A stretch of DNA of 64,000 nt from Halanaerobium saccharolyticum. GTDB lineage: Bacteria > Bacillota > Halanaerobiia > Halanaerobiales > Halanaerobiaceae. The stretch covers positions 186,001-250,000 of the forward strand of contig NZ_QAXS01000001.1 of NCBI RefSeq assembly GCF_003053565.1, read 5' to 3'. The translations under genes and the position numbers were made by a program. This document shows positions 1-64,000 of the stretch, one piece after another. The first letter of the stretch is position 1. Each line of letters begins with the position of its first letter. The notes below the pieces were generated by a model that worked only from the letters and a program-made list of their open reading frames with translations, did no database searches and was not told the origin of the DNA.

Positions 1-174
1 CAGTATCTGCTGGAGGGGGATGCTAAACTGACTATCAGACCTTCCGGAACCGAGCCCAAACTTAAATTCTATTTTGCTGTTCGCGAAAAAGATCAGGCAG
101 CAGCAGAAAAGGAACTGGCAGATTTTAAGGAAAAGCTAATGGCTGAAGTTGAGGAGATAATGGACAGCTTCTAA
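1..174 (+). CDS. Phosphohexomutase (phosphoglucomutase/phosphomannomutase family), C-terminal fragment
   Basis: The window opens inside this gene; 57 codons and a TAA stop are visible. The residues RPSGTEPKLKFY are the phosphate-binding signature of the last domain of alpha-D-phosphohexomutases, which interconvert hexose 1- and 6-phosphates in the cytoplasm. The KLKFYF continuation is more like PgcA-type phosphoglucomutases than GlmM (usually SGTEPLIRV), but the fragment is too short to settle the substrate. A hairpin 70 bases downstream closes the transcription unit. GalU, which uses glucose 1-phosphate, lies about 2 kb further on, so a role in UDP-glucose supply is plausible but inferred. 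Confidence 0.8.
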   Translation, partial: QYLLEGDAKLTIRPSGTEPKLKFYFAVREKDQAAAEKELADFKEKLMAEVEEIMDSF

Positions 175-242
175 AGTCATCGGTAGAATAAACTGGTAGA
201 TTAAGAGACGCTTATAAAAAAATAGAGGCAGATAAAAAATAA

Positions 243-265
243 AAAGGGAGGCTCTGCCTCCCTTT
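243..265 (+). terminator. Hairpin terminator after phosphohexomutase gene
   Basis: A 10-bp perfect stem, AAAGGGAGGC / GCCTCCCTTT, with a 3-nt loop lies between the phosphohexomutase stop and the patatin gene. The T-run is only the three Ts of the stem, so termination strength is uncertain. Confidence 0.65.
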
Positions 266-303
266 ACTGTATTATTCGGCTTTTTAAGAATAGAGGTGTT
301 AGC

Positions 304-2196
304 ATGAAAAAATCTTTTTTTATTCTTATTTTAGTTATTATTTTCACCACTGCTTTTTCCGGCCTTCTTCTGGCTGAAGCGGAGCCAGACTCTGCAGCCG
401 GCGAAGATCAGCTGACAGAGGAAAATCAGCTGACAGAGGTGGAGTTTGACGGAGAAAGTTACCTGGTGGAAAATTATCAGCAGTTTAAAGACAAAATTGA
501 TGCCAGAAAAGAACCAGCTGTGGGGCTTGCCCTTTCAGGTGGTGGGGCTCGAGCAATTGCTAATCTCGGAATCATCAAAGCCCTGGTAGAAAATAATATA
601 CCTATTGATTTAATGACAGGTACCAGTATGGGCTCAATTATTGCAACTCTTTATGGAAGCGGCCTTTCGCTGGAGCAGATTGAAGAAATTGTAACTGATA
701 CTCCCTTTACCCGTCTTTTTAATTTTGGCAGAGGAGCTCTGCTGAACAGTAAAAAGGTAAATACTTTTATGGAAGCAGTTGGTCCCCAAAAAAGGCTGGA
801 AGAATTTTTGATCCCAACAGCTCAGCTCAGTTTTGATCTGGCAGCAGGCAAAAAATACCTGGCCACAGAGGGCAGAATTTCCGAAGTCCTGCAGGCTTCC
901 TATTCAATTCCCGGGTATTTTCCGATCCATACTCAAGAAGATCACTATTTTATGGATGCCGGGGTGCTGGAGTCATCTCCTGCAAAATCAGCTTCACTGC
1001 TGGGAGCAGATTTCATCATAGCTACTGACACACCTCAGAATGAAGGGCAGTATGATTCTGGAGGAGCCTTTCAATCAGCAACCCGTTTTATAGAAATTAT
1101 TCAGAATCAGTATTCAGGTCAGATTTTGGACCGCTATGCTGATTTTGTAATCACGGCTGATGTGGAAAATTATACCTTTATGGATTTTAATTATGCCAGC
1201 AGGCTGGTGGATATTGGTTATCAGCAGACAATAAAAAGAATGCCCCGCTTAAAAGAAGAGCTGAAAAAAGCAGGAATACCGCTGCGCCAGCCTGCAGCCA
1301 GAGAGACCTATGATCTCGATAATATTCTGCGTGACCTGGAATTTGACCGACTGGTTGTCGAAGAGAGAGGAATAAGTCCTTTGATTTATTATGGGAGAGA
1401 TTTTTCACCCTTCAGTCAGGATTTAATTCGCAGTCCACTGGATGATTTTCAGGTTGGGGCTGAGATCTACTACAACAGTCTGCGCTTGTCTGTGCTGGGG
1501 GCAGAAAGCTGGGAGGATGCCTATTCGGCAGCCCTGCGGGTCAAGAAATTAACTGACGGCTTTGATTTCTACTTAAAATATAGAAACGATTATGATTCAG
1601 CCACCAAAAATGACTATGAGGCTGAGCTTAAATATTTCGGCAGGCGCTTTAACCTGTCAGCCGGCTACGGCAGGCGGCAGGGTCATGAATATTTGCTTTT
1701 TGGCAATGACTTCCGTTATCTCGGCAGAAGTTTTCAGTGGCAGTCCGAAAATGACCTCTTTTTAAACCAGAGTCAAGGAGACTTTGATGTTCTGAGCTCA
1801 AACCTGATTAATTATGACTTTACTGAGGCCTGGAGCATCGGTACCGAAGTTATCTATAACAGCAGTGAGTATGTAGAGTCTCCACTGATTTACAGGGGAC
1901 AGAAGCTGGACAGCAATACCCATCTGCAGGCTTCTTTAAACTTTAATTATAACTATAATCTGCAGCTGCCGATGGAACTATTAAGTTTTCTGCAGCTGAC
2001 TGATATTGGTGGCTATCTTTTTGTTGATTTCTACAGTGATCATGACTGGACAGAGGAAGGACTGGCAGTTGGACCGGCCTTTAATTCCCGCCTCTATCTG
2101 CTGGGTTTAAAGCCGATAGAAGTTGATTTATTTGTGGCTCATGATTTTGAAATTCAGGATCAGCGCTATGGACTCCAGTTTTCCTACAGTTTTTAA
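304..2196 (+). CDS. Patatin-like phospholipase with C-terminal outer-membrane beta-barrel-like domain
   Basis: A predicted exported serine lipid hydrolase. Residues 1-24 form a signal peptide. The patatin domain runs from about 72 to 300, with oxyanion loop SGGGAR (78-83), nucleophile elbow GTSMG with Ser108, and catalytic Asp218 in DAG, where the family more often has DGG or DGA. From about 370 to 630 the protein is rich in alternating aromatic and polar residues, as in beta-barrels, and it ends in Phe, the usual C-terminal signature of barrel proteins recognised by BamA. This layout resembles PlpD/RssA-like patatin-barrel proteins (type Vd secretion). The stretch at about 310-370 may be a degenerate POTRA, which is uncertain. 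The gene is monocistronic between a hairpin and the galU promoter. The lipid substrate is unknown. Confidence 0.85.
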   Translation: MKKSFFILILVIIFTTAFSGLLLAEAEPDSAAGEDQLTEENQLTEVEFDGESYLVENYQQFKDKIDARKEPAVGLALSGGGARAIANLGIIKALVENNIPIDLMTGTSMGSIIATLYGSGLSLEQIEEIVTDTPFTRLFNFGRGALLNSKKVNTFMEAVGPQKRLEEFLIPTAQLSFDLAAGKKYLATEGRISEVLQASYSIPGYFPIHTQEDHYFMDAGVLESSPAKSASLLGADFIIATDTPQNEGQYDSGGAFQSATRFIEIIQNQYSGQILDRYADFVITADVENYTFMDFNYASRLVDIGYQQTIKRMPRLKEELKKAGIPLRQPAARETYDLDNILRDLEFDRLVVEERGISPLIYYGRDFSPFSQDLIRSPLDDFQVGAEIYYNSLRLSVLGAESWEDAYSAALRVKKLTDGFDFYLKYRNDYDSATKNDYEAELKYFGRRFNLSAGYGRRQGHEYLLFGNDFRYLGRSFQWQSENDLFLNQSQGDFDVLSSNLINYDFTEAWSIGTEVIYNSSEYVESPLIYRGQKLDSNTHLQASLNFNYNYNLQLPMELLSFLQLTDIGGYLFVDFYSDHDWTEEGLAVGPAFNSRLYLLGLKPIEVDLFVAHDFEIQDQRYGLQFSYSF

Positions 2197-2221
2197 CATT
2201 TATATTATTTAATGTTATAAT
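2193..2221 (+). promoter_or_regulatory. Sigma-A-type promoter for galU
   Basis: TTAACA (2193-2198) and TATAAT (2216-2221) are separated by 17 bp. The -35 box overlaps the stop codon of the patatin gene. This suggests galU has its own promoter. Confidence 0.55.
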
Positions 2222-2289
2222 ATTAATGATAGAAATATTGTTTAAGCAAAGCATTTAACGCAAGCTAAAAATTATTGGGGAGTGGTAAA

Positions 2290-3159
2290 ATGAAGATTAA
2301 AAAAGCAGTAATTCCGGCAGCCGGCTGGGGAACCAGGTTATTACCGGCAACCAAGGCTCAGCCGAAGGAGATGCTGCCCATTGTAGATAAACCATCTATT
2401 CAGTATATAGTTGAGGAGGCTGTTGCAGCAGGGATTGAAGATATTTTAATTATAACTTCTAAAGACAAGCAGAGTATTGAAGATCACTTTGATAAGTCCC
2501 AGGCTCTGGAAGCAGCCTTAAAAAAGCAGGGTAAAACTGAACTTTTAAATATGGTAGAGGATATTTCGGAAATGATCACCATTCATTCTGTTAGGCAGAA
2601 GGAGCAGAAAGGGCTCGGGCATGCGATTTTATGTGCCAAAACCTTTGTTGGTGATGATCCCTTTGCTGTTTTACTGGGTGATGACATAATTCACTCTGAA
2701 AAACCTGTTATTCAGCAGATGATGGAGGTTTACGAGGAAAAGGAAACTGCTGTTCTTGGCTGTAAGACAGTGGCCGAAAAGGATGTCAGCAAATATGGAA
2801 TAGTCGATTACAGCCGTAAAGATGGAGCTGTTTATAAGGTTGATGATATGATCGAAAAACCTTCAGTTGAGGAAGCACCTTCCAACCTGGCTATTTTAGG
2901 CCGTTATATTATTACACCGGATATTTTTAATATTTTAGAAAATACTGCTCCAGGTAAGGGTGGAGAAATTCAGCTGACTGATGCCTTAAAAACCCTGCTT
3001 GATAAGCGGGTTGTTTATGGTTATGATTTTGAAGGCAGACGCTATGATGTCGGCAACAAGATGGGTTTTTTAAAGACCACAGTTGAGCTGGCCCTGGCCA
3101 GAGAAGACCTGGGCCCTGAATTTAAAGAGTATTTAAAGGAGCTGACAGCAGATTTTTAG
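2290..3159 (+). CDS. galU: UTP--glucose-1-phosphate uridylyltransferase
   Basis: Makes UDP-glucose from UTP and glucose 1-phosphate for envelope polysaccharides. The N-terminus KAVIPAAGWGTRLLPATKAQ is the nucleotide-binding loop of GalU enzymes. EMLPIVDKPSIQYIVEEA, the LLGDDI motif and IEKP further identify the family, and about 289 residues is the usual bacterial length. The frame is open back to a TTG at 2275, but the ATG at 2290 is preferred because GGGGAG sits 7 nt before it. The product would feed the heptose/LPS and cell-wall polymer genes seen nearby (inference). The next gene is convergent, with only 6 bases between the two stops. Confidence 0.95.
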   Translation: MKIKKAVIPAAGWGTRLLPATKAQPKEMLPIVDKPSIQYIVEEAVAAGIEDILIITSKDKQSIEDHFDKSQALEAALKKQGKTELLNMVEDISEMITIHSVRQKEQKGLGHAILCAKTFVGDDPFAVLLGDDIIHSEKPVIQQMMEVYEEKETAVLGCKTVAEKDVSKYGIVDYSRKDGAVYKVDDMIEKPSVEEAPSNLAILGRYIITPDIFNILENTAPGKGGEIQLTDALKTLLDKRVVYGYDFEGRRYDVGNKMGFLKTTVELALAREDLGPEFKEYLKELTADF

Positions 3160-3165
3160 TCAGGT

Positions 3166-4803
3166 TTAGAACTTAAAAAACTGAGAAAGAGTTTTCTGAT
3201 CAAAGTCTGGTCCCAGCAGAGCAGCCAGTTCTTTTCTCGTTGCTGGTTTTTCCAGAATCAGTCGGGAAGCTCTTTTACTGCCTATTCCCGGGATGGCCTC
3301 CAGCTCTTTTTTACTGTAGTCGCTGAATTTTTTTGGCCACTTGAGGGCAGTAATTGAGCGGTAACCGTGGTCAACGACTTTTGCCTGTTCAAAGAAGTCG
3401 TCTTTTTGATCGATGACCGCAGTTAGAATCGGATAGGTTCCCAGCTGCCGACAGTAATTGAGGCTGCCCTTTTTCTTTTCTGAGTAGAGGTCAGTTAAAA
3501 TAACTCCGGCCGGGAATACTTTTTTCAGCATCTGCTGGTTAATTTCTCGGTTAATTTTTTCCTTATATTTTTTAAATTCACCCTGGGAGTATTTGACCTC
3601 AGGGTAGCTGCCCAGACGGACAACCTGTCTGATATTGATTCTTCTGAGCATTAAATCATCGGCCAGCAGTCTTTTTAGAAATTGATAGTTATAGTCCAGA
3701 GTTTTTCTGCTTTCACCGATCAGGCCGTGGAGAAAGTTGAGACCTGGCAGCAGTTTGGGGATTCCATTTTCTCTTCTGCCGCCGATTTCGTTCATTAATT
3801 TAATGGCAAAATAGTTATCTTCACTGCTGCTGTCAATATTATTTTTCTTTAAAACTTCCGGATCAGCAGACTCAAGGCCGAATGCTGCTGTATCACCGGC
3901 GGTGTTGTATTTGCTGATGATTTCAATGATTTCAGCTGCTTTTTTTGGGTGCCGGGCAATCTCTGCCGGATTCATATTATCCATATGCAGTACCTTAAGT
4001 TTAGGATCAGCACCGCGGATTCCCCGGTAGAGCTCTCTGATTTGAGCTGGTTTTAAAATAAAGCTCCTGTCTTTAAGCTCGGCACCATATAAGAGGAGAT
4101 CAGTCTGACTGCCGAGACGGTAGTGGTGGATTCCCTCTGCAGCCAGGGCCTTAACCTCAGCTGCAATACTTTCAGGACTGCGGCTGTAGCTTATTTTCTT
4201 TAAACGCTCACTGCAGAAAGCGCAGTGGCTGAGGCGGGGGCAGCCCCGAAAAGTTTCCAGCTCGGCAATGATTTTTGGATAATTGGGATGTCTTTTCAGC
4301 AGGCGGCTGCCGCTTAAGGCAAATTTATTGATATATTTTTCAGTTTCAGCGGGCTCAATTTCTATCTGCTCGAGCCTTTTAAAAATATCGACTGCAGCAA
4401 TTTCTGAAGCTAAGATATCAAAGTCATTTTCAAATTTATCTTTCATCTTTTCAATTAAAGTTATTGGACCACCTAAAACTTTGGTCGGGTAAAAAACTTT
4501 TTCGCCAATTTCTTTGATCTCTGCTGCGGTGGCTGGCTGACCGCCCAGATAATGTCCGGGGACTGTGGTCCCGGCAATCATGATCACAATATCTTCTGCT
4601 TCCATTTTTTTGAGTTCTTTTTCTTTATTTTCTCTCAGGCTGTCAATTGTCAGATAGCTGAGCTTATCTTCACTGACTCCTGCTTCCAGCAGTGCTCCCC
4701 AGAGATAGCGGACATGGGGAGAAACATAGGGTGGAACCCCGAGACAGGAGGGCTCGTCAAGATAACCATCGATAACAGTAATATTTAAGTTAGAGTTTTT
4801 CAT
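3166..4803 (-). CDS. Radical SAM protein with C-terminal helix-hairpin-helix (COG1031-like)
   Basis: A 545-residue radical SAM enzyme of unknown reaction. The iron-sulfur ligands are probably Cys188, Cys194 and Cys197, spaced C-x5-C-x2-C rather than the canonical C-x3-C-x2-C. That variant spacing, the preceding ETFRGCP, and the C-terminal helix-hairpin-helix IPGIGSKRASRLI (about 512-525) match my memory of the COG1031 family, better known from archaea. The N-terminal 150 residues resemble the cobalamin-binding-like domain that often precedes radical SAM barrels. The helix-hairpin-helix hints at nucleic-acid contact, perhaps tRNA modification, but this is inference. The start has AGGAAAGGAAA just upstream. 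It is convergent with galU and divergent from the glycosidase fusion gene. Confidence 0.8.
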   Translation of the reverse strand: MKNSNLNITVIDGYLDEPSCLGVPPYVSPHVRYLWGALLEAGVSEDKLSYLTIDSLRENKEKELKKMEAEDIVIMIAGTTVPGHYLGGQPATAAEIKEIGEKVFYPTKVLGGPITLIEKMKDKFENDFDILASEIAAVDIFKRLEQIEIEPAETEKYINKFALSGSRLLKRHPNYPKIIAELETFRGCPRLSHCAFCSERLKKISYSRSPESIAAEVKALAAEGIHHYRLGSQTDLLLYGAELKDRSFILKPAQIRELYRGIRGADPKLKVLHMDNMNPAEIARHPKKAAEIIEIISKYNTAGDTAAFGLESADPEVLKKNNIDSSSEDNYFAIKLMNEIGGRRENGIPKLLPGLNFLHGLIGESRKTLDYNYQFLKRLLADDLMLRRINIRQVVRLGSYPEVKYSQGEFKKYKEKINREINQQMLKKVFPAGVILTDLYSEKKKGSLNYCRQLGTYPILTAVIDQKDDFFEQAKVVDHGYRSITALKWPKKFSDYSKKELEAIPGIGSKRASRLILEKPATRKELAALLGPDFDQKTLSQFFKF

Positions 4804-5081
4804 AATTATTTCCTTTCCTGGTTGTTAAATTGTTGTTTTAAGCTCTTAAAAAGAGTTTGAAAGAGCATTTTGATTTCGCTTAATTTATCTTATTCAGTAA
4901 TATTTATCAGTTTCTGTGCCTTTATTATAACATAAAGCTCAATTAGAGGAAAAATACCGAAATTTAATCAAATTTTAAGCAGGATTTGAGGCTTTGAGAT
5001 TAAATATATATAAGTAGGGTAAAAAGATTGAAAGGACGATTATTATAATTAAACGGATTATTATAAATGGAGATGAAAATT

Positions 5082-7250
5082 GTGATTAAACTGAAATCAT
5101 TTACTTTAAAAATTATTGCTTTTGTGCTGGTTTTTCTGACTCTGGCAGTGGTACCGGTTTCGGCAGAATATTATCAGTCCGGACTTGTTGATTTTATTCA
5201 GTCCAAACAGCAGATAACAGTCCCCATTTTTTCGCCAACAGCTGAGATCAGACTGCAGGCTGAAGGGGATGCAGTTTTGACGGCTGCTGGAGCTGAGGAT
5301 TTCAGACTGGAAGCGGGAAAAGAATATTACATAACTCAGGGAGAGGTTGAGCTTAAGCAAACTGAGCTGAAAAGCGGCTGGGGAGTTCAGATAATGGCCA
5401 GCTCTTCAGTGGAAAATGCCCATGAGTTTAAAAACCAGGTAAAAATAGATTTTGAAGAACAGATTATCGTCAAAGAGGAAGAGGAATTATTTAAGGTCCT
5501 TGCCGGTGCTTTTTCAGAGCGCGCTGGGGCTGAGAAATTTCAGCAGCAGCTGCAGGAAGCAGGTTTTAACGGCTGGGTGAGGGAGATTGAGCTTCAGAAC
5601 CAGCTGTCTGAATCGGAAGGAACAGCTGCTGAAAATCAGCCAGCAGCTCAGTCAGCTAATCAGGAAATTGGAGAAGGACTTAATTTTTACAGTGCTGAAG
5701 GTGAGAAAATTAGAGAGGCTCATGTCTTTAAAATCAGGGGAGAATTTGAAGCCCAGGATAAAAAAATGCAGGGAGAGTTTCAATTTGGACCGCTTGGCAG
5801 TTCAGTTTTATTCAGCTACAAAACAGAGCTGGAGGAGCTGACAGCCTACCTGCTGCAGAGCACCTTTAATGCCGGGGCGCCTGAGGAAGCACTTAAGGCT
5901 CAGGCTGTGCTCTACAGAACTTCACTGCTTTACCAGCTGGAGACCCAGGGGGCAAGGCTGGAAAACTTAAGCAATCTAAACTTTGGCCGCCTGAGTCCTG
6001 TATTTAAAGAGGCTGCGGCAGCAACCAGTGGACAGGTGCTGGTTAGAAATAATGAATTTTATTATAACAGTGATTTTTCTCTAAAAAATCTCAGCAGACC
6101 CCGGGCAGGAATTGTTCCCCTGGCCCAGGCTGATTATGATTATCAGGAAATTATAAATTATTATTATGATCGGGCAGAAATGGCAGAGCTGAATGAGCTG
6201 ATAGATAGTGAGCTCAAATTTACTGCCAGAATTAATAGAGGTTTACATTTTAAAGAAATCAGACAGATGAGCTGGTCTGGTCCGCGCGTAATTACAGTTG
6301 TTGATTATGATCTTTCGGTTGAAGAGTTGAACTTAAAACCGGTGCTGGCCCAGGGGGTTGTACCGGGAAGAGAAGATCTGGGTGATATTATCCGCAGTCA
6401 TTCTGCTCTGGCAGGAGTTAACGGCGGCTATTTTCACTACAGCGGCAGACCACTCGGCCTGCTCTATCTGGATGGAGTGCTGGTCAGTGAGCCGCTTTAT
6501 CAGCGGACCGCACTGCTGATTGATCAGGATAAAGGTCTTTCTTTTTCTCAGGTAGACTGGGAAGGAGAATTTGAAGTTGCTGAGCTTGCTGAAAGCTTTA
6601 AAGTAAATGGAGTTAATAGATCGGCCGGAGCTCAGGAGGCTGTAGTCTATAATAGTTATTATGGCGGCGAGATGCCGGCTTTAGCAGAGGGTTATTATGA
6701 TATAGTAGTCCGCTCAGGTGAGATTCTGGGTACCGAGACTGAGGCGGGAATCAAGACTCCGATTCCACCAGATGGTTATGTGCTGCGGGTTGGCGCTGAG
6801 AAAAATGAACTGATCAATATGATTCCGGAACTTAAAGACAAAAGGGCAGAGTTTAAAAATAAATTTTCACCTGAGCTGAAGGAAAAAGATATACTCTATG
6901 CTGTTGGCGGAGGCCCGCGGCTTTTAGCAGATGGAGAAATTAAGATTACAGGTGAGGAAGAAAAATTTCAGCCTGACATTTTAAACGGCAGGGCTCCAAG
7001 AACTGCTCTCGGCTTAACTTCAGACAACCACCTGCTGATGCTGACTATTGACGGCAGACAGGAGAAACTAAGTATTGGGATGAGTCTGGAAGAAACAGCT
7101 CAAATCTTAAAGGAACTGGGTGCGGTTGAGGCAATGAACCTTGATGGCGGCGCTTCAGCCAGGATGGTAATTAGAGGTTTTACGATGAACAGCCCCAGTG
7201 CTGACCGCTTAATTTCTAATGGAGTAATAATTGATCAGGAAGATGAATAA
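5082..7250 (+). CDS. Exported SPOR / SpoIID-like / phosphodiester glycosidase fusion protein
   Basis: A 722-residue envelope protein with three modules. After a signal peptide (about 1-30) comes a SPOR-like peptidoglycan-binding repeat near residues 140-175 (FKVLAGAFSERAGAEKFQQQ). A SpoIID-like segment follows at about 255-345, recognised by EEALKAQAVLYRT. The last 300 residues are a phosphodiester glycosidase (NAGPA/DUF2233) domain with GVNGGYF, GRAPRTALG and MNLDGGASARM. In ordinary SpoIID proteins a catalytic Glu lies 8 residues before EALKAQA; by eye this position is Thr, so the lytic activity may be lost. The start chosen is GTG 5082, with GGAG 9 nt upstream; ATG 5067 is the alternative. 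Glycan binding and cleavage of a sugar phosphodiester in the wall or periplasm is inferred. Confidence 0.82.
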   Translation: MIKLKSFTLKIIAFVLVFLTLAVVPVSAEYYQSGLVDFIQSKQQITVPIFSPTAEIRLQAEGDAVLTAAGAEDFRLEAGKEYYITQGEVELKQTELKSGWGVQIMASSSVENAHEFKNQVKIDFEEQIIVKEEEELFKVLAGAFSERAGAEKFQQQLQEAGFNGWVREIELQNQLSESEGTAAENQPAAQSANQEIGEGLNFYSAEGEKIREAHVFKIRGEFEAQDKKMQGEFQFGPLGSSVLFSYKTELEELTAYLLQSTFNAGAPEEALKAQAVLYRTSLLYQLETQGARLENLSNLNFGRLSPVFKEAAAATSGQVLVRNNEFYYNSDFSLKNLSRPRAGIVPLAQADYDYQEIINYYYDRAEMAELNELIDSELKFTARINRGLHFKEIRQMSWSGPRVITVVDYDLSVEELNLKPVLAQGVVPGREDLGDIIRSHSALAGVNGGYFHYSGRPLGLLYLDGVLVSEPLYQRTALLIDQDKGLSFSQVDWEGEFEVAELAESFKVNGVNRSAGAQEAVVYNSYYGGEMPALAEGYYDIVVRSGEILGTETEAGIKTPIPPDGYVLRVGAEKNELINMIPELKDKRAEFKNKFSPELKEKDILYAVGGGPRLLADGEIKITGEEEKFQPDILNGRAPRTALGLTSDNHLLMLTIDGRQEKLSIGMSLEETAQILKELGAVEAMNLDGGASARMVIRGFTMNSPSADRLISNGVIIDQEDE

Positions 7251-7310
7251 GCTGATTTTAAATCTTGCTTTATCTAATATATAATATAAATACAGTAGAG
7301 GAGAGATAGA

Positions 7311-7841
7311 ATGACTAAAAAAATAATGATCCTAATGATTACAGCAGTTATGCTGATGAGCATTTTTTCAGCTGCCGCTACAGCAGCCGAGCTGCAGTCG
7401 GTAAATTATCTGATTTCAGGTGATTCAATGGAGATAGATACTCTGCAGTTAGAACCAAAGTTCAGCCTCAACGGCGGCCATCAGGGAAAGCTCAACCTGG
7501 CTTTTGATGGTGATGGTTTTCATATTGGAGCAGATGTTGGTCTAAATATGATCGCTCAGCAGGAGTTTAGAATGGATCTGCACCTGATGATTACAGATCA
7601 GGTTGATAACGAGAGTTTTGGTAAAGGTGTTGGTATTTCAGCTACTACTTTAAACTCAGATTTGAATTTTTTCTGGCAGACCTACTATTTTGTTGATGAT
7701 GATTTAACAGACCACAGTTATTATCGAGGTGGAGCCAGATATAATATTGGTCCCCGCAGTGATTTTGAGCTGAGTATCGGTAATCAGTACTGGGATCTCA
7801 GCAATAGAGTTATTAATTTTGGACTCAACTTTAAGATGTAG
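7311..7841 (+). CDS. Small exported protein, possible outer-membrane or periplasmic beta protein
   Basis: I do not recognise the family. The 176-residue product starts with a clear signal peptide ending near AATAAA (about residue 25). The remainder has alternating polar and hydrophobic residues and repeated short strands (FHIGADVGLNM, SDLNFFWQTYYF, FELSIGNQYW, INFGLNFKM), consistent with a small beta-barrel or beta-sandwich. It ends in Met rather than an aromatic residue, which weakens the barrel idea. A TATAAT (7280-7285) and a GAGGAGAG ribosome site precede it. It is only 9 bases from rfaE1 and probably cotranscribed, so a role in an LPS-bearing outer membrane is reasonable but unproven. 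Confidence 0.6.
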   Translation: MTKKIMILMITAVMLMSIFSAAATAAELQSVNYLISGDSMEIDTLQLEPKFSLNGGHQGKLNLAFDGDGFHIGADVGLNMIAQQEFRMDLHLMITDQVDNESFGKGVGISATTLNSDLNFFWQTYYFVDDDLTDHSYYRGGARYNIGPRSDFELSIGNQYWDLSNRVINFGLNFKM

Positions 7842-7850
7842 GGGGCAGTC

Positions 7851-8861
7851 ATGGACAATTACAGTTCGGAAGAATTAATTAAATATATAGAAAAATTTAA
7901 AGAAAAAAGAATTATGGTGCTGGGAGATTTAATCGCAGATAGATTTATTATTGCTGACCCGGAGCGTCTTTCCCGGGAGGCACCTGTTTTGATTTTAAAA
8001 CACCAGCAGGAAAAAGTCCTTCCCGGTGGTGGGGCCAATGCGGCTGCCAACATTGCCAGTCTGGGAGCAGAAGTTGATCTGCTGGGAGTTGTTGGAGACG
8101 ATCTGGCTGCAGAAGCTCTGAAGCAAGAGCTAGCACAGCGTCAGATTTTGACGGCAGGTGTTTTTAAAGACCAGAGCCGTCCAACGGCTGAGAAAACAAG
8201 AATCCTGGCCGGGGGAGAACAGATTGTCCGCCAGCAGGTGGTCCGGGTTGATAAGGTTAAAAGTTTTGACATCAGTCCCGAGCTCCAGCAGAAGTTAACT
8301 TCTTACCTTAAGGAAAATATAGCTGCCAGTGATGCAGTTTTATTTTCTGATTATGGAAATGGAATCTTTAATCAGAACAGTACAGCTCAATTTGTGGAAG
8401 CCGCTGATGCTGCCGGAAAAAATTCGGCTGTGGACAGCCGCTACCAGCTGGACCAGTTTAAGGGAGCTGTAATTGCAACTCCCAATCTGGAAGAGGCCTC
8501 TGCTATTTACGGGGAGGATTTAAAGACTCAGGCCGAAGTAGAAAAAGCCGGTCTTAAAATGAGAAAAGAACTTGAATTAAAATATTTGCTGATAACTCAG
8601 GGTGGAGATGGGATGACCCTTTTTGCGCCCGGAGATAAAATAGACCATATTACTGCTGCTAATTTTTCCGAAGTTTTTGATGTAACAGGTGCTGGAGATA
8701 CGGTAGTCGGAACTCTGATCCTGGCACTGGCAGCAGAGGCACCGGTAGAGATTGCAATTAGAATTGCCAATTATGCTGCCGGGATTGTTGTTCGTAAAAG
8801 TGGTGTTGCTTCAGTTACAGCCTCAGAATTAATCAGGGAAGTGAATAAAAATGACAGCTAA
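7851..8861 (+). CDS. rfaE1: D-glycero-beta-D-manno-heptose-7-phosphate kinase (RfaE1)
   Basis: A PfkB-family sugar kinase. It phosphorylates heptose 7-phosphate at C1 in ADP-heptose synthesis for LPS inner core. The substrate region LSREAPV and the glycine-rich GGGANAAANIASLGA are typical of RfaE kinases, and VTGAGDTVVG near residues 280-290 is the PfkB anion-hole and catalytic-base motif. In E. coli this domain is fused to the adenylyltransferase as HldE; here they are separate genes overlapping by 11 bases, so translation is likely coupled. The isomerase, phosphatase and epimerase steps (GmhA, GmhB, HldD) are not in the window. A heptose pathway in a Firmicute-like genome is strong support for an LPS outer membrane. 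Confidence 0.9.
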   Translation: MDNYSSEELIKYIEKFKEKRIMVLGDLIADRFIIADPERLSREAPVLILKHQQEKVLPGGGANAAANIASLGAEVDLLGVVGDDLAAEALKQELAQRQILTAGVFKDQSRPTAEKTRILAGGEQIVRQQVVRVDKVKSFDISPELQQKLTSYLKENIAASDAVLFSDYGNGIFNQNSTAQFVEAADAAGKNSAVDSRYQLDQFKGAVIATPNLEEASAIYGEDLKTQAEVEKAGLKMRKELELKYLLITQGGDGMTLFAPGDKIDHITAANFSEVFDVTGAGDTVVGTLILALAAEAPVEIAIRIANYAAGIVVRKSGVASVTASELIREVNKNDS

Positions 8862-9336
8862 GATAATGGAACTGGATGCTTTAAAAAAAGAAATTAAGGC
8901 CAGAAAAGAGGCGGGAGAATTAATAGTTTTTACCAATGGCTGTTTTGATATCCTGCATGTTGGTCATATTCGTTATTTAAAAAAGGCTGCTTCTCTGGGG
9001 GATAAGCTGGTGCTGGCAGTAAATAGTGACAGCTCAGTTAAAAAACTTAAAGGCAAAAAACGCCCCTTTGTGCCGGAAGCTGAAAGACTGGAAATGCTGG
9101 CTGCACTGGAAATGGTTGATTATTTAATACTTTTTTCAGAAGCCGATGCTAAAAAATTGCTGGAAGAGATCAAACCACAGATTTATGTTAAGGGTGGCGA
9201 TTACAGAATTGAAGATCTTCCTGAGGCGGAAACAGTCTACAGCTATGGCGGCAAAATAGTTCTGATTACTGAAGTCAAAGGAAAGTCAACAACAAATTTA
9301 ATCAAAAAGATAAGGCAGAGTAAAGATGAAAAATAG
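8851..9336 (+). CDS. rfaE2: D-glycero-beta-D-manno-heptose 1-phosphate adenylyltransferase (RfaE2)
   Basis: A cytidylyltransferase-like nucleotidyltransferase of 161 residues. It transfers AMP from ATP to heptose 1-phosphate to give ADP-heptose. TNGCFDILHVGHIRYL carries the HxGH nucleotide-binding motif (HVGH), and STTNLIKKI near the C-terminus corresponds to the STT motif of the family. The ATG at 8851 lies inside the end of rfaE1 and follows AGGGAAG, so the two halves of the HldE activity are produced together. The length matches stand-alone RfaE2 proteins. Confidence 0.92.
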   Translation: MTAKIMELDALKKEIKARKEAGELIVFTNGCFDILHVGHIRYLKKAASLGDKLVLAVNSDSSVKKLKGKKRPFVPEAERLEMLAALEMVDYLILFSEADAKKLLEEIKPQIYVKGGDYRIEDLPEAETVYSYGGKIVLITEVKGKSTTNLIKKIRQSKDEK

Positions 9337-9430
9337 TCAACTGCAAATTCTTATTCTGCTGACCCTCTTACTATTAGGAGTGACGATGCTGGAACTGGGA
9401 ATTTCATTTCAGGATTTGATGAGTTTTTGA
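9326..9430 (+). CDS. Possible 34-residue membrane peptide overlapping rfaE2
   Basis: An ATG inside the last codons of rfaE2, in another frame, opens a 34-codon frame ending at TGA 9428-9430. The predicted peptide has one strongly hydrophobic stretch (ILILLTLLLLGVTM), enough for a single membrane helix. The 126-base interval between rfaE2 and sigH is otherwise almost filled by it. No good ribosome site is visible; translation would depend on coupling with rfaE2. It resembles no family I know and could be chance. Confidence 0.3.
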   Translation: MKNSQLQILILLTLLLLGVTMLELGISFQDLMSF

Positions 9431-9462
9431 GGGAAACTGAGACCAGGATGGGAGGGATATTC

Positions 9463-10089
9463 TTGTTTAAAGAGAAGGAAGAAGAAGAGATCATAGAGAT
9501 GGCCCAGGCTGGAAACGATTTTGCAATAGAATATCTAATAGATCAAAATATGGATATTGTCTATGCTAAGGCCAGATTCTTTTTTATCAAAGGTCTGGAC
9601 CGTGATGATGTGATTCAGGAGGGGCGGGTTGGCCTGTATAAGGCAATTCGGGATTTTAAGGAAGATAAAGGTGCTTCTTTTAGAGGCTTTTCTCAGCTCT
9701 GTGTACACAGACAGCTGGTATCTGCCATCAAAAAAGCAAACAGACAGAAACACATGCCTTTAAATACCTCTGCTTCACTGGATAAAAGTCTGGACTATGG
9801 AAATGAAACAGGAAGAACTTTTAATGAAATTTTACCTGATGAAGGGGAAAACCTGGAGAAAAAATTTATCTGTCAGGAAACTCTAACAACTATTATAGAT
9901 GAGCTTTCAGAAGAACTAACAGATCTCGAATGGAATGTATTCATGCTCTATTTAGACAGTAAGTCCTATCAGGAAATATCTGATGACCTCGATATTAATG
10001 TCAAAACAGTTGATAATGCACTGCAGAGGGCCAGAAAAAAGATAGATGATCTGCGGGAGCACTACAACTTAAAAGGAGTTGTTAATTAA
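9463..10089 (+). CDS. sigH: RNA polymerase sigma-H factor (SigH/Spo0H type)
   Basis: A sigma-70-family factor closely resembling Bacillus SigH. Region 2 has DRDDVIQEGRVGLYKAIRDF with the core-binding signature, followed by FRGFSQLCVHRQLVSAIKKA and RQKHMPLN. Region 4 has LEWNVFMLYLDSKSYQEIS and the recognition helix VKTVDNALQRARKK. In Bacillus this factor drives transition-state, competence and early sporulation genes. The frame is open to TTG 9427 and contains ATG 9448. TTG 9463 is preferred because GGAGGG lies 6 nt before it, giving 208 residues, near the usual 210-220. comF and hpf, both linked to stationary phase in Bacillus, follow directly. Confidence 0.93.
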   Translation: MFKEKEEEEIIEMAQAGNDFAIEYLIDQNMDIVYAKARFFFIKGLDRDDVIQEGRVGLYKAIRDFKEDKGASFRGFSQLCVHRQLVSAIKKANRQKHMPLNTSASLDKSLDYGNETGRTFNEILPDEGENLEKKFICQETLTTIIDELSEELTDLEWNVFMLYLDSKSYQEISDDLDINVKTVDNALQRARKKIDDLREHYNLKGVVN

Positions 10090-10091
10090 AA

Positions 10092-10838
10092 TTGAGAGTA
10101 CTGGATGTTTTAAAAGATTTAGTTTATCCCGAAAAGCCGGTCTGCCTGGCCTGTGGACGGAGATATGATCACTCAGAAATTGAGGGGATCTGTGACCGCT
10201 GTCTGGTACGGTTTTCTTTTATCACCGAGGCCTGTCCGGTATGTGGAAGGGAGGTTGTCCCGGCAACACTGATCGAGGGACAGCCCTGTCCGGAATGCAA
10301 AAATGAAAGGCCGCCCTATAATTTTGCCCGCAGTGTTTTCACCTATTCGGGTTATGCACGGGAAGTGCTTTTGGAATATAAATACGGCCACCGCCCGGAT
10401 CTGGCTGAGCCATTTTCACAAATGTTATTTCTTTATTATGATGAATATTTTAAAGACAGGGAGATCGACTATTTAATTCCAGTACCAATGCACGGGGACC
10501 GCAAAACCTACCGCGGTTATAATCAGGCGGCAAGGCTGGCCAAAGAGCTTTCTAAAAAAGTAAAGGTCGAGTACAAAGATGTGCTTTATCGAGTTAAAAA
10601 TTCGCTGCCGCTCTATACCTTAACCAAAAAAGCCAGAAAACTTGAGCTGGAAGGAGCCTTTGAGCTGAAAGAAAAGGTTGATCCATCTATTTTTAAAGAT
10701 AAAAACATTTTAATCATTGATGACATCATTACAACCGGTACAACTTCTTCGGAGATTTCTCACTTTGTGCTTAAAGAAATGGGAGCCCAAAATGTCTATG
10801 TGCTGACAGCTGCTTCAGTACCTGTCAAGTTAGACTAA
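10092..10838 (+). CDS. comF: ComF-family phosphoribosyltransferase-like protein
   Basis: A 248-residue ComFC-type protein. The N-terminus has two zinc-finger-like cysteine pairs (CLACGRRYD..., CDRC and CPVCGRE...CPEC). The C-terminal half is a PRTase fold with the PRPP loop ILIIDDIITTGTT (about residues 208-220). The family is needed for DNA uptake in naturally competent bacteria, where it probably acts on the inner face of the membrane; the precise reaction is unsettled. It starts with TTG two bases after the sigH stop, so it is cotranscribed with sigH. The GGAG ribosome site is 13 nt away, which is rather long, so a slightly later start is possible. Confidence 0.88.
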   Translation: MRVLDVLKDLVYPEKPVCLACGRRYDHSEIEGICDRCLVRFSFITEACPVCGREVVPATLIEGQPCPECKNERPPYNFARSVFTYSGYAREVLLEYKYGHRPDLAEPFSQMLFLYYDEYFKDREIDYLIPVPMHGDRKTYRGYNQAARLAKELSKKVKVEYKDVLYRVKNSLPLYTLTKKARKLELEGAFELKEKVDPSIFKDKNILIIDDIITTGTTSSEISHFVLKEMGAQNVYVLTAASVPVKLD

Positions 10839-10928
10839 AAATTTCCGGGAAGAATGGCTTTAAGAAGCAGGAGAGCGGTTGAGCAGATTAAAATTATATT
10901 AAGATTTTTAATAATTAATTTTTTAAGC

Positions 10929-10957
10929 AGGAATTAATTTCACTTTGTAGAATAATA
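10929..10957 (+). promoter_or_regulatory. Sigma-H-type promoter upstream of hpf
   Basis: The sequence GCAGGAATT, 11 nt, then GTAGAATAA matches the Bacillus sigma-H consensus RNAGGAWWW-N11/12-RNNGAATWW at every specified position (AGGA 10931-10934, GAAT 10952-10955). A TATAAT at 10958-10963 overlaps its downstream edge and may add sigma-A transcription. In Bacillus the hpf homologue yvyD is known to be sigma-H dependent. Confidence 0.65.
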
Positions 10958-11015
10958 TAATATACAGAGAAAAGTAAAATATAATAATAATAGCTGTATG
11001 AGAGGAGTGAGCTTC

Positions 11016-11600
11016 ATGAAAATTATGACCTATGGTAAAAACATTGATGTTACCCCGGCTCTAAAGAAGCACGCAGAGGAGAAGGTAGAGAAGCTGGAGA
11101 AGTATTTCAATGGAGAACCGATGGAAGTTCAGATCTCCATGGAAGTTGAAAAAGAAAGACATATTGTCGAAGTTACAGCCTTTGTTAAGGGTTTAATCCT
11201 CAGAGGTGAGGAAGCTTCCGGTGATATGTATGCTTCTATCGATGGTGTAATGGATAAACTTGAGCGTCAGGTTAGAAAATATAAAACTAAGATTCACGAT
11301 AGATACATTGAGAAAAAACAGGAATACAAAGAAGAATACAAGGAAAAGCGCAAAGAACAGGTTTTAAATCATCAGCTCGGTAATGATGAGGAAAATATCG
11401 ATACTGATGTATTTGAACCTCAGGTGGTCAGAACCAAGCGCTTCCCAATGAAGCCGATGAATGTAGAAGAGGCCTGTATGCAGATGGACCTCCTGGATCA
11501 CGACTTCTTTGTTTTCCACAATGCTGATACAGAAGAAACAAATGTGGTTTACAAGCGTAAGGATGGAAATTACGGTCTGATTGAGCCGACATTTGGTTAA
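11016..11600 (+). CDS. hpf: Ribosome hibernation promoting factor, long form
   Basis: A 194-residue HPF that dimerises 70S ribosomes into inactive 100S particles during slow growth. The N-terminal domain (about 1-100) begins KIMTYGKNIDVTPALKKHAEEK, as in the YfiA/HPF fold. A charged linker follows, and the C-terminal domain (about 135-194) carries RTKRFPMKPM and EEACMQMDLLDHDFFVF, which define the long form found in Firmicutes. The frame is open from ATG 10998, but ATG 11016 has AGGAG 8 nt upstream and is chosen. It sits downstream of sigH-comF but has its own sigma-H-like promoter. A hairpin with a T-run follows the gene. Confidence 0.95.
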   Translation: MKIMTYGKNIDVTPALKKHAEEKVEKLEKYFNGEPMEVQISMEVEKERHIVEVTAFVKGLILRGEEASGDMYASIDGVMDKLERQVRKYKTKIHDRYIEKKQEYKEEYKEKRKEQVLNHQLGNDEENIDTDVFEPQVVRTKRFPMKPMNVEEACMQMDLLDHDFFVFHNADTEETNVVYKRKDGNYGLIEPTFG

Positions 11601-11648
11601 GATAAGGATCGAATAAGAGTAAATAAAAATAAATAACTTTAAATAAAG

Positions 11649-11678
11649 AGGGATGCTCCTGGCGGGTGTCCCTTTTTT
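11649..11678 (+). terminator. Rho-independent terminator after hpf
   Basis: AGGGA (11649-11653) pairs with TCCCT (11669-11673), with wobble pairs extending the stem inward. A run of six Ts follows. Confidence 0.75.
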
Positions 11679-11700
11679 GCTGCTGTAAATGAGAAATTAA

Positions 11701-11761
11701 TCACTATAACCAGGTCCAAAAAGTCTGTTTTGGACCTGGTTATAGTGAGCAAAAGCACAAA
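11701..11761 (+). repeat. Oriented palindromic repeat, copy 1 (forward)
   Basis: The left arm TCACTATAACCAGGTCCAAAA (21 nt in all) pairs perfectly with 11728-11748 around a 6-nt loop. The box AGCACAAA (11754-11761) begins 13 nt after the core GGT of the right arm, the same spacing seen in all other copies of the family. This is the only copy far from the uvr region and the one with the longest perfect stem. It lacks a T-run, so it is not a normal terminator. Confidence 0.85.
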
Positions 11762-11784
11762 TAAATAATCTAATCTGCCTTTAA

Positions 11785-11813
11785 TTGAGTTTTAGTATTT
11801 AAGATGATATAAT
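11785..11813 (+). promoter_or_regulatory. Sigma-A-type promoter for secA
   Basis: TTGAGT (11785-11790) and TATAAT (11808-11813) are separated by 17 bp. A TG one base before the -10 box makes it an extended -10 promoter. The predicted leader is about 100 nt. Confidence 0.65.
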
Positions 11814-11919
11814 TATTTTGATTGAGTTAGCAGGACAAAGAAGACTGCAAAAATGAAATTATGACATTAAAAAGTGCGATTACTATTTATTTAGTCGCTA
11901 AATTTAGGGAGGAAGATAA

Positions 11920-14487
11920 ATGCTTGAGTTCCTCAAGAACTTATTTAAAGATCCAAATGAAAAAGAACTGGAAAAGCTGGAACCAATTGTAGAAGAAATT
12001 AATTCCTTAGAGCCTGAAATGCAGGCACTAAGTGATCAGGAATTAAAGGACAAGACTGAAGAATTTAAAAATAGACATCAGAACGGAGAAAGCCTTGATG
12101 ACCTTTTACCCGAGGCTTTTGCTGTTGTTAGAGAAGCAGCACAGAGATCAACCGATGCTGGTTTCCGCCACTATGATGTTCAGCTGATAGGAGGTATAGT
12201 GCTCCATCAGGGCAAGATTGCAGAGATGAAAACCGGTGAAGGTAAGACTCTGGCGGCAACTCTGCCTGTTTACCTCAATGCTTTAAGTGGTAAGGGAGTC
12301 CATGTGGTAACTGTTAATGACTATCTGGCCGAAAGAGATAGTGAGTGGATGGGCCAGATTTATCGCTTTTTAGGAATGTCAGTTGGAGTAATTTTAAGTG
12401 GAATGACTCCTGTTGAGCGAAGAGAAGCCTATAACTGTGATATTACCTATGGTACCAATAATGAATTTGGTTTTGATTATCTCAGGGACAACATGGCCTA
12501 TAAAGAAGAGGATTTAGTCCAGCGGGAACATCACTATGCAATTTTAGATGAGGTCGACAGTATTTTAATTGATGAGGCCCGGACTCCACTGATTATTTCC
12601 GGTCCTGTTCAGGAAAAAAGTTCAGATTACCGCAAGTTTAATCGCGTAATCCCTGCCCTCAAACGGGAGGAAGACTATGAGATTGATGAGAAAAACAAGC
12701 TGGTAACTCTGACTGAAGCCGGGGTTGAAAAAGCAGAGAAAAAATTAAATGTGGACAACCTTTATTCAGAAGAAAATTTCAAGCTCAACCACCAGCTGAA
12801 TCAGGCCTTAAAGGCCCATACCTTAATGAAAAAGGATAGAGATTATATTGTTAAAGATGGAGCGGTAAAAATTGTAGATGAGTTTACCGGCCGGGTGATG
12901 GAAGGACGCCGCTACAGTGAGGGCTTACACCAGGCGATTGAGGCTAAAGAGGGTGTTGAGGTCCAGAAGGGAAGCCAGACCTTTGCTAAAATCACCCTCC
13001 AGAATTTCTTTAGAATGTATGATAAACTGTCCGGAATGACAGGTACAGCTGAAACTGAAGAAGAGGAATTCATTAAAATTTATGATATGGCGGTTGTCGT
13101 TGTGCCAACCAATGAGCCGATGATTAGAGATGATATGCCTGATCTGGTATTTACCAATAAAGAGGCTAAATACAAGAATGTAATCGCAGAAATAAAAAGT
13201 TTATATCAAAAAGGTCAGCCGGTACTTGTTGGTACAGCTGATATAGAAAATTCGGAAATGTTAAGTAGAGAACTGAAGCGCGAAAAGGTACCACACGAGG
13301 TTTTAAACGCTAAAAATCATGAGCGTGAAGCCGATATAATCAAAGATGCAGGTCAGAAAAACAGTGTGACCATTGCCACCAATATGGCCGGTCGTGGTAC
13401 AGATATTGTTTTAGGTGAGGGAGTTGTAGAACTCGGGGGTCTCCATGTTTTAGGTACCGAGCGTCACGAAAGCCGTCGGATTGATAATCAGCTCCGCGGT
13501 CGTGCCGGTCGTCAGGGAGATCCGGGATCTTCTCAGTTTTATGTATCGTTAGAAGATGACCTTTTAAGACTCTTTGGTTCAGATAAAATTAACGGTATTT
13601 TAGATAAGCTCGGAGTGGATGAAGATCAGCCTGTAGAGCACAAGATGATTTCCAGCTCTATTGAGCGGGCCCAGCAAAAGGTTGAAAGCCGCAACTTTGA
13701 TATCCGAAAAGCAATTCTGCAGTATGATGATATCTTAAATAAGCAGCGTGAGGTTATTTATGAACAGCGCAAAACTCTGCTGACAACTGATCAGCTGGAA
13801 GAAAAGATTGCCGGAATGCTGGAGCAGCTCTTAGAAGATGTAATGGAGATGTTTATTTCCGAAGACTTACATCCTGACGAATGGGATCTGGCAGGAATGC
13901 TCGAATACCTGCACGGTATTGGGCTGGCCAAAGATGTTGAGGCTTCTGATTTAGAGGGTAAAGAGCGGACTGAAATTAAAGAGAAAATTACTTTAAGTTC
14001 TCTGGGATCCTATCAGAGCAAGCGCGAAAAAATTGATTCTGAGCGCTTTAATAGAATAGTTAAATTCCTGGCTTTAAGAGTAATAGACCGCAAATGGATG
14101 ACTCACCTGGATAATATGGATGAGCTGCGGCAGGGAATTGGCCTGCGAGCTGTCGGTCAAAAAGACCCACTGACAGAATATAAATTCGAATCATTTGATA
14201 TGTTTAATGAGCTGACCTCTTCCATTAGAGAAGATATTGTAGAAACAGCCTTTAAAGTTGAGGTTGAAGAAAGAGAAAGTGTACCAAAACAGGAAATTAA
14301 TCAGCGTCAGCTGAATTATTCCTCACCTCAGGCTGCACTGGAAGGTCAGTCAAAGGGTAGTGATAAATCAAATGCTGGTGACGGCAGTGTCGGTCAGGCT
14401 ACAGTGGTTAAGGAAGAAGAGCCGGGACGTAATGATCCCTGTCCCTGTGGCAGTGGTAAAAAATATAAAAAATGTTGTGGGAGATGA
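11920..14487 (+). CDS. secA: Preprotein translocase ATPase SecA
   Basis: The 855-residue motor that drives unfolded preproteins through SecYEG at the inner membrane. [11 protein letters not shown] carries the Walker A motif (GEGKT, residues 106-110). [20 protein letters not shown] is the DEAD-box region, and [16 protein letters not shown] with [13 protein letters not shown] are motifs of the second RecA-like domain. The C-terminus ends [16 protein letters not shown], the zinc-binding tail that contacts SecB and phospholipids. Length and motifs are typical. It is followed within five bases by the GTG of prfB, the common Firmicute order secA-prfB, so the two are cotranscribed. Confidence 0.98.
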
Positions 14488-14492
14488 TTTAA

Positions 14493-15591
14493 GTGAATAA
14501 TAATTTTAAGGATAAATATACGGAATTAAAACAGCGATTTCAGGAACTGAGTGATTTACTTTGACCGGGAAAAACTGCTTCAGAATAAAAAGGAGATAGA
14601 AGCTGAAATGGGAGCCGGCGGTTTCTGGGATGATAAGGAAAATGCGCGCAAAAAATCCCAGCAGCTGGACCGAATCAAAAAGCGGCTAAAGGTAATCAGC
14701 AGTCTGGAAGAAAAATTCGAAGAAGCTGAAGTCTATCTGGAACTGGCTGCCGAAGAGGACCAGAGTCTGGAGTCCGAGCTTAAAGTGACTCTGACTGAAC
14801 TGGAAAAAGAACTGGAAAAACTTGAGCTAAAACTGCGTCTAAATGAACCCTATGATGGCAATAATGCAATTTTATCTATTCATCCAGGAGCCGGAGGAAC
14901 TGAATCTCAGGACTGGGCTCAGATGCTGCTCAGAATGTACAGCCGCTGGGCGGAAGCAAATGGCTATCAGCTTGAAACTCTGGACTTCAATCCCGGAGAT
15001 GAGGCAGGAATTAAGAGTGTAACCTTAATGATTGAGGGAGATTATGCCTTTGGTTATTTAAAAGGTGAGCGGGGAGTTCACCGTCTGGTCAGGATTTCTC
15101 CTTTTGACTCTTCCGGCCGCCGCCATACTTCCTTTGCTTCGGTTGATGTAATGCCTGAGCTTGATGATGACATCGAAGTTGATATTGACGAAAATGATCT
15201 AAAAATAGATACCTATCGCGCCAGTGGTGCCGGGGGACAGCATGTTAATAAAACTGATTCTGCTGTCCGAATTACCCACCAGCCGACCGGGGTGGTTGTC
15301 CAGTGTCAGAATGAAAGATCCCAGCACAAAAATAAGGCAACAGCAATGAAGATTTTAACCGCCAAGCTGCTGGAGCTGAAGGAAGAGGCTCAGGCAGAAA
15401 AAATTGATGAGCTGAGTGGAGAACACAAGGAGATTGCCTGGGGCAGCCAGATTAGATCTTATGTTTTTCATCCCTATAATATGATCAAGGACCACCGGAC
15501 TGATTTTGAAGAAGGTAATGTTGATAAAGTTATGGACGGCTATCTTGACGAATTTATAGAAGCTTACTTGAAATATCAGAGTGCCAGGTAG
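14493..15591 (+). CDS. prfB: Peptide chain release factor 2, with programmed +1 frameshift
   Basis: RF2 releases peptides at UGA and UAA. The first segment runs from GTG 14493 (GGGAG 9 nt upstream) for 23 codons to an in-frame TGA at 14562-14564. The slippery site CTT TGA C allows a +1 shift, after which reading continues from GAC 14563 to the TAG at 15591. This is the classic autoregulatory arrangement: low RF2 favours shifting. The second segment has the tripeptide region with SPF at RISPFDSSGRRHTSFASV and the catalytic RASGAGGQHVNKTDSAVR loop with GGQ. Unlike E. coli there is no strong Shine-Dalgarno-like sequence 3 nt before CTT; only a weak GAGTGA lies nearby. The joined product is 366 residues, normal for RF2. 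Confidence 0.95.
14559..14565 (+). promoter_or_regulatory. prfB +1 frameshift site (CTTTGAC)
   Basis: CTT (14559-14561) in frame 0 is followed by the TGA stop and C. Slipping one base puts GAC (14563-14565) in the reading frame that encodes the rest of RF2. The downstream frame has no plausible independent start with the correct N-terminus. Confidence 0.9.
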
Positions 15592-15699
15592 TTTTCGCTC
15601 TGCCAGGATTTTTGAGAATATTTCTGGCAGCAGACTGCTGGCAGCCCACTGGAAGCAGTAAGAAATTATTGGCTAATTATATAGAGGAAAAGGTGAATT

Positions 15700-17655
15700 T
15701 TGTTGAAGAAAATACTGATTGGACTTATTTTAATAACTTTTATTGCAGCTGCCTGGTCTCTGACTGCAAGAATTGAAAAAGTAGATCAAAATCCAGGTGT
15801 GGAAGTCATCATGGATGGGGAAGCCTATACAGAATTAAAATCTCTGGAGCCGGAAATAGATCTGCAGCAGTTAAAGGAAAGTGGAATTACTGGGCTGGCT
15901 GTTTATCAGCAGACCCTGGAGGACTTTCTGGAAAAAGGTGCTTTAAAACGAATTGAGTCTCTGGATATTATTCTCGGAGAAGAAGAGTTAATAACAGAAC
16001 TTGAAGCTAATCAAATTCAGATTTCAGAGCTAGAAAATTCAGCCCTCTTTGCTGTTGTCAGTACTTCTTTGCGGGAGCAGATCAATAATCTGGAGCCGAA
16101 ATTAGAGGCAGACTATTCGGCCAGTATTATTAAGAGAGATGCTTACGACCTTCTTTATTTTCACAGCTGGCACGAAAAGCTGGAAGATGTTAGTCTGGGC
16201 TATAATGCCAGCCTGATTGAAGCAGCTAAAGAAAATGATCTAAAAATCGCCTTCAGAAGCAATAATAAATTAAATGCCCTTTCTGCTTTAGAAAAAAATC
16301 TTGAGATTTTAAACCCTGATTTTTTGATTTTTGATGGAGAAGAGGTTACAGGTTATCCGGATAAGATTGAAGAGACTGCTCAATTAATGCAGGATCAGAA
16401 TCTGATTTTCGGTAATATTGAAGCATTTATTGCCGCTCAGGATGGGTCAGAAAAACTGGCTAAATTAAATGATTATCAGCTGCTGCGGACTCACAGCATG
16501 CAGCAGGATGAAGTTGAGCAGGCAGATGATCAAAAGATTATCAGCCGCTATCTGCTTTCAGTTAGAGAGAGAAATGTAAAGATTATTTATCATAAACCCT
16601 ATCTTAAAGGCAGCCAGCTTAAAGAAAGAAACCTGGGACTGCTTGCATCCTTAACTTCCAGTCTGGAAGCAGAAGGCTATCTTCCGGGCCGGGCAGAAAC
16701 AGTTCCTTATTTCAGCAACTCGGGCTGGCATCTGCTGCTTATTCTGCTTGGAGTAACCGCAGCTGGAATTCTGCTCTTAAATTATTTTACAGCGTTTAAA
16801 TACGAAAAACTGATGAATCTTTTTCTGCTGGCTGCAGCAGCGGCTGGTTTTCTGTTTTTATATTCAGGCAGAGAAATTTTATTGAGGCAGATAACAGCCC
16901 TCGGTTCAGCAGTTATTTTTCCTTCACTGGCAGTGATCGCTTTTCTGCTTGATAAGAACAGGGGAGGAGAGAAGCTGGAGGGTGGTTTGAGTCTGGCCTT
17001 TGTCTTCTTTAATTTTACTGCCGCTGTTCTGACGGCGCTGGTTGGTGGAATATTTGTAAGCTCGGTTTTAAACAGCAGTGAGTTTATATTTAAAATCAGT
17101 GACTTCAGAGGGGTCAAAGTTGCCTTCTTAATGCCGCTGATTATAATTTCACTCTATTATCTTTTTCAGCCCGGTTCAAAGGATCTGCGCCAACAGATAC
17201 CGGAACTGCTGGAAAAAGTAATAAAAGTAAAACATATTATTCTGGCTGGCGGACTGGCCTTAATTGCAGTTATTTATATCGGGAGAACCGGGAACTTCCC
17301 GCTGCTGCCGGTACCGGCCTGGGAACTGACTGTCCGCAGTCTGCTGGAAAAGGTTCTTTATGTGCGGCCGCGTTTTAAAGAGTTTTTAATCGGACACCCT
17401 TTATTCATTTTTTCACTCTATCTGAGTGCCCGCAAGCGGAAAGAGCTATATTTTTACCCACTGCTGATGCTGGCTTCAGTGGGAGTAATAACTACAGTTA
17501 ACACCTTTTCCCATCTGCATACACCGGTCCAGATTTCTCTGCTCAGGACTTTTCACGCTTACTGGTTGAGTTTTGCAGCTGCTGCAGTTATTATTTTCGC
17601 TTATCGGCTGCTTAATCGGCTTTATCAAAAATATTATCTGACTGAGGTTAAATAA
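15700..17655 (+). CDS. DUF5693 family polytopic membrane protein
   Basis: A 651-residue membrane protein of unknown function. One hydrophobic helix lies at the N-terminus (about 4-21). A soluble domain of about 300 residues follows, then roughly nine or ten membrane helices from residue 345 to 640. The soluble part has repeated leucine-rich helices and resembles polysaccharide deacetylase-like or TIM-barrel folds only vaguely, so I give no function. The start is TTG 15700 or the adjacent TTG 15703, after AGGAAAAGGTG. Its stop overlaps the ATG of csaB by one base, and this DUF5693-csaB-tagA order is familiar from Firmicutes. A role in cell-wall polymer synthesis or export is therefore inferred from context. 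Confidence 0.75.
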   Translation: MLKKILIGLILITFIAAAWSLTARIEKVDQNPGVEVIMDGEAYTELKSLEPEIDLQQLKESGITGLAVYQQTLEDFLEKGALKRIESLDIILGEEELITELEANQIQISELENSALFAVVSTSLREQINNLEPKLEADYSASIIKRDAYDLLYFHSWHEKLEDVSLGYNASLIEAAKENDLKIAFRSNNKLNALSALEKNLEILNPDFLIFDGEEVTGYPDKIEETAQLMQDQNLIFGNIEAFIAAQDGSEKLAKLNDYQLLRTHSMQQDEVEQADDQKIISRYLLSVRERNVKIIYHKPYLKGSQLKERNLGLLASLTSSLEAEGYLPGRAETVPYFSNSGWHLLLILLGVTAAGILLLNYFTAFKYEKLMNLFLLAAAAAGFLFLYSGREILLRQITALGSAVIFPSLAVIAFLLDKNRGGEKLEGGLSLAFVFFNFTAAVLTALVGGIFVSSVLNSSEFIFKISDFRGVKVAFLMPLIIISLYYLFQPGSKDLRQQIPELLEKVIKVKHIILAGGLALIAVIYIGRTGNFPLLPVPAWELTVRSLLEKVLYVRPRFKEFLIGHPLFIFSLYLSARKRKELYFYPLLMLASVGVITTVNTFSHLHTPVQISLLRTFHAYWLSFAAAAVIIFAYRLLNRLYQKYYLTEVK

Positions 17656-18725
17656 TGAAAAATATTGTAATTTCGGGTTATTACGGTTTCAACAACCTCG
17701 GGGATGAGGCAGTGCTGGCCGGAATAAGCTCACTTTTAAAGGAAAAAAGTAAGGATCTAAAAATAACTGTTCTTTCAGCTGAGCCTGAGCAGACAGCCGA
17801 GCGCTATAATCTGAATGCGGTCAGCAGAACATCCGTGATTCAGATTCTTGCCTCTCTGGCAGAGGCCGACCTTTTTATCAGTGGAGGCGGCAGCCTGCTG
17901 CAGGATGTGACGGGGAGCTTTTCGGTTCCCTATTATCTGGGGCTGGCCTGGCTGGCCAGGCTGCAGGGAACAAAGACCGTTTATTATGCCCAGGGAGCCG
18001 GCCCACTTAATAAAAAATGGAGCCAGCTTTTAACAGCTTTCAGTCTGAATAGATTTGAGCTGCTGGGAGTTAGAGATCAGGGATCGCAAAATCTGCTGCA
18101 GGAGATTGGGGTCAAAAAGGAAATCGAGCTGACTGTTGACCCTGTATTTGCTCTTTATGATCCGCTGAATAATTTGAAACAGCAGATTAAAGGGAAAATA
18201 GAAGTCGGGATTTCAGTTCGCCCCTGGTCAGTTGATTATATTTCGGAGCTGGCTGCAGCCTTAAATCAGTTTGCTGAGGGAAAGAAGATTAAGTTTATTA
18301 TTTTTCCGATGCACCAGGGTTCAGATGAGGAGATCTCACTGCAGCTGAAAAAGAAGTTAACGGCTGAGGCGGAAATCTGTGATCTGCCGCCGGTGCCTGG
18401 AGAAGCCCTCAAAGCTTTTTCACAGCTGGACTTATTTGTTGGAGTTCGACTCCACAGTTTAATTTTTGCCCTTTTAAATCAAATTCCGCTGCTGGCTTTA
18501 AGTTATGATCCAAAAATTGAGGGGCTGATGTCAGAACTTGACTATCTACCTCTAATTAAGCTTGAAGATCTAGAGGCAGATCAGGCTGCAGCAGAGCTGG
18601 AAAATATTTTCGCAGCAAGATACAGCCTGCGCAAAAAGATTAAGGGGTTTTTGAAGCTCAAAAAATCTGAAGCGGAAGATTTTGCAGAACTGGTGCTGGA
18701 GGAGGTTGACACTTGCGAAAGCTGA
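17655..18725 (+). CDS. csaB: Polysaccharide pyruvyl transferase CsaB
   Basis: CsaB adds ketal-pyruvate to a secondary cell-wall polymer, the anchor for S-layer proteins with SLH domains. The N-terminus NIVISGYYGFNNLGDEAVLAGI has the family's GYYGxxNxGDE motif. DLFISGGGSLLQDVTG and YYAQGAGPL follow, and GVRLHSLIFAL lies in the C-terminal half. At 356 residues it has normal length. Its ATG overlaps the stop of the DUF5693 gene, and its last 13 bases overlap tagA, so the three genes form one translationally coupled unit. In a cell that also makes ADP-heptose, this suggests that wall-polymer/S-layer and LPS machinery coexist. Confidence 0.92.
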   Translation: MKNIVISGYYGFNNLGDEAVLAGISSLLKEKSKDLKITVLSAEPEQTAERYNLNAVSRTSVIQILASLAEADLFISGGGSLLQDVTGSFSVPYYLGLAWLARLQGTKTVYYAQGAGPLNKKWSQLLTAFSLNRFELLGVRDQGSQNLLQEIGVKKEIELTVDPVFALYDPLNNLKQQIKGKIEVGISVRPWSVDYISELAAALNQFAEGKKIKFIIFPMHQGSDEEISLQLKKKLTAEAEICDLPPVPGEALKAFSQLDLFVGVRLHSLIFALLNQIPLLALSYDPKIEGLMSELDYLPLIKLEDLEADQAAAELENIFAARYSLRKKIKGFLKLKKSEAEDFAELVLEEVDTCES

Positions 18726-19453
18726 TAAAAATACTTGAGGTTAATATCGATCGGCTCAACATGAAGCAGGCAGTAGAGAGGGTAAGAGAGCTGAGCACTG
18801 ATCACAGTCAGCCTTCTTTAGTGGTGACCCCCAATTCGGAGATGCTGGCCCTGGCGGCTGAAGATCGGGAGCTGGCCAGGATTTTAAATTCAGCTGATCT
18901 GGCAACTGCTGATGGAATCGGAGTTGTAATTGCTTCAAAAATTATGGGAGAGCCGTTGGAAGAGCGAGTGGCCGGCTTTGATCTGATAAGTTTATTATTT
19001 AAGGAACTGGCTGCAGAGGATATAAATTTTTATTTCCTGGGCGGGAAACCGGGAGTTGTCGACAGGGCGGTGGCAAATTTAAAAAGTGATTATCCTGAAC
19101 TAACAATTTCTGGTTATCACCACGGCTATTTAGACCGCGAAAATCAGCAGCAGGTGATTGCAGAAATCAATCAAAAGAATATTGATCTGCTCCTGGTAGG
19201 AATGGGAGTTCCCCTGCAGGAGAAGTTTTTGGATAACAATTTAAAGAAGTTAAATGTAGGAGCTGCCATTACAGTCGGCGGCAGTTTTGATGTGCTGGCA
19301 GGTGAGGTCGAGCGGGCTCCGCTCTGGATGCAGAAGGCTGCTTTAGAGTGGTTTTACAGGCTGCTGCAGGAGCCATCTCGCTTTGGTAGAATGCTGGCGC
19401 TGCCGAAGTTTATTTATCTGGTTATAAAAGCTAAATTTTTTGGCAGCAAATAA
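18713..19453 (+). CDS. tagA: WecG/TagA/CpsF family glycosyltransferase
   Basis: A GT26-family enzyme of 246 residues. In teichoic acid synthesis TagA adds ManNAc to lipid-linked GlcNAc. VVTPNSEMLALAAEDRE, ATADGIGVVIASKIMGEPL and AGFDLISLL are the family's N-terminal signature. INFYFLGGKPGV and LLVGMGVPLQEKF belong to the donor-binding half, followed by VGGSFDVLAGEVERAPLWMQ. The TTG start lies inside the end of csaB with GGAGG upstream. It probably builds the linkage unit of the polymer that CsaB pyruvylates (inference from operon context). Confidence 0.9.
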   Translation: MRKLIKILEVNIDRLNMKQAVERVRELSTDHSQPSLVVTPNSEMLALAAEDRELARILNSADLATADGIGVVIASKIMGEPLEERVAGFDLISLLFKELAAEDINFYFLGGKPGVVDRAVANLKSDYPELTISGYHHGYLDRENQQQVIAEINQKNIDLLLVGMGVPLQEKFLDNNLKKLNVGAAITVGGSFDVLAGEVERAPLWMQKAALEWFYRLLQEPSRFGRMLALPKFIYLVIKAKFFGSK

Positions 19454-19562
19454 ATATTTGAGTAAATACAGCCAGAGTGCTGTTCTAAGGCTGGATATTT
19501 AAGGCTAATTATAACGAAAACTAAATTTTCACAAGGAGATAAGTTTATAAGGGGGAGATAGT

Positions 19563-20405
19563 TTGAAAAAAAGAATTTTTATCGATTATCTTGGAATTAC
19601 AGCCGGATCTTTTTTAATCGCACTTGCTTTAACGGTCTTTCTGGTACCAAATAGAATTGCAGCAGGTGGTGTCAGCGGTCTGGCGACAGTTATTTACTAC
19701 ATAACATCTTTTCCAATTGGTATTACGATGCTGGTGATCAATATTCCGCTTTTTCTGGCAGGAGTTAAGATCATGGGGATGACTTTTGGGATTAGAACCA
19801 TTTATGGTATAGTCTCACTTTCAGTTTTTACTGATTTACTGCAGCCCCATATGACTGCCCTGACTGATGATCTGCTGCTCGCTTCAATTTACGGAGGAGT
19901 AATTGGTGGTATCGGACTGGGGATAGTTTTTAGATCCCGTGGTACTACCGGAGGGACTGATTTGATTGCTTCCCTGATCAATTATTTTACCGGAATTACA
20001 GTTGGAGAAGGTCTTTTAATAGCTGATGGAGTTGTAGTAGCTCTGGCGGGAATCTTTTTCAATCTGGAAGTTGCACTCTATGCTGCAGTTACTATTTTTA
20101 TTACCTCTCAGACAATTGATGTTGTTCAGGAAGGTTTGAACTTCAAAAAAGGGGTGCTGATTATCTCTGATAAAGCTGAAGAGATCAATCAGATGGTGGT
20201 CAATGACCTCAACCGCGGCATAACAGAATTTGATGCCAGAGGTGGCTATACTGGTGACCCCAAACAGGTGCTGCTCTGTATAATTTCTCGGTCTGAAGTT
20301 TCCGAACTGAAAAAAGAAGTGGCAGCTATAGATAAAGAAGCATTTGTAATTATCAGCAATGTTCACGAGGTGTTGGGCGAAGGGTTTACAGAAATAGCCC
20401 ATTAA
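19563..20405 (+). CDS. YitT family membrane protein (DUF161/DUF2179)
   Basis: A 280-residue integral membrane protein of unknown transport or structural role. About five or six helices cover residues 10-190, including LVPNRIAAGGVSGLATVIYY and FRSRGTTGGTDLIASLINYF, which are the signature repeats of the YitT family. The C-terminal cytoplasmic DUF2179 domain (about 200-280) contains GITEFDARGGYTGDPKQVLLC. The TTG start follows GGGGGAGA. It stands 109 bases after tagA and 66 before ctpA, so it may be read with either. No substrate can be inferred. Confidence 0.88.
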   Translation: MKKRIFIDYLGITAGSFLIALALTVFLVPNRIAAGGVSGLATVIYYITSFPIGITMLVINIPLFLAGVKIMGMTFGIRTIYGIVSLSVFTDLLQPHMTALTDDLLLASIYGGVIGGIGLGIVFRSRGTTGGTDLIASLINYFTGITVGEGLLIADGVVVALAGIFFNLEVALYAAVTIFITSQTIDVVQEGLNFKKGVLIISDKAEEINQMVVNDLNRGITEFDARGGYTGDPKQVLLCIISRSEVSELKKEVAAIDKEAFVIISNVHEVLGEGFTEIAH

Positions 20406-20471
20406 CAATTTTATTTTATCAGGTTTTGATGGTTTGTGTTTATTAATTTAAGAAAGCAGGTGGCTAATTTA

Positions 20472-21734
20472 ATGCAGAGAATTAGAGAGAAATTTAAGAA
20501 TAAAGTTTGGTTATTTACACTGTCATTTTTACTATTATTTACTTTTGCAGTTTCGGCTCAGGACGGCGCCGTTGAAGAACAGCTTCCCCAGGAGCCGCAG
20601 CAGCAGGAAGAAAATTACACCAAGGCTGATGCCTTTCAGGATGTAATGTTTCTACTGCAGAATTATTATGTTGAGGATGTAGAATTTGAAACCCTGATCG
20701 AAGGTGCCATTGATGGCATGTTAAATAAAGTGGACCGCTATTCCTATTTCATGTCTCCTTCAGAATACGAAGAGATGCAGCAGGAATATGAGGGCCATTA
20801 TGGCGGTATTGGAATTGTAATTACGATGAGAGATAATAAGCTGACAATCGTTTCTCCAATTAAAAACACCCCCGGAGAAAGAGCCGGGCTGAGATCTGGT
20901 GATATTATTAGCGCAATTGATGGTCAGGAAACTGCAGAGATATCACAGATGAAAGCAGTGGATCTAATGCGCGGGGAAGAAGGTACAGATGTTACTCTGA
21001 CCATTGACCGGGGAGATGAAGAACCATTTGAAGTTGAAATTACCCGGGAAGATATAGAAGTACCCTATGTTGAAACGGAAATGAAAACTGAGGAAATTGG
21101 CTATATCAGTCTGGCTCAGTTTATTGAAGATGTGGGCCCAAAAGTAGAATCAGCAGTTGCCGATTTAAAAGCAGAAGATGCTCAGGGAATTATTCTTGAC
21201 CTGAGAAACAACCCGGGCGGTCTACTGGATGAGGCTGTTAATGTTTCTTCAGTATTTTTAGATGAAGGTGTTGTTGTTTCTGTCAGACAGAAGGACGAAA
21301 CTGAAAGAGTTCTGAAAGTTAATCAGGAGATTGAGGCTGATACTGAGATTCCTTTAATAATTCTAATTAATAAAGGATCTGCCAGCGCCTCGGAAATTGT
21401 TGCTGGAGCTGTCAAGGACTATGACCGCGGTAAGCTGATCGGATCTACCACATTTGGTAAGGGAGTTGTGCAGTCAGTAGTACCACTTAAAGATGGCTCA
21501 GCAGTTAGTTTGACAACTGCTCGTTATTATACTCCTGACGGAAATTATATTCACGAAAAGGGAATTGAACCTGAGATCAAGGTAGAGCTTGACGTTGAAG
21601 CTATTCAGGCTGCTGCGGAAGACGAGGAAACTGAGGAAGATGAGGCTGACAATCAGCTGCAGCGGGCAATAGAAGAAATGGAAAATATGATTTTTGTTCG
21701 CGATTTTCAGGATCAGAAAGCTGCCGGAGAGTAA
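20472..21734 (+). CDS. ctpA: C-terminal processing protease (S41 family, CtpA/CtpB)
   Basis: An exported serine protease that trims C-termini of envelope proteins. An N-terminal membrane/signal segment lies at about 12-30. A PDZ domain follows (YGGIGIVITMRDNKLTIVSP ... RAGLRSGDIISAIDG). The S41 protease domain has LDLRNNPGGLLDEAV, the nucleophile region NKGSASASEIVAGA and the lysine-bearing TTFGKGVVQ, a Ser-Lys dyad. An acidic tail ends the protein. The frame is open to GTG 20436, but ATG 20472 has AGGTGG 8 nt upstream and is chosen, giving 420 residues. A hairpin with T-runs on both sides separates it from the convergent phosphatase gene. Confidence 0.93.
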   Translation: MQRIREKFKNKVWLFTLSFLLLFTFAVSAQDGAVEEQLPQEPQQQEENYTKADAFQDVMFLLQNYYVEDVEFETLIEGAIDGMLNKVDRYSYFMSPSEYEEMQQEYEGHYGGIGIVITMRDNKLTIVSPIKNTPGERAGLRSGDIISAIDGQETAEISQMKAVDLMRGEEGTDVTLTIDRGDEEPFEVEITREDIEVPYVETEMKTEEIGYISLAQFIEDVGPKVESAVADLKAEDAQGIILDLRNNPGGLLDEAVNVSSVFLDEGVVVSVRQKDETERVLKVNQEIEADTEIPLIILINKGSASASEIVAGAVKDYDRGKLIGSTTFGKGVVQSVVPLKDGSAVSLTTARYYTPDGNYIHEKGIEPEIKVELDVEAIQAAAEDEETEEDEADNQLQRAIEEMENMIFVRDFQDQKAAGE

Positions 21735-21784
21735 AGTTAGAGCGGCTATCTAGTCGATAAAAATATATAAACTAGTTTGAGCAG

Positions 21785-21815
21785 AAAAAGCCAGCATTAA
21801 TTTGCTGGCTTTTTT
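21785..21815. terminator. Bidirectional terminator between ctpA and the HAD gene
   Basis: The stem AAAAAGCCAGCA / TGCTGGCTTTTT with a 6-nt loop is flanked by A- and T-runs. It can end transcription from both convergent genes. Confidence 0.85.
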
Positions 21816-21843
21816 CTGTAGTTAGCTTTAATTTTCATCAGAG

Positions 21844-22668
21844 CTATAATTTATTTTTCAACTCTCCTACATCTTCAAATACATAATCAAAATACTTCTG
21901 CTTACTGCTGAGTTCTTTTAGATCTGCTGCTTTTGTTTCTCCACTCAAAACAAGAATGCCGGTAATTCCAGCATCATCAGCCATCCGCATATCTGTATAT
22001 AAGCGGTCACCGACCATGGCCAGCTCAGATTTTTTCAGTTTAAACCTATTCAAAATATAATCAACAGTTAGTTTGGAAGGTTTACCCACAATTAAGGGTC
22101 TTTTGCCGGTTGAAGCTGCCAGCAGCTCGATCATTGCCCCGGTATCCGGCTGGGTTTTGCCTCCACTTAAAGGACAGACCAGATCAGGATGGGTGGCCAC
22201 ATAGTCAACTCCGGAGAGAATTAACTCGTGGGCATCCCAGAGTTTTTTGTAGTTTAGGGTCTTATCAAAACCCAAAACTACATAATCAACATTTTCCGGC
22301 TTTTCTCTGATATTTTCTATGTTATTGACAACCTGATGTCCAAAGCGCTCCATCTCTTCTTTGAGAGAATCAGTCCCTAAAAGATAAATTTGCTTGCCCT
22401 TTTTTTCGCCTGCTTCAGCCAGGTAGGAAGCTGTAATTTCACCGGAATTAATTATTTTTTCAGCTGCAGCTTCAATCCCCATCCGCTGCAGTTTCTGCTG
22501 ATAATCGGCCCGATTTTTAGAAGAATTATTGGTTAAGAATATGTAATCCTTATCTACTGCCTTAAGTTCTCTCAGAAAGTCGAGACTTCCCTCCAGTAGA
22601 TCGTTTTCCAGATAAATTGTTCCATCCATATCCAGTATAAAAAATTTAAGCTGACTTAAATCACTCAT
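21844..22668 (-). CDS. HAD-IIA family sugar or nucleotide phosphatase (NagD/AraL-like)
   Basis: A 274-residue cytoplasmic phosphatase. FILDMDGTIYLENDLLEGS is motif I with the nucleophile and acid/base Asp pair (DMD). FLTNNSSKNR is motif II, VVLGFDKTLNYKK marks the C2 cap of subfamily IIA, and VGDRLYTDMRMADDAGI is motif IV with its Asp pair. Relatives hydrolyse nucleotide, phosphoglycolate, glycerol-phosphate or sugar phosphates, and the substrate cannot be read from sequence. It lies downstream of a Ugp-like importer on the same strand, but a terminator separates them, so coupling to glycerol phosphate use is only a possibility. Confidence 0.88.
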   Translation of the reverse strand: MSDLSQLKFFILDMDGTIYLENDLLEGSLDFLRELKAVDKDYIFLTNNSSKNRADYQQKLQRMGIEAAAEKIINSGEITASYLAEAGEKKGKQIYLLGTDSLKEEMERFGHQVVNNIENIREKPENVDYVVLGFDKTLNYKKLWDAHELILSGVDYVATHPDLVCPLSGGKTQPDTGAMIELLAASTGKRPLIVGKPSKLTVDYILNRFKLKKSELAMVGDRLYTDMRMADDAGITGILVLSGETKAADLKELSSKQKYFDYVFEDVGELKNKL

Positions 22669-22802
22669 CTGCTGCCCCTTTCAAAATCTAAATTTTAGTT
22701 ACTTTAGTTAATAAGATATTTATCTTCAATCTGCTGGAAGATAATATATAAACTCTATCTATTAATTTATCAGTACTTTCAACTAAATTCAAGTCTTAAA
22801 TT

Positions 22803-22833
22803 AAAACCCGACTGCAGAGAGACTGCAGCCGGG
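22803..22833 (-). terminator. Terminator of the reverse-strand ABC operon
   Basis: The stem CCCG-CTGCAG / CTGCAG-CGGG has one mismatch and a 5-nt loop. On the reverse strand a TTTT run follows it directly. Confidence 0.75.
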
Positions 22834-22862
22834 CATTAAAATCAGATTATATTTTAGCCAGT

Positions 22863-22950
22863 TTAGTCATTAAAGAGCTCTGTATAATCCTGAAGTACAT
22901 TATCAGCCTGCTCGTCAGCTTTATTAAGAGCTTCTTCTGCTGTAGCTTCA
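22863..22950 (-). other. Out-of-frame C-terminal tail of the binding-protein gene
   Basis: Directly beyond the premature TGA of the adjacent binding-protein gene, the +1 frame encodes FTGEATAEEALNKADEQ...VLQDYTELFND and stops at TAA 22863-22865. This matches in pattern the last residues of the paralogue at 27765-29102 (LQGDMTPQEAMDEAASRVD...). One extra A in GAAGAAAGCC would account for the shift. Restoring it joins the tail to the main frame. Confidence 0.75.
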
Positions 22951-24159
22951 CCGGTAAAGGCTTTCTTCTACAGCTGTATCAACGATATCTCTGATTTCAA
23001 CAAAGTTACCTAAAAGCACACCATTGGCTGCAGGTGACTGAACTCCACTTAATACCTGGAGGAAGGCAGTTAAGTAGTTAGGATTGTCACTGAACCAGCG
23101 GTCATCCATCAGAGTTTTAACTGCTGCATTTGTAGATGGGAAATAACCTGTGTCTTTGTGCCACTGAATTGTAACATCAGTTTTACTTAGATACTTAAAG
23201 AATTCTACAACTGCTTCATATTCTTCGTCGCTGTGGCCCTGCATAACCCAGAGGGAAGCTCCACCAATAACTGAGTTACCAATACCCTGGCCTTCAAAAC
23301 GAGGCAGGAAGGTAGTACCAACTTCAAAATCAGCTGATTCCATAATGGAACTTAGAGAAGATGTGGACTGGATTAACATGGCAACTTCACCAGCTAAGAA
23401 GTCCTGGTTGGCAGAATATTCACGGCCACCATAAGCTACAACATCTTTTTCTACTAAATCTGTCCAGGTTCCAAGTACCATTTTAGCGAAGTCACGGTCA
23501 AGATAAACTTCACTTGCTCTGCCGCTGCGACCATTATCATTATTTGCATAAGGTTTGTTGTGATAAGCATGCATCTGCTCTAAAATCCAGGCTGGCCAGC
23601 CAAAGGAAAGACCGTGGTTGGCTGCTCCACTATCGATGATCTGCAGACCCATTTCTTCGATATCAGCCCAGGTTTCTGGAACTGTTTCAATTCCTGCTGC
23701 TGCAAAAGCATCTTTATTATAATAAAGCATTGCAGTTGAAGAGTTAAAAGGCATTGAATATAGTTTGCCATCAACACTGTAGTAATTTAAAATAGGCTGA
23801 ATAACACTGCCGAAGTCGATTTTGCCTTCTGCAATTTCATAAACAGGGACAATAGCTTCACTATCCAGCATGGTCTGAGTTCCTACTTCATAGACCTGAA
23901 TAATGTGGGGTGGATTGCCGGAGCGAACTGCAGAAATACCCTGAGTTAGAGTTTCTGCATAACTTCCGGTAAACTGTGCTGTTACATTAATATCATCATG
24001 TTCTGCGTTAAAACCATCAACAATTTTTTCTACTGCTGCAGTACGACCGCCACTCATGGCATGCCAGAACTCGAGTTCAATTGTCTGAGCGGAAACCATT
24101 GCTGCACTAAAAGCAAAGAGTGTAACTAAGGTTAAAATAATAATAGATTTTTTTAACAT
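22948..24159 (-). CDS. Extracellular solute-binding protein, UgpB-like, C-terminally frameshifted
   Basis: The binding component of an ABC importer, with signal peptide 1-24. ELEFWHAMSGGRTAAVEKIV and INVTAQFTGSYAETL are close to the sn-glycerol-3-phosphate binder UgpB, as are PFNSSTAMLYYNKDAF and GGASLWVMQGH. The frame stops at TGA 22948 with VEESLYR, while the missing 31 residues lie in the next frame (22863-22950), so the true product is probably about 434 residues. Whether this is real or a read error cannot be told here. It is the last gene of the reverse operon permease-permease-SBP. A strong GGAGG lies 37 nt from the ATG, with a 26-nt hairpin in between. It is clearly paralogous to the forward-strand binder. 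Confidence 0.85.
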   Translation of the reverse strand: MLKKSIIILTLVTLFAFSAAMVSAQTIELEFWHAMSGGRTAAVEKIVDGFNAEHDDINVTAQFTGSYAETLTQGISAVRSGNPPHIIQVYEVGTQTMLDSEAIVPVYEIAEGKIDFGSVIQPILNYYSVDGKLYSMPFNSSTAMLYYNKDAFAAAGIETVPETWADIEEMGLQIIDSGAANHGLSFGWPAWILEQMHAYHNKPYANNDNGRSGRASEVYLDRDFAKMVLGTWTDLVEKDVVAYGGREYSANQDFLAGEVAMLIQSTSSLSSIMESADFEVGTTFLPRFEGQGIGNSVIGGASLWVMQGHSDEEYEAVVEFFKYLSKTDVTIQWHKDTGYFPSTNAAVKTLMDDRWFSDNPNYLTAFLQVLSGVQSPAANGVLLGNFVEIRDIVDTAVEESLYR

Positions 24160-24165
24160 AAATTC

Positions 24166-24201
24166 TCTTCATTTAATTTAATAAATGAAGATTACACCTC
24201 C
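24166..24201 (-). promoter_or_regulatory. Hairpin between a strong Shine-Dalgarno and the SBP start
   Basis: On the reverse strand GGAGG (24201-24197) lies 37 nt before the ATG at 24159. A perfect inverted repeat, TCTTCATTTA / TAAATGAAGA (24166-24175 and 24182-24191), occupies the gap. When folded, its 26 nt are looped out and the effective spacing becomes about 11 nt. Closer to the ATG only a weak AGAG is seen. Confidence 0.5.
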
Positions 24202-24357
24202 TTTTTTTGATGAAACATGAATCAATAGACCACTAATTTGAGATCACAATTCAACTTCCCCAAATTGAATACTTAAAATCTCACCCCCAATTTATCTTAA
24301 TTTTTAAAAGTATTTCAGTTTATCCCTCCTCGATAAATTTCTTTCATTTTTCTTATA

Positions 24358-25185
24358 TTATTTATCCTGCTGCATGGCAAAACCTTCAACCAGGCTTTTT
24401 TGCAGGGTCAAATAAACTAGTAGTGGTGGAATAACACCGATAATTAGAGCTGCCATAATCACATTCCATTCCGGCTGAGCGTCAGAGGGAATCAGCATCT
24501 TCAGCCCAATTTGAACCACCCGCACCCGGGCACTGTTGGTTGTAACTAAAGGCCAGAGGTACTGGTTCCAGACCCAGATAAATTCTATAGTAAAAAGAGC
24601 AACAATATTACTTTTAGAAAGTGGAATCAAAATTGACCAGAGAAATCTGAGTGGAGTAATGCCGTCGATTAAGCTTGCCTCCAGCAGTGATTCCGGTACT
24701 GTCATATAGAACTGCTTAAACAGAAGAACTCCGGTAGCACTGGCGAAAAAAGGAATGGTCAGCGCATAATAGGTATCAAGCCAGCCTAAATTATCCATTA
24801 ACTGATAGGTCGGCACAATTCTAATCGGCAGGGGCAGCATGTGGGTAATTAAAATTAAAATAAAAAGTATATTTTTGCCGGGGAATTCCCCGAAATAGAC
24901 AAAGGCAAAGGCTGCCGAGATAGAAAGAATAATTTTTCCCACCGCGGTAACGATTGAAATAAAGGAACTGTTAAAAAGAAGTTTTCCCATATTAGAGCGC
25001 TGCCAGGCTTCACGGTAGTTATTGATCATATTATCTCCCAGCTGTAATTTTGGGGGGGAAGAATATACCTCATTGACATTTAAAGTACTGACCATAAAGG
25101 CATAAATTATTGGGAATGAAACTAAAAAAACTGAAATTATTAAAAATAGGTGAATAAATATTGTAGTTGATTTCTTGCGCTTCAT
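24358..25185 (-). CDS. ABC transporter permease, UgpE/MalG-like
   Basis: The second permease of a carbohydrate or glycerol-phosphate importer, 275 residues with about six membrane helices. The EAA loop that docks the ATPase is SLLEASLIDGITPLRFLWSILIPLSK (about 160-185), with the conserved EAxxxDGxxxxxxxxxxxxP pattern. The order in the operon is permease A (25201-26088), then this gene, then the binding protein. The gap to the upstream permease is only 15 bases, and its AGGAGG ribosome site lies there. No ATP-binding subunit is encoded nearby. The forward-strand gene at 30183-31019 is its counterpart. Confidence 0.9.
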   Translation of the reverse strand: MKRKKSTTIFIHLFLIISVFLVSFPIIYAFMVSTLNVNEVYSSPPKLQLGDNMINNYREAWQRSNMGKLLFNSSFISIVTAVGKIILSISAAFAFVYFGEFPGKNILFILILITHMLPLPIRIVPTYQLMDNLGWLDTYYALTIPFFASATGVLLFKQFYMTVPESLLEASLIDGITPLRFLWSILIPLSKSNIVALFTIEFIWVWNQYLWPLVTTNSARVRVVQIGLKMLIPSDAQPEWNVIMAALIIGVIPPLLVYLTLQKSLVEGFAMQQDK

Positions 25186-25200
25186 TTTGAACTGCCTCCT

Positions 25201-26088
25201 CTACTGATAGAATACTTTTTCGCCTGCATATTTGAACTGAATAATAGTTATCACTGCAACAAAAACAAAGAGAATAATTGACTGAGCAGATGCATAACCG
25301 GTTCTCATACTTAAAAAGGCATCTCTAAATAATTTATAGGTAACTATATCTGTGGCTCGAGCCGGTCCGCCCTGGGTTAAAACATCTACTACGCCAAAGG
25401 TTAAAAAGAAAACCTGCAGGGTATTCATGATCAGCAGAAAAAAAGTTATTGGTGAAATCAGGGGAAAGGTAATCCGCCAGAATTTTGTAAAGGGGCTCGC
25501 TCCGTCAATGTCAGCTGCTTCTAAGAGTTCAGGTGAGACATTCTGGAGGGCGGCAATAAAAAAGATAAAATTATAGCCGAGCATTCTCCAGCTGGAAGCA
25601 ATAATAATTAAGATAAAAGCTGCTGTTCCACTATTGATCCAGTTAAATTCAAATCTGGTTATCAGTTGAATATAATGAGACATAATTCCTACATTGGGGT
25701 GCATTAAAACTCCCCAGATAATACCGGCAAAAGCAAAGGAAAAAGCAAAAGGCCAGATCAGTAAACTTTTATAAATTTTAGCACCTCTTATTTTTTTGTT
25801 GGTAACAACAGCCAGAATTAAGGCAGATGAAATCGAAATAAAAACTGTAATCGCTGTAAAAACCAGAGAGCGGGTTAAACTGTTCCAGTAAGCAGGAGAA
25901 GTTAAGAGCCGCTGGAAATTTTCTATCCCTACATAGATCTGCCTGTTGCCAAAGGGGGTAGAGCGGAAAAAGCTTAAGTAAAGTGATTGGAGTGAAGGGT
26001 AAATCAAAAAGGTAGTAACAATAATAATTGATGGTGCAATTAAAAGATAAGCTAAATAACGATATTTTTTAGCAAACTTGCTGTTCAA
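25201..26088 (-). CDS. ABC transporter permease, UgpA/MalF-like
   Basis: The first permease of the reverse-strand importer. About six membrane helices are predicted, and the EAA loop is ELLEAADIDGASPFTKFWRITFPLIS. The frame is open to 26139, but TTG 26088 has GGGAGG 8 nt upstream and gives 295 residues, exactly the length of the forward-strand paralogue at 29232-30119. The N-terminus then reads LNSKFAKKYRYLAYLLIAPS, which matches normal family starts. A terminator upstream (26175-26211) separates it from the MFS gene, so this is probably the first gene of its operon. Confidence 0.9.
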   Translation of the reverse strand: MNSKFAKKYRYLAYLLIAPSIIIVTTFLIYPSLQSLYLSFFRSTPFGNRQIYVGIENFQRLLTSPAYWNSLTRSLVFTAITVFISISSALILAVVTNKKIRGAKIYKSLLIWPFAFSFAFAGIIWGVLMHPNVGIMSHYIQLITRFEFNWINSGTAAFILIIIASSWRMLGYNFIFFIAALQNVSPELLEAADIDGASPFTKFWRITFPLISPITFFLLIMNTLQVFFLTFGVVDVLTQGGPARATDIVTYKLFRDAFLSMRTGYASAQSIILFVFVAVITIIQFKYAGEKVFYQ

Positions 26089-26174
26089 TCTGATTACCTC
26101 CCGAATTAATAATATTATGAATTTTTTAAATATAAGCAAAATAAAAGCAGCTAATTTTATATTTCGCTGTTAGT

Positions 26175-26211
26175 TAAAAAAACCCTGCTTAATTTTTAGA
26201 AAACAGGGTTT
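26175..26211 (-). terminator. Terminator after the MFS transporter gene
   Basis: The stem CAGGGTTT / AAACCCTG with a 16-nt loop is followed on the reverse strand by a run of seven Ts. It lies between the MFS gene and the permease operon. Confidence 0.75.
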
Positions 26212-26216
26212 AAAAT

Positions 26217-27367
26217 CTAATTTTTTTGACCGTATTCGATTTTGTGCAGCAGATAAAAATAGCTGAAACCTGCAATTAAGGAGATTGCACTGCCCAGAGC
26301 ATACATTGCTGCCCCGCCAGTTCCATCATAAATCATACCTCCCAGCAGACTGCTGGCAACTGTGCTGATACTGATGATTGAGGCATAGAGATTCTGACCG
26401 GTAGAGCGAAATTTTTCTCCCACCAATTTCGAAATATAGCTGACTGCAGTAACATGGAAGAGAGCATAGGTTAAGCCGTGAAAGAGCTGAGTTAATAAAA
26501 GCAGTACCGGTGATGTCCAGATAGATATTAAAAACCAGCGGATTCCAAAAGCTACAGCAGAGAGCAGCAGGACTTTTTTCAATTTGAATTTTTTTAAGAA
26601 AATATCAGCCTTCTGAAAGATAACCAGTTCACTACCGGCAGCAATAAACATTCCGATGCCAAGTAAACTTTCTCCTCCCCCAATTGATTTAAAGTAAATT
26701 GGAAAATAAACAAAATTGGCAGTTAGAGGAGCCTGAATTAAAAAGGTAAAAACTAAAAAGTAGAGCAGATCTTTATTTTTAAAGAGCAGCTTAAAACTGC
26801 CCAGACTGGCAACCTTAATTGTCCGTTTACTTTTAGGTAATTTGTAGGCAAAAAATAGCGACAAAAAGAGCCCGCTGGCGGCAAGGATAAAAGTAGCTTC
26901 CGACTGAGTCTGTTCAATTATCCAGCCAAAAGGAATAATTCCTGCCATATAGCCAATCGAACCCCAGACTCTAAATTGACCGTACTGTTCCGCTTTTTCA
27001 TCCAGATGGTTAAGCAGCAGTGAATCGGAAAGTGGAACCACTGAACTGCTGAAAATCATAAAAAAGCTGTAGAGAATAAAGATTATAAAAAAACTTTTGG
27101 TTAATAAAAAACTGAGTGAAAAGGTCAGTGTGCCCAGAATAGTAAAGATAAGAATTTTTTTATTGGCTTCAAAATAATCAGACATCATGCCCCAGACAGG
27201 TAGAGCGGTAATCGCCAATGCTTTAGCCACAGCTGTCATTAAACCAATCTGAGAGGCGCTGATTCCGATTGATTCAAAATGAATATTGATATAGGTTGTC
27301 GCAGCAACGTAAATAAAATAAATAAAGTAGTATGATTTAAATAAAATTTTAATCCCCTCGTTTTCAT
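26217..27367 (-). CDS. MFS transporter (MFS_1-like), apparent N-terminal frameshift
   Basis: A polytopic secondary transporter with about eleven or twelve membrane helices; substrate unknown. GLMTAVAKALAITALPVWGMMSD is the A-loop region between helices 2 and 3, and LNHLDEKAEQYGQFRVWGSIGY is typical of the MFS_1-like/LacY-type group. The uninterrupted frame has its first ATG at 27239, which would remove helix 1. In the same frame, codons further upstream encode a fitting helix (ILFKSYYFIYFIYVAATTY) and FESIGISASQ, but no ATG, GTG or TTG precedes them. An ATG at 27367 with a suitable position is one base out of frame, next to an AAAA run. A missing A there, or a rare ATT start after GAGGGG, are the two explanations. 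I give the reconstructed extent. Confidence 0.75.
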
Positions 27368-27764
27368 TTTCTCTTTTTATTTGAAATTGGTCAGTTTAAT
27401 TCAATTTTGCATCTATATTAGTATAAGCATTTTAAGATATTAATGCAAGACTTTTATCGAATTAATTTAAGAGTTAAATTAATAAAGCCGAGTAAATTAT
27501 TGAAAAGAGCAGTGACTTAGATTAAGTTAGAGAAGTGGTCAGCAAAGAGCTGTAAAAAAATATTTAGAAAATTAAATATAATCATTATTATGAATTGACA
27601 AATAATTAAAAAATCTATATAATTATATTTGCAACGGAATCAATATTTGTAATTTTTTGTGTCGGATGGGATTTTACAAATAAACAATTATAAAATAGAT
27701 AATAAAGGGGGGATAAGGTAAAAAAATTTTGCCAAAACAACTATTAGGAGGAGTGAATTATTAA
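27368..27764. other. Divergent intergenic region between the two Ugp-like loci
   Basis: This gap of about 400 bases is AT-rich and holds a consensus promoter (27595-27623) for the forward binding-protein gene. An 8-bp inverted repeat, ATTTGTAA / TTACAAAT (27645-27652, 27674-27681), lies in the leader, and the AGGAGGAGTG ribosome site precedes ATG 27765. No gene is visible. No clear reverse promoter was identified for the MFS gene. Confidence 0.6.
27595..27623 (+). promoter_or_regulatory. Consensus sigma-A promoter for the forward Ugp-like operon
   Basis: TTGACA (27595-27600) and TATAAT (27618-27623) are both exact consensus hexamers with the ideal 17-bp spacing. A strong promoter fits a highly expressed binding protein. 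The leader to ATG 27765 is about 135 nt. Confidence 0.85.
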
Positions 27765-29102
27765 ATGAGAAAATTTAGTGTGTTAATGGTGGTTGTTCTT
27801 GCATTTATCCTGACTTTTTCTGCAGCAGCTCAGGAGCCTGTAACTATTGAGTTCTGGCACGCGATGGGTGGCTATAATGGTGAGATCGTAAACACTATTG
27901 TTGACAGATTTAATGAAAGTCATGACGATATTCAGGTTGAGGCTCAGAATACAGGTAGTTATAATGATACTTTAACCAAAACTCAGGCAGCAGTCCAGAG
28001 TGGATCGGCACCTCATATAGTTCAGATTTATGAGATTGGGACTCAGGTTATGCTTGATAGTGGTATTATTATCCCTGTAGAAGAATTGGGAAGAGAAGTT
28101 GCTCAGGATGATAGTTTTGATTGGGGTAAATTTTTAATTCCTGTTTCTAATTACTATAATGTCAATGGTCAGCTGAATTCTATGCCATTTAACTCTTCAA
28201 CACCTATTTTATACTATAATAAGGATGCTTTTGAAGAAGCAGGTCTGGATCCAAACCAGCCACCTCAGACTTTTGAGGAATTAAAAGAATATGCTCGCAA
28301 ACTTACAATCCGTAATGAAGACGGAGATGTTGAGCGTTATGGATTTACCTTAGGTATAGTCGGCTGGTTTGTTGAGCAGATGACAGCCAATCAGGATGCC
28401 TTACTTGTTAACAATAATAATGGACGCGGTGAAGGAAGAGCTACCGAGTCTTATCTGGATCAGGAGCCAGTTGTGAGATTTATTGAATTATGGCAGGAAA
28501 TGGTTGATGAAGGTATTATGTTAAATCCTGGCCGCGGCTGGGATGGAGCCAAGCAGGCCTTCCTGTCAGGTAGAGCTGCCATGATGATTGAATCAACTGC
28601 ACAGGTTACTAACTTTACTAATAACGCTGAAAATGATGGTTATGAGTTGGGAACAGCTTTCCTCCCTCGTCCTGAAGGCGTAGACCGTGGTGGAGTTATT
28701 ATCGGTGGAGCAAGCCTCTGGGCAGTCAGAGACCATCCTGAAGAAGAGCTGAAAGCAGCCTGGGAATTCTTAAGCTTCCTTTCCGAAATGGAGCAGCAGG
28801 TATACTGGTTTGAAAATACCGGTTATTTCCCAGTAACTAAAGCAGCTGTAGAGCATGAAATGAATGGACAGTTCTTTGCCCAAAATCCAAATCATCTAAC
28901 TGCTTTCCTTCAGTTATTACTAAGTAAGAGAGCTCCTTCAACTCAGGGTGCACTAATTGGTACCTTCCCTGAAGTTAGACAGATTGTAGAAGAAGCAGTA
29001 GAAAAGACTCTGCAGGGAGATATGACTCCTCAGGAAGCAATGGACGAAGCAGCTTCCAGAGTTGACAGATCATTAGAACAGTACAATTCACTTTTTGAAT
29101 AA
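27765..29102 (+). CDS. Extracellular solute-binding protein, UgpB-like
   Basis: The binding component of a glycerol-3-phosphate-type ABC importer, 445 residues with a signal peptide ending at AAAQ (about residue 22). TIEFWHAMGGYNGEIVNTIV, PHIVQIYEIGTQVMLDSG, PFNSSTPILYYNKDAFEEAG and GGASLWAVRDHP are shared with UgpB proteins and with the reverse-strand paralogue. The order binder, UgpA-like, UgpE-like, then glycerophosphodiesterase matches ugpBAEQ except for the missing ATPase, supporting glycerophosphodiesters or glycerol 3-phosphate as substrate (inference). A hairpin with a T-run follows the stop and should reduce read-through to the permease genes. Confidence 0.9.
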   Translation: MRKFSVLMVVVLAFILTFSAAAQEPVTIEFWHAMGGYNGEIVNTIVDRFNESHDDIQVEAQNTGSYNDTLTKTQAAVQSGSAPHIVQIYEIGTQVMLDSGIIIPVEELGREVAQDDSFDWGKFLIPVSNYYNVNGQLNSMPFNSSTPILYYNKDAFEEAGLDPNQPPQTFEELKEYARKLTIRNEDGDVERYGFTLGIVGWFVEQMTANQDALLVNNNNGRGEGRATESYLDQEPVVRFIELWQEMVDEGIMLNPGRGWDGAKQAFLSGRAAMMIESTAQVTNFTNNAENDGYELGTAFLPRPEGVDRGGVIIGGASLWAVRDHPEEELKAAWEFLSFLSEMEQQVYWFENTGYFPVTKAAVEHEMNGQFFAQNPNHLTAFLQLLLSKRAPSTQGALIGTFPEVRQIVEEAVEKTLQGDMTPQEAMDEAASRVDRSLEQYNSLFE

Positions 29103-29140
29103 GGCGCTTTTAGCAATTTAACAGCGCAAAAGTGACTACT

Positions 29141-29175
29141 TCCCCCTTCCTCATTTACTGGGGAGGGGGATTTTT
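29141..29175 (+). terminator. Partial terminator between binding protein and permease genes
   Basis: TCCCCCT (29141-29147) pairs with AGGGGGA (29164-29170), and five Ts follow. Its place after the binding-protein gene and before two permease genes suggests attenuation rather than operon end. Confidence 0.7.
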
Positions 29176-29231
29176 CCATTGTCAATCATAAATATTCAAC
29201 CTATTATATATTCCAGGGGAGGTAGAAAGAA

Positions 29232-30119
29232 TTGAAAGAACAGGATTATGACTCACATTTTTCAGTACCATATTTGCTAATTTTACCCTCAATGATTATT
29301 TTAACACTCTTTTTATACTGGCCGACAATTCAATCTGTAATTTTGAGTTTATACCGCACAGCTCCATTTGGCTCAAGGAGAATCTACTCGGGCTTTGATA
29401 ATTATATAAATTTATTTACAGATCCAGTCTACAGAGCAAGTTTAGTCAGATCAGCTGTTTTTGTTTTGATCACAATTTTTGGTGGGCTGGCAGTTTCCCT
29501 AGTTTTATCTGTCTTAGTAAATCAGAAGCTGAAGGGGATTAAAATTTATCGGACTATATTTTTTATACCTTATGCTATTTCTCCGACAGTCGCCGGTTCT
29601 CTCTGGGTTTTTCTTTTAAATCCGGTTGCAGGCCATATCAATTATTTTTTAGATTTACTGTTTAATGTTCAGGTACCCTGGCTGACCAACGGTTTTTTTG
29701 CTTTTATAGCGATTATCATTGCAACCATCTGGAAAAATATGGGCTTTAATATCATCTTTTTTCTGGCCGGTCTGCAGTCGATTCCGGACAGTGTTTATGA
29801 GTCAGCAAGGATTGATGGTGCCAATGCATTTCAAATTTTTAGAAAGATTACAGTTCCTTTGCTTTCTCCAACCACCTTTTATTTAATTATAATGAACATA
29901 ATTTTTACCATTTTCCAGTCTTTTGGAATAGTAGATATTATGACTCAGGGTGGCCCGGCAGATGCTACCAATATCGTGATTTATAAGCTGTATCGGGATA
30001 TGTTTGTTAACTTCCGCCCGGGACTGGCAGCCGCTCAATCAGTTATTTTACTTATTTTAGTTTTAATTGTGACCTTTTTCCACTTTAAATATGGAAGTAG
30101 AGGAGTTCATTATCAGTAA
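29232..30119 (+). CDS. ABC transporter permease, UgpA-like
   Basis: The first permease of the forward Ugp-like importer, 295 residues with about six helices. The segment SVPYLLILPSMIILTLFLYW is the first helix, and the EAA loop is SVYESARIDGANAFQIFRKITVPLLS. QGGPADATNIVIYKLYRDMF near the C-terminus is typical of UgpA/MalF-type permeases. The TTG start follows GGGGAGGTAG. It is paired with the permease 63 bases downstream. Similarity to the reverse-strand permease 25201-26088 is evident by eye along the whole length (for example the shared SLYRTAPFGSRR / SFFRSTPFGNRQ segment). Confidence 0.92.
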   Translation: MKEQDYDSHFSVPYLLILPSMIILTLFLYWPTIQSVILSLYRTAPFGSRRIYSGFDNYINLFTDPVYRASLVRSAVFVLITIFGGLAVSLVLSVLVNQKLKGIKIYRTIFFIPYAISPTVAGSLWVFLLNPVAGHINYFLDLLFNVQVPWLTNGFFAFIAIIIATIWKNMGFNIIFFLAGLQSIPDSVYESARIDGANAFQIFRKITVPLLSPTTFYLIIMNIIFTIFQSFGIVDIMTQGGPADATNIVIYKLYRDMFVNFRPGLAAAQSVILLILVLIVTFFHFKYGSRGVHYQ

Positions 30120-30182
30120 AATATTTTTTGAGTCATTGACAGACTCTAAATTGGAGAAATAATATAAAGGAGTGGCTTTAAG

Positions 30183-31019
30183 ATGCGCAAATCAAGGAAA
30201 GATTTAATAAATAAAATTTTTACGCACCTACTTTTAATGGCAATTAGTTTTGTGGTTTTGATGCCGATTTTACTGGCGATCAGTGTTAGTTTTCAGCCCA
30301 GAAATCAGATATTTTCCTATCCACCTTCGCTGATTCCCAATAGATTTTACTTTGGCAACTATATCAATGCCTGGAATCTGGTCAACATGGACAGGCTGCT
30401 TTTAAACAGCCTGCTGGCTTCCGGGATTGTGATGATTGGGAAGCTGGCCCTGGGTGTTTTAAGTGGTTATGCTTTTTCGCATTTTGAATTCAAATACAAA
30501 AAAACACTATTTTTTGCAATCTTATTTACCCTGATGCTGCCGATGCAGGTGCGGGTGGTGCCTTTATTTGAATTTGTCAGCAATCTCGGCCTGGCCAATA
30601 CTTATTCAGGACTGGTTTTACCGTTTTTGGCCAGTGCTACAACAACCTTTTTGATGAGGCAGCATTTTCTTACAATTCCTAAATCCTTAATGGAATCTGC
30701 TCAGCTTGACGGCTGTGGACCCTTTAGATTTTTGTTTCAGATTTTAATACCGCTTTCTGGCCCAACTCTGGCCGGACTGGCAACTGTTAACTTTTTAGTG
30801 ATGTGGAATGCCTACCTCTGGCCGCTGATTATTTTAAACTCTGATGAAATGAAAGTTGCTCAGCAGGGAGTTAAAATGTTATTTACCAGTGCCTCCGAGC
30901 GGGACTGGGGTTTGATTATGGCCGGGACAATAATGGTTGTAATTCCAACTCTGGTTGTTTTCCTGCTGGCCCAGAAATTCTTTGTTAAGGGGATTGCAAC
31001 TCAGGGGCTTAAAGAATAG
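30183..31019 (+). CDS. ABC transporter permease, UgpE-like
   Basis: The second permease of the forward importer, 278 residues. The N-terminal helix is followed by the periplasmic FQPRNQIFSYPPSLIPN segment, typical of UgpE/MalG. The EAA loop is SLMESAQLDGCGPFRFLFQILIPLSG. It ends with the usual GIATQGLKE tail. AAGGAGTGG precedes the ATG. It closes the transporter part of the operon; the phosphodiesterase gene follows after a 134-base gap and may have its own promoter. Confidence 0.92.
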   Translation: MRKSRKDLINKIFTHLLLMAISFVVLMPILLAISVSFQPRNQIFSYPPSLIPNRFYFGNYINAWNLVNMDRLLLNSLLASGIVMIGKLALGVLSGYAFSHFEFKYKKTLFFAILFTLMLPMQVRVVPLFEFVSNLGLANTYSGLVLPFLASATTTFLMRQHFLTIPKSLMESAQLDGCGPFRFLFQILIPLSGPTLAGLATVNFLVMWNAYLWPLIILNSDEMKVAQQGVKMLFTSASERDWGLIMAGTIMVVIPTLVVFLLAQKFFVKGIATQGLKE

Positions 31020-31153
31020 AGCCAAGGCCAAAAAAGAGCAACTAAAAAGCTTAATTTAATCAGCAGCTCTTTAAATCTAAAATTTGCAGCCCTTTCCAAA
31101 AAGTTATATTATAGTAATAGAATTTACTAAGCTAGATAGAGGAAGTGATAGTG

Positions 31154-31891
31154 ATGAAGACAAAAATTATTGGTCACCGGGGAGGAGCAGCCGGATATCC
31201 AGAAAATACTCTGGCCTCTTTTAAGAAGGCTGTTGAACTTGGTGCTGACGGAGTGGAATTTGATGTACAGCTGACAGCAGATGGAGAAGTTGTAGTTATT
31301 CACGATGAACTGATCGATAGAACAATGAACGGCAGCGGTCTGGTCAAAGATCACAAACTTTCGGAGCTGAGGCAGCTGAATGCAGGTGAGTATTTAAGCT
31401 CAGAATTTAAAGAAGAGAAAATTCCAACTCTGGCTGAGGTGCTGGAAGTTGTTAAAGATTTAGAGGTAATTAATATCGAGCTGAAAAATTATCTGCCCTA
31501 TCCTGAGCTGGAAGAGAAGGTTTTAAAGCTGGTTGACCGGTTTGAGCTGAGAGAAAAAGTAATAATTTCTTCTTTTAATCACTACAGCCTGCAGAAAATA
31601 AAAAAGCTGCAGCCGGAAATTAAAACTGGCTGTCTTTTAATGTCCAAAATGATCAATGCTGCTGACTATGCTTTCAAAAGAGGCTTTGACGCCTTACACC
31701 TTCATTTTTTAACTGCTGACCCTGGGGTAGTAGATAAAGCTCATTTTATGGGGATGCAGCTAAATGTTTATACTGTCAACTTTCCGGATGCAGTCAGCGA
31801 GCTGCTGGCAAAAGAAGTTGATATGATTATGACCGACGAGCTTGAGATGGCTCTTGAAATTAGAGATAATTTTTCCAAAGATCAAATATAA
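31154..31891 (+). CDS. ugpQ: Glycerophosphodiester phosphodiesterase (UgpQ-like)
   Basis: A cytoplasmic GDPD enzyme of 245 residues with no signal peptide. It hydrolyses glycerophosphodiesters to glycerol 3-phosphate and an alcohol. IIGHRGGAAGYPENTLASF contains the catalytic HRG and the metal ligand in PENT. GADGVEFDVQLTADGEVVVIHDE gives the ExD and HD ligands and the catalytic His. NIELKN supplies another metal ligand. The frame is open from GTG 31145 and GTG 31151; ATG 31154, 8 nt after GAGGAAG, is chosen. The small, unexported form beside a Ugp-like importer suggests that intact glycerophosphodiesters are imported and cleaved inside, as in E. coli ugpBAECQ. Confidence 0.92.
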   Translation: MKTKIIGHRGGAAGYPENTLASFKKAVELGADGVEFDVQLTADGEVVVIHDELIDRTMNGSGLVKDHKLSELRQLNAGEYLSSEFKEEKIPTLAEVLEVVKDLEVINIELKNYLPYPELEEKVLKLVDRFELREKVIISSFNHYSLQKIKKLQPEIKTGCLLMSKMINAADYAFKRGFDALHLHFLTADPGVVDKAHFMGMQLNVYTVNFPDAVSELLAKEVDMIMTDELEMALEIRDNFSKDQI

Positions 31892-32089
31892 TTAAAATTA
31901 AGAGGCTATTTTTATTAATTCCAGTTATTAATATTTCAAAGTATTATAATCTAATTATTTTAATCTAAACTTAATTTCTATAGTTTGAATCAGCCGCAGT
32001 TTTTTATTATAATTAAAGTAGAAAGAAGATAAACTTTAATAGATTAAGGTTCCGTTTAGAGGCGAAAATCTAAGAGAGGTGAGCAAGTT

Positions 32090-32872
32090 ATGTTAAGAAA
32101 GCTCAAAAATCTCAAAGGATTTACAGTTCACGGACGCAGTGAAGATCTGGGAAAAGCTAAAGACTTTTACTTTGATCAACATTATTTTGTAATGAGATAT
32201 CTTGTTATTGAAACAGGCAGCTGGCTTCAGCACGAGAAAACTTTAATTTCTACTGAGTCATTTGAGGAAATCAATTATCAAAATCAGGAAATCATAGTTG
32301 ACCTGACAGCCGAAGATTTAGAGGCAGGACCAAGCATCGAAAAGAATAAGCCGGTTTCTAAAGTGATGGAAGAAAAAGTTGTTAAACACTATGACTGGCC
32401 AATTTACTGGGCTAGCCCTCATCCTGCTGATGGTCCTGCAATTCAGGCCGGAAGTATAATCAGAGAGAAGTTGTTCGATTTTGAGAAATTAACTGATGAG
32501 GAAAAACAGGCGGAAGAAGATGAAGTAGAATCTAATCTGCGGAGTTTTAACGAGATTCGCGGCTATCACATTCAGGCTGAAGATAAAGAATTTGGCCACT
32601 TAGAAGACCTTTTTGTTGATGAAGAAAACTGGGCGATTCGTTATCTGCTGATTGATACCAGAAATATTCTGCCGGGTAAAGATGTGCTGATAGCTCCGGA
32701 GTGGCTGCAGAATATCAGCTGGAATAAAGAAAAACTATATGTCAGCAAAACTAAAGAAGAAATCAAAAATGCCCCGGAATATAAGGAAGAAAAATCAGAT
32801 CGGCTTGTCCACCGGGACTACGAAGAAAAACTATATGATCACTACAATGAAATTAAATACTGGCAGCGATAA
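32090..32872 (+). CDS. Protein with two PRC-barrel-like domains
   Basis: A 260-residue soluble protein with two PRC-barrel repeats. The first covers about residues 1-80 (LRKLKNLKGFTVHGRSEDLG ... FDQHYFVMRYLVIETGSWL), the second about 145-235 (LRSFNEIRGYHIQAEDKEFG ... DEENWAIRYLLIDTRNILPG). The domain is found in RimM, photosynthetic reaction centre H subunits and stress proteins, and the role of this two-domain form is unknown. It has a GAGAGGTGAG ribosome site, stands alone between ugpQ and uvrB, and is closed by a strong terminator that begins right after its stop. Confidence 0.85.
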   Translation: MLRKLKNLKGFTVHGRSEDLGKAKDFYFDQHYFVMRYLVIETGSWLQHEKTLISTESFEEINYQNQEIIVDLTAEDLEAGPSIEKNKPVSKVMEEKVVKHYDWPIYWASPHPADGPAIQAGSIIREKLFDFEKLTDEEKQAEEDEVESNLRSFNEIRGYHIQAEDKEFGHLEDLFVDEENWAIRYLLIDTRNILPGKDVLIAPEWLQNISWNKEKLYVSKTKEEIKNAPEYKEEKSDRLVHRDYEEKLYDHYNEIKYWQR

Positions 32873-32899
32873 AAAGAGCCCTTAAATGGGCTTTTTTTT
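32873..32899 (+). terminator. Terminator after the PRC-barrel gene
   Basis: AAAGAGCCC pairs with GGGCTTTTT around a 6-nt loop, and a run of eight Ts ends the structure. Confidence 0.85.
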
Positions 32900-32908
32900 A
32901 TTGCAATA

Positions 32909-32943
32909 TTTTTGGACCTGGTTAAAAATATTTTATTCACAAA
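32909..32943 (+). repeat. Oriented palindromic repeat, half copy (forward)
   Basis: Only the right arm (TTTTTGGACCTGGTTA) of the palindrome is present. The box TTCACAAA (32936-32943) lies 13 nt after the core GGT, exactly as in the full copies. The left arm seems to have been lost or replaced by the PRC-barrel terminator. Confidence 0.75.
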
Positions 32944-33164
32944 GTTTCCGAAAATAAGACTTTAAATCAGTAATGATTATTGCTATAATAGAAGAACAGG
33001 ACTAAACATACATTCACTTATTTTAATATTTGTCATTAATTTTACTGAAAATTTAAATTTAAAGGTGTATAATAATAAATTGAAGCTATTGATTGAAAGA
33101 AATTTTTTCACTGATAAAGTAGACGGTTCTGCAGAATGTAGATTATAGTATTGGGGGGATTTTT

Positions 33165-35192
33165 GTGAAAGAAGGACAGTTTAAATTAAAGGCCCCTTTT
33201 GAGCCCAAAGGTGATCAGCCTGAGGCAATAGAAAAACTGGCTGAAGGAATAAGAAAGGGCTACCGCCACCAGACTCTGCTTGGTGCAACGGGTACCGGGA
33301 AAACATTTACCATGGCTAAACTGGTGGAAGAGGTAAATAAGCCAACTCTGGTTATTGCCCATAATAAAACCCTGGCAGCTCAGCTGACCAGTGAGTTTAA
33401 GGAGTTTTTTCCTGACAATGCAGTTGAATATTTTGTAAGTTATTATGATTATTATCAGCCTGAAGCCTATGTGCCCCAGACTGATACCTATATAGAAAAA
33501 GATGCTTCTGTTAATGACGAAATTGAAAAGCTCAGACTTTCAGCTACAACTTCACTTTTTGAGCGGCGTGATGTGCTGATTGTGGCCAGTGTTTCCTGTA
33601 TCTATGGTCTTGGTTCTCCGGATGATTATTTAAACCTCTCGCTTGATTTAAAAGTAGGAAAGATTATGGACCGCAAGGAGATCACCAGAAGCCTGACCTT
33701 TATGCAGTACAGCCGCAATGATATGGATACTTCCCGCGGTCACTTTCGGGTTAAAGGAGATGTTATTGATATTTTCCCGGCTTACCGTGATATAGCAATC
33801 CGGGTTGAGCTTTTTGGGGATGAGATTGACCGCATAACCAGGATTAATACAGTGACCGGTGAGGTTGAAGCTGAGATAAATGAAATGACAATTTATCCGG
33901 CCAGCCACTTTGTTACGCCAGAAGATAAGGTTAAAAGAGCAATCAAGACAATTTCAGCTGAGCTTGAGGAGCGTTTAAAGGAGCTGCGGGCAGAAAACCG
34001 GCTGGTTGAGGCCCAGCGCCTGGAACAGCGGACCCGCTATGACTTAGAAATGCTGGAGCAGATGGGTTTTTGTTCCGGAATTGAGAACTATGCCCGGCAC
34101 CTGGCAGGACGCGAACAGGGCTCCAGACCAATGGCTCTTTTGGATTACTTTCCTGATGATTTTATGGTGATTATTGATGAATCACACATGACAGTGCCTC
34201 AGATTGGAGGAATGTTTGCCGGTGACCGCTCCCGGAAGGAAAAACTGGTGGAATATGGATTCCGCCTACCTTCAGCCCTGGACAACAGACCGCTGAATTT
34301 TGAAGAGTTTGAAGAAGTTGTACCTCAGGCGGTTTATGTTTCAGCTACTCCGGGACCCTATGAGGAAAAAAACAGTCAGCAGATAGTCGAGCAGATTATT
34401 CGTCCGACGGGGCTGGTTGATCCGGAAATTGATGTTCGGCCAACAAAAAGCCAGATTGATGACCTGCTGGAAGAGATCCGTCAGGTTGTTGGAGATGGCG
34501 AGAGAGTTCTGGTCACAACTCTGACTAAAAAGATGTCCGAGGACCTGACTGAATATCTGGCAGAAGCTGGAATTAGAGTCCGCTATCTGCATTCTGATAT
34601 TGACACGATTGAGCGCTCAGAGATTATCCGCGATCTCCGCCTGGGAGAGTTTGACGTCCTGGTAGGAATTAACCTTCTGCGGGAGGGACTTGACCTGCCT
34701 GAAGTTTCCCGGGTGGCGATTTTAGATGCCGATAAAGAAGGATTTCTGCGTTCAGAACGTGCCCTGGTTCAGACTATCGGTCGGGCCGCCCGTAATGTTG
34801 GTGGTAAGGTAATTATGTATGCTGACAAGATAACTGATTCGATGCGGAATGCGATCAATGAAACTGAAAGAAGGCGTGAAATCCAGATTCAGCATAATAA
34901 GGATAATGATATTACTCCGGAGACAATTATCAAACCTGTTCGCGAAGTAGTGCGGCCGGTGGATATGGTAGTTTCTGAGGATAAGAGCCGCTATTATGAT
35001 AAGAGTCAGAATAATGGGGATCCGGATGACAACAGCCAGAATTATGATCAGATGAGCCGCAAAGAAATTCAACATTTAATTATAGATTTAGAGGATGAAA
35101 TGGAAGAGGCAGCAGATAACCTGGAATTTGAAATAGCTGCCCAGATCAGAGACGAAATTGAAGAGTTGGAAGCAAAATTGGAAAAGAAATAG
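33165..35192 (+). CDS. uvrB: Excinuclease ABC subunit B
   Basis: The damage-verification helicase of nucleotide excision repair, 675 residues. Walker A is [15 protein letters not shown]. The beta-hairpin that clamps DNA follows in [23 protein letters not shown] is the DEAH-like motif, [15 protein letters not shown] and QTIGRAARN are helicase motifs V and VI, and the C-terminal UVR domain for UvrC contact is [18 protein letters not shown]. The GTG start follows GGGGGGA. uvrA follows after 84 bases containing one palindromic repeat. uvrC lies 9 kb away with three other genes between. Confidence 0.98.
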
Positions 35193-35194
35193 GT

Positions 35195-35247
35195 TTTGTG
35201 AAAAGTATAATTATAACCAGGTCCAAAACATGCGTTTTGAACCTGGT
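35195..35247 (-). repeat. Oriented palindromic repeat, copy 2 (reverse), uvrB-uvrA
   Basis: The palindrome ACCAGGTCCAAAAC / GTTTTGAACCTGGT (35216-35247) has one mismatch and a 4-nt loop. The box TTTGTGAA (35195-35202), reverse complement of TTCACAAA, lies 13 nt to its left, so this copy points the other way from copies 1 and 3. It begins three bases after the uvrB stop. Confidence 0.85.
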
Positions 35248-35276
35248 ACGAATATATAAAAGAGGTGTAATTATAA

Positions 35277-38087
35277 ATGGGATTAGATCGTTTGATAGTT
35301 AAGGGTGCAGAAGAGCACAACCTTAAAAAAGTAGATTTGGATATACCGCGGGATAAGCTGGTGGTTATTACCGGCCTCAGTGGTTCAGGCAAGTCTTCAC
35401 TGGCTTTTGACACTATTTATGCAGAAGGTCAGCGGCGCTATGTGGAATCGCTTTCTGCCTATGCCCGGCAGTTTTTAGGTCAGATGGAAAAACCAAAGGT
35501 GGAATATATAGAAGGACTTTCCCCGGCGATTTCTATCGACCAGAAAACAACCAGCCGCAACCCCCGCTCAACCGTAGGTACAGTAACAGAAATCCATGAT
35601 TATCTGCGTCTGCTCTATGCCAGAGTTGGGATCCCTCACTGTCCAATCTGCGGCAAGGAAATCAAATCACAGACAGTTGATGAGATAGTTGATCAGGTGC
35701 TGGAGCTGCCGGAGAGGACCAAGATTCAGGTGCTGGCGCCAATTGTTCGCGGCCGCAAAGGTGAACATGAGCGTACTTTTCTCCAGGCTCAGCGGGATGG
35801 ATTTGTTAGAGCCAGAGTCGACGGTGAAACAATCCTGCTTGAAGATGCAGAAAAACTGGATAAAAACTTTAAACATGATATTGAGATTATAGTTGACCGA
35901 CTGGTAATTAAGGATGGAATCAGGGAGCGCCTGGCTGATTCAGTCGAAACAGCCCTTGATTATGCTGATGGCCTGGTAATGATCGACGAAATTGAGGGGG
36001 AACTTACAACCTACAGTGAAAAATTTGCCTGTCCCGAGCATAATATCAGCCTGGAAGAGATGTCTCCCCGCATGTTTTCATTTAACTCTCCCTATGGAGC
36101 CTGTGACAACTGTGATGGCCTGGGAGTTAAAAAAGAATTTGACCCGGACTTAATTTTAGACCGGGATAAATCAATTGCTGATGGGGGAATTATCCCCTGG
36201 GCCAGCTCATCCAGCCGCTATTATCCAGCCCTGCTGGAGGCAATGGCTGAGGAGTACGATTTCAGCCTGGAAACAAAGATTAAGGATTTAGATGATCAGA
36301 TGATTGATAAACTGGTTTATGGTGATGACAAAAAGATAACCTTTCCTTATACAAACCGCTACGGCAGAACCAGGGACCACACAACCCGCTTTAAGGGAAT
36401 TACCGGTTATCTCAAGGAAAGAATGAATAAGTCAGACAGTGCTTCAACCCACAGAAAGATGGAAAGATATATGAACGAAATTCCCTGTCATGTCTGTGAA
36501 GGTCAGCGTCTAAAACCAGAGGTGCTGGCAGTGACTGTTGGCGGAATTTCGATCGCCAAATTCAGCTCATTTACCATCAAGGAGGCCCACGATTTTCTGC
36601 AGGGGGTTGAACTGGATGACAGAAGAGCAAAAATTGGTAAGGAAATTTTAAAGGAGATTAGAGAAAGGCTCCGCTTTCTGCTCGATGTTGGTCTCGATTA
36701 TTTGAGCCTGGACCGCTCTGCCGGAACTCTTTCTGGAGGAGAAGCTCAGCGAATCAGACTGGCAACCCAGATTGGCTCCGGTCTGATGGGAGTTTTATAT
36801 ATTCTTGATGAGCCGAGTATCGGCCTCCATCAGCGCGATAATAATCGCCTGATCAGTACTTTAGAGCACATCAGAGATCTGGGGAATACCGTGATAGTTG
36901 TTGAGCATGATGAGGATACAATTCGCTCGGCAGACTATATTATCGATATGGGCCCTGGAGCCGGCAAACATGGTGGTGAGATTGTTGCCGAAGGCAGTCT
37001 GGAAGATGTAATTGCTGAGGAGCGCTCACTTACCGGTCAGTATCTTTCCGGGAAAAAGAAAATTCATGTACCTGAAGATAGATACAAGGCAGGAGAAAGC
37101 TGGCTCAGCATCAAAGGAGCCAGACAGCACAATCTAAAAAGTATAGATGTGGACTTTCCTCTGGGCACCTTTACCTGTGTGACCGGAGTTTCCGGTTCAG
37201 GAAAGAGCACACTGATTAATAACACCCTCAAAAGAAAAATGATGCGAGAACTTCATGATTCAACTCTGCATCCAGGTGAGCACGATGAGGTTATTGGAAT
37301 GGATCAGATTGATAAAGTAATAAATATTGATCAGTCTCCAATCGGTAGAACGCCCCGCTCCAATGCGGTAACCTACACTAAGGTCTTTAATTATATCCGT
37401 GATGTTTTTGCCAGCACTTCGGAAGCAAAACAGCGCGGCTACGAAATCGGCCGCTTCAGTTTTAATGTTAAAGGTGGCCGCTGTGAAGCCTGTAAGGGTC
37501 AGGGAATCGAAGAGATCGAAATGCACTTTCTGCCTGATGTTTATGTGCCCTGTGATGTCTGTAATGGTAAGCGCTACAACCGTGAAACTTTAGAGATTAA
37601 ATATAAGGGGAAGACAATAGCAGATGTGCTTGATATGACAGTCGAAGAGGCAGTTGAGTTTTTTGAAAATATTGAGCCAATTCGCCGCCGTCTGCAGACC
37701 CTCTATGATGTTGGACTTGGCTATATTCGCCTCGGTCAGCCGGCAACTACTTTTTCTGGTGGTGAAGCTCAGCGGATTAAAATTGCCAAAGAGCTGGGTA
37801 AGAGAAGTACGGGTGAAACTCTCTATTTGCTGGATGAGCCAACAACAGGCCTCCACTTTGCGGATATTAAAAAGCTGCTTGAGGTACTGCACCGCCTGCG
37901 CGAAGATGGCAACACAGTAATTGTAATCGAGCATAATCTGGATGTAATTAAATCAGCCGATTATTTAATCGATCTTGGTCCTGAAGGAGGAGAAAAGGGT
38001 GGTGAAGTAGTTGCCACCGGTACTCCAGAAGAAGTGGCTCAAAACAAAAATTCATATACCGGCAAGTTCTTAAAAGAAGTGCTGTAG
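35277..38087 (+). CDS. uvrA: Excinuclease ABC subunit A
   Basis: The damage-recognition ATPase of excision repair, 936 residues. There are two ABC ATPase modules with Walker A motifs [14 protein letters not shown] and [14 protein letters not shown], and two ABC signatures, [14 protein letters not shown] and [14 protein letters not shown]. Zinc-binding cysteines appear in [29 protein letters not shown] and CDVCNGKR. Length and domain order are normal. AAAGAGGTG precedes the ATG. It is flanked by palindromic repeats whose boxes point outward, one after uvrB and one after its own stop. Confidence 0.98.
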
Positions 38088-38097
38088 GTATTCATTG

Positions 38098-38152
38098 GTA
38101 CCAGGTCCAAAACGTCCGTTTTGAACCTGGTACAGGATAAATATTTCACAAA
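38098..38152 (+). repeat. Oriented palindromic repeat, copy 3 (forward), uvrA-RAYT
   Basis: GTACCAGGTCCAAAACG pairs with CGTTTTGAACCTGGTAC (one mismatch, 2-nt loop, 38098-38133). TTCACAAA (38145-38152) lies 13 nt beyond the core GGT and faces the transposase gene. It begins 10 bases after the uvrA stop. Confidence 0.88.
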
Positions 38153-38159
38153 CACTATT

Positions 38160-38211
38160 CCATTTAATGGGTTAATGTGATATAATATTATACAATAAAT
38201 CCATTAAATGG
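38160..38211 (+). promoter_or_regulatory. RAYT promoter framed by an 11-bp inverted repeat
   Basis: CCATTTAATGG (38160-38170) and its exact reverse complement CCATTAAATGG (38201-38211) enclose an extended -10 promoter, TGATATAAT (TATAAT 38181-38186). The right arm overlaps the start of the GGAAGGTG ribosome site of the transposase gene. The arrangement could be an operator pair or an RNA hairpin that hides the ribosome site. Confidence 0.6.
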
Positions 38212-38222
38212 AAGGTGATAAA

Positions 38223-38801
38223 ATGTCAAGAGAAAAACGACCATGGTACCCGGGAGCAGTCTATCATATTGTCAGCAGAGGTAATCGCCAGGGACATCTG
38301 TTTAGAGATCAATTGGATTTTGATTTTTATTTGGATATTTTGAGAAAAGCTAAAGCTAAATATGAATTTGAGTTGCTTTCATATTGTCTAATGACTAATC
38401 ACATTCACCTTCAGCTTAAAACTGGAGAGGTTAAGATTGGAAAATTAATGCATTACATCAATCTTCTTTATGCAAGGTATTTCAATTATAAGCATGATCT
38501 GATTGGTCATGTTTTTCAGGGGAGATATTTTTCAAAATTAATAAAAGATGACTTTTATAATTTAGGAGTCAATCGATATATTCACTTGAATCCAGTAGAA
38601 GCTTCAATCGTTAGTAAGGCCGAAGATTATAGGAGAAGCAGCTATCAGATTTATTTAGGATTGAAAGAGAGTGATTTAATTAATGATAGTTTGATTCTTG
38701 CTTCTTTTTCAAATGATAGAGCGCTTTACAAAAAATTTATTGAATCAAAGGAAATTAATAAAAAATTAGATCAGGAAATTAAAAATGAATGCGAATTGTG
38801 A
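38223..38801 (+). CDS. REP-associated tyrosine transposase (RAYT, Y1/HUH family)
   Basis: A single-strand DNA transposase of the IS200-related TnpA_REP group, 192 residues. The HUH motif is HIH at 60-62 (MTNHIHLQL), and the single catalytic tyrosine is probably Tyr119 in RYIHLNPVEA, both characteristic of RAYTs. The N-terminal WYPGAVYHIVSRGNR and internal GHVFQGRYFSKL are also family features. Such enzymes recognise and nick palindromic REP hairpins and are thought to spread them. Here the gene lies between two inverted copies of a palindromic repeat, and its stop codon falls inside the box of the right copy. The frame is open from ATG 38208; ATG 38223 after GGAAGGTG is preferred. Codon use is visibly more AT-rich than uvrA, suggesting transfer. 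Confidence 0.93.
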   Translation: MSREKRPWYPGAVYHIVSRGNRQGHLFRDQLDFDFYLDILRKAKAKYEFELLSYCLMTNHIHLQLKTGEVKIGKLMHYINLLYARYFNYKHDLIGHVFQGRYFSKLIKDDFYNLGVNRYIHLNPVEASIVSKAEDYRRSSYQIYLGLKESDLINDSLILASFSNDRALYKKFIESKEINKKLDQEIKNECEL

Positions 38802-38848
38802 AATAAATAATTATAACCAGGTACAAATGTGCACTTTTGTACCTGGTT
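38795..38848 (-). repeat. Oriented palindromic repeat, copy 4 (reverse), RAYT-GGDEF gene
   Basis: The arms AACCAGGTACAAA / TTTGTACCTGGTT (38815-38848) have the compensating change C to A on the left and A to T on the right, so pairing is kept where copies 2 and 3 have a mismatch. ATTGTGAA (38795-38802) lies 13 nt to the left, pointing at the transposase gene and containing its stop codon. Confidence 0.88.
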
Positions 38849-38876
38849 CAAATAAATGATATAATCAATTTATTAC

Positions 38877-38895
38877 CCGGTACCAAACCGGTACC
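38877..38895 (+). repeat. Tandem CCGGTACC repeat at the ribosome site of the GGDEF gene
   Basis: CCGGTACC occurs twice, separated by AAA (38877-38884, 38888-38895). It lies just before the GGGAGG ribosome site. It may be a collapsed member of the CCCGGT-type palindrome family, but no 13-nt box is present. Confidence 0.5.
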
Positions 38896-38913
38896 GAAAG
38901 GGAGGTGCAGCGC

Positions 38914-41900
38914 TTGAAGAAGAAAAGGATTAGAGAATTGATGCAGAGCAAAACTGCTGCTGTGATAGTGGCAGTCTTATTAACTATAATCGCCTTCAAT
39001 GTGAAAATGGAATTGATTGAGCCCCTGCTTATTTTATTTGTAATCTACAGCAGCCTTAATTTTGCTAAAAAGGGAGCGATTTTTTCAGCAGTATTTGTAG
39101 TTTCTGTGCTTGCTGTTCAGGACCTCTATAATCTGCAGATTAACCTTTCCGAATATTTTGTGGAAGTGCTGGTGATTATTATTGCTGCAGCATATATTGT
39201 AAAAAGCACCTCCAGAAACAGAGAGCTAAATTTTAACCTGAAGGAGCGGGTTAAGGAACTTGCCGGCCTGTACAGGATTTCAGAGGCCGCAGAAAAATAT
39301 AATTTAGACCGAGACCAACTGCTCAACAAAATTGTAGAAGAAATACCGGCTTCCTATCAGTATCCAGAAGACTGTGCGGCCAGAATCAGCTATCGAGGAA
39401 AAATATATCAGACTGACAATTTTAGAGAAAGTGACTGGATGCAGCAGCAGGAGATAGTGATTAATGATCAGCCGGTTGGTAAGATCGAAGTTGCCTATCT
39501 ATCTGAACATCCAGAAGAGTACAGTGGCACGGTATTTTTAAAGGAAGAATTTGAACTTTTAAACTCAATCAACAGTAAAATTAATAGTGTTTTAAGAAAT
39601 TTAGAACAGGAAAAAGAGATCAACGAACAGCGCCAGTTTTTATCAATTACACTGAATTCTATCGGTGATGGCCTGCTGGTAACTGACAGAGAAGGCAGAG
39701 TTAGAAGGTTAAATGCAGTTGCTGAAAATTTAACCGGCTGGACGACCGCTGAAGCAGAAGGCAGAGAAATAACTGAAATTTTTAATATTTTTAATTCCCA
39801 AACCGGAAAAGAAGTAAAGAATCCAGTAGAAAAGGTTTTAAAAAACGGCAAAATTGTCGGCCTGGCCAATCACACAAAATTGATCGCCAGAGATGGAAAA
39901 GAATACCACATAGCAGATAGTGCAGCCCCTATCAAAAGGGGAGACGGCACAATTGATGGCACCGTAATGGTTTTTAGAGATGTCAGCAAAAGTTATCAGA
40001 TGCGCGAAAAAATTAAGCAGCGGGAAAAAATGTTTTCCAGCGCTTTAAATGAAGCCCCGATTTCAATTATGGTTCACGCGGAAGATGGTGAAGTGGTAAT
40101 TGTCAATAATACCTGGATTGAAATCACAGGTTATCAAAGGGAAGAAATAAATACAATTTCAAAATGGGTCGATAAAGCATATCCCAATAAGCAGGAGAAA
40201 ATTAAAAAGGAAATTAATAAATCCTTTGTAGTTGATAAAAGTACTGGCGGTGAATTTGAAGTCTGGACCAGCGAGGGAGAAAAGCGAATCTGGGATTTCA
40301 AAACTGCTCCTCTAAGCCAGGATGAAAAAGGCCGCAAGCTGGTAATCAGCACCGCTGTCGATATCACCCGCCGTAAAAAAGCAGAAAAAGAGCTGCAGAA
40401 GTTAAATGAAATTTACCGCACATTAAGTATGGTAAATCAGCTGATTGTCCGGGAAAGATCTCTAAATGATCTGTTAGAAGAAGCAGCTCAGATCACTTCT
40501 GATTATGGTAGATATAAAAATATCTGGATTGGAAAAATTGGGCCGGCTCGGGATGAATTACAGATTTTAACTTCTACAGAGAACAACTGTCCCTTTATTG
40601 AGGTTGATGAGGATTACAGTCTAAAACTGGAAGATTTAGCTTTTAATTTTAAAGATAAATTGTTAATAAGTGAGCAGAACAAATTGATTCAGAATAGCTG
40701 TCAGGAAATCTCTGGTCTTGACCTGTCAATTTCCGAACACTGCGGCTCCAGAGCTTTTTTCCTGCTGGAAGTTAGGGAAGAGCCCTGGGGAGTATTTTCT
40801 TTCTGCTCAGCCGAGGCAGATCACTTTGATGAAACAGAGGTTAAACTGCTCGATGAGCTGACCGGCGATATTTCACTGGGGATAGAAAAGATTATCAATG
40901 AAAAAATGAGGCTGGAGTCAGAAAAGCGCCTCAAAGAAAGTGAAGAAAACTACCGCAGATTATTTGAAAATTCTCCGGTAGGAATTTTTAAAACTACTTC
41001 TACCGGCCAGGTTAAAATGATCAATCCCCATATGGCTCAGCTTTTAGGTTTTGATTCAATTTCAGAAACCATAACTTATTATAATGATCTTAAAAACACT
41101 CTTTATGTTAATTCTGAACGCCGGGACCAGTTTTTAAATCAGCTAAAATCCGAGGGGATAGTCAGCAATTTTGTCTACCAGGCTTATGACAGATATCAAA
41201 ATATTTTGTGGCTGGAGATGAATGCTCGGGTCAGTGAAAAAAATGATGACGGCAGTTTTGAGATCGATGGTTTCTGCCGCGACATAACAGAGCGCCGTCA
41301 GAGCGAAGAGAAGATTCGCTATCTCGGTTTTCACGACAAACTTACCGGTTTATATAACCGTGCTTTTTTAGAAGAAGAAATAAAAAGAGTGGACACCGCC
41401 CGCCAGCTGCCGATCAGCATAATCATGGGGGATTTAAATAATTTAAAACTGATTAACGATACTTACGGCCACCAGAGTGGAGATCAGCTGATCAAAGAAG
41501 CAGCAGAAATTTTTAAAGAATCCTGTCGGGATGAGGATATCATTGCCCGCTGGGGTGGAGATGAGTTTGTGGTCCTTTTACCACAGACAGCTGCAGTTGA
41601 GAGTGAAAAAATAATTAAACGAATCAACAGTTCCCTGGAGAAGGAAGAGGGAGAACTGCAGGTTTCAATTTCACTGGGGACAGCGGTTAAAAATGATCCC
41701 GAAGATGAGCTGATGGTTGTTTTAAGCCGGGCAGAAGACAGAATGTATAAAAATAAAATTGCCAGCCGCAAAAGTGCCCGCAGCAGTGTGCTTTCAGCCT
41801 TTCTGACATCGCTAAAGGAGAAAAGCTCGGAAACTGAAGAGCATGTGCACCGGATGAGCAGCCTGGCCGAAAATTTTGCTAAAGTGCTCGGCCTCTCTAA

Positions 41901-42324
41901 TTTAGAACAGGACCGACTCTACCTCTTAACTCAGATGCATGATATTGGTAAGATAGCAGTTCCAGAAGAAGTTTTAAATAAAACTGATAAATTAAATGCT
42001 GAAGAGTGGGAAATAATCAAAAAACATACCGAAACAGGTTTTAGAATAACTTCGAATATTGAAGATTTTGCTCATATCTCCTCAGAGATATTACACCACC
42101 ATGAGCGCTGGGACGGTACAGGTTATCCCGAAGGGCTCAGCGGCAGAGATATCCCGCTGCTCTCCAGGGTGCTGACAATAGTTGATTCCTATGATGTAAT
42201 GAACAGTGGTCGTCCTTATAAAGGAGCGATGACTGAAGCAGAGGCCTTAACTGAACTTCAAAGCTGTGCCGGCAGTCAGTTTGACCCGGAACTGGTGGAA
42301 AAATTTATTGAAAGTTTAGGTTGA
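38914..42324 (+). CDS. Membrane PAS/GAF sensor with GGDEF and HD-GYP domains
   Basis: A 1136-residue cyclic-di-GMP enzyme. About three membrane helices lie at 10-95. A PAS domain follows at about 240-350 (LNSIGDGLLVTDREGRVRRL), a second at 365-490 and a GAF-like domain at 490-660. A third PAS comes at 680-800, then the diguanylate cyclase domain with an intact RWGGDEF (GGDEF 881-885). RDED (872-875), five residues before it, fits the product-inhibition I-site. The C-terminal HD-GYP phosphodiesterase has HDIGK at 1009 and HHHERWDGTGYP near 1061-1072. Both synthesis and breakdown motifs are complete. TTG 38914, 6 nt after GGAGGTG, is chosen over GTG 38905. Its stop TGA is the first three bases of the next palindromic repeat. 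Confidence 0.92.
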   Translation: MKKKRIRELMQSKTAAVIVAVLLTIIAFNVKMELIEPLLILFVIYSSLNFAKKGAIFSAVFVVSVLAVQDLYNLQINLSEYFVEVLVIIIAAAYIVKSTSRNRELNFNLKERVKELAGLYRISEAAEKYNLDRDQLLNKIVEEIPASYQYPEDCAARISYRGKIYQTDNFRESDWMQQQEIVINDQPVGKIEVAYLSEHPEEYSGTVFLKEEFELLNSINSKINSVLRNLEQEKEINEQRQFLSITLNSIGDGLLVTDREGRVRRLNAVAENLTGWTTAEAEGREITEIFNIFNSQTGKEVKNPVEKVLKNGKIVGLANHTKLIARDGKEYHIADSAAPIKRGDGTIDGTVMVFRDVSKSYQMREKIKQREKMFSSALNEAPISIMVHAEDGEVVIVNNTWIEITGYQREEINTISKWVDKAYPNKQEKIKKEINKSFVVDKSTGGEFEVWTSEGEKRIWDFKTAPLSQDEKGRKLVISTAVDITRRKKAEKELQKLNEIYRTLSMVNQLIVRERSLNDLLEEAAQITSDYGRYKNIWIGKIGPARDELQILTSTENNCPFIEVDEDYSLKLEDLAFNFKDKLLISEQNKLIQNSCQEISGLDLSISEHCGSRAFFLLEVREEPWGVFSFCSAEADHFDETEVKLLDELTGDISLGIEKIINEKMRLESEKRLKESEENYRRLFENSPVGIFKTTSTGQVKMINPHMAQLLGFDSISETITYYNDLKNTLYVNSERRDQFLNQLKSEGIVSNFVYQAYDRYQNILWLEMNARVSEKNDDGSFEIDGFCRDITERRQSEEKIRYLGFHDKLTGLYNRAFLEEEIKRVDTARQLPISIIMGDLNNLKLINDTYGHQSGDQLIKEAAEIFKESCRDEDIIARWGGDEFVVLLPQTAAVESEKIIKRINSSLEKEEGELQVSISLGTAVKNDPEDELMVVLSRAEDRMYKNKIASRKSARSSVLSAFLTSLKEKSSETEEHVHRMSSLAENFAKVLGLSNLEQDRLYLLTQMHDIGKIAVPEEVLNKTDKLNAEEWEIIKKHTETGFRITSNIEDFAHISSEILHHHERWDGTGYPEGLSGRDIPLLSRVLTIVDSYDVMNSGRPYKGAMTEAEALTELQSCAGSQFDPELVEKFIESLG

Positions 42325-42377
42325 ACCCGGTCCAAAACGAACATTTCGGACCGGGTTCAGAAGAAATAATTCACAAA
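42322..42377 (+). repeat. Oriented palindromic repeat, copy 5 (forward, CCCGGT type)
   Basis: TGAACCCGGTCC pairs with GGACCGGGTTCA (42322-42359); the inner AAA/TTT pairs after one mismatch. TTCACAAA (42370-42377) lies 13 nt beyond the core GGT. Compared with copies 1-4, the arm has changed from CAGGT to CCGGT on both sides, which keeps pairing. The first three bases are the stop codon of the sensor gene. Confidence 0.88.
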
Positions 42378-42424
42378 TCAGATGTAAATTATTTTAGCTG
42401 TTTCAAATGAGGAGGACAAACTGC

Positions 42425-44098
42425 ATGCAAAAAAAATTGGCTATTGGAATTAATGATTTTAAAAAATTACGAGAAGAAAACTATTATTATGTTGATAAAA
42501 GTCTATTGATTAAAGAAATAATCGATGAAGATGCAGAGGTTCTTCTTTTACCAAGGCCCCGGCGATTTGGGAAAAGTTTAAATCTTTCTATGCTGCGCTA
42601 TTTCTTTGAAAATAGTGAAAATGATAACTCAAATTTATTTAGTGGTTTAAAAATAGCTGAAAATGAATTTAACTGTCTGGAGAAAATGGGTAAGTTCCCA
42701 GTAATCAATTTAGATTTTAAAGGTTCTAGAGCTAATAATTGGGAGCTTGCTCTGCAGAGACTTAAACGTTCCATTGCTGTAGAATTTCAGCGCCATAGCT
42801 ACCTTTTAAAAAGCGATAAACTTTTAGAGTATGAAAAGGAAGAATATCAGGATATAATGGCTTTAAAGGCTGATCAAACTGCTTATGAGTTTGCTTTAGA
42901 GAATCTTTCGCGTTATCTAAAAGAATTCCATCAGCAAAATGTTATTATATTAATAGATGAATATGATGAAGCAGTTCAGGCTTCCTATTTAAATGAATAC
43001 TATGATCAAATGCTTGATTTTATGCGCAGTTTTTTAATCCGGGGGCTAAAAGGTAATCCTAATCTTGAAAAAGGTATTTTGACCGGTATTTTAAGAGTTG
43101 CAAAAGAAAGTATATTTTCTGGTTTAAATAATTTACTGGTCAGTGGTCTGTTAGAAAGTAAGTATGATCAATTTTTTGGACTTCTGGAGAAGGAAGTAGA
43201 AGAGATTTTTAGTTATTATGATTTAGAATATAGACTTCAGGAAGTAAAAAGATGGTATAATGGTTATTATTTTGGTGACCAACTTGTTTATAATCCCTGG
43301 TCTATTATAAACTGTATTGCCAGTCAGGGCGAATTAAAACCTTACTGGGTAAATACCAGTGGTAATGAATTGATTAAAGATCTAATAATTAACGCAGAGG
43401 CTGAGGTTAAGGGTCAATTTGAAGACCTGTTAAAAAATAAATCTTTTAAAACCCGAATAGATGAAAATATTGTTTTTGCAGATGTTAGAACTAAAAGTAG
43501 TTCTCTCTGGAGCTTTCTTTTATACAGTGGCTATTTAAAAGCAAACACCAGGCAGCGGGAACAGGGCAGACTTTATTGTGAACTCGAGATTCCCAATCAG
43601 GAGATAAAGTATATTTATGAGGAGATAATTTATGATTGGTTGGAAGAAAGTATAAGTAGTAATAAATTGAGTGAAATGCTAACCGCTTTAATAACCGGAA
43701 ATATTGAAGAATTCAGTTTAATTTTCAAAGATTTTGTTTTAAGCAGTATGAGCAGCTTTGATCCAGCAGGAAATGAAGCAGAAAAAGTTTATCATGCCTT
43801 TGTTTTAGGATTATTATTAAATTTAAATGATAATTATGAGATTAATTCAAATAGAGAAAGTGGTTATGGACGTTATGATATTATGGTTATTCCGAATAAA
43901 AAAGATAAACTGGGAATAATAATTGAATTTAAAAAAGTGGCTGATAATGAAAACTTAGATAAAGCTGTTAAAGCTGCTTTAAAACAAATCGAAGAAAGAA
44001 AATATCAGCAGGAATTAGAAAAAAGAGGTATAAAAAATGTAATTCATTTAGGAATTGCTTTTTCTGGAAAAAATGTTAAAATAAAAGCTGCTGAATAA
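42425..44098 (+). CDS. AAA-ATPase-like protein with C-terminal PD-(D/E)XK nuclease domain
   Basis: A 557-residue member of the AAA-ATPase_like plus DUF1703/PDDEXK_9 family. The N-terminal IGINDFKKLREENYYYVDKS leads into the nucleotide loop RPRRFGKS (44-51), the family's version of Walker A. IILIDEYDEAVQ is Walker B. The nuclease-like end has Asp485 in GRYDIMV and Glu501-x-Lys503 in IEFKK, the expected PD-(D/E)XK pattern. Biological function is unknown; the family is often found in many copies per genome. ATG 42425 with GGAGG 9 nt upstream is preferred over ATG 42407. The gene is bracketed by two closely similar palindromic repeats and is more AT-rich than the uvr genes, which suggests acquisition. 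Confidence 0.88.
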   Translation: MQKKLAIGINDFKKLREENYYYVDKSLLIKEIIDEDAEVLLLPRPRRFGKSLNLSMLRYFFENSENDNSNLFSGLKIAENEFNCLEKMGKFPVINLDFKGSRANNWELALQRLKRSIAVEFQRHSYLLKSDKLLEYEKEEYQDIMALKADQTAYEFALENLSRYLKEFHQQNVIILIDEYDEAVQASYLNEYYDQMLDFMRSFLIRGLKGNPNLEKGILTGILRVAKESIFSGLNNLLVSGLLESKYDQFFGLLEKEVEEIFSYYDLEYRLQEVKRWYNGYYFGDQLVYNPWSIINCIASQGELKPYWVNTSGNELIKDLIINAEAEVKGQFEDLLKNKSFKTRIDENIVFADVRTKSSSLWSFLLYSGYLKANTRQREQGRLYCELEIPNQEIKYIYEEIIYDWLEESISSNKLSEMLTALITGNIEEFSLIFKDFVLSSMSSFDPAGNEAEKVYHAFVLGLLLNLNDNYEINSNRESGYGRYDIMVIPNKKDKLGIIIEFKKVADNENLDKAVKAALKQIEERKYQQELEKRGIKNVIHLGIAFSGKNVKIKAAE

Positions 44099-44100
44099 TT

Positions 44101-44156
44101 TGAACCCGGTTCAAAATGGACTTTTCGGACCGGGTACAGAAGAAATAATTCACAAA
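44101..44156 (+). repeat. Oriented palindromic repeat, copy 6 (forward, CCCGGT type)
   Basis: TGAACCCGGTTCAAAA pairs imperfectly with TTTTCGGACCGGGTACA (44101-44138). TTCACAAA (44149-44156) lies 13 nt beyond the core GGT. The 13-nt spacer and box are nearly identical to copy 5. It begins two bases after the stop of the ATPase gene and ends next to the AAGGTG ribosome site of uvrC. Confidence 0.85.
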
Positions 44157-44171
44157 TTAAGGTGATAAAAA

Positions 44172-46022
44172 ATGACAGATAATGAAAACAGAAAGGAACA
44201 TATTGAAGCCCAGCTCAAGGAGCTTCCCCGTCAGCCTGGAGTTTATTTAATGAAAGATGAAACGGGTATGATCATTTATGTGGGTAAAGCAAAGTCGCTC
44301 CGCAGCCGGGTCCGTTCTTACTTTCGCAAAAATGACCAGACCTATAAGACCAGGATGCTGGTCAAATATATAGATGATTTTGATTATATTCTTACCGATA
44401 CAGAAGTGGAGGCCTTTATTTTAGAGGCCAATCTGATTAAAAAACATCAGCCCAAATTCAACATCCGCCTCAAGGATGATAAAACTTATCCCTATATTAA
44501 AGTCACCAAGAATGTCGACTTTCCGCGGGTTTTTAAAACCAGGATTGTCAAAAATGATGGCGCCAAATATTTTGGACCCTTTGCTGATGTAGATGCAATT
44601 TATAAAACTCTGGATGTAATCAAGGATATTTTTAAGCTCAGAAGCTGCAAAAAAGAGCTAAAAGCTGATGATCCTGAAGACCGCCCCTGTCTGAATTATC
44701 ACATTGATAAGTGCCTCGGGCCCTGTATTGGTGCAGTCAGCAAGGAAGATTATCATGAGCTGATTGACCAGGTCTGCCTCTTTTTATCCGGCAGACAGGA
44801 AGAACTCAAACAGCAGGTAGAAGAAAAGATGAAGGAAGCGGCAGCTGAAAGAAATTTTGAAAAGGCAGCCCGCTTTCGGGATGCGCTGGAGGCCTTTGCC
44901 AAGTTGAGTGAAAGCCAGAAAGTAATGACCGATAAAAATATCGATCAGGATGTGGTGGCTTTAGTTCAGGGAGAGAAAGACAATGCCTGTGCCCAGCTGC
45001 TTTTAGTCCGCAACGGCCGCCTGATCGGCCAGGAATATTTTATTCTGCAGGGAACAGAGGAAGAAACTGCGGCAGAAACCATGGCCTCATTTTTACAGCA
45101 GTACTATGAGCAGGCTGCCGGGATCCCGGATGAGCTCTTATTGAACACCGAAATTAACTATCAGGAATTACTTGCTGAGCGTCTGGCAGATGTCAAGGGG
45201 AAAAAGGTGAGTATTCAGTATCCACAGAAGGGTGACAAAAAGAAGATGCTGGAGATGGCCGAGCGCAATGCCGAGCAGAATCTGAAAAAGGAAGATATCC
45301 GCAGTAAATATGAAAAACAGCGCACTTCTGGAGCTGTCGAGAAACTAGGAGAAATTCTGGGAATGGAAAATGAGCCCTATCATATTGAAGGATTTGATAT
45401 TTCAAATATTCAGGGAACAGATTCTGTAGCATCAATGGTGGTCTTTAAAAACGGCAGACCCTCCAAACAGGATTACCGCCGCTTTAAGATTAAAACAGTT
45501 GAGGGACCTGATGATTTTTCCAGTATGAAGGAAGTTGTTGAGCGCCGCTATGCCAGACTGCTGCGCGAAGATAGAGAACTGCCGGATTTAATTTTGATTG
45601 ATGGTGGTAAAGGTCAGCTCAATGCCGCCTATGAAATTTTAGAGCTCTTAGGAATTGAGGATCTGCCGATAATTGGACTGGCAAAAAGGGAAGAAGAAAT
45701 TTTTAAGCCCGGTGAAAGTGACCCGATTACCCTGCCCCACCACACTCCAACCCTGCAGCTTTTGCAGCGGGTGAGAGATGAGGCCCACCGCTTTGCCGTC
45801 AGTTATCACCGTAAATTAAGGTCCCGCCGCCTGACCCATTCTATGCTCGATGAAATTCCAGGTGTGGGAGAAACCCGCAGAAATGCACTGCTGCAGCACT
45901 TTGGCTCACTGGCTAAAATTAGGGAGGCTAAGATCTGGCAGTTGAAAGAGGTTGATGGGATCAGTGGTAAGACAGCGCGGAAGATCTATGATTATCTACG
46001 GGAAAACATGAGAGCTTATTAA
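44172..46022 (+). CDS. uvrC: Excinuclease ABC subunit C
   Basis: The dual-incision nuclease of excision repair, 616 residues. The GIY-YIG domain makes the 3' cut (QPGVYLMKDETGMIIYVGKA). A cysteine cluster follows in RSCKKE, RPCLNYHIDKCLGPC. The UVR domain RNFEKAARFRDALEAF contacts UvrB. The RNase H-like domain makes the 5' cut (IEGFDISNIQGTDSVASMVV, LILIDGGKGQLNAA). A tandem helix-hairpin-helix ends the protein (LDEIPGVGETRRNALLQHFG). Start ATG 44172 follows AAGGTG. It is separated from uvrBA by 6 kb of inserted genes. Confidence 0.98.
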   Translation: MTDNENRKEHIEAQLKELPRQPGVYLMKDETGMIIYVGKAKSLRSRVRSYFRKNDQTYKTRMLVKYIDDFDYILTDTEVEAFILEANLIKKHQPKFNIRLKDDKTYPYIKVTKNVDFPRVFKTRIVKNDGAKYFGPFADVDAIYKTLDVIKDIFKLRSCKKELKADDPEDRPCLNYHIDKCLGPCIGAVSKEDYHELIDQVCLFLSGRQEELKQQVEEKMKEAAAERNFEKAARFRDALEAFAKLSESQKVMTDKNIDQDVVALVQGEKDNACAQLLLVRNGRLIGQEYFILQGTEEETAAETMASFLQQYYEQAAGIPDELLLNTEINYQELLAERLADVKGKKVSIQYPQKGDKKKMLEMAERNAEQNLKKEDIRSKYEKQRTSGAVEKLGEILGMENEPYHIEGFDISNIQGTDSVASMVVFKNGRPSKQDYRRFKIKTVEGPDDFSSMKEVVERRYARLLREDRELPDLILIDGGKGQLNAAYEILELLGIEDLPIIGLAKREEEIFKPGESDPITLPHHTPTLQLLQRVRDEAHRFAVSYHRKLRSRRLTHSMLDEIPGVGETRRNALLQHFGSLAKIREAKIWQLKEVDGISGKTARKIYDYLRENMRAY

Positions 46023-46113
46023 CTAATTTATAGAAAAAATACTTAAATTAAAAAAATAATTTCATTTTCTTGCAGGAGAATTAACTTCAGTGTTGAATAT
46101 GTAATATAGAGTA

Positions 46114-46127
46114 TCTGATATATCACA
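46114..46127. promoter_or_regulatory. Candidate GntR operator upstream of the regulator gene
   Basis: TCTGATATATCACA contains the perfect 10-bp palindrome TGATATATCA. The identical 14-mer occurs again at 46936-46949 upstream of dgoD. FCD-type GntR proteins bind short AT-rich palindromes, so autoregulation is likely. Confidence 0.6.
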
Positions 46128-46148
46128 GAAATTTTAGGAAGTGTTATA

Positions 46149-46775
46149 ATGGCAATTAATAAAAAAAGCCTGACCGATCAGGTTTATTCAATGTTAAAAG
46201 AAAAAATACTAAATAGAGATGTAGACCTTGGTGAGCAGCTAAACACCAGGGAGATTGCAGAAGAACACGGGATTTCTCTGATGCCGGTAAGGGATGCTCT
46301 GCGTCGACTGGCAAATGAAGATCTGGTGGAAAACAGGCCCCGGGTTGGATTTTTTGTCAAAAATTTTTCCGAAGCAGAGGTCAATGATATTCTGGAAGTA
46401 AGAAAGATGCACGAGATTTACTGTCTTGATAATTATTTTGCAGAAATAGATCGGGAAGTAATCTCTGACCTCAAAGATAAATTTGAAAATGGTCACAAAA
46501 AATATTTTACCAGTTATGACAGCAAACTGCACAAAGAGATAGTCCTTGCTTCCCATAACAATTATTTGATTGACAGTTATCTAAAGATGATTAACCACTA
46601 CACAATGCTTTTTAGCTACTTAAATTATAAGAGATCTGAAACTTCACGCCAGGAGCACATAGATATAATCGACAGTATTTTAAAGGGAGATAAAGCTAAG
46701 GCTGAAGAGATATTGTACCGCCATCTGGACAGGGTTAAAATTGCAAAAGATGCATCAATTAAAAATAGAGCTTAA
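46149..46775 (+). CDS. GntR family transcriptional regulator (FadR/FCD subfamily)
   Basis: A 208-residue repressor or activator, probably of the sugar-acid operon that follows. The N-terminal winged helix-turn-helix (about 8-70) has LTDQVYSMLKEKILN and NTREIAEEHGISLMPVRDAL followed by VENRPRVGFFV. The C-terminal FCD ligand-binding domain (about 75-205) has helices with conserved His (SKLHKEIVLASHN, QEHIDIIDSILKGD). GntR-FCD proteins often sense organic acids or sugar acids. It is read in the same direction as dgoD and separated by 300 bases containing a repeat of its candidate operator. Confidence 0.9.
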   Translation: MAINKKSLTDQVYSMLKEKILNRDVDLGEQLNTREIAEEHGISLMPVRDALRRLANEDLVENRPRVGFFVKNFSEAEVNDILEVRKMHEIYCLDNYFAEIDREVISDLKDKFENGHKKYFTSYDSKLHKEIVLASHNNYLIDSYLKMINHYTMLFSYLNYKRSETSRQEHIDIIDSILKGDKAKAEEILYRHLDRVKIAKDASIKNRA

Positions 46776-47075
46776 AAATAGAAATTAATAAAAAAGCTGC
46801 AAAATTCATTTGCAATCTGCGGTTAAATATTGTAATATTAAAAATAGAAAGAAAATTATCAACTACTAAAAATAATTATGAATAAGAAAAAAACGAGTCT
46901 TAATTGGAAATGATTAAGGAAATTTTTTGTCCATCTCTGATATATCACATATCAAATAGTAGATATGCAATATCAGTAAAAATTACTAATAAGTTTAAAA
47001 ATAGAATCTAAAATTACTAGCACAAAGTTTTAAGCAGCTAGAATTTATCTTAAATTCAGGCAGGAGCTGATTACC
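46776..47075. other. Intergenic region GntR-dgoD
   Basis: This 300-base AT-rich region holds a second exact copy of the 14-mer TCTGATATATCACA (46936-46949) and a related inverted repeat, GATAT-GCA-ATATC (46962-46974). An AGGAG ribosome site lies before GTG 47076. No gene is visible. Confidence 0.6.
46936..46974. promoter_or_regulatory. Candidate GntR operators upstream of dgoD
   Basis: TCTGATATATCACA at 46936-46949 is identical to the site before the regulator gene. GATATGCAATATC at 46962-46974 is an inverted repeat with the same GATAT half site. The pair lies about 100-140 bases before the dgoD start. Confidence 0.6.
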
Positions 47076-48221
47076 GTGAAAATAACTAAACTGGAATTAT
47101 TTAAACTTCCACCCCGCTGGCTTTTTCTTAAAATCTCAACTGACCAGGGAATTTCAGGCTGGGGAGAGCCAGTTGTAGAAGGAAAGGCTGATACAGTTAG
47201 GGCGGCAGTCAAAGAAATGGAAGATTATCTTATCGGCAGAAACCCTTTAGAAATTGAAGATATCTGGCAGACATTATACCGAGGTGCATTTTACAGAGGT
47301 GGCCCGGTTTTAATGAGTGCTATTGCCGGTATTGACCAGGCACTCTGGGATATCAAGGGTAAGTTTCTGGAGCAGCCGGTCTATGAACTTCTGGGAGGTA
47401 AGGTCAGAGATAAGGTAAGAGTTTACTCCTGGATCGGTGGAGATCGACCGGATAATGTTGCTCAGGCGGCACAGGAAAAAAAGGATGCCGGTTTTACAGC
47501 AGTTAAAATGAATGGAACTGAGGAATTACATTACATAGATAGTTATAAAAAAGTGGATCAGGCAGTTGCCCGGGTGGCAGCGATTAGAGATCAGCTAGGC
47601 CCCGATTTTGGGATAGCAGTTGATTTTCACGGCCGGGTTCATAAGGGAATGGCGCGCATTCTTTTTAAGGAGCTGGAGCCATTTCGGCTGATGTTTATCG
47701 AAGAGCCGGTGCTTTCGGAAAATATTGAAGCCCTGGCCACAATGGATACTTTTGGCATTCCAATTGCCCTGGGTGAGAGGTTATTCAGCCGCTGGGATTA
47801 CAAAAAAGTTTTTGAATTAAATAAAGTTGATATCATTCAGCCCGACTTGTCACATGCTGGAGGAATTTCCGAGGTTAGAAAAATTGCTGCTATGGCAGAA
47901 GCCTATGATACTGCAGTTGCACCTCATTCTCCGCTGGGACCAATTAACCTGGCTGCAAGTTTACAGATTGATGCTGTTTGTCCAAATGTATTTATTCAGG
48001 AGCAGAGTCTGGGAATCCACTACAATCAGGGTAATGACCTGCTCGATTATCTTAAAAATAAAGAAGTTTTTAAATATAAAGCTGGCTATGCCGAAATCCC
48101 ATACCAACCAGGACTTGGAATCGAAATTAACGAAGATCTGGTTCGAGAAAGAGCCAGAGACTCACATAACTGGAAGAATCCAGTCTGGCGGAATCAGGAC
48201 GGCACAGTCGCTGAATGGTAA
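47076..48221 (+). CDS. dgoD: D-galactonate dehydratase-like enzyme (enolase superfamily)
   Basis: A mandelate racemase/muconate-lactonizing family enzyme of 381 residues, very close in sequence to E. coli DgoD as I recall it, which dehydrates D-galactonate to 2-keto-3-deoxy-galactonate. [12 protein letters not shown], the metal and catalytic motif [26 protein letters not shown], the catalytic His in [18 protein letters not shown] and the C-terminal [11 protein letters not shown] all match. GTG is the start, after AGGAG. It is the first gene of a run reaching to the dehydrogenase at 55568. The kinase and aldolase that would finish the DeLey-Doudoroff route are not in the window. A closely related aldonate cannot be excluded as substrate. 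Confidence 0.9.
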
Positions 48222-48271
48222 AAGCTAAATGAGCTTATTATTTCTCTAAATCATAATTAGGAGAGAAAAAG

Positions 48272-49561
48272 ATGAATAACATCAAATCAGAAATTGTCAG
48301 CTCGGGTAAATACCTGGAGCGGGAGCAAATTGAAGACTATTTAAATAAACTGGCTGCAGAGATAAAAGCTGCCGGAGTAGAAAGGCTGCTTTTGATTCCA
48401 CCTGATTACAGCCGCAAGTCTTCAGCCCTGGGACCTCTAACCGAGACCCTTTATTTCAAACTGGCTGATCAGACAGCAGAGATAAAAGTTTTACCTGCCT
48501 CTGGAACTCACGACCCAATGGATCGCGAATCTTTAAAGGCAATGTTTGGCGAGATTCCAGCCGCTGCCTTTCTGGCCCACAACTGGAGAACTGAAACAGT
48601 TAAAGTTGGTGAAATTCCAGCAGCCAAGATGAAAGAATTTTCCGAGGGAGAATTAACTGAGGCAATCCCTTTAGAAATAAATAAACACTTATTTGACGAC
48701 AAATTTGATCTGATAATTTCCATCGGCCAGGTTATTCCGCATGAAGTAGTGGGGATGGCAAACTACACTAAAAATATAGTGGTCGGCTGTGGCGGTAATC
48801 AGATTATCAATAAATCACACTTTTTGGGAGCACTGGCAGGAATGGAAAAAATAATGGGTAAGGATCATTCACCTGTTAGAAAGTTATATGATTACTGCCA
48901 GCGTCAATTTCTGGACCAGCTGCCGCTCCTTTACCTGATGACTGTTAATTCTCCGATCAGTGACCAGAAAACTGGCTTAACTGAAATTAAGGGAATATTT
49001 ACAGGCAGCAGCAGAGACAGTTTCGAAAAAGCAGTAGCTTTAAGCCAGCAGGAAAACATAATCAAAGTTGAAAAACCGCTGCAAAAAGTAGTGGTTTACT
49101 TAAAAGAAGATAAATTTAAAAGCACCTGGATTGGTGGCAAAGCAATTTATCGAACCAGAATGGCAGTTGCCGATGGAGGAGAGCTGATCATTATTGCTCC
49201 CGGGATTCACAAATTTGGTGAGGACCAGGAGATTGACAGGCTGCTCCGCAAGTATGGCTACCGCGGTACAGAAATAACCCTGGATTATCTGCATAAAAAT
49301 GAAGACTTACAGGAAAACCTTTCTGCGGCCGCCCATTTGATCCACGGTTCTTCGGAAGGAAGATTTACGATTTCCCTGGCTTCGCCCAAACTAAGCCGGG
49401 AAGAAATAGAAAATATCAATTTTAATTATTTAGATTACCAGCAAACTATTGCTAAGTATAAAATAGATGAGTTAGAAAATGGTTTTAATCAGGTTAATGG
49501 AGAAGAGATCTTTTATATCAATAATCCTGCAACAGGGTTGTGGATATATCAAGATAAATAA
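48272..49561 (+). CDS. LarA-like nickel-pincer racemase/epimerase (DUF2088)
   Basis: A 429-residue member of the lactate racemase superfamily. In LarA the nickel-pincer cofactor is bound covalently to Lys184, with His174 and His200 around it. Here His157, Lys167 and His183 have exactly the same 10- and 16-residue spacings (QVIPHEVVGMANYTKN, NKSH), so the site looks intact. GTHDPM and LAHNW supply further histidines at 80 and 103. Known LarA relatives include C2 epimerases of gluconate and other hydroxy acids. Placed between a galactonate dehydratase and a TRAP importer, it most likely epimerises an aldonate at C2 (inference). The LarB, LarC and LarE cofactor genes are not in the window. Confidence 0.82.
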   Translation: MNNIKSEIVSSGKYLEREQIEDYLNKLAAEIKAAGVERLLLIPPDYSRKSSALGPLTETLYFKLADQTAEIKVLPASGTHDPMDRESLKAMFGEIPAAAFLAHNWRTETVKVGEIPAAKMKEFSEGELTEAIPLEINKHLFDDKFDLIISIGQVIPHEVVGMANYTKNIVVGCGGNQIINKSHFLGALAGMEKIMGKDHSPVRKLYDYCQRQFLDQLPLLYLMTVNSPISDQKTGLTEIKGIFTGSSRDSFEKAVALSQQENIIKVEKPLQKVVVYLKEDKFKSTWIGGKAIYRTRMAVADGGELIIIAPGIHKFGEDQEIDRLLRKYGYRGTEITLDYLHKNEDLQENLSAAAHLIHGSSEGRFTISLASPKLSREEIENINFNYLDYQQTIAKYKIDELENGFNQVNGEEIFYINNPATGLWIYQDK

Positions 49562-49747
49562 GTAAAACAGGAGCAAGTTTATAATCTTATAAGCCCTTAT
49601 AAAAATAAAATGATGGAGGTGGTGCTAAAATAAGGGAGTTAAATTTTGAATAATGAGGATCACAGTTTAAAACAATTAGCATTTTGGAATCAATTAGAAT
49701 TTAAAATCATTAAAAAATAACAACAAACTATTTAGGGGGAAATTATC

Positions 49748-50755
49748 TTGAGAAAAAAATTAATGTTTAGTTTATCACTTGCTCTTTTATTAGTCTTAAC
49801 CTTTACTGCGGGTTCATTTGCCCAGGAGTACACAATTAATGCTGGTATCGGTCTTAATGACAAGTCAGCTCAGTATAAGTCACTGGAATATTTTAAAAAG
49901 TTAGTTGAAGAAAGAAGTGATGGTGCAATAGAAGTTAATCTTTATCACTCCAGTCAGCTTGGTGACGATAGAGAAATGATGGAAGCACTGCAGATGGGTA
50001 CTCAGCAGATGACCTGTCCATCTACTGCTCCAATTGCTCCTTTTGTAAACGGTTTTAAAGTATTTGACCTGCCTTTCTTATTCCCAACTCACGAAGCGGC
50101 AGATTATGTTCTTGACGGACCAGTTGGTCAGGATCTGTTAAAGCAGTTAGAAGATGAAGGTATTGTCGGCTTAGCTTACTGGGAAAATGGATACCGTCAG
50201 TTAACAAATAGTGTAACAGCTGTTGAAAGTCCAGAAGATGTTGAAGGTCTAAAAATTAGAACTATGGAAAATCCTATGCACTTAGCTGCCTGGGAAGAAA
50301 TGGGAGCTAACCCTACACCTATGGCATTTGGTGAGTTATTCTCCGCTATGCAGCAGGGTGTTGTAGACGGTCAGGAAAACCCATGGGGTACAATTTACCT
50401 GCAGAACTTCTATGAAGTTCAGGACTATACAACAAACACAGGTCACGTATATTCTCCATTTGTTTTAATGATTTCCAAGCAGTTCTATGACAAGCTTCCT
50501 ACAGATTTACAGCAGACAGTTAAAGTTGCAGCTGTAGAAGCAAAGCACCACAACAGAAGAACTAATAGAGCTATGAATGCTGAATACTTAGAAGAGTTAA
50601 AAGATGTTATGGAAGTAACTATTCTAACTCCTGAGCAGAAAGCAGAATTCCAGGAAGCAGTTCAGCCTGTATATAATCAGTTTAAAGAAGAAATTGGTGC
50701 AGATTTAGTAGAATCTGTACAGCAGCAGGTTGAAGAATTTCAGGCTCAGCAGTAA
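49748..50755 (+). CDS. dctP: TRAP transporter substrate-binding protein DctP
   Basis: A periplasmic or lipid-free exported binding protein of a tripartite sodium-coupled transporter, 335 residues with a signal peptide ending at SFAQ (about 26). LKIRTMENPMHLAAWEEMGA contains the arginine that usually pairs with the substrate carboxylate, and MQQGVVDGQENPWGTI is the DctP family signature. Given the neighbours, a sugar acid is the likely cargo. The TTG start follows AGGGGGAAA. A perfect 12-bp hairpin separates it from the membrane subunits, which should favour more binding protein than permease. Confidence 0.93.
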   Translation: MRKKLMFSLSLALLLVLTFTAGSFAQEYTINAGIGLNDKSAQYKSLEYFKKLVEERSDGAIEVNLYHSSQLGDDREMMEALQMGTQQMTCPSTAPIAPFVNGFKVFDLPFLFPTHEAADYVLDGPVGQDLLKQLEDEGIVGLAYWENGYRQLTNSVTAVESPEDVEGLKIRTMENPMHLAAWEEMGANPTPMAFGELFSAMQQGVVDGQENPWGTIYLQNFYEVQDYTTNTGHVYSPFVLMISKQFYDKLPTDLQQTVKVAAVEAKHHNRRTNRAMNAEYLEELKDVMEVTILTPEQKAEFQEAVQPVYNQFKEEIGADLVESVQQQVEEFQAQQ

Positions 50756-50785
50756 TTAAGAGGACTGAAATTTAACAGAATATAT

Positions 50786-50815
50786 AAATAAGAGGGGATT
50801 TTTCCCCTCTTATTT
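50786..50815 (+). terminator. Hairpin between dctP and dctQ
   Basis: AAATAAGAGGGG pairs perfectly with CCCCTCTTATTT around a 6-nt loop. No long T-run follows, so it may act as an mRNA stabiliser or weak attenuator rather than as a full terminator. Confidence 0.65.
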
Positions 50816-50841
50816 AATATAACCTTTGGGGGGAAGAAGAT

Positions 50842-51366
50842 ATGAAGGATAGTAAATTTTTTAAGATATTTTTTGGTACCTATAAATTTATTCTTATTGC
50901 TTTAACTATTGCAATGTTTATAATAGTAGGCTCCAATGTTTTCAGCCGTTTTGTTTTAAATAATTCTCTGGGCTGGGCAGATGAACTGGCTCGATTTATT
51001 TTTATCTGGATTTCATTTTTGGGTGCTGTACTGGCCTATGGTACCGATGATCATGTAGGTTTAAATTTTGTGATTGCCAAAATTCCATCGGCAAAAGCAC
51101 AGAATTTGGTAAGTATTATTTCCGATATTTTTATTATGTCAGTTTTAGCTATTATAACATATTATGGTTATATTGTTGCTACTTCAGCAACCAATGTTTC
51201 ACCGGCCTTATATATTCCAATGACTCTTGTTTATTCTATAGTTCCAGTCAGTGGACTTTTGATGATGGTCATTAACTTATTTAAAATAAAAAAACATATA
51301 AATTTATTTAGAGAAGGTAAAAAAGAAAAATTCGGAATGGTTGACGAAAGCGGGGGTGCCCAATAA
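50842..51366 (+). CDS. dctQ: TRAP transporter small permease DctQ
   Basis: The small membrane subunit, 174 residues with four predicted helices. FSRFVLNNSLGWADELARFIFIWISFLGA is the hallmark of DctQ, which anchors the large subunit. GGGGGGAAG precedes the ATG. The gene overlaps dctM by one base (TAATG junction), so the two subunits are coupled in translation. Confidence 0.92.
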   Translation: MKDSKFFKIFFGTYKFILIALTIAMFIIVGSNVFSRFVLNNSLGWADELARFIFIWISFLGAVLAYGTDDHVGLNFVIAKIPSAKAQNLVSIISDIFIMSVLAIITYYGYIVATSATNVSPALYIPMTLVYSIVPVSGLLMMVINLFKIKKHINLFREGKKEKFGMVDESGGAQ

Positions 51367-52655
51367 TGCTCTGGTTATTTTTAGGAACTTTATTTTTATT
51401 TGTGCTGACTGGAATTCCAGTTGTTTTTGCCCTGGGATTATCAAATATCGCGATCATGAATGCGATGGATTTACAGTTTATGGTTTTACCGGCTAAGATG
51501 ATTTCTGGAATGAACAGTTTTCCACTTTTAGCTATACCATTTTTTATGTTTGTGGGAGAGATAATGAATCACGGTGGTATTGCTAAGAGGCTGGTAAACT
51601 TTGCTGATGCAATTGTTGGTCATATCACAGGTGGTCTGGGTCATGTAAATATCCTGGCCAGTATGTTTTTTGGTGGAATCTCGGGTTCTGCAATTGCTGA
51701 TACAGCAGCCATTGGTGGGCTTTTAATTCCTCCGATGATCGAGCAGGATTACCCGGCAGATTATTCAGCAGCAATCACAGCTTCTTCTGCTGTAATTGGA
51801 ATTATTATTCCACCGAGTATTCCTTTTATTCTCTATGGAATAATAACAAATACCTCCATTGCTCAGTTATTTATGGCCGGAATTATTCCTGGAATAATTG
51901 TTGGTCTGTCTTTAATGGCCACAACTTACTTTACAACCAAAAAACACGATTATGGTCATATTGTAGATTCAGAACAGGTTGCAGAGTTTACTTTAAAAAG
52001 ACTCTGGGATACTTTTAAGGAAGCGGCTCTTGCTTTAACTATTCCCTTTTTAGTAGTGGGTGGAATTTTAGGTGGAGTATTTACAGCAACTGAAGCTGGT
52101 GCTGTAGCAGCTTTTGTGGCACTTATACTGGCTTTAGTTGTTTACAAAGAGGTTACAGTTAAAGATCTGCCTGATATTTTACTGGCGACTGCTAAAACAA
52201 CAGCAATTGTTCTTTTCTTATGTGGAATGGCCATGGTTACTGCCTGGCTTTTAACTGTTGCTCGAGTTCCTTTTAATCTGGCAACAATGCTGACAAACCT
52301 GACTGACTCAACACTTGGAATTTTATTAATCACAAATGTTTTACTATTTTTAGTTGGTTTTGTAATGGACTTAACTCCTGCAATGTTAATTTTAGCCCCA
52401 ATTTTACTGCCGGTAATGGAACAGGTTGGTATTGATCCGGTCTATTTTGGAGTTATTATGTCAATCAACTTAGGAATTGGACTGATTACCCCACCAGTAG
52501 GAACAGTTTTATATGTTGCCACCGGAGTTGCTAATATCACGCTGGAGGACCTGGTTAAATCAATCCTGCCCTTCTTATTTACGCTGCTGGCAGTACTTGG
52601 ATTACTAATTGCTTTTCCCCAGCTGGTAATGTTTATTCCTAATTTAATGCGCTAA
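51366..52655 (+). CDS. dctM: TRAP transporter large permease DctM
   Basis: The transport subunit, 429 residues with about eleven or twelve helices. GLSNIAIMNAMDLQFMVLPA, SFPLLAIPFFMFVGEIMN, GGISGSAIADTAAIGGLLIP and the signature IIPPSIPFILYGIITNTSI are typical. A second pseudo-symmetric half follows, with TEAGAVAAF and NLGIGLITPPVGTVLYV. It uses the sodium gradient, fitting a salt-adapted organism (inference). The dehydratase gene follows 42 bases later. Confidence 0.95.
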   Translation: MLWLFLGTLFLFVLTGIPVVFALGLSNIAIMNAMDLQFMVLPAKMISGMNSFPLLAIPFFMFVGEIMNHGGIAKRLVNFADAIVGHITGGLGHVNILASMFFGGISGSAIADTAAIGGLLIPPMIEQDYPADYSAAITASSAVIGIIIPPSIPFILYGIITNTSIAQLFMAGIIPGIIVGLSLMATTYFTTKKHDYGHIVDSEQVAEFTLKRLWDTFKEAALALTIPFLVVGGILGGVFTATEAGAVAAFVALILALVVYKEVTVKDLPDILLATAKTTAIVLFLCGMAMVTAWLLTVARVPFNLATMLTNLTDSTLGILLITNVLLFLVGFVMDLTPAMLILAPILLPVMEQVGIDPVYFGVIMSINLGIGLITPPVGTVLYVATGVANITLEDLVKSILPFLFTLLAVLGLLIAFPQLVMFIPNLMR

Positions 52656-52696
52656 AAATTCATTTATGCTGAAATATTTAAAAGGAGTTGGTTTGA

Positions 52697-54415
52697 TTGC
52701 TAAGAAGTCAGGAAATTAGAAAACAGGGTCCAGAAATTGATGCTCTGCGGATGGGAATGGACTGGAAGGCAGAAGACTTAGATAAAATGCAGATTGTAAT
52801 TGCCAATACATATGGTAATGGCCACCCAGGAAGTTTTCATCTTGATAAATATGTAAATATCTTAAAAGAAGAATTAAAATTAAATGAGGTAATGGGAAGT
52901 AGAATGACAACTTCAGATATCTGTGATGGTATAGCTCAGGGCCATGATGGGATGAATTATTCCCTTGTTTCCAGAGAAATGATTGCCAATATGGTTGAGA
53001 TTCAGGCGATGGCAGCACCCTATGATGGAATTGCCTTATTTTCCAGCTGTGATAAATCGGTGCCTGCTCATCTGATGTCAATCATGCGCCTTGATTTACC
53101 GGCTGTGCATATTCCGGGTGGCTCGATGGCTCCGGGGCCTGACGGCTTAACTCTGGAAATGATCGGTACCTATTCTGCCGAACTGCAGCGGGGTGAGATT
53201 ACAGAAGAAGAGTTTAAACAGTATCAGTATTCTGCCTGTCCGAGCTGTGGAGCCTGTCAGTTTATGGGCACAGCTTCCACAATGCAGCTGATGGCAGAAG
53301 CTCTGGGGCTTGCACTTCCCGGGGCAGCTTTAGTTCCTTCTACCAGCCCGGCTTTAGAGGCGATGACAAAAGAGTCAGGCCATTATTTAATCGAGCTGGT
53401 TAAAAAAGGATTAAAACCCTCAGATATTATTACCCGCAAGTCATTCGAAAACGCGATTATGATCCATGCAGCTATCGGCGGCTCGACCAACGCTCTGCTC
53501 CACCTGCCGGCTATCGCTCATGAGTTCGGGATCGAAATTGAGCTGGATGAATTTGATGAAATTCACCGCCGGGTACCCTTTATCGCCAATGTTAAAACAA
53601 GTGGCCAGTATCCGACCCATTATTTCTGGTATGCAGGTGGACTGCCAGCAGTAATGAAGGAACTTAAAGATTATCTGCACCTGGATCAGCTGACAGTTAC
53701 CGGAAAGACTCTGGCTGAGAATCTTGCAGAGCTGGAGAAATTTAGTTACTTAGAATATATGGAAAGTGAAGCACCTGCCAACCTGCCGGATGATGTGATT
53801 TATCCTGCGGCTGCCCCCTTAAATCAGGAAGGATCGGTGGCAATTCTAAAAGGTAATCTGGCCCCGATGGGTGCAGTTGTTAAACATTCAGCAGTAGAGC
53901 CAGAAATGCACGAATTTGTTGGTCGGGTAAAAGCCTTTGATACAGAAGAAGAAGCTTTAGAAGCTGTTTTATCAGGCGAGATTGTCTCCGGTGATGCAGT
54001 AATCATTCGTTATGAAGGCCCCAAAGGTACGGGAATGCCAGAAATGTTCTACACCAGTGAGGCCATAGCTTCAGATGAAGTTTTAAATACTTCGACAGCT
54101 TTAATTACAGATGGCCGCTACTCCGGTGCCACCCGCGGACCGGCAATTGGACATGTGTCCCCGGAGGCGGTTGATGGTGGTCCGATCGCACTGGTTGAAG
54201 ACGGAGATCTTTTAGAAATTAATATTCCGGAGCGGAAGTTAAATCTAATTGGCATTGCCGGCGAAGAAAAAACTGAGGCAGAAATAGATGAAATTCTGGC
54301 TGCCAGAAGAGAAAAGTGGCAGCGGCCTGAGCCTAAATTTAACCGAGGTACTTTAGGCTTATATGTCCGCCATGCTGAACCGGCTGCTAAAGGAGCTTAT
54401 ATCGGTCTGGAATAA
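52697..54415 (+). CDS. IlvD/Edd family sugar-acid dehydratase
   Basis: An iron-sulfur dehydratase of 572 residues. Candidate cluster ligands are the Cys in SSCDKSVPAH and those in YSACPSCGACQFMGTASTM. The C-terminal part has VSGDAVIIRYEGPKGTGMPEM and LITDGRYSGATRGPAIGHVSPEA, family signatures. IlvD acts on dihydroxy acids of branched-chain amino-acid synthesis, while Edd and xylonate/arabinonate dehydratases act on aldonates. The setting with a TRAP importer, DgoD and LarA-like epimerase favours an aldonate. That makes two unrelated dehydratases in one operon. TTG start with AAGGAG 9 nt upstream. Confidence 0.88.
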   Translation: MLRSQEIRKQGPEIDALRMGMDWKAEDLDKMQIVIANTYGNGHPGSFHLDKYVNILKEELKLNEVMGSRMTTSDICDGIAQGHDGMNYSLVSREMIANMVEIQAMAAPYDGIALFSSCDKSVPAHLMSIMRLDLPAVHIPGGSMAPGPDGLTLEMIGTYSAELQRGEITEEEFKQYQYSACPSCGACQFMGTASTMQLMAEALGLALPGAALVPSTSPALEAMTKESGHYLIELVKKGLKPSDIITRKSFENAIMIHAAIGGSTNALLHLPAIAHEFGIEIELDEFDEIHRRVPFIANVKTSGQYPTHYFWYAGGLPAVMKELKDYLHLDQLTVTGKTLAENLAELEKFSYLEYMESEAPANLPDDVIYPAAAPLNQEGSVAILKGNLAPMGAVVKHSAVEPEMHEFVGRVKAFDTEEEALEAVLSGEIVSGDAVIIRYEGPKGTGMPEMFYTSEAIASDEVLNTSTALITDGRYSGATRGPAIGHVSPEAVDGGPIALVEDGDLLEINIPERKLNLIGIAGEEKTEAEIDEILAARREKWQRPEPKFNRGTLGLYVRHAEPAAKGAYIGLE

Positions 54416-54458
54416 ATATTTTGCTTGAAGCTGAAAGAATACAAAAGAGGTGAAAAAG

Positions 54459-55568
54459 ATGGCTAAAAAAGTTCATTTAGACCCCCAGACTGCTTATCTG
54501 CAGGCTGCACCGGCTCAGTATATCAACGAAAAGGGTATTTTAAAAAAGGCCGGAGCCTATGTCAGTGAATGGGGAGCAAGAGTTTTAATCAGTGGTGGTG
54601 TGCGAGCACTTAAAGCAGCTGAAAAAGAACTAACTGAGTCTTTAGATGAATCTGGAATTTACTGGGAGAAAAATGTTTTTAAGGGTGAAGTTTCTCAGTC
54701 AAATATAGATCTTATTAAGGAAAAAGCAGAGAAGATGAATGCCGATCTGATTATTGGTGTCGGGGGAGGAAAGGCAATCGATACTGCCAAGGCAGCTGCC
54801 GAAGATCTGCGCCTGCCGGTGGCAGCAGTGCCGACAATTGCAGCTACCTGTGCCGCTGGTTCAGCCTTTGCTGTAGTTTACACAGAAGACGGCCAGTTTG
54901 AGCGTGATTATTTTATGACTCAAAATCCGCGCCTGGTAATGGTTGACCCTGAGATTATTGCCGAAGCACCGGCTAAGTATCTAAAATCCGGTATTTTAGA
55001 CTCCCTTGCCAAGTGGTATGAGGGCAAAGCTGTAGAAAGTGGAATCGAAAACCCGAGTCTGGAAACAGTTGTCGCCATGAATCTGGCTGAAATCTTATAC
55101 AACAAAATGCGGGAGGAAGCGATTACTGCCGTTGAGCAGTGTGAAAACAATGAGCTCGGTCCGGAACTAAAAGAAGTTATTGATTTAAATATCTATCTGA
55201 CTACAATTATTCAGAGCCTGGGCCAGAATACTTCCCGGGGAGCAGCAGCTCACGGTATTCACAATGGTATGACCGCAATTCCCGAATCACATGAGCTTTT
55301 ACACGGTTTAAAAGTTGGATATGGAATTATCGTTCAGCTTTATCTGGAAGCAAAGCCACAGGACTATATAGATGATGTAATTGACTTCTTTAATCAGCTG
55401 GGTTTATTTCCTTCCTTTAAAGGTCTGGGACTTCCCTTCAGCGAAGAAAACCTCAATAAAACAGCTGCCAAATCGGTTAACGATACAGTAATGCTTAAGA
55501 TGCCGATTAAAGTAACTGAAGAGATGATTATTGAGGCCATGAAGAAGGTAGAGGCAGAGGTTAATTAG
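54459..55568 (+). CDS. Iron-containing alcohol dehydrogenase, glycerol dehydrogenase (GldA)-like
   Basis: A 369-residue NAD-dependent group III dehydrogenase. IIGVGGGKAIDTAKAAA is the dinucleotide loop, and VPTIAATCAAGSAFAV lies near the nicotinamide. Probable metal ligands are the Asp in GILDSLAKW and the His residues in AAHGIHNGMT and SHELLHGLKVGYGI, as in GldA. Substrates in this group are polyols, hydroxy ketones and some hydroxy acids. As last gene of the sugar-acid run it may reduce or oxidise a pathway intermediate, which cannot be specified. The frame is open from GTG 54450; ATG 54459, 6 nt after AGAGGTG, is chosen. Confidence 0.87.
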   Translation: MAKKVHLDPQTAYLQAAPAQYINEKGILKKAGAYVSEWGARVLISGGVRALKAAEKELTESLDESGIYWEKNVFKGEVSQSNIDLIKEKAEKMNADLIIGVGGGKAIDTAKAAAEDLRLPVAAVPTIAATCAAGSAFAVVYTEDGQFERDYFMTQNPRLVMVDPEIIAEAPAKYLKSGILDSLAKWYEGKAVESGIENPSLETVVAMNLAEILYNKMREEAITAVEQCENNELGPELKEVIDLNIYLTTIIQSLGQNTSRGAAAHGIHNGMTAIPESHELLHGLKVGYGIIVQLYLEAKPQDYIDDVIDFFNQLGLFPSFKGLGLPFSEENLNKTAAKSVNDTVMLKMPIKVTEEMIIEAMKKVEAEVN

Positions 55569-55612
55569 TTTTAAAATAAAAGTCAATAAAATTTCTCCCT
55601 CCGAGGAATTTA

Positions 55613-55656
55613 AAAAAGCCAGTCCCCAAAATGTAGGGGCTGGCTTTGCTTTTTTA
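55613..55656. terminator. Bidirectional terminator between the sugar-acid operon and cheR
   Basis: AAAGCCAGTCCCC pairs with GGGGCTGGCTTT (one unpaired base) around an 8-nt loop, with A- and T-runs at the two sides. It can serve both convergent units. Confidence 0.8.
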
Positions 55657-55720
55657 AGGTATAATAAATCCAGCTGCTGTAAAGTGAGTATCTAAGCTTA
55701 GAGCATATTTTAGTTCTAAT

Positions 55721-56506
55721 TTATCCTTCATATTTATAAAAAGACTGAAAGATCTTATCCAGTCCGTATTTCTCGGGTGAGAAAATATATTCCGTATTGC
55801 CGAGGAAAAAGTAACCTCCCGGATTTAAAACTGAGGTAAATTTATTGATCAGCTGGTCTTTCATATCCTTAGTCAGGTAGATAAAAAAGTTGCGGCTTAA
55901 AATTAAATCCCAGTCATTTTTAAAGCGGGCGTTGATTAAATCTGTCTGCTCAAAATTAACCAGCCGCTTGATTTCAGAGCTTAGGACATAAGTTTTGCCG
56001 TCACTGCTTTCTTTAAAATATTTGTCTAAAATCTTATCTGAGACATTTTTCAGGGAGTTCTCTTTATATTCTGCTCTGCGTGCCTTATCTAAAATTGTAT
56101 GGTCTAAATCTGTAGCATAGATTTTAAATTTAGTCGGACTGATTCCCATTTCCTTTAAAATAATGGCCAGTGTATAGGGCTCTGAACCGTTAGAGCAGGG
56201 GGCACTCCAGATATTAACCCTGTTCTTTTCTTCAAATAATTTCGGAAAAACTTCTGCCTCTAAAAACTCAAAATTCTCCGGGTTGCGGAAAAATTCCGAG
56301 GTGTTGATCGTAAAGTGGTTTAAATAAGCATCTTTAAATTCACTGTCATTTTTAATCAAATCAAGACACTGGTCAAAATCTTCAATCTGATACCTGCGCA
56401 TCAGACTCTTGGTTCTTCTTTCTACTCGATCCAGTTTGTAGCCGTCCAGATCAATATTTAAAATTCTCTTTGCCTGGTCCTTAAATTCTGTAAAATTGAT
56501 CCCCAT
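55721..56506 (-). CDS. cheR: Chemotaxis protein methyltransferase CheR
   Basis: A 261-residue enzyme that methylates glutamates of chemoreceptors using S-adenosylmethionine. The N-terminal helical domain (about 1-75) contains KLDRVERRTKSLMRRY, the receptor-binding basic face. The catalytic domain has NTSEFFRNPENFEFL, IWSAPCSNGSEPYTLAIIL (the SAM loop), FKIYATDLDHTILDKARRAEY and DLILSRNFFIYL. All are standard CheR motifs. Its ribosome site GGAGGG is part of the end of cheB, 6 bases upstream, so the two genes are cotranscribed. No receptor, cheA or cheW gene is in the window. Confidence 0.95.
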   Translation of the reverse strand: MGINFTEFKDQAKRILNIDLDGYKLDRVERRTKSLMRRYQIEDFDQCLDLIKNDSEFKDAYLNHFTINTSEFFRNPENFEFLEAEVFPKLFEEKNRVNIWSAPCSNGSEPYTLAIILKEMGISPTKFKIYATDLDHTILDKARRAEYKENSLKNVSDKILDKYFKESSDGKTYVLSSEIKRLVNFEQTDLINARFKNDWDLILSRNFFIYLTKDMKDQLINKFTSVLNPGGYFFLGNTEYIFSPEKYGLDKIFQSFYKYEG

Positions 56507-56512
56507 TAATAT

Positions 56513-57523
56513 TTATCCCTCCACAATTTCTGTGATTCTGCTGCCAATTTCATCTATTCTTTTGATTTCATGGTAGGCATCAGCCTTTGCTGCAGCTGAA
56601 GGCATACCATAAACCAGTGCAGTCTCTTTAGACTCTATTATACCATATCCACCATTATTTACAATTGCCGACATTCCTTCGGCCCCATCATGACCCATTC
56701 CGGTTAGAATAACCCCTAAGAGCCTCTCTCCGCTGAAGTGATCGGCAAGACTCTTCATCATATAATCAACACAGGGGCGAACACCGTGCAGTCTTTCTTT
56801 CTGGTTTAGCCGCACCCGGCCCTGCTCGTCAATTTCTAAATGGTAATCTCCCGGGGCTAAAAGTCCGTGGACCGGCTGCAGCTGGTCACCTTCAGCTGCT
56901 TCTTTAATTTTGAGCCCGGAGATATTGTTTAGCCTCTCAGCCAGGGTCTCTGTAAAACCGGCCGGCATATGCTGAACAATCACAAAGGCGGCAGGAGAGT
57001 TTTCACCAATATCAGCAAAAAGCTTATTTAAAGCCCGGGGTCCGCCGGAAGATGAGCCGACAGCCACAATTGGAAAGTCGCTGCTTTTTTGAATAGACTT
57101 TTTTCGGTGCTTTCTATTTTTAAGCCTCCCATTTGAATCAGCAGCTGCCTTTAACTTGCGCAGCAGTTCTTCTTTGATCGAGTCAATATTTAAAGAAATT
57201 GAACCCGAAGGTTTGGGAATAAAATCAAAGGCTCCCAGCTCCAGGGCTCTAAATACTGTTTCGCGGTTATCAAGGGCACTGACCATAATCACCGGGATCT
57301 CCGGATATTTATCTTTAACAATTTCTAAGGTTTCCAGCCCATTCAGCTTCGGCATTTCAACATCAAGCATCAAAAGATCCACATCTATTTTTTTCAATTT
57401 ACGGAGGGCATCCTGGCCGTTATAAGCGGTTGCTGCGACTTTTAACTCTGCGTCTTTTTCAATAGTATCTGAAAATATTTTCCGCATAAAAGCAGAATCA
57501 TCACAGATCAAAACTTTAAGCAT
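56513..57523 (-). CDS. cheB: Chemotaxis response regulator protein-glutamate methylesterase CheB
   Basis: A 336-residue two-domain protein that removes methyl groups from receptors when phosphorylated. The receiver domain (1-120) has the acidic pair in ICDDSAFMRK, the phospho-acceptor Asp in LLMLDVEMPKLNGLE and the conserved Lys in FIPKPSG. The methylesterase domain (about 150-335) has the catalytic triad: Ser in VGSSSGGPRAL, His in QHMPAGFTE and Asp in TGMGHDGAEG. It is the first gene of the cheB-cheR pair, with AAGGAGG before the ATG, and is divergent from the YvyF-like gene. Confidence 0.96.
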   Translation of the reverse strand: MLKVLICDDSAFMRKIFSDTIEKDAELKVAATAYNGQDALRKLKKIDVDLLMLDVEMPKLNGLETLEIVKDKYPEIPVIMVSALDNRETVFRALELGAFDFIPKPSGSISLNIDSIKEELLRKLKAAADSNGRLKNRKHRKKSIQKSSDFPIVAVGSSSGGPRALNKLFADIGENSPAAFVIVQHMPAGFTETLAERLNNISGLKIKEAAEGDQLQPVHGLLAPGDYHLEIDEQGRVRLNQKERLHGVRPCVDYMMKSLADHFSGERLLGVILTGMGHDGAEGMSAIVNNGGYGIIESKETALVYGMPSAAAKADAYHEIKRIDEIGSRITEIVEG

Positions 57524-57762
57524 TATTTTAACCTCCTTTTAGTCTCTGTCTCTAAATAATATATTCTTTGTCTGCCTTCAAAAACCTCTTTAAAATATCT
57601 GATAATCCCGGGCTAAATTATCGGAGTCTGCTGAATTTGTCAAAAAATGTCTGAAAAACTCTGGAGCCTTAAATGACTCTGTGTTATAATATAAATAACA
57701 GAAATTTAAAAATAATGCTTTATTTTAAGTTTTTAGAAAATATCTAATAGGGAGTGAGGTAA

Positions 57763-58167
57763 ATGGATCTCATAAATTGTAGGGAATGCGGCAAATTATT
57801 TTCTTCCAGCGGCCAGAAGGTCTGTCCCGACTGCCGCCAGAGTGAAGAGGAGAAGTTTCAGCTGGTTAAGGAATATCTCTGGGAAAATCCCAATTCAACT
57901 GTCAAAAAAGTTTCTGTGGAGACAGGAGTCGAAGAAGAGCTGATTATCAAGTTCATGCGGGAAGAGAGGCTTGCCTCTGAGGGGCTGGTTGTAGATTACA
58001 GCCTCAAATGTAAGCGCTGTGGAACTGAAATTAAGTCCGGATTATTCTGTAAGAGCTGTCGGACAAAGATGATCAGTGACTTTAATCAGAGTGATGACCC
58101 GGCGGAAGAGCGGAAAAGTAAAAGTGAAAAGATGTTTTTAAAGGACCGCTTTAAAAGAAATAAATAG
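57763..58167 (+). CDS. YvyF-like flagellar-operon zinc-ribbon protein (TIGR03826 type)
   Basis: A 134-residue protein. The N-terminal zinc ribbon is CRECGKLFSSSGQKVCPDC (7-25). A helix-turn-helix-like middle resembles YvyF (NPNSTVKKVSVETGVEEELIIKFMREERL), and a second four-cysteine ribbon is CKRCGTEIKSGLFCKSC. In Bacillus yvyF lies just before flgM in the late flagellar operon, but no flgM follows here. Role unknown, possibly regulatory. Its place beside cheB, divergently oriented, keeps the motility theme. A terminator follows. Confidence 0.78.
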   Translation: MDLINCRECGKLFSSSGQKVCPDCRQSEEEKFQLVKEYLWENPNSTVKKVSVETGVEEELIIKFMREERLASEGLVVDYSLKCKRCGTEIKSGLFCKSCRTKMISDFNQSDDPAEERKSKSEKMFLKDRFKRNK

Positions 58168-58199
58168 GATATCTATTCTTTAAGCAGCTAAATTAAAGC

Positions 58200-58244
58200 A
58201 TCAGGCTGAAGATAGGAAGCTTAATTTTCAGTCTGATTATTTTT
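58200..58244 (+). terminator. Terminator after the YvyF-like gene
   Basis: ATCAGGCTGAA pairs with TTCAGTCTGAT (one G-U pair) around a 16-nt loop, followed by TATTTTT. Confidence 0.65.
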
Positions 58245-58287
58245 CAGTAAACAATTTTCGAAATAATCTTTTAATTTAACCAGGATA

Positions 58288-58337
58288 TGATATAATAATA
58301 ATTGGAGTTGAGTTTTTTTGCTTTAATTCGAATTCGA
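58288..58337 (+). promoter_or_regulatory. Promoter and candidate operator for the third ABC operon
   Basis: An extended -10 element TGATATAAT (TATAAT 58291-58296) has no good -35 match. The perfect palindrome TCGAATTCGA (58328-58337) lies about 30 bases downstream, where a repressor could block transcription. The leader to the start codon is about 150 nt. Confidence 0.45.
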
Positions 58338-58457
58338 TTTAGTTAAGCCTTAAAAATCAGAAAATTCGCTCAGTGGAGGTGGTAGCAGGCAATTGTAAAT
58401 TGAGATCTTATTTAAACATTTGTTAAAGTCTGAATAAAAAAATAAGGAGGACAAAAA

Positions 58458-59717
58458 ATGTTATTGAAAAAAAGTGCTTTGTTGAGTGTATTGGTGATGG
58501 TGGCTTTGCTTTTTGTCTTCAGTTTTTCAGCTATGGCTCAGGATGAAGAAGTAGAAATCTTTAGCTGGTGGACCGGTGGTGGAGAAGAAGAAGGTCTGAA
58601 TGCTTTAATTGAACTTTTCAACGAAGAATATCCTGATGTTGAAGTAATTAATGCGACAGTTGCCGGTGGTGCTGGCTCCAATGCTAAGGCTGTACTTAAA
58701 ACCAGAATGGTTGGGGGAAATCCTCCGGACTCATTCCAGGTTCACGGTGGAGCAGAACTAGTTGACACCTATGTTGAGACTGGATTGATGGAGCCAATTA
58801 CTGGCCTGCTGGAAGAGTGGGGAGTTAAAGATAAATTTAATCAGCAGATTTTAGAAATGTCTTCTTATGAAGGCGAATATTATTCTATCCCTGTTAATGT
58901 TCACCGCTCAAATGCTATGTTCTATAACAAAGAAGTACTTGCAGAAAATGATGTTGAACCTCCAACAGATTTAGCAAGCTTTAAAGAAGCTCTGGCTAAA
59001 CTGGACGAAGCTGGTGTAGTTCCACTTGCTCTTGGTGATACCAATAAGTGGCCTGCCGGTCAGATTTTTGAAACTTTACTGGTAGCTACCTTAGGTCCTG
59101 ACGGCTATAATGGCCTCTGGGATGGCAGCACAGCAGCTGATGATCCTGCTGTTAGAGAAGCACTTGTTCACTTTAATGATATTATGGAATATGTTAATGA
59201 TGACCACTCTGCTCTTACCTGGCAGGATGCCACTCAGTTAGTGCACGAAGGTGAAGCTGGATTTAATATTATGGGTGACTGGGCAGAAGGTTATCTTAAA
59301 ACCTTAGGCTGGACTCCAGGTGAAGAATTCGGCTGGATGCCGGTTCCAGGTACTGAAGGTTCCTTTGTAGTTGTAACTGATACCTTTGGTCTGCCAAAAG
59401 GTGCTCCAAATCCTGAAAACGCTAAGAAATGGTTAAAAACAATTGCCTCTAAAGAAGGTCAGGACACATTTAACCCAATTAAAGGTTCAATTCCTGCCCG
59501 TCTGGATGCAGATGAGAGCAAATATGATGCTTATCTAAGAGATACCATGGAAGATTTTGCAAATGATACCCTGACACCTTCTATCGTTCACGGTTCTGCA
59601 GCTCCAGAAGGATTTATCACAGCCATGAATGATACAATTAATGAATTTATTTCAACCGGTGATGTAGATCAGGCATTTGAAAAATTCCAGCAGAATCATG
59701 AAGAATATGTTAAGTAA
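58458..59717 (+). CDS. Sugar-binding protein of ABC importer (glucose/mannose-type)
   Basis: An exported binding protein, 419 residues, signal peptide ending at AMAQ (about 28). EIFSWWTGGGEEEGLNALIE, SFQVHGGAELVDTYVETGLM, PVNVHRSNAMFYNKEVL and FNIMGDWAEGYLKT resemble the glucose/mannose binders of Thermus and pseudomonads (GtsA type). It differs from the two UgpB-like binders in the window. GGAGG precedes the ATG. A strong GC-rich hairpin follows, before two permease genes. The sugar is not proven; downstream oxidoreductase and GalT genes suggest hexose use. Confidence 0.88.
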   Translation: MLLKKSALLSVLVMVALLFVFSFSAMAQDEEVEIFSWWTGGGEEEGLNALIELFNEEYPDVEVINATVAGGAGSNAKAVLKTRMVGGNPPDSFQVHGGAELVDTYVETGLMEPITGLLEEWGVKDKFNQQILEMSSYEGEYYSIPVNVHRSNAMFYNKEVLAENDVEPPTDLASFKEALAKLDEAGVVPLALGDTNKWPAGQIFETLLVATLGPDGYNGLWDGSTAADDPAVREALVHFNDIMEYVNDDHSALTWQDATQLVHEGEAGFNIMGDWAEGYLKTLGWTPGEEFGWMPVPGTEGSFVVVTDTFGLPKGAPNPENAKKWLKTIASKEGQDTFNPIKGSIPARLDADESKYDAYLRDTMEDFANDTLTPSIVHGSAAPEGFITAMNDTINEFISTGDVDQAFEKFQQNHEEYVK

Positions 59718-59791
59718 AGTTTAAAATTAGATTACTCAAATTAAGATTGTAATTTAATCCAGTAAATAATTCGGTAGAGAATGTAAATATC

Positions 59792-59819
59792 TCCCCTCCT
59801 GAGAGTACACAGGAGGGGA
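59792..59819 (+). terminator. Hairpin between sugar-binding protein and permease genes
   Basis: TCCCCTCCTG pairs perfectly with CAGGAGGGGA around an 8-nt loop, followed by AGATTTATTT. Like the hairpins at 29141 and 50786 it sits between a binding-protein gene and its permeases. Confidence 0.7.
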
Positions 59820-59843
59820 AGATTTATTTATGGAGTGATAGCT

Positions 59844-60764
59844 ATGAAAAGAAAACATAAAGAATCGCTTACTTCACTTGCAATTTTATCACCGTCAATA
59901 ATTACTCTGGCAGTATTTGTTTATGGCTTTATCAGCCGCAGTGTTCAGATTTCAATGCTTGACTGGGATACATTTGGCAGTTTTATGCGGAAGGCGAAGG
60001 ACTATGTTGGTCTAAAAAACTACATTGGACTGCTTCAGGAATCAAGGTTTCAAACAGATCTCTGGAACACACTTTATTTTACTCTCTTTTTTATTCTGGG
60101 CTGTCTGGCAATTGGAATTTTACTCTCTTTAATTTTAAATAATAAGCCGAAGGGCGGCTATTTTTTTCAGAATCTGTACCTTTTTCCAATGGCAATTTCC
60201 TTTGTTGTAACCGGTACAGTCTGGCGCTGGATTTTTGCTCCCGGCCGTCTGCCTAATGACCCCCGCGGGATTAACCTCCTTTTTGAACAGCTGGGGCTGG
60301 ATGCACTGCAGTGGGGCTGGTTTACCAGCACTTCAAGTTTTATGGGCTTTAATGTTGCCCTGGTAGCAGTTATTATTGCTGCTGTCTGGCAGTACTCCGG
60401 TTATACAATGGCCATGTGGCTTGCCGGTCTGCGCGGAATTGACCAGCAGCTGATCGAAGCAGCTCGGATTGATGGAGCCAGCAAATGGCAGGTTTTTACT
60501 AAAATACTATTTCCAATTCAAAAGCCAATTACTCTTTCGGCGATTATAGTACTGGCTCATGTTTCACTAAAAGCCTTTGCTCTAATCTATGCAATGACAG
60601 GTAGTGGACCAAACAATGTAACTGATATCCCTGCAGTCTATATGTTTGAGGCCACCTTTAGATCCAATCGTTATTCAACAGGTTCAGCAATTGCGATTGT
60701 GCTCTTAATGATGGTAGGACTGCTGATTATTCCATACCTGGTCAACAGCTTTAAGGAGGAGTAA
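59844..60764 (+). CDS. Sugar ABC transporter permease (first)
   Basis: A 306-residue permease with about six helices. The EAA loop is QLIEAARIDGASKWQVFTKILFPIQK. SLAILSPSIITLAVFVYGFI is the first helix, and FAPGRLPNDPRGINLLFEQLGLDALQW is the extracellular segment typical of glucose/mannose-type permeases. The frame is open to GTG 59835; ATG 59844, 8 nt after GGAG, is preferred. It is followed after three bases by the second permease. Confidence 0.92.
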   Translation: MKRKHKESLTSLAILSPSIITLAVFVYGFISRSVQISMLDWDTFGSFMRKAKDYVGLKNYIGLLQESRFQTDLWNTLYFTLFFILGCLAIGILLSLILNNKPKGGYFFQNLYLFPMAISFVVTGTVWRWIFAPGRLPNDPRGINLLFEQLGLDALQWGWFTSTSSFMGFNVALVAVIIAAVWQYSGYTMAMWLAGLRGIDQQLIEAARIDGASKWQVFTKILFPIQKPITLSAIIVLAHVSLKAFALIYAMTGSGPNNVTDIPAVYMFEATFRSNRYSTGSAIAIVLLMMVGLLIIPYLVNSFKEE

Positions 60765-60767
60765 GCA

Positions 60768-61595
60768 ATGGATGATAAAATGACAACTCGCGAAAAAGTA
60801 CTTAGATATGCTATTTTAATTGCCTTTGCTGTGTTTTTTCTGATCCCGATGTATGTACTTTTATCTACCAGTTTAAAGAGTTTTTCGGAAGTATCGATTA
60901 ATACGATGTGGCAGCTGCCTTCTTCCCTTTCATTTGAAGGCTTTAGAGAGGCCTTTGTCAAACTGGCTCCCAATGTATTAAACAGTTTTTATCTGGTAAT
61001 CCCGGCGACTCTGCTTTCAGCGATTATGGGCTCAATGAATGGCTATGTTTTATCCCACTGGAAGTTTAAAGGCTCTGATACACTATTTGCTTTAATTTTA
61101 TTTGGAATGTTTATTCCCTATCAGAGTGTGCTTTTCCCGCTGGTGCAGTTTATGCAGACAATCGGGCTTTACGGCTCAATTCCGGGTCTGATTCTGGTCC
61201 ATGTTGTTTATGGACTGCCGATCACTACTTTAATGTTCAGAAATTATTATCAGGATGTACCTGATGCTTTGACCGAGGCAGCTAAAGTTGATGGAGCTAA
61301 TATTTTCAGTATTTACCGCCACATCTTTTTTCCAATTTCCATTCCATCCTTTGTGGTTGTCTTTATCTGGCAGTTTACAAATATCTGGAATGAATTTCTC
61401 TTTGCCGTCTCTTTAACTGACACTCAGAGTCAGCCGATTACGGTGGCCCTGACCAATCTGGCCGGAAGTCAGGTTGTTGAGTGGAATGTACAGATGAGTG
61501 GAGCAATTATCACAGCTCTGCCAACTCTTTTAGTCTATATAATTTTTGGCCGTTACTTTATTAAAGGTATGCTGGCCGGCTCAGTTAAAGGATAA
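60768..61595 (+). CDS. Sugar ABC transporter permease (second)
   Basis: A 275-residue permease paired with the preceding one. The EAA loop is ALTEAAKVDGANIFSIYRHIFFPISI. The N-terminal half has FFLIPMYVLLSTSLKSFSE, and the protein ends YFIKGMLAGSVKG, as in MalG-like glucose permeases. Its ribosome site GGAGG is inside the end of the upstream gene. No ATPase gene follows, so an ATPase such as MsmX/MalK must come from elsewhere (inference). Confidence 0.92.
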   Translation: MDDKMTTREKVLRYAILIAFAVFFLIPMYVLLSTSLKSFSEVSINTMWQLPSSLSFEGFREAFVKLAPNVLNSFYLVIPATLLSAIMGSMNGYVLSHWKFKGSDTLFALILFGMFIPYQSVLFPLVQFMQTIGLYGSIPGLILVHVVYGLPITTLMFRNYYQDVPDALTEAAKVDGANIFSIYRHIFFPISIPSFVVVFIWQFTNIWNEFLFAVSLTDTQSQPITVALTNLAGSQVVEWNVQMSGAIITALPTLLVYIIFGRYFIKGMLAGSVKG

Positions 61596-61629
61596 TTTCT
61601 GACTGAAATTAGAATATAGATAAAGATAT

Positions 61630-61655
61630 ACTCAGTCTTTAGGGGCTGAGTTTTA
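61630..61655 (+). terminator. Weak terminator after the third ABC operon
   Basis: ACTCAG (61630-61635) pairs with CTGAGT (61646-61651), followed by TTTTA. A second short hairpin, AACTCTT / AAGAGTT with T-run, lies at 61787-61811. The remaining part of this roughly 300-base gap shows no gene. Confidence 0.5.
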
Positions 61656-61892
61656 TCTTATCAGCCAGCAAAGCAGCTTTGATTAAGCCTGAAAGCTTGC
61701 AAAATTTGAAGAGAGAGAAGAATTTCTGGCTGAAATCAGTTCGCTGTAAAGGAATTGAATGATTTTTCAAGAATTAATTATAAAGCAACTCTTCAGCTCT
61801 AAGAGTTTTTTAAACTATAATTTGAAGATATTTTTTACAGGTTCTAATTGACCAGCAAATCGAAAATCAGTAATCTAAGGAGTGATTTAATA

Positions 61893-62885
61893 ATGAAAAA
61901 GATTAAATGGGGAATTTTAGGTTGTGCCAATATTGCTCGCAAGGCGGTTATTCCGGGAATCCTGGAAGCAGATAATTCAGAATTACATGCTGTTGCCAGC
62001 CGGAGTAAGGAAAAAGCGGCTGATTTTGCGGAAGAATTTGGGGCTGCAGTTTATTATGATGATTACGATAAGCTGCTGGCAGATGAGGAGATAGAAGCAG
62101 TCTATATTCCACTGCCCAACGGCCTGCATAAGGAATGGACCATTAAGGCAGCAGAAGCAGGCAAAGATATTTTATGCGAAAAACCACTTTCCGGTAAAAG
62201 CAAAAAAGAGGCAGAAGAGATGTTTGCAGCAGCTGAGAAAAATGGAGTTAAGCTGATGGAAGCCTTTATGTACCGCTTTCAGCCCTTTGTGATTAAGCTT
62301 AAGGAAATGGTTGATGATGGTGTTATTGGTGAGATTAAGGAGATCAAAAGTAATTTTGCCTTTGATATCAGTGACCGCACCGGTGATATCCGCCTCAGTC
62401 CGGAGCTGGATGGAGGAGCCTTAAATGATATCGGCTGTTATACAGTCAATATTTCTCGCTATTTAATGGGAGGTATGCCGACCAAAGTTGCCAACTTCTT
62501 TCAAAAAGAAACAGCTGAGGGAGTTGACTTAAGCGGTAGTGCTACCCTCTATTTTGAAGGTGGAGCCTTTGCCAGCCTCTATTACAGCCTTAATTCCTAC
62601 AACGAGCAGGACCTCGAAGTTGTTGGAACTGAAGGGATAATTCGAATTCCCGGCTTTTTCTCCTGGCTGGAGGATAATTATTTTCTGCTGGACAAAAATG
62701 GTGAGGTAGAGAGAATACCGGTTGAGACCGGAGCCCAGTACCGGCTGGAAGTGGAAGCCTTTGCCAGAGCTCTGCTCTATGAGGAAGAGGTGCCGCTGAA
62801 GGTGGAAGAGGAAACATATGCCAATCTTGAGGTTATGGATGCCATGCGCAGATCGGCTGCAGAAGAGAAAGTTGTTAAACTTTAG
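61893..62885 (+). CDS. Gfo/Idh/MocA family NAD(P)-dependent oxidoreductase
   Basis: A 330-residue sugar oxidoreductase. The Rossmann fold starts GILGCANIARKAVIPGI. CEKPLSGKSKKEAEEM is the EKP motif with the catalytic Lys, and GGALNDIGCYTVNISRYLMG near residue 170-185 is the second family signature. Substrates include sugars, inositols and glycosides, and none can be assigned here. The frame is open from TTG 61848, but ATG 61893 with AAGGAGTG is clearly the start. It follows the sugar importer and precedes galT, so it likely acts on an imported sugar. Confidence 0.9.
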   Translation: MKKIKWGILGCANIARKAVIPGILEADNSELHAVASRSKEKAADFAEEFGAAVYYDDYDKLLADEEIEAVYIPLPNGLHKEWTIKAAEAGKDILCEKPLSGKSKKEAEEMFAAAEKNGVKLMEAFMYRFQPFVIKLKEMVDDGVIGEIKEIKSNFAFDISDRTGDIRLSPELDGGALNDIGCYTVNISRYLMGGMPTKVANFFQKETAEGVDLSGSATLYFEGGAFASLYYSLNSYNEQDLEVVGTEGIIRIPGFFSWLEDNYFLLDKNGEVERIPVETGAQYRLEVEAFARALLYEEEVPLKVEEETYANLEVMDAMRRSAAEEKVVKL

Positions 62886-63037
62886 TAAGGTTTTCACATA
62901 AAATTCTTCAGATAACTGGATTTTTTGGCTGAAATCAAATACAATAATAACAATAAGAATTTTAAGCTGCTTTAAAATAATTTTGATAACTAAAGGAATT
63001 TGATTTTTTACAGTCATTACTGACAGGAGGTTGAATT

Positions 63038-64000
63038 GTGGAGATAGGAAAAGTTAATCAGCTAATAGAAAAGTTACTGGTATATGGAGAGGTTAATGAT
63101 CTGCTGGGCGACTGGGATCGAGTGGCAGCCCGCAATCAGATCAGAGATATTCTCGGGATTAAGGAGAGCCCGGAGCCGGCTTTAACTGAAGATGATTTTG
63201 AAGTTCCGGCTGAGCCGCAGGTTTTACTGGATCCCCTACTGGATTTTGCTGTTGAAAAGGGACTGATTGAGGATCGGGTTACAGAAAGAGATCTTCTGGA
63301 TACCAGAATCATGGGAGCAATGACACCCCGCCAGTCTGAGATTGGCCGCCGTTTTTATGAGACCGCCGAAAGAGAAGGGATCAGAAGGGCGACCAATGAG
63401 TATTATCATTTTGCTAAGGCCAGTAATTATATTCGTCAGGCCAGAATTGCCAGGGATTTAAACTGGAAGGCCGAGAGTGAATACGGTCAGATTGAGATTA
63501 CTATTAATTTATCAAAACCGGAAAAGGACCCGGATGAGATTGCAAGGGCCAAGGAAGAGCCGCAGAGCAATTATCCGAAGTGCTATCTCTGCCTGGAGAA
63601 TGTTGGCTACCCGGGAACTTTTAGTCATCCGGCCCGTCAGAACCACCGGGTTGTGCCTTTAAAACTGCAGAATGAAGACTGGTTTTTACAGTATTCACCC
63701 TATGTTTACTACAATGAACACTGTATAGTTTTCCATAAAGAACATATTCCCATGCAGATCGATAAAAATACTTTTGCCGTGCTGCTGGACTTTATTGACC
63801 AGCTGCCCCACTATTTTATCGGCTCCAATGCTGACCTGCCGCTGGTTGGTGGCTCAATATTAAACCATGACCACTACCAGGGAGGCCGCCATATCTTCCC
63901 GATGGAAGAGGCAGAGGCGGAAGAATTTTATCAGCATCCCACCTTTCCCGAGGTTGAAATTAGCCGGGTTAAGTGGCCGATGTCAGTGATTAGACTCAAA
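63038..64000 (+). CDS. galT: Galactose-1-phosphate uridylyltransferase, Firmicute type (partial, runs off the window)
   Basis: The first 321 codons of a GalT enzyme, which exchanges UDP between UDP-glucose and galactose 1-phosphate in the Leloir pathway. CYLCLENVGYPGTFSHPARQNHRVV and the active-site region SILNHDHYQGGRHIFPM, with its H-x-H-x-Q core, mark the Bacillus/Lactobacillus-type family (about 490-500 residues), not the shorter E. coli type. GTG 63038 follows AGGAGG by 7 nt. The frame is open to the last base of the window. With galU earlier in the window this supports galactose use, fitting the galactonate genes. Confidence 0.93.
   Translation, partial: MEIGKVNQLIEKLLVYGEVNDLLGDWDRVAARNQIRDILGIKESPEPALTEDDFEVPAEPQVLLDPLLDFAVEKGLIEDRVTERDLLDTRIMGAMTPRQSEIGRRFYETAEREGIRRATNEYYHFAKASNYIRQARIARDLNWKAESEYGQIEITINLSKPEKDPDEIARAKEEPQSNYPKCYLCLENVGYPGTFSHPARQNHRVVPLKLQNEDWFLQYSPYVYYNEHCIVFHKEHIPMQIDKNTFAVLLDFIDQLPHYFIGSNADLPLVGGSILNHDHYQGGRHIFPMEEAEAEEFYQHPTFPEVEISRVKWPMSVIRLK

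Follow-up and report, generated by a model that had tools for sequence, protein, structure and literature searches.

The described systems closest to the locus reported here are REPtrons, TIRtrons and the insertion sequences of the IS200/IS605 family. REPs of the GTAG type, as published, combine a conserved motif at the 5' foot with a hairpin, and have no fixed cleavage box. In IS200/IS605 elements, the last tetranucleotide is cleaved under the guidance of another tetranucleotide, which precedes the right-end hairpin on its 5' side (PMC6006769, PMC8266576). TIRtrons, most of which belong to TnpAY1 subclass 2.1, were reported in 2013 to have repeats that are sometimes self-complementary and are moderately abundant in the genome (PMC3733652). 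The TIRYT proteins of subclass 2.1 are marked by the motifs NH[VYF]H, FQ or W[EQ], Y[IV]HLNP and an SS tail; when this subclass was surveyed in 2018, both automatic and manual searches for REP-like sequences came back empty (PMC6006769). A literature search found no paper linking Halanaerobium to REPs.

Here we analyze a stretch of 64,000 nucleotides from the salt-loving bacterium Halanaerobium saccharolyticum (the window), together with the 3.2-Mb genome that contains it and its relatives. The window holds a RAYT gene flanked by an inverted palindromic repeat that has many intergenic copies in the same genome, which is a REP/RAYT arrangement in the wide sense. We judge gene and repeats to be a REP/RAYT-type unit of new anatomy, and consider it quite probable that the gene is a domesticated, single-locus Y1 transposase of the TnpA-REP/RAYT class, with its own non-autonomous family of 58-nt repeats.

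Results and discussion

The RAYT gene and its flanking units

The features of the window discussed below are the following:

11704 to 11761, + strand: further unit copy, with the variant box AGCACAAA
35195 to 35252, - strand: further unit copy, between uvrB and uvrA
38095 to 38152, + strand: left REP-like unit, comprising TTGG, hairpin (38098-38133), linker and box TTCACAAA (38145-38152)
38223 to 38801, + strand: RAYT / TnpA-REP-like Y1 HUH transposase gene, 192 aa
38795 to 38852, - strand: right REP-like unit, inverted, with hairpin at 38815-38848 and box at 38795-38802
42320 to 42377, + strand: further unit copy, 3' of a GGDEF/HD-domain gene
44099 to 44156, + strand: further unit copy, between an AAA-ATPase/PDDEXK gene and uvrC

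A sequence-only reading of this DNA had proposed a TnpA_REP-type protein with HIH at residues 60-62 and Tyr119 within RYIHLNPV, and it was correct on both counts; H60, H62 and Y119 are invariant in an alignment of 11 sequences. The gene, which has an in-frame ATG upstream at 38208, matches Pfam Y1_Tnp (PF01797) with an E-value of 3.6e-14, and its product has the domain, the HUH motif and the catalytic tyrosine of a Y1 HUH transposase. Its score against the NCBIfam equivalog REP_Tyr_transpos is 60.9 bits, under the cut-off of 80; E. coli TnpA-REP (4ER8) is its sole PDB match in a family profile search (E 0.005), and an AlphaFold model (pLDDT 55.7) was too weak for use. Class 2 of TnpAY1 (TnpA-REP/RAYT) is indicated by YIHLNP (Y---NP), by low copy number and by the relation to TnpA-REP; the source genome has two divergent RAYT copies. 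Within this class, the protein shows the NHIH, FQ, YIHLNP and SS tail of subclass 2.1/TIRYT (Table 1 of PMC6006769), a placement made by motif comparison rather than by a tree with reference sequences, and with I in the HUH motif where the table gives V/Y/F. The distal HTH/DnaA_C-like C-terminal domain of subclass 2.1 is absent from this RAYT, which stops at 192 aa; homologues in two other genomes (G005 and G006) are longer and run past that end.

Closely related RAYTs form a clade (clade A, support 98/96) found in the source genome (G000) and in G019, G010, G016, G014 and G015. An inverted repeat with 19-nt arms and an 18-nt spacer (38158-38213) surrounds the TATAAT of the -10 region, overlaps the RAYT Shine-Dalgarno sequence and is kept in clade-A relatives; it is possibly an autoregulatory site of the gene.

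The palindromes at 38098-38133 and 38815-38848 face inward and are inverted around the gene, as had been claimed, and both units are recovered by a covariance model (G000:C1:224095-224152, E 5e-15; G000:C1:224795-224852, E 5.5e-13). The right-hand box reads TTCACAAT on the - strand (38802-38795); both boxes fit TTCACAA(A/T), and each lies on the gene-facing side of its hairpin. The RAYT stop codon, TGA at 38799-38801, falls inside the right-hand box, again as first noted, and this overlap recurs in clade-A relatives, whose proteins are 67-70% identical. As folded single-stranded DNA, both hairpins have z-scores of -4.7 to -5.5. The right-hand unit also scores terminator-like on the - strand.

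Beyond the RAYT gene, the unit at 44099-44156 is a direct repeat of that at 42320-42377, and the AAA-ATPase/PDDEXK gene (42407-44098; PF09820, PF08011) sits between the two. This gene is absent from G019, G010 and G016, with a single unit at that junction in G019 and G016, as if it had been gained or lost via recombination between the flanking units.

Anatomy of the 58-nt unit

The repeat had been taken to be the palindrome. The palindromes are there, but what is conserved is larger: a 58-nt unit made of TTKG[TA]A, a 30-nt core, T, 13 nt and the box TTCACAAA. Conservation runs from TTKG[TA]A, six bases ahead of the core, to the end of the box, and the flanks beyond are unconserved. The proposed distance of 13 nt between box and palindrome edge holds if counted from the outer T of the stem, and becomes 14 when counted from the core. 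In 39 of 41 dereplicated copies from several genomes a G stands at position -3 of the 5' foot; only box-bearing copies entered this pile-up, so that the foot and the linker, and not the box, count as independent evidence in it. Evidence for the box comes from copies picked by their hairpin alone: TTCACAAA, at 7 or 8 matches out of 8, lies at exactly offset 14 from the core in 25 of 46 copies, against about 1.8 expected at any offset and in either orientation from shuffled flanks. GT[AG]G is absent from the 5' foot of the hairpin, where TTKG[TA]A is found instead, which bears out the view that the palindrome is unlike GTAG-headed REPs. Some units carry a TTTG foot, complementary to CAAA.

The stem covaries. 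Among 43 copies, 57 double-changed cells were counted versus 19.6 in shuffles (0/500), and the signal is gone once the pairing partner is slid by one base. Stem position 3 uses all four Watson-Crick pairs and stem position 7 uses three of them. Changes on one side only (G-C to G-U, for example) number just three, and this near-lack favours pairing in DNA over pairing in RNA. Arm-to-arm copying at palindromes could be an added source of covariation. When orthologous hairpins of G000 and G019 are compared, in-place changes comprise three that are compensated and eight, most of them close to the loop, in which a pair is broken; compensation after insertion is therefore weak.

By analogy with the right end of IS200/IS605 elements, the TTCACAAA box is likely the cleavage site. 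It might instead be a putative site for a host or replication protein that couples the hairpin to the replication fork, and not a cut mark at all. Its ATTCACA does share ATNCACA with the DnaA box TT[AT]TNCACA (consensus from PMC6006769), and many subclass 2.1 proteins bear a DnaA_C-like tail; but the units do not conserve the TT with which the DnaA box begins, the trailing AAA of the TTCACAAA box is conserved as well, and the RAYT itself is without the tail domain, all of which makes such a role very unlikely.

Copy number and distribution among Halanaerobiales

A degenerate hairpin pattern has four distinct exact sites in the window, versus none expected from shuffles, and 34 in the genome, where 50 sites are found at up to 3 mismatches and reversed-pattern controls give 0 matches. 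Pooling window and genome matches yields 46 distinct hairpin sites. The repeat is therefore not confined to the RAYT locus, a condition on which the sequence-only reading had staked its claim, and three clade-A relatives have 40 to 73 matches to the covariance model. In full, and including both strands of a near-symmetric hairpin, the model counts are 102 in G000, 73 in G016, 71 in G019, 54 in G017, 40 in G010, 36 in G022, 15 in G012, 8 in G014, 7 in G015, 5 in G011 and 1 in G020; G013, G018 and G021 have 0 matches, and any other genome of the order has at most 1.

Within Halanaerobium, copy number follows the presence of a RAYT at the uvrA locus, with exceptions. Genomes with such a gene have 102, 73, 71, 54, 40, 8 and 7 matches, those without have 15, 5, 1, 0 and 0, and a rank test on these 12 genomes, which are not independent, gives p = 0.005 with G017 as a carrier and p = 0.02 otherwise. 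The expectation that repeats would be scarce without a RAYT stands for G013, G018, G020 and G021 (no RAYT match, 0-1 copies) but not for G022, a member of another genus in which no RAYT was detected despite 36 matches. Conversely, G014 and G015 have a RAYT but only 7-8 matches; the hairpins beside their RAYT are collapsed, although the linker and the box can still be recognised. Four species keep the inverted units on both sides of the gene, and decayed relics of this layout are seen in two more. G017 carries a divergent RAYT at the same uvrA locus, outside the supported clade, yet has 54 matches.

A second palindrome family (GGTACCGGGTACYTGG...) takes sites where other species have the 58-nt unit: it is found in G017 at sites orthologous to L111, L008, L007 and L020, and also at the flanks of L052. 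Similar short repeats bracket the divergent RAYT of G017, where RAYT and repeat have possibly changed in parallel.

The other RAYT of the source genome (L017, G000:C1:34034-34552; 50% identity) was rejected as partner of the repeats, since palindromes of the unit type do not surround it. It adjoins an apparent terminator hairpin, AAAAGACCAGCGG, also present beside its relatives in G012, G016, G010, G019 and G017, and it represents a lineage of its own that has been inherited vertically.

The RAYT gene at 38223-38801 could also be read, together with the hairpins on either side, as an ordinary autonomous IS200/IS605 insertion sequence, with the scattered hairpins as MITE-like derivatives. The catalytic domain is IS200-like, hairpins stand at both ends, and a site lies 3' of the hairpin as at the IS200/IS605 right end (PMC6006769). 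Against these likenesses, all six clade-A genomes carry the gene once, always at the uvrA locus, and none has a second copy above 50% identity, and its tyrosine motif is Y---NP; a multi-copy mobile gene with Y---Q, as in IS200, is not what we find. The ends are moreover inverted here. Ends of IS200/IS605 elements are not known to be inverted repeats. An autonomous element is thus a most improbable description of this locus.

Age and movement of the copies

In G000 and G019, the closest pair of genomes, nearly all copies occupy orthologous sites, which gives no sign of recent burst mobility, and one occupied site is common to G000, G016 and G017; copies at sites shared across species make the repeat population an old one. 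At the L043 site, the unit is present in G000 and G017 and a remnant in G012, whereas G016 joins the flanks directly. The anchors are 40 nt apart in G016 versus 107 with the unit, a difference that is not polarised (gain or loss) and whose edges, in A+T-rich microhomology, are uncertain by a few nucleotides. At two further sites, the intergenic gaps of G011 and G013, which are without clade-A RAYTs, are 53-59 nt shorter, or about one unit. Elsewhere, sites differ because a deletion runs through the hairpin or because another palindrome has taken its position. Several candidate empty sites were rejected: L109 (G019 vs G000) is a half-hairpin deletion, linker remnants persist at L070/L071 (G016 unit vs G017) and indicate decay, and others hold a different palindrome family.

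To the left of L044 (G000:C24, about 46100), a short sequence, GAGAAAGCCTCGCTCATG...GGCGGGGAGGATG, that occurs at several places in the genome adjoins a unit; we take it to resemble an IS605-type right end.

Placement of the copies and proposed mechanism

Most copies are single units, not paired REPINs, and 35 of the 46 lie between co-directional genes. They typically follow a stop codon by 10-30 nt (median about 24 nt), and the box strand runs along the gene in 16 of 20 copies. Genes and replication are often co-directional, so placement cannot separate an effect of transcription from a preference for one replication strand.

Such placement, mostly shortly after stop codons and with a 16:4 strand bias, would fit a host role for the hairpins (as terminators, stabilisers of mRNA 3' ends or sites for regulators) that does not involve the RAYT, whose gene would then just happen to stand between two of them. 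Genomes such as G022, which have repeats and no detected RAYT, agree with this reading. T-tracts after the stem are, however, rarer (2/46 and 4/46) than in nearby sequence (12/46), on which ground intrinsic terminators were rejected as a class; an RNA element was rejected because there is no Rfam match and G-U intermediates are almost nil. Nor would host elements be expected to keep a box at a fixed spacing of 14 nt, to covary almost exclusively by Watson-Crick pairs, to bracket a RAYT in inverted orientation across species, or to be absent from relatives without any RAYT. We therefore regard a host function independent of the RAYT as unlikely.

If the repeats are the partners of the RAYT, the protein would bind single strands of the unit in their folded form, at the hairpin together with the TTKG on its 5' side. 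Cleavage by Tyr119 would fall in the TTCACAAA box or close to it, 14 nt past the 3' side of the hairpin, and would be guided by the foot as at the IS200/IS605 right end. Copies a short way downstream of genes may stem from rare cut-and-join events during replication. Both units at the RAYT gene would be cognate to it, and the stop codon inside the box would tie gene and repeat together.

The hairpin outside the order

The hairpin alone was scanned for in 84,980 species, with one genome per species. Among the matches listed are Halanaerobium, Rossellomorea, two Bacillus species and one Omnitrophica MAG. All seven of the non-Halanaerobium hairpin genomes that were checked encode RAYTs of the present protein family, with best E-values of 6e-39 to 3e-62. 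Since genomes of this kind often have RAYTs, the co-occurrence is support and not proof. The box is absent beside the hairpins of these non-Halanaerobium genomes (Bacillaceae). Near some of their RAYT genes we found palindromes or arrays such as GAGCCAGGCTC and GTGCCAGGCAC; in Bacillus salacetis (L309, G061), at least 15 tandem copies of the palindrome GAGCCAGGCTC follow one another every 25 nt directly 3' of the RAYT.

Comparison with known systems

The initial description as a REP/RAYT unit was right in kind, but the protein lies on the 2.1/TIRYT side and GTAG is absent, which makes TIRtron-like the closer label. With TIRYTs and TIRtrons (subclass 2.1, equivalent to RAYT group 1; PMC3733652, PMC6006769) the locus shares NHIH, FQ, YIHLNP and the SS tail, and a gene flanked by inverted repeats. 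It differs from them in that the protein is without the distal HTH/DnaA_C-like domain, and in that the repeat is not GGGGWSAS but an asymmetric 58-nt unit that has TTKG at its 5' foot and the TTCACAAA box at constant spacing. Given the repeats of TIRtrons, a repeat partner for a RAYT of the 2.1 type is not unheard of; what is new here is the anatomy of the unit, and the evidence from covariation and distribution.

With REPtrons (GTAG REPs; subclasses 2.2, 2.4, 2.5, 2.7 and 2.8; E. coli 4ER8) it shares a single domesticated Y1 gene, inverted bracketing by an intergenic palindromic repeat, and a conserved short motif at the 5' foot of the hairpin. In contrast to them, it has no GT[AG]G and has an extra conserved box 14 nt 3' of the hairpin, and the similarity between the proteins is weak (PDB profile E 0.005). 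With the right end of IS200/IS605 elements (IS608, ISDra2) it shares, as a comparison of anatomy only, the order of guide, hairpin, linker and candidate cleavage site, whereas it shows no mobile IS, a class 2 tyrosine motif and units inverted around the gene.

These comparisons raise the tentative idea, to which we give somewhat less than even credence, that RAYTs have a third type of substrate, represented by this unit: every repeat would by itself retain a guide foot, a hairpin and a site for cleavage, and could be a complete, one-ended mobile unit. If so, RAYT group 1/subclass 2.1 would have its first demonstrated REP system, and one that stands as a natural intermediate between the ends of IS200 and REPs of the GTAG type. 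The locus bears on the unsettled questions of how REP repeats spread and where RAYTs cut, and because the conserved box keeps its distance from the hairpin on one strand, a single oligonucleotide with its mutant versions would suffice for a direct test of guide and cleavage models. The locus also provides a repeat partner, in a lineage of diderm Firmicutes, for a subclass of RAYTs in which a survey devoted to them had found no REPs.
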